DNA of 7,893 nt from a bacterium (GTDB taxonomy: Bacteria; ARS69), in the NCBI GenBank assembly GCA_025774865.1, contig JALGZO010000485.1, forward strand, positions 1 to 7,893, given 5' to 3'. The position numbers and the translations under genes are program-made. Every line of letters starts with the position of its first letter. The stretch's first letter is position 1. A model generated the notes under the pieces. It was not told the origin of the DNA and made no database searches. It worked only from the letters and a program-made list of their open reading frames with translations. Below, in pieces: positions 1 to 7,893 of the stretch.

Positions 1-2
1 GC

Positions 3-617
3 CGATGGCGGCGCGTCGCGGTCCGGATGGCGCGGCCGGCCGGCGCTCGGCGAGTGCTCGACCTCGCGGCGGGCACCGGCGACCTGGCGATGACGTTCGC
101 CCGCGCGGAGGGTTTCGAGGGGGAGGTCCTCGGGCTCGACTTCAGTGGCGAGATGGTCCGACGGGCGCGACAGAAAGCGGCCGCCCGACGCCTGTCGAGC
201 CGCGTGCAGTTTCGCGAGGGGGATGCGCTCGAGATCCCCGAGCCGGATGGATACTTCGATATCGTCTCGATCGGTTTCGGCGTGCGCAATTTCGCCGACG
301 CGGAGAAAGGACTTCTGGAGGCGCACCGGGTACTCGCGCCCGGTGGGCGCCTCGTCGTGCTGGACTTCTTCAAGAGACACGAGAATCCCCTGCTTCGACT
401 GTACCTCGACCAGATCGTGCCCCGGATCGGGCGCTGGATCTCGCGGAGCCCGAGCGCCTACGGCTACCTTCGACACTCGACCCGAGGGTTCCTGAGCCCC
501 GACGAGTTCGTCTCCCTGCTTCACTCGCTCGGTTTCTCGCCGATTGTATTGAATCGGTTGACGTGGGGGATTGCCCATTGCATCGTCGCGACGAAGCCAG
601 CGGAGCGCCAGGAGTAA
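3..617 (+). CDS. ubiE: UbiE/MenG-type quinone C-methyltransferase, 5' partial
   Basis: The visible 204 residues are the main part of a SAM-dependent methyltransferase that adds the ring C-methyl group in ubiquinone or menaquinone synthesis, a soluble or membrane-associated step. The frame is open to the left edge and starts W-R-R-V-A-V-R before ATG 27. This matches the segment that precedes the SAM motif in UbiE proteins, so ATG 27 is probably internal and the true start lies outside the window. SAM motif I is VLDLAAGTGDLA, followed by GLDFSGEMV with the acidic ribose-binding position, then the family signature IGFGVRNFAD and the post-motif LAPGGRLVVLDF. The C-terminal part (Y-L-R-H-S-T-R-G-F, GIAHCIVATKP) fits the usual end of the family, and the TAA stop is at 615-617. 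Which quinone is made cannot be told from this protein. The family assignment is firm; only the N-terminus is missing. Confidence 0.93.
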   Translation, partial: RWRRVAVRMARPAGARRVLDLAAGTGDLAMTFARAEGFEGEVLGLDFSGEMVRRARQKAAARRLSSRVQFREGDALEIPEPDGYFDIVSIGFGVRNFADAEKGLLEAHRVLAPGGRLVVLDFFKRHENPLLRLYLDQIVPRIGRWISRSPSAYGYLRHSTRGFLSPDEFVSLLHSLGFSPIVLNRLTWGIAHCIVATKPAERQE

Positions 618-667
618 CCCTGGATACCATGCCCCCTCCGCCCGCCAGGGACACGGGTAAGCGAGGA

Positions 668-851
668 ATGAGCCAGACCGAGTCGTTCCTCCCGGACCCG
701 CCCTCCACGAACCTCGGTGAGAAGCTCTGGCGGGCGACTCAGCTTCTCGCCCTGCTCTACGTCTTTCTTCTCGCCATCTCGATGATGGGGGCCGCGTTCA
801 AGCTCCTCGGCAAGGACTTCGCCGAGACCCTGATCACGTCGACCTCGAACC
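668..851 (+). pseudogene. N-terminal fragment of frameshifted Na/Pi symporter
   Basis: This 61-codon segment in frame 2 encodes MSQTESFLPDPPSTNLGEKL, then a hydrophobic first membrane segment (LLALLYVFLLAISMMG) and FKLLGKDFAETLITSTSN. That is the usual opening of NptA/YjbB-type sodium/phosphate symporters. After the Asn codon at 848-850 the symporter continues in frame 3 from base 852 (TAIIQSSSTTTS). The frame therefore shifts by one base. The residues that normally link TSN to TA-IIQSSS (about 11, roughly P-F-x-G-L-x-x-G-I-L-A in homologs I recall) are absent, which implies a net loss of about 32 bases. The frame-2 reading stays open to 1249 but is meaningless after 851. Start choice: ATG 668 has GCGAGGA immediately before it, with spacing shorter than ideal. 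The in-frame ATG 629 is an alternative, with GGAG at 611-614. The gene is either broken in the organism or miscalled here. Confidence 0.75.
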
Positions 852-902
852 ACCGCGATCATCCAGAGCTCCTCCACGACGACGTCGCTGATCGTCGGGC
901 TC

Positions 903-1796
903 GTGGCGGCGGGCGCCGTCTCGGTGCAGGGCGCGGTCCCGATGATCATGGGCGCGAACATCGGAACGACGGTCACGAACACGATCGTCGCCATGGCCTC
1001 GGTCAACCGGCGCGACGAGTTCCGGCGCTCTTTCGCGGGCGCCACGATGCACGACTTCTTCAACGTCATCGCAGTCATCGTCATCCTGCCGCTCGAGCTG
1101 ACGACACACATGCTCGAGCGCATGTCGGGAGCGCTCGCCACGGTGCTCGTCGGATCCGGTCAGGTCGAGTTCGACAGTCCGGTGAAAGCGATCACGAAAC
1201 CGGTCGCGAAGGGATTCGTCCACTGGCTGGAGGGGCTCGGGTGGGGTGATCCGGTCGTCGGGACCTTCGTCCTCGTGGTGGCAGTCCTCGGGATCTTCCT
1301 CGCGCTCTCCCGGCTCCCGTCCCTGATGAGGGAAATGTTCCTCTCCCGGGCCGAGGGCGCCTTCTACCGGCTGATGCACCGAGGCGGCCTCGTGGGGATG
1401 GGAGTCGGCGTCTTCATCACGGTTCTCGTGCAGTCGAGCTCGATCACGACATCGCTTTTGGTTCCGATGATCGGAGCGGGTATCATCCCGCTGGAGGCGG
1501 CGTTCTCGATCACGCTGGGCGCGAACATCGGGACCACCGTGACGGCGCTGTTGGCATCCACGGCGGGGACGCACGACGCCGTCGCGATCGCACTGGTCCA
1601 CCTGCTCTTCAACATCATGGGGATCTGTATCATCTTCCCGATTCGCGCAATCCGCCGGATCCCGATCCGTCTGGCCGAGAACCTCGCGGAGTTCTCGCTG
1701 CGGTCGCGATTGGTTCCGCTGCTCTACTTGGTATTTCTCTTTTTCCTCCTGCCGGGTCTCATCATTCTGGGGCAGAGGATCTTGTCGGGAAGCTGA
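903..1796 (+). CDS. Na+/phosphate symporter family protein, main body (frame broken upstream)
   Basis: This is the bulk of a sodium-dependent phosphate symporter of the inner membrane (PF02690 type, like NptA/YjbB). The homologous reading starts at base 852 (TAIIQSSSTTTSLIVGLV). GTG 903 is only the first possible start codon in the frame, not a likely native start. Both inverted repeats of the family are visible: the first QSSSTTTS with GANIGTTVTN, and the second VLVQSSSITTSLLVPM with GANIGTTVTALLAS. Between them lies ATMHDFFNVIAVIVILPLEL, characteristic of the family. Several membrane segments follow, and the protein ends in a hydrophobic helix (LVPLLYLVFLFFLLPGLIIL) before TGA 1794-1796. 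Joined to the fragment at 668-851 it gives about 375 residues, about 11 short of what I expect. The next gene encodes a PhoU-like protein 17 bases downstream, probably in the same transcript. The family is certain; function is doubtful unless the frameshift is a sequence error. Confidence 0.85.
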   Translation: MAAGAVSVQGAVPMIMGANIGTTVTNTIVAMASVNRRDEFRRSFAGATMHDFFNVIAVIVILPLELTTHMLERMSGALATVLVGSGQVEFDSPVKAITKPVAKGFVHWLEGLGWGDPVVGTFVLVVAVLGIFLALSRLPSLMREMFLSRAEGAFYRLMHRGGLVGMGVGVFITVLVQSSSITTSLLVPMIGAGIIPLEAAFSITLGANIGTTVTALLASTAGTHDAVAIALVHLLFNIMGICIIFPIRAIRRIPIRLAENLAEFSLRSRLVPLLYLVFLFFLLPGLIILGQRILSGS

Positions 1797-1813
1797 TCCC
1801 GGGGAGGCAGACG

Positions 1814-2479
1814 ATGTTCAAATCACTCGCCGATTTCTTTCGAGGTGTCGACTGGACCGGTGCCGTCGTCGACAGCTTCGACGAGATGCTGGCCATCGCG
1901 GAGAGGAACTTCATTCTCTGCGCGGACCATCTCGTGGGAACCGACGACCCCGCGGTGGTCCGCGAAGAGATCTATGCCCGCGACCAGGACATCAACTCGC
2001 GGGAGCGCGCCATCCGTCGCCGGATCATCTCGCACCTCGCGGCGAGTCCCCCGGAGCACGAGATCCCGATGGCCCTGGTGCTCACGAGCCTCGTGAAGGA
2101 CGCGGAGCGCATCGGCGACTACGTGAAGAATCTCTACGAGACGCACCAGATTCACGACTTCGACCGCGCAGTTTACGACCGGTACTACGACGGGATCCGT
2201 ACCCAGATGAAGGCGCTCTTCCGGGAAGCGCGTGAGGCCTTTCGCGAGAGCAATCCAGCGAAAGCCCACGCCACCATCACGGCCGGACGGGAGACCATGA
2301 AGCACTGCGAGAACGCGATCCGTGAGATCGCGTCGACGGAGCATTCGGTCCCCCAGGCCGTCGCGCTCGTGCTCATCGGCCGCCACTACAAGAGGATCTG
2401 TGCCCACCTCGTGAACATCGCGACCTCGGTCGTCGTCCCGGTCGATCGCCTCGACTACTACGACGAGAGCTTGAAGTAG
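1814..2479 (+). CDS. PhoU-like (PhoU domain) protein
   Basis: This is a 221-residue soluble, almost wholly helical protein of the PhoU/DUF47-like group, which acts in phosphate homeostasis. Two helix-bundle halves can be seen: one around residues 86-110 with the signature KDAERIGDYVKNL, and one around 180-207 with RHYKRICAHLVNIATSVV. Both correspond to the PhoU pattern of Asp/His-x-x-Arg-Ile followed by Asn at the metal-binding helices. The start ATG is supported by GGGGAGG at 1801-1807, 6 bases upstream. It follows the Na/Pi symporter after 17 bases, so co-transcription is likely. PhoU domains are often found beside or fused to Na/Pi symporters, where they are thought to modulate uptake; that role here is inferred. 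Its last 22 bases overlap the end of the convergent oxidoreductase gene. It is shorter at the C-terminus than two-domain E. coli PhoU (about 240 residues) but looks complete. Confidence 0.88.
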   Translation: MFKSLADFFRGVDWTGAVVDSFDEMLAIAERNFILCADHLVGTDDPAVVREEIYARDQDINSRERAIRRRIISHLAASPPEHEIPMALVLTSLVKDAERIGDYVKNLYETHQIHDFDRAVYDRYYDGIRTQMKALFREAREAFRESNPAKAHATITAGRETMKHCENAIREIASTEHSVPQAVALVLIGRHYKRICAHLVNIATSVVVPVDRLDYYDESLK

Positions 2480-4014
2480 GAGCCGCGCCCGGCGGCCACG
2501 GCTTTCGCGGCCAACCACCCCGGCGCGCCGGTGATTCCACCGCCCGGATGGCTCCCGCTGCCACCGAGGAAGAGGCCCCCGATCGGCGTCTCGTAGCGTG
2601 CGCATTCCGGCGTGGGGCGCAGGACAAGCTGGTCGAGCGCGTGATCCCCGTGGAACAGGTGCCCTCCGGTGAGTCCGTAACGCTTCTCCAGATCCACCGG
2701 GGTCAGCACTTCGCGGCCGACGATGGAGCTTCGAGTTCCGGGCGCAACCTTCTCGAGAGCCCCGATGACCGTTTCGCCCAGCTGCTCGCGACTCTCGTCC
2801 GTCCAGCCACCCTCGAGATCGTAGGGCGCGAAGCTCGCGAGGATCGACACGACGCCGTGCCCCTCGGGCGCGAGACTCGCGTCCGCCACCGTCGGCACGT
2901 GGATGTCGAGGAGCGGCGCCCCGGAGATGCGGCGGTACTTCACCGCGTCGAACGCGCGCTCCATGTCGTCGAACGTCTCTCCGACGCGGACGAACTCGAC
3001 TTCGAGGTCCGGCCGCCCGGCGAACCGTAGCGGGCCACCGAGCGCGAGGCTCACCTTCGCCACGTTCCCTTGCGAGCGCCAGGCCGCGACGTGGCGCTCG
3101 AGCTGAGGGGCGCGATCCCGGCGGCCGACGAGCTCCAGAAAGGTCCGCCGCGGATCGCACGTGGCGAGGACGATCGGAGCCTCCAGAACCTCCCCGCCGG
3201 ACAGCCGGACCCCGCGCACGGCGCCGTCGGACACCGGGATGCCTGTGACCGCCTCACCCGTCCGGATCTCGACGCCTTGACTCCCGGCGGCGCGCTCGAG
3301 CGCCTCGACGAACGCCCGCGGCCCCTTCCCTGCGGCCCGGCCGCTGAGCGCCTCGTACCGAAAGAGGTTCGCATTGCTGCCCGGCGACCAGGGCCCCATG
3401 AAGGCTCCGGCGAGCGCCGGCGCCGCGAGCGCGCAGCGGAGGCACTCGGTCTCGAACCACTCGTTCAACCAGTCCGCGACGCACATCGGAAGGATCCGCA
3501 GGACTTCGCGCATGTCCCGCCGGCCCAGACGGCGCAACGCCCAGCCGCGTCGGGCCCCTTCGAGAAGTGAGGGGGTCTCGAGCCCGGGGGGCGGCTCGGC
3601 GAGCACGTGAGCGGCGAAGCGGCGCGTGCGCGAGAAGAACTGGCGGTACCCGGCGTACCGCGAGACATCTCGGTCGGAGTGCGCCTCGATCTCGGGCGCC
3701 GCTTTCGCTGGATCGTGAGAGAGCAAGAGTCCTCGGCCGTCGACTTGCGGCACGAAGACCGGCGGCGGCTCCGCCGTCAGCTCGAGGCCGTGGCGCTCGA
3801 GCTCCAACGCCTCGACGACCTCGGGCCGAATCCCCGTCGTGTCGTGGAGGAGCCCGGCCGTCCGGTAGCCCGGATGGAATTCGTCGCCCGCCGCGACGCC
3901 GCCGATCGCGTCGCGCCGCTCCAGGACCACCACCTTGCGGCCGCCCTTCGCGAGCATCGCGGCCGCCGTCAGCCCGTTGGGTCCCGCACCGATGACGGCC
4001 ACGTCGCACTTCAT
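2458..4014 (-). CDS. FAD-dependent oxidoreductase, CrtI/PYROXD2-like, diverged paralog
   Basis: This 518-residue flavoprotein is of the phytoene-desaturase superfamily (COG1233). The N-terminal Rossmann motif AVIGAGPNG lies at about residues 6-14, followed by VVVLERRDAIGG (28-39) with Glu32 for the FAD ribose. The C-terminal FAD-closing motif SGSHPGGGITGAPG is at about 486-499. Between them, AFDAVKYRRISGAPLLDIHVPTVAD, YGLTGGHLFHGDHALDQLVLRP and RYETPIGGL align with the upstream gene, so the two are tandem paralogs. The start ATG 4014 is fixed by a 4-base ATGA overlap with the stop of that gene. I see no Shine-Dalgarno there, so translational coupling is likely. A longer frame extends upstream to 4284, but it only shadows the neighbour. 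No signal peptide is visible. This copy differs from its partner: GKGP replaces the partner's GGTGQ at about 229-232, and it lacks the partner's HxxSxxSY-like stretch. Substrate and acceptor are unknown. Confidence 0.9.
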   Translation of the reverse strand: MKCDVAVIGAGPNGLTAAAMLAKGGRKVVVLERRDAIGGVAAGDEFHPGYRTAGLLHDTTGIRPEVVEALELERHGLELTAEPPPVFVPQVDGRGLLLSHDPAKAAPEIEAHSDRDVSRYAGYRQFFSRTRRFAAHVLAEPPPGLETPSLLEGARRGWALRRLGRRDMREVLRILPMCVADWLNEWFETECLRCALAAPALAGAFMGPWSPGSNANLFRYEALSGRAAGKGPRAFVEALERAAGSQGVEIRTGEAVTGIPVSDGAVRGVRLSGGEVLEAPIVLATCDPRRTFLELVGRRDRAPQLERHVAAWRSQGNVAKVSLALGGPLRFAGRPDLEVEFVRVGETFDDMERAFDAVKYRRISGAPLLDIHVPTVADASLAPEGHGVVSILASFAPYDLEGGWTDESREQLGETVIGALEKVAPGTRSSIVGREVLTPVDLEKRYGLTGGHLFHGDHALDQLVLRPTPECARYETPIGGLFLGGSGSHPGGGITGAPGWLAAKAVAAGRGSYFKLSS

Positions 4015-5609
4015 GCGGCACGCGCCGCGAGGATCGTCTTCGCGCAGAGCTCTCCCGGGCCTCCCATGATCCCACCGCCCGGGTGCGTTCCCGACGCGCA
4101 CATCCAGAGATTCCGGATCGGGGTCCGGTAGTGCGCCCAGCCGGCGACGGGCCGCTGGAAGAGAAGCTGCTCCGGACTCAGCTCCCCGTGGAAGATGTTG
4201 CCCTCGGTCAATCCGAACTCCTGTTCCAGATCCCACGGGCTCAGAACCTGCCGGAAGAGGATGGACTCCTTCAGGCCAGGGCAATACTCCTCGAGCGTGT
4301 CGACGACGGCGTCGCCGAGCGCCTCACGTCGCTCCGGCCAGTGCGACGCCCCCTCCTTGATGTGGTACGGCGCGTACTGCACGAAGCACGAGACGATGTG
4401 CTTCCCCGGCGGCGCCACGCTCGGATCGACGACGGAGGGAATGACCACGTTCAGATAGGGCCGTTCCGAGAAATCGCCGTACTTCGCCTGATCGTACGCC
4501 CGCTCGAGGTAGTCGATGCTCGGCGCGATCGCGATGTCCCCGCGCAGATGCAACGCGCCGTTCGCCCCGTTCGGCCGGCTCGAGAATTCGGGCAGGCGAT
4601 CGACGGCGAGATTCACCTTCGCGGAGCTTCCCCGGAGCTTGTAGCGTTTGATCTGGGAGAGGAATTCCGGCGCGAGGTTCTCCTCCCCGACGAGTCCTCG
4701 GAACGTGCGGTGGGGATCGAGTCCCGACACGACGACCTTCGCGCGAATCTCTTCCCCGTCCTCCAGCACCACGCCGGTCGCCCGGCCCCCTTCGATGATC
4801 AATCGCTCGACCGCCGCCTCGGTTCGGATCTCCGCGCCGTGACTCTTCGCGGAGGACGCGATCGCCAGGCTCAACTGCCCGGTGCCACCGCGCGCGAATC
4901 CCCAGGAGCGAAAGGCACCGTCGATCTCGCCCATGTAGTGGTGGAGCAGCACGTAGGCCGTGCCCGGAGACCGCACGCCGAGGAACGTCCCGATGATCCC
5001 CGAGACCGACATGGGCGACTTCAGCACCGGCGACTCGAACCACAGGTCGAGGAAATCCACCGCGCTCATCGTCAGGAGCTGCAGATGCACGTGCTGCAGG
5101 TCCGGTCCGAGCGTCTCGAACTTGCGACCGAGCCGCAGCAGCCGCGCGATCTGGCGGGGATCGAGCGACGCCGGATCGGGGGCCGGCCCATCGATCAAGC
5201 CCTTCGCGAAGTGCGCGATCTTCCCCATCACGACGCCGAACTCGGGGTACGTCTCCGCGTCCCTGGCGGAGAAGCGCGCGATCTCGCGGCGCGTGTCGTG
5301 CGGGTCGGCCCAGCGACAGAGGGAGTCTCCGTCCGGCAGAGGCAGAAACGAGCACTCCAGCGGAATCATCTGCAGGCCGTGCTCCGCGAGAGAGAGCTCC
5401 CGGATGATGTGCGGGCGAAAGAGGCTCACGACGTACGAGCACACCGAGAAATGGAAGCCGGGGTAGAGCTCCTCGGTGGCCGCCGCTCCCCCGAGCACGT
5501 GGCGTCGCTCGAGGACGAGAACGCGTCGGCCCGCCTTCGCCAGGTACGCGGCGCAGACGAGCCCGTTGTGACCACCGCCCACGACGATCGCATCCCACGG
5601 CTTTGCCAT
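4011..5609 (-). CDS. PYROXD2-like FAD-dependent oxidoreductase
   Basis: This 532-residue flavoprotein resembles human PYROXD2 and its bacterial relatives (phytoene-desaturase superfamily). The Rossmann motif VVGGGHNGL is at about residues 9-17, VLVLERRHVLGGAAATEE at about 30-47 with Glu34 for FAD ribose binding, and PGFHFSVCSYVVSLFRPHI at 50-68 is very like the PYROXD2 stretch I recall. Then come WGFARGGTGQLSLAIA (236-251), a central GSSAKVNLAVDRLPEF (327-342), FGLTEGNIFHGELSPEQLLFQRP (465-487) and the FAD-closing ASGTHPGGGIMGGPG (505-519). The start ATG 5609 has GAGAGGAAG about 8 bases upstream and overlaps the stop of the GcvT-like gene by one base (TGATG). The TGA stop at 4013-4011 overlaps the next start. 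A longer reading reaching 6437 is antisense and out-of-frame noise over the neighbouring gene. PYROXD2 itself has no settled reaction, so substrate and electron acceptor are open. Confidence 0.93.
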   Translation of the reverse strand: MAKPWDAIVVGGGHNGLVCAAYLAKAGRRVLVLERRHVLGGAAATEELYPGFHFSVCSYVVSLFRPHIIRELSLAEHGLQMIPLECSFLPLPDGDSLCRWADPHDTRREIARFSARDAETYPEFGVVMGKIAHFAKGLIDGPAPDPASLDPRQIARLLRLGRKFETLGPDLQHVHLQLLTMSAVDFLDLWFESPVLKSPMSVSGIIGTFLGVRSPGTAYVLLHHYMGEIDGAFRSWGFARGGTGQLSLAIASSAKSHGAEIRTEAAVERLIIEGGRATGVVLEDGEEIRAKVVVSGLDPHRTFRGLVGEENLAPEFLSQIKRYKLRGSSAKVNLAVDRLPEFSSRPNGANGALHLRGDIAIAPSIDYLERAYDQAKYGDFSERPYLNVVIPSVVDPSVAPPGKHIVSCFVQYAPYHIKEGASHWPERREALGDAVVDTLEEYCPGLKESILFRQVLSPWDLEQEFGLTEGNIFHGELSPEQLLFQRPVAGWAHYRTPIRNLWMCASGTHPGGGIMGGPGELCAKTILAARAA

Positions 5610-6808
5610 CACGCGCGCTTCCTCTCCGGGTCGAAGAACGGCTTGCGGCGAACGGTGGCTCGTACCCGGTGGCGCACGTACTCCACGGTCACCTCGATGC
5701 GGAGCTCCTCTCCCACCTTTCCGTGCGGTGCCATCACGGTGGCCAGCGCCAGGTTCTTCTTGAGGATGGGTGACCACGAGCCGCTCGTCGCGTACCCCAC
5801 CTGAAGGCCGCTCGCGTTGTACACGGGAACCGAGCCACGCCACGCCGAACCGTGGATCTCCGGAGGCAGACCGAGCCTCTCGAACAGCACGGCGGTCTCG
5901 TCCCAATCGATCTCGAGACCGACGAAGCGGCGCACCGGACCCGCCCGCTTCTCGGCTCTCAGTGCCGCTTGCCCGATGAAGGGCTCGCGCTTCAGGTTCA
6001 CCGTCCACCCGAGCCCCGATTCGTACGGTGTCGACTTCCTCGATTCGATGAGACAGTGGTTCGCGCTGTAGTAGTCGACGCCGTTCATGATGAATCCCGC
6101 CTCCACGCGGGCCATGTCGAGGGCGTCGAGCCCGTTCGGCAGCATTCCGAAGGGTCCGCCGGCGTCCGTGAGCACGTCCCAGAGGCCGAGGGCGTGCTCG
6201 TTCGGAACCCAGATCTCGTAGCCGAGGTCGCCCGAGTAACCGGTGCGGGTAATCGTCGCCTCGAAGCCGTCGAATCGGCCGGGAGTGAGGCGGAAGAATC
6301 CGAGACCGTCCAGGTCGGCATCCGTCGCCCGCTTCAAGATCTCTCGCGACTGCGGTCCCTGCAGCGACAGCACGGCGAGTTTGCCCGTCGAGTCGTCGAT
6401 GCTCACGTCGAAGCCACGCCGGTTCCGGTGGAACCACCAGAGGCTCGGCTCGGCGGCGGTGACCCGGAAGCGGTCCTCCTCGAGTCGCGAGACGGTACCG
6501 TCGTCGAGGAGCTTGCCTTCTTCGTCACACCAGCAGCAGTAGGTGACTTGACCCACCCGGAGCTTCGCGATGTTCCGCACCATGACGCGCGACAGGAACT
6601 CCACGGCATCGGGGCCCCGGACCTCGTACTTGAAGAGCGGCGTCACGTCCTGGAGACCCGCCGAGTGGCGGATGGCGAAGTACTCCCGCTCGTGATACGA
6701 GCCGTACGAACGCACCGCGTGGTAGCCGGCCCAGTCCTTCCAGAGGAGACTCTGACAGAGGGCTGCGGTCCGCGGGTGAAACGGGCTCGGGATGGGCAGG
6801 GCACTCAC
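5609..6808 (-). CDS. GcvT-family aminomethyltransferase-like protein
   Basis: This protein of up to 399 residues has the GcvT/aminomethyltransferase fold, which binds tetrahydrofolate and takes C1 units (glycine cleavage T-protein, DmdA, sarcosine and dimethylglycine dehydrogenase C-termini). Motifs in order from the GTG: YFAIRHSAGLQDVTPLFKYEVRG (43-65), GKLLDDGTVSRL (98-109) with the Asp pair that matches the catalytic Asp region of T-protein, TRTGYSGDLGYEIW (187-200), LDMARVEAGF (230-239), ESGLGWTVNLKREPFIG (263-279) and GYATSGSWSPILKKN (338-352). It is unlikely to be the glycine-cleavage gcvT, because no gcvH or gcvP is nearby. It heads an operon with two FAD oxidoreductases. The start is uncertain: GTG 6808 sits inside a near-perfect Shine-Dalgarno (6814-6805). 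The in-frame CTG 6799 lies 8 bases after GGAGG and would give 396 residues. A CCxC cluster at 91-94 precedes the catalytic region. Confidence 0.9.
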   Translation of the reverse strand: MSALPIPSPFHPRTAALCQSLLWKDWAGYHAVRSYGSYHEREYFAIRHSAGLQDVTPLFKYEVRGPDAVEFLSRVMVRNIAKLRVGQVTYCCWCDEEGKLLDDGTVSRLEEDRFRVTAAEPSLWWFHRNRRGFDVSIDDSTGKLAVLSLQGPQSREILKRATDADLDGLGFFRLTPGRFDGFEATITRTGYSGDLGYEIWVPNEHALGLWDVLTDAGGPFGMLPNGLDALDMARVEAGFIMNGVDYYSANHCLIESRKSTPYESGLGWTVNLKREPFIGQAALRAEKRAGPVRRFVGLEIDWDETAVLFERLGLPPEIHGSAWRGSVPVYNASGLQVGYATSGSWSPILKKNLALATVMAPHGKVGEELRIEVTVEYVRHRVRATVRRKPFFDPERKRA

Positions 6809-6814
6809 CTCCCT
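6805..6814 (-). promoter_or_regulatory. Strong Shine-Dalgarno of the GcvT-like gene
   Basis: On the minus strand this stretch reads AGGGAGGTGA, one mismatch from the ideal AAGGAGGTGA. The first in-frame start-type codon, GTG 6808-6806, is embedded in it and would be occluded by 16S rRNA pairing. The in-frame CTG at 6799-6797 is 8 bases after GGAGG, the usual spacing. This suggests a non-AUG start at 6799. Confidence 0.55.
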
Positions 6815-6956
6815 GGGGGGCTCGGGCGGACCGCCGGACAGACTACGAAGTCACCTGGATTTCTACAAGATCGCCTCTGGGCCCCGGGGGCTTGAATCAG
6901 TACGCTGGGGGATGCCAAGCGGCAGCTTCTGGCTGCCTCGAAGGGAAGGGGAACTC
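6815..6956. other. Divergent intergenic region with likely promoters
   Basis: This stretch of about 140 bases separates the minus-strand GcvT operon from the plus-strand dus gene and must hold promoters for both unless dus is read from further upstream. I see no convincing sigma-70 boxes. On the minus strand, TTGTAG (6873-6868) is followed after 17 bases by TAGTCT near 6850, a poor match at 3 of 6 in each box. Two short palindromic patches are visible: GGCGGACCGCC at 6825-6835 and CCCCGGGG within 6882-6891. Neither repeats elsewhere in the gap, and both may be chance in GC-rich DNA. If dus starts at ATG 6912 the gap is 45 bases shorter. Confidence 0.35.
6941..6951 (+). promoter_or_regulatory. 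Ribosome binding site deciding the dus start
   Basis: The purine run AAGGGAAGGGG ends 5 bases before GTG 6957. The upstream ATG at 6912 has only the run GGGGG touching it, so this site favours the GTG start. Confidence 0.5.
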
Positions 6957-7893
6957 GTGGGCTTCCTGGTCGACCAGGTGCGGATCGATCCGCCGTGCGT
7001 CCTCGCGCCGATGGAGGGGATCACCGATCGCGACTTCCGGTCGCTGATCCGGAGCCTCGGCGGTTGCGGGCTCACCGTCACCGAGTTCGTGAGCTCGGAG
7101 GCGATGACGCGCAGCGTCGCCAAGGCCTGGAAGATGGCCGAAGTCGATCCCGGTGAGCACCCGGTCTCCATCCAGATCTACGGCCGCGATCCAGTGCGGA
7201 TGGCGGACGCGGCGCGCCACTGCGTCGATCTCGGGGCCGACATCGTGGACATCAACCTCGGCTGCCCGTCGAAGGCCGTGACCTCCGGGTGTGCGGGCTC
7301 GGCCCTCATGCGCGAGCCGGAACGGGCGCAGGAGATCTTCCGGGCGGTGTCGCACGCGGTGGCTCCATCCGGCGTGCCGTTCACGGTGAAGATGCGCACC
7401 GGGTGGGACTCGGAGAACCGCAACGCTCCGGACATCGCCCGGCGCGCCGTCGACGCCGGCGCGAAGATGGTCGCGGTCCACGGCCGCACTCGATGCGACA
7501 TGTACAAGTCCCGGGCGGACTGGGAGTTCGTCGGAACGGTGAAGACGGCCGTGGACGTGCCGGTCGTCGTCAACGGGGACATTCTCACGGTCGATGATGC
7601 TCGCCGGGCCATGGCGGCGTCGGACGCGGACGGCGTCATGGTAGGACGCGGGATCCTGCGCAACCCGTGGCTCCTGAGCCAGATCGCGCAGGCCCTCCGC
7701 GGCGAGGAGATCCGGGAACCGAGCCTCGAAGACCGCCGTTCCATCCTGCTCCGGTATTTCGAGCAACTCGCCCGCGGGCTCACCGGCGAAGGTGAGCGCC
7801 TCGAGAAAGTGATCCTCGGCCGGATCAAGAAGGTGACCGGATACTTCACGAAGGGTCTGCCGTACGGTAGCAAGCTCCGCGAGCGTATCTTCC
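6957..7893 (+). CDS. dusB: tRNA-dihydrouridine synthase (DusB type), 3' partial
   Basis: This FMN enzyme reduces uridines in the tRNA D-loop to dihydrouridine, in the cytoplasm, using NADPH. The visible 312 codons form the TIM-barrel and most of the helical domain. Motifs numbered from GTG 6957: APMEGITDRDFR (17-28, FMN), DINLGCPSKAV with catalytic Cys103, VKMRTGWD with Lys145, VHGRTR with His175, VVVNGDI with Asn206, and VMVGRGILRNPW (229-240, FMN phosphate). The frame runs off the right edge near IKKVTGYFTKGLP, so about 10 to 35 residues are missing compared with typical DusB. GTG 6957 was chosen because AAGGGAAGGGG at 6941-6951 lies 5 bases upstream. ATG 6912, which has no good ribosome site, would add 15 residues (MPSGSFWLPRREGEL) that have no counterpart in DusB proteins I know. 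The DusB subtype rests on overall motif style and is less certain than the family. Confidence 0.93.
   Translation, partial: MGFLVDQVRIDPPCVLAPMEGITDRDFRSLIRSLGGCGLTVTEFVSSEAMTRSVAKAWKMAEVDPGEHPVSIQIYGRDPVRMADAARHCVDLGADIVDINLGCPSKAVTSGCAGSALMREPERAQEIFRAVSHAVAPSGVPFTVKMRTGWDSENRNAPDIARRAVDAGAKMVAVHGRTRCDMYKSRADWEFVGTVKTAVDVPVVVNGDILTVDDARRAMAASDADGVMVGRGILRNPWLLSQIAQALRGEEIREPSLEDRRSILLRYFEQLARGLTGEGERLEKVILGRIKKVTGYFTKGLPYGSKLRERIF

Follow-up and report, generated by a model that had tools for sequence, protein, structure and literature searches.

What do three tightly packed genes, one encoding a GcvT-like protein and two encoding FAD oxidoreductases (here OXA and OXB), accomplish together? 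We asked this of the window, that is, the whole 7893-bp stretch of DNA analyzed, which makes up all of contig G000:C489 in a 4.7-Mb draft genome assembled into 785 contigs (Table 1). Our main reading, to which we assign a probability of about 0.7, is that the trio is a predicted oxidative N-demethylation cassette feeding a one-carbon (C1) unit to tetrahydrofolate (THF). The sequence-only reading of this DNA had claimed that TGATG and ATGA overlaps join the three genes on the minus strand and that OXB extends to position 2458. We read the junctions directly; on the minus strand the letters where GcvT meets OXA are GTGATGG and those where OXA meets OXB are GCATGAAG, and therefore both overlaps are correct as claimed. 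Elsewhere in the window the Na/Pi cotransporter-like gene has its start (668) and its body (903–1796) in different frames and lacks, near 840–860, a conserved stretch that relatives L004 and L005 have, the cause being either a deletion or an assembly error.

Table 1. Features of the 7893-bp window.
Feature	Position	Strand	Remarks
ubiE-like gene	1–617	+	
Na/Pi cotransporter-like gene	668–1796	+	broken; named from reading the sequence, no family scan
phoU-like gene	1814–2479	+	62.6 bits vs cut-off of 130 bits
OXB, second FAD oxidoreductase	4014–2458	-	ATG start, 518 aa
ATGA start/stop overlap, OXA/OXB	4011–4014	-	read from sequence
OXA, FAD oxidoreductase	5609–4011	-	ATG start, 532 aa
TGATG stop/start overlap, GcvT-like/OXA	5607–5611	-	read from sequence
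GcvT-like gene, product predicted folate-binding	6808–5609	-	GTG start, 399 aa
dus gene	beyond the GcvT-like gene	+	runs off the contig end

The protein families that the sequence-only reading had named, a GcvT fold and two FAD oxidoreductases, were borne out by domain searches and structural models. Pfam identified GCV_T (PF01571) and GCV_T_C (PF08669) in the GcvT-like protein, and its top curated model was that of the trimethylamine N-oxide (TMAO) demethylase (NF053776, 282.9 of 1100 bits), matched over the GcvT half only (model positions 388–761 of 763). Scores against the T-protein of the glycine cleavage system (220/300 bits for NF001567 and 182/235.85 for TIGR00528) and against sarcosine oxidase alpha (186 bits) fell under the cut-offs, and the ranking of solved structures ran from TMAO demethylase (chain 9q59, 1e-51) through T-proteins and sarcosine oxidase alpha to dimethylglycine oxidase. 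Residues Y90, D102, E198, R234, and E236 are invariant in 58 homologs, and D103, an Asp in 57 of the 58 and a Glu in one, aligns to the second Asp of the T-protein DD motif, which we take to be the catalytic Asp in GcvT/DMGO structures. Judged by its domains and by these catalytic Asp and folate residues, the protein is a GcvT-fold folate enzyme in the broad sense, and we predict that it takes up the released C1 unit on THF. We rejected it as a true glycine-cleavage T-protein, given the missed curated scores and a window that contains neither gcvH nor gcvP, an absence already pointed out from the sequence; true glycine-cleavage genes lie elsewhere in the genome, with gcvT on contig G000:C549 and a gcvP-like gene downstream of it.

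OXA and OXB share 36% identity, and Pfam places both in FAD amine-oxidase/DAO-type folds. Their AlphaFold models (pLDDT 88 for OXA and 93 for OXB) are phytoene/carotenoid-desaturase-like: the nearest solved fold to OXA was the carotenoid desaturase 4rep (Z 32.6, rmsd 2.9, 469 residues aligned), followed by amine oxidases, and OXB matched 4rep with a Foldseek E-value of 1.6e-25. As modeled, the two proteins are members of the CrtI/amine-oxidase fold superfamily; since both models match desaturases and then amine oxidases, the fold leaves the choice between the two undecided. OXA is highly conserved, with a mean column identity of 73% (61 rows), compared with 59% for the GcvT-like protein and 48% for OXB. 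A role in defense was considered and rejected, PADLOC giving desaturase matches only, all of them weak.

A search of GTDB genomes with three GcvT-like query sequences gave 80 loci; five of them come from records whose title gives no phylum, and the rest cover 13 named phyla. One carrier, Paraliomyxa miuraensis (L017), is in culture. The complete trio in the order GcvT-OXA-OXB is found at 63 of these, OXB being present in all 63, and 16 of the remaining 17 are interrupted by contig ends; the sole true exception is L050, where GcvT and OXA are set apart by a 1.5-kb insertion and OXB lies on another contig. Both in the window and in each of the 63 complete trios the genes are separate, with no flavoprotein-GcvT fusion among them, and median gaps are -1 bp for GcvT-OXA and 0 bp for OXA-OXB (from 45 and 49 pairs, respectively, whose starts were curated). 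Apparent fusions of the GcvT-like gene to OXA turned out to be frame-overlap artefacts from high-GC ORFs. The arrangement of the trio is far beyond what chance would give.

Whole-genome tallies of co-occurrence and REARRANGEMENT extended this linkage. In Bacteroidota (296 genomes), the GcvT-like gene is present in eight genomes and OXA, defined here by an E-value below 1e-200, in the same eight (8/8 vs 0/288); the two are adjacent in all eight, and other OXA matches are remote. Among 199 genomes of Acidobacteriota, the phylum of the Thermoanaerobaculia record G006, OXA occurs in 46/46 genomes with the GcvT-like gene vs 5/153 without it, and 40 of these 46 have both genes within 3 kb of each other (20 divergent, 19 in tandem with GcvT first, and one with GcvT downstream). 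The Fisher p values for co-occurrence (7e-40 and 8e-16) are descriptive only, since they ignore shared ancestry. A sister cassette in Pseudomonadota, OXA2-OXB2-GcvT, keeps that order, an independent one, at 10/10 loci examined, and the same order appears in one planctomycete. Linkage has thus survived rearrangement of the genes into different orders and into divergent pairs, which favors joint function over passive synteny. The sequence-only reading had, beforehand, let its proposal stand or fall with conservation beyond close relatives, and we found the trio kept across no fewer than 13 phyla, its co-occurrence nearly perfect and its genes remaining linked where their order has been rearranged. 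Mirror-tree correlations were 0.78 for OXA-GcvT, 0.66 for OXB-GcvT, and 0.54 for OXA-OXB (maxima of the Mantel null 0.18–0.28), values that may partly reflect shared species history. OXA and GcvT look like the core of the system, because they are the best-correlated pair, are kept together in L050, and are found in L103 with no OXB. Separately, the 2.4-Mb acidobacterial genome G919 (L202, L203, L204, and L205) shows a strong family expansion, with four GcvT-like genes and no fewer than 13 that resemble OXA, many of them arrayed in tandem.

The genes found next to the cassette suggest the class of its substrate. In the window's own family a Rieske oxygenase is the only recurrent extra neighbor, found by Pfam in 7/74 downstream and 3/96 upstream proteins and by tblastn beside 12 of about 77 loci, whether downstream, upstream, or divergent; most trio loci have no Rieske neighbor. 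The four neighboring Rieske proteins that were scanned all had the glycine betaine monooxygenase GbcA as their best model (about 114–213 of 670 bits), and GbcA-like Rieskes were present at two more Acidobacteriota loci, L208 and L209. When mapped on the OXA tree, the Rieske label required six changes, at least five of them forced by supported branches. In Bacteroidota the Rieske occurs in 2/296 genomes, both of them trio carriers; both had been picked for their Rieske, so this co-occurrence test is weak. The Pseudomonadota sister cassettes, which are diverged and belong to a separate OXA2 clade, have a BetI-like TetR regulator at 10/10 loci (that of L165 scoring above the curated cut-off) and a PotD-type solute-binding protein near 8/10, and some are accompanied by class III aminotransferases, a BADH-like aldehyde dehydrogenase, or a crotonobetainyl-CoA-hydratase-like protein. 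A third type, the OXA3-GcvT pair of L103, adjoins a class III aminotransferase; an aminobutyraldehyde dehydrogenase scoring above its cut-off lies beside the L206 cassette, P5C-dehydrogenase-like genes lie beside L204 and L210, and in one locus (L023) MTHFR is downstream. The recurrent folate, methylamine, and betaine neighbors that the sequence-only reading had looked toward are therefore represented by GbcA-like Rieskes, BetI, PotD-type transporters, aminotransferases, and the single MTHFR, and the Rieske, BetI, PotD, aminotransferase, and dehydrogenase families together indicate amines and betaines. Beside the cassette in the window and in its relatives, genomes G002 and G003, we found only housekeeping genes (ubiE and a Na/Pi transporter, with phoU and dus also in the window), and neither a Rieske nor an amine transporter. 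On another contig of the window's genome, G000:C757, there is an ORF of more than 630 residues (L200:1147-3054, minus strand) in which a BetI-like TetR domain is fused with a Rieske domain of the GbcA-like kind, an unusual combination of regulator and enzyme.

Our proposal for the cassette can be laid out in steps. Where a GbcA-like Rieske is encoded alongside, as in many lineages, it would remove the first methyl of a quaternary amine; OXA would then use its FAD to oxidize the next N-methyl group, that of a tertiary methylamine, to an iminium, and the GcvT-like protein would move the C1 unit to THF as 5,10-methylene-THF, such that no free formaldehyde would arise, the C1 unit being channeled on to THF. 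OXB would subsequently oxidize the remaining methyl, that of a secondary methylamine, or may have a partner role with OXA. The substrate is most likely an amine of the betaine-derived or methylated amino-acid type. The most specific candidate route, from dimethylglycine through sarcosine to glycine, is one that we put forward tentatively and regard as somewhat unlikely; methylated lysine or gamma-butyrobetaine-like amines are alternatives. In the window's own genome a betaine-to-glycine route is plausible because of the GbcA-like Rieske/BetI-like ORF on another contig, and a search of that genome's contigs detected no other GcvT-domain N-demethylase.

The sequence-only reading had left the methylated compound as N-, S-, or O-linked, and of these the evidence favors N. 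An S- or O-demethylation would have the GcvT-like protein transfer the methyl group directly, in the manner of DmdA or LigM, with the flavoproteins acting later, for example by oxidizing the demethylated product. The models of DMSP demethylase (DmdA) and of LigM and DesA do match the GcvT-like protein, but weakly and far under their curated cut-offs (137.7 of 410, 70 of 580, and 66 of 800 bits, respectively), and the protein retains the catalytic Asp of the DMGO/GcvT type. To our knowledge, the known S- and O-demethylases of the GcvT fold require no obligate flavoprotein partner, and because of this, and because sulfonium and methoxy-aromatic genes do not recur among the neighbors, where amine genes are found instead (the GbcA-like Rieske, BetI, and aminotransferases), such chemistry is unsupported and we consider it improbable. 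A different possibility is that the amine chemistry is as proposed and the coupling to folate is not, with the flavoproteins releasing formaldehyde and the GcvT-like protein serving as a structural or transport subunit. Solo PYROXD2-like proteins without GcvT neighbors would fit this, as would genome G866, which retains OXA-OXB without an adjacent GcvT (L196); against it, the folate-contact and catalytic residues are invariant in 57–58 of 58 homologs, and co-occurrence is 46/46 and 8/8, so that we give this alternative little credence.

The fold itself suggests that OXA and OXB could be carotenoid/isoprenoid or lipid desaturases or isomerases, with the GcvT-like protein acting, as YgfZ does, in folate-dependent assembly or repair. 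The first rank of 4rep agrees with this, as does CrtO being the best curated profile (308 bits for OXA and 240 for OXB, of 1000); both proteins nevertheless fall under all CrtI and CrtO cut-offs, including that of crtI_fam (122.9 and 108.3 of 238.1 bits). The neighbor tallies contain no recurring carotenoid or isoprenoid family, just as they show no sulfonium or aromatic-methoxy pattern, the GcvT-like protein lies much nearer to the GcvT domains of amine demethylases, and the window's genome has another, weak match to the GcvT fold elsewhere. We hold this explanation to be very unlikely. Oxidative N-demethylation coupled to folate is thus the reading that we prefer for the trio.

The description of both flavoproteins as PYROXD2-like stood in part: OXA belongs to the same flavoprotein family as human PYROXD2 and its bacterial solo homologs, but the resemblance of OXB to PYROXD2 is distant, and the human protein appears to fall in a sister clade of solo proteins. 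For these comparisons the human PYROXD2 sequence was one checked at four published residue positions. A tree built from 79 flavoproteins gathers the GcvT-linked OXAs into a single clade (support 97), and the solo proteins, OXA3, and the human PYROXD2 sequence form a neighboring group (support 93) with several open forks; human PYROXD2 thereby appears to group with the solo bacterial proteins, outside the GcvT-linked clade. The human sequence used is about 41% identical to OXA over 533 residues, and it has the Gly426, Met461, Phe484, and Val498 expected from published variants (PMC8777681, PMC9763692); the comparison is a lead only. Human genetics has tied PYROXD2 variation to N6-methyllysine and dimethyllysine (PMC9730628, PMC9763692) and to urinary trimethylamine and plasma dimethylamine (PMC3169529), and the biochemical function of the protein is described as unclear (PMC8777681). 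Oxidation of N-methyl amines would explain both sets of links. Among the neighbors of solo PYROXD2-like genes we saw no convincing recurrent partner. At L104:1835-6613 one such gene has as neighbors an SSS-type symporter and a DAO protein that is sarcosine-oxidase-like/N-methyltryptophan-oxidase-like, and the window's genome encodes a further PYROXD2-like paralog on contig G000:C68 (L105:58-1329, minus strand) that is 46% identical to OXA and has two in-frame TAG codons within the match.

Neither the trio nor a demethylase of the GcvT/PYROXD2 type was found described in the full-text literature that we searched, which takes in few subscription journals or preprints, and the trio appears to be undescribed. 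At roughly even odds, we speculate that it represents an undescribed, phylum-spanning class of folate-coupled N-demethylases in which PYROXD2-family flavoproteins replace DAO-type dehydrogenases, with several substrate-specific cassettes, and that human PYROXD2 works in mitochondria by the same chemistry, as an oxidase of N-methyl amines (methyllysine). If the demethylation reading is right, the trio would be another solution to folate-linked oxidative N-demethylation, different in structure from the first and carried by many uncultured lineages of soils and the sea, and a new route from betaines and methylated amines into one-carbon metabolism; the role of PYROXD2, a human disease gene, could then be reduced to a simple assay of the oxidation of N-methyl amines, methyllysine among them, with a folate acceptor needed or not.

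Such chemistry is already known from DMGDH, SARDH, sarcosine oxidase, and TMAO demethylase, from which the trio differs in its flavin fold, in being spread over three genes, and in having two copies of the flavoprotein. DMGDH/dimethylglycine oxidase, SARDH, and heterotetrameric sarcosine oxidase likewise couple N-methyl oxidation by FAD to a GcvT-fold domain making methylene-THF, a coupling that is predicted for the trio, and the GcvT-like protein matches chains of the dimethylglycine oxidase and sarcosine oxidase type at 1e-23 to 1e-37. In these enzymes the flavoprotein is of the DAO type and in most cases forms one chain with the GcvT domain, whereas the trio has two separate flavoproteins of the CrtI/amine-oxidase fold and a stand-alone GcvT-like protein. 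In glycine betaine catabolism GbcA is followed by the Dgc and Sox enzymes, and the GbcA-like Rieskes that recur beside the cassette score far under the GbcA cut-off. The best sequence match of the GcvT-like protein is to the C-terminal GcvT half of the TMAO demethylase Tdm (NF053776; PDB 9q59/9q5a); this half is all that the two have in common, and the Tdm model is without a flavoprotein partner, in contrast to the two flavoproteins encoded with the GcvT-like protein here.
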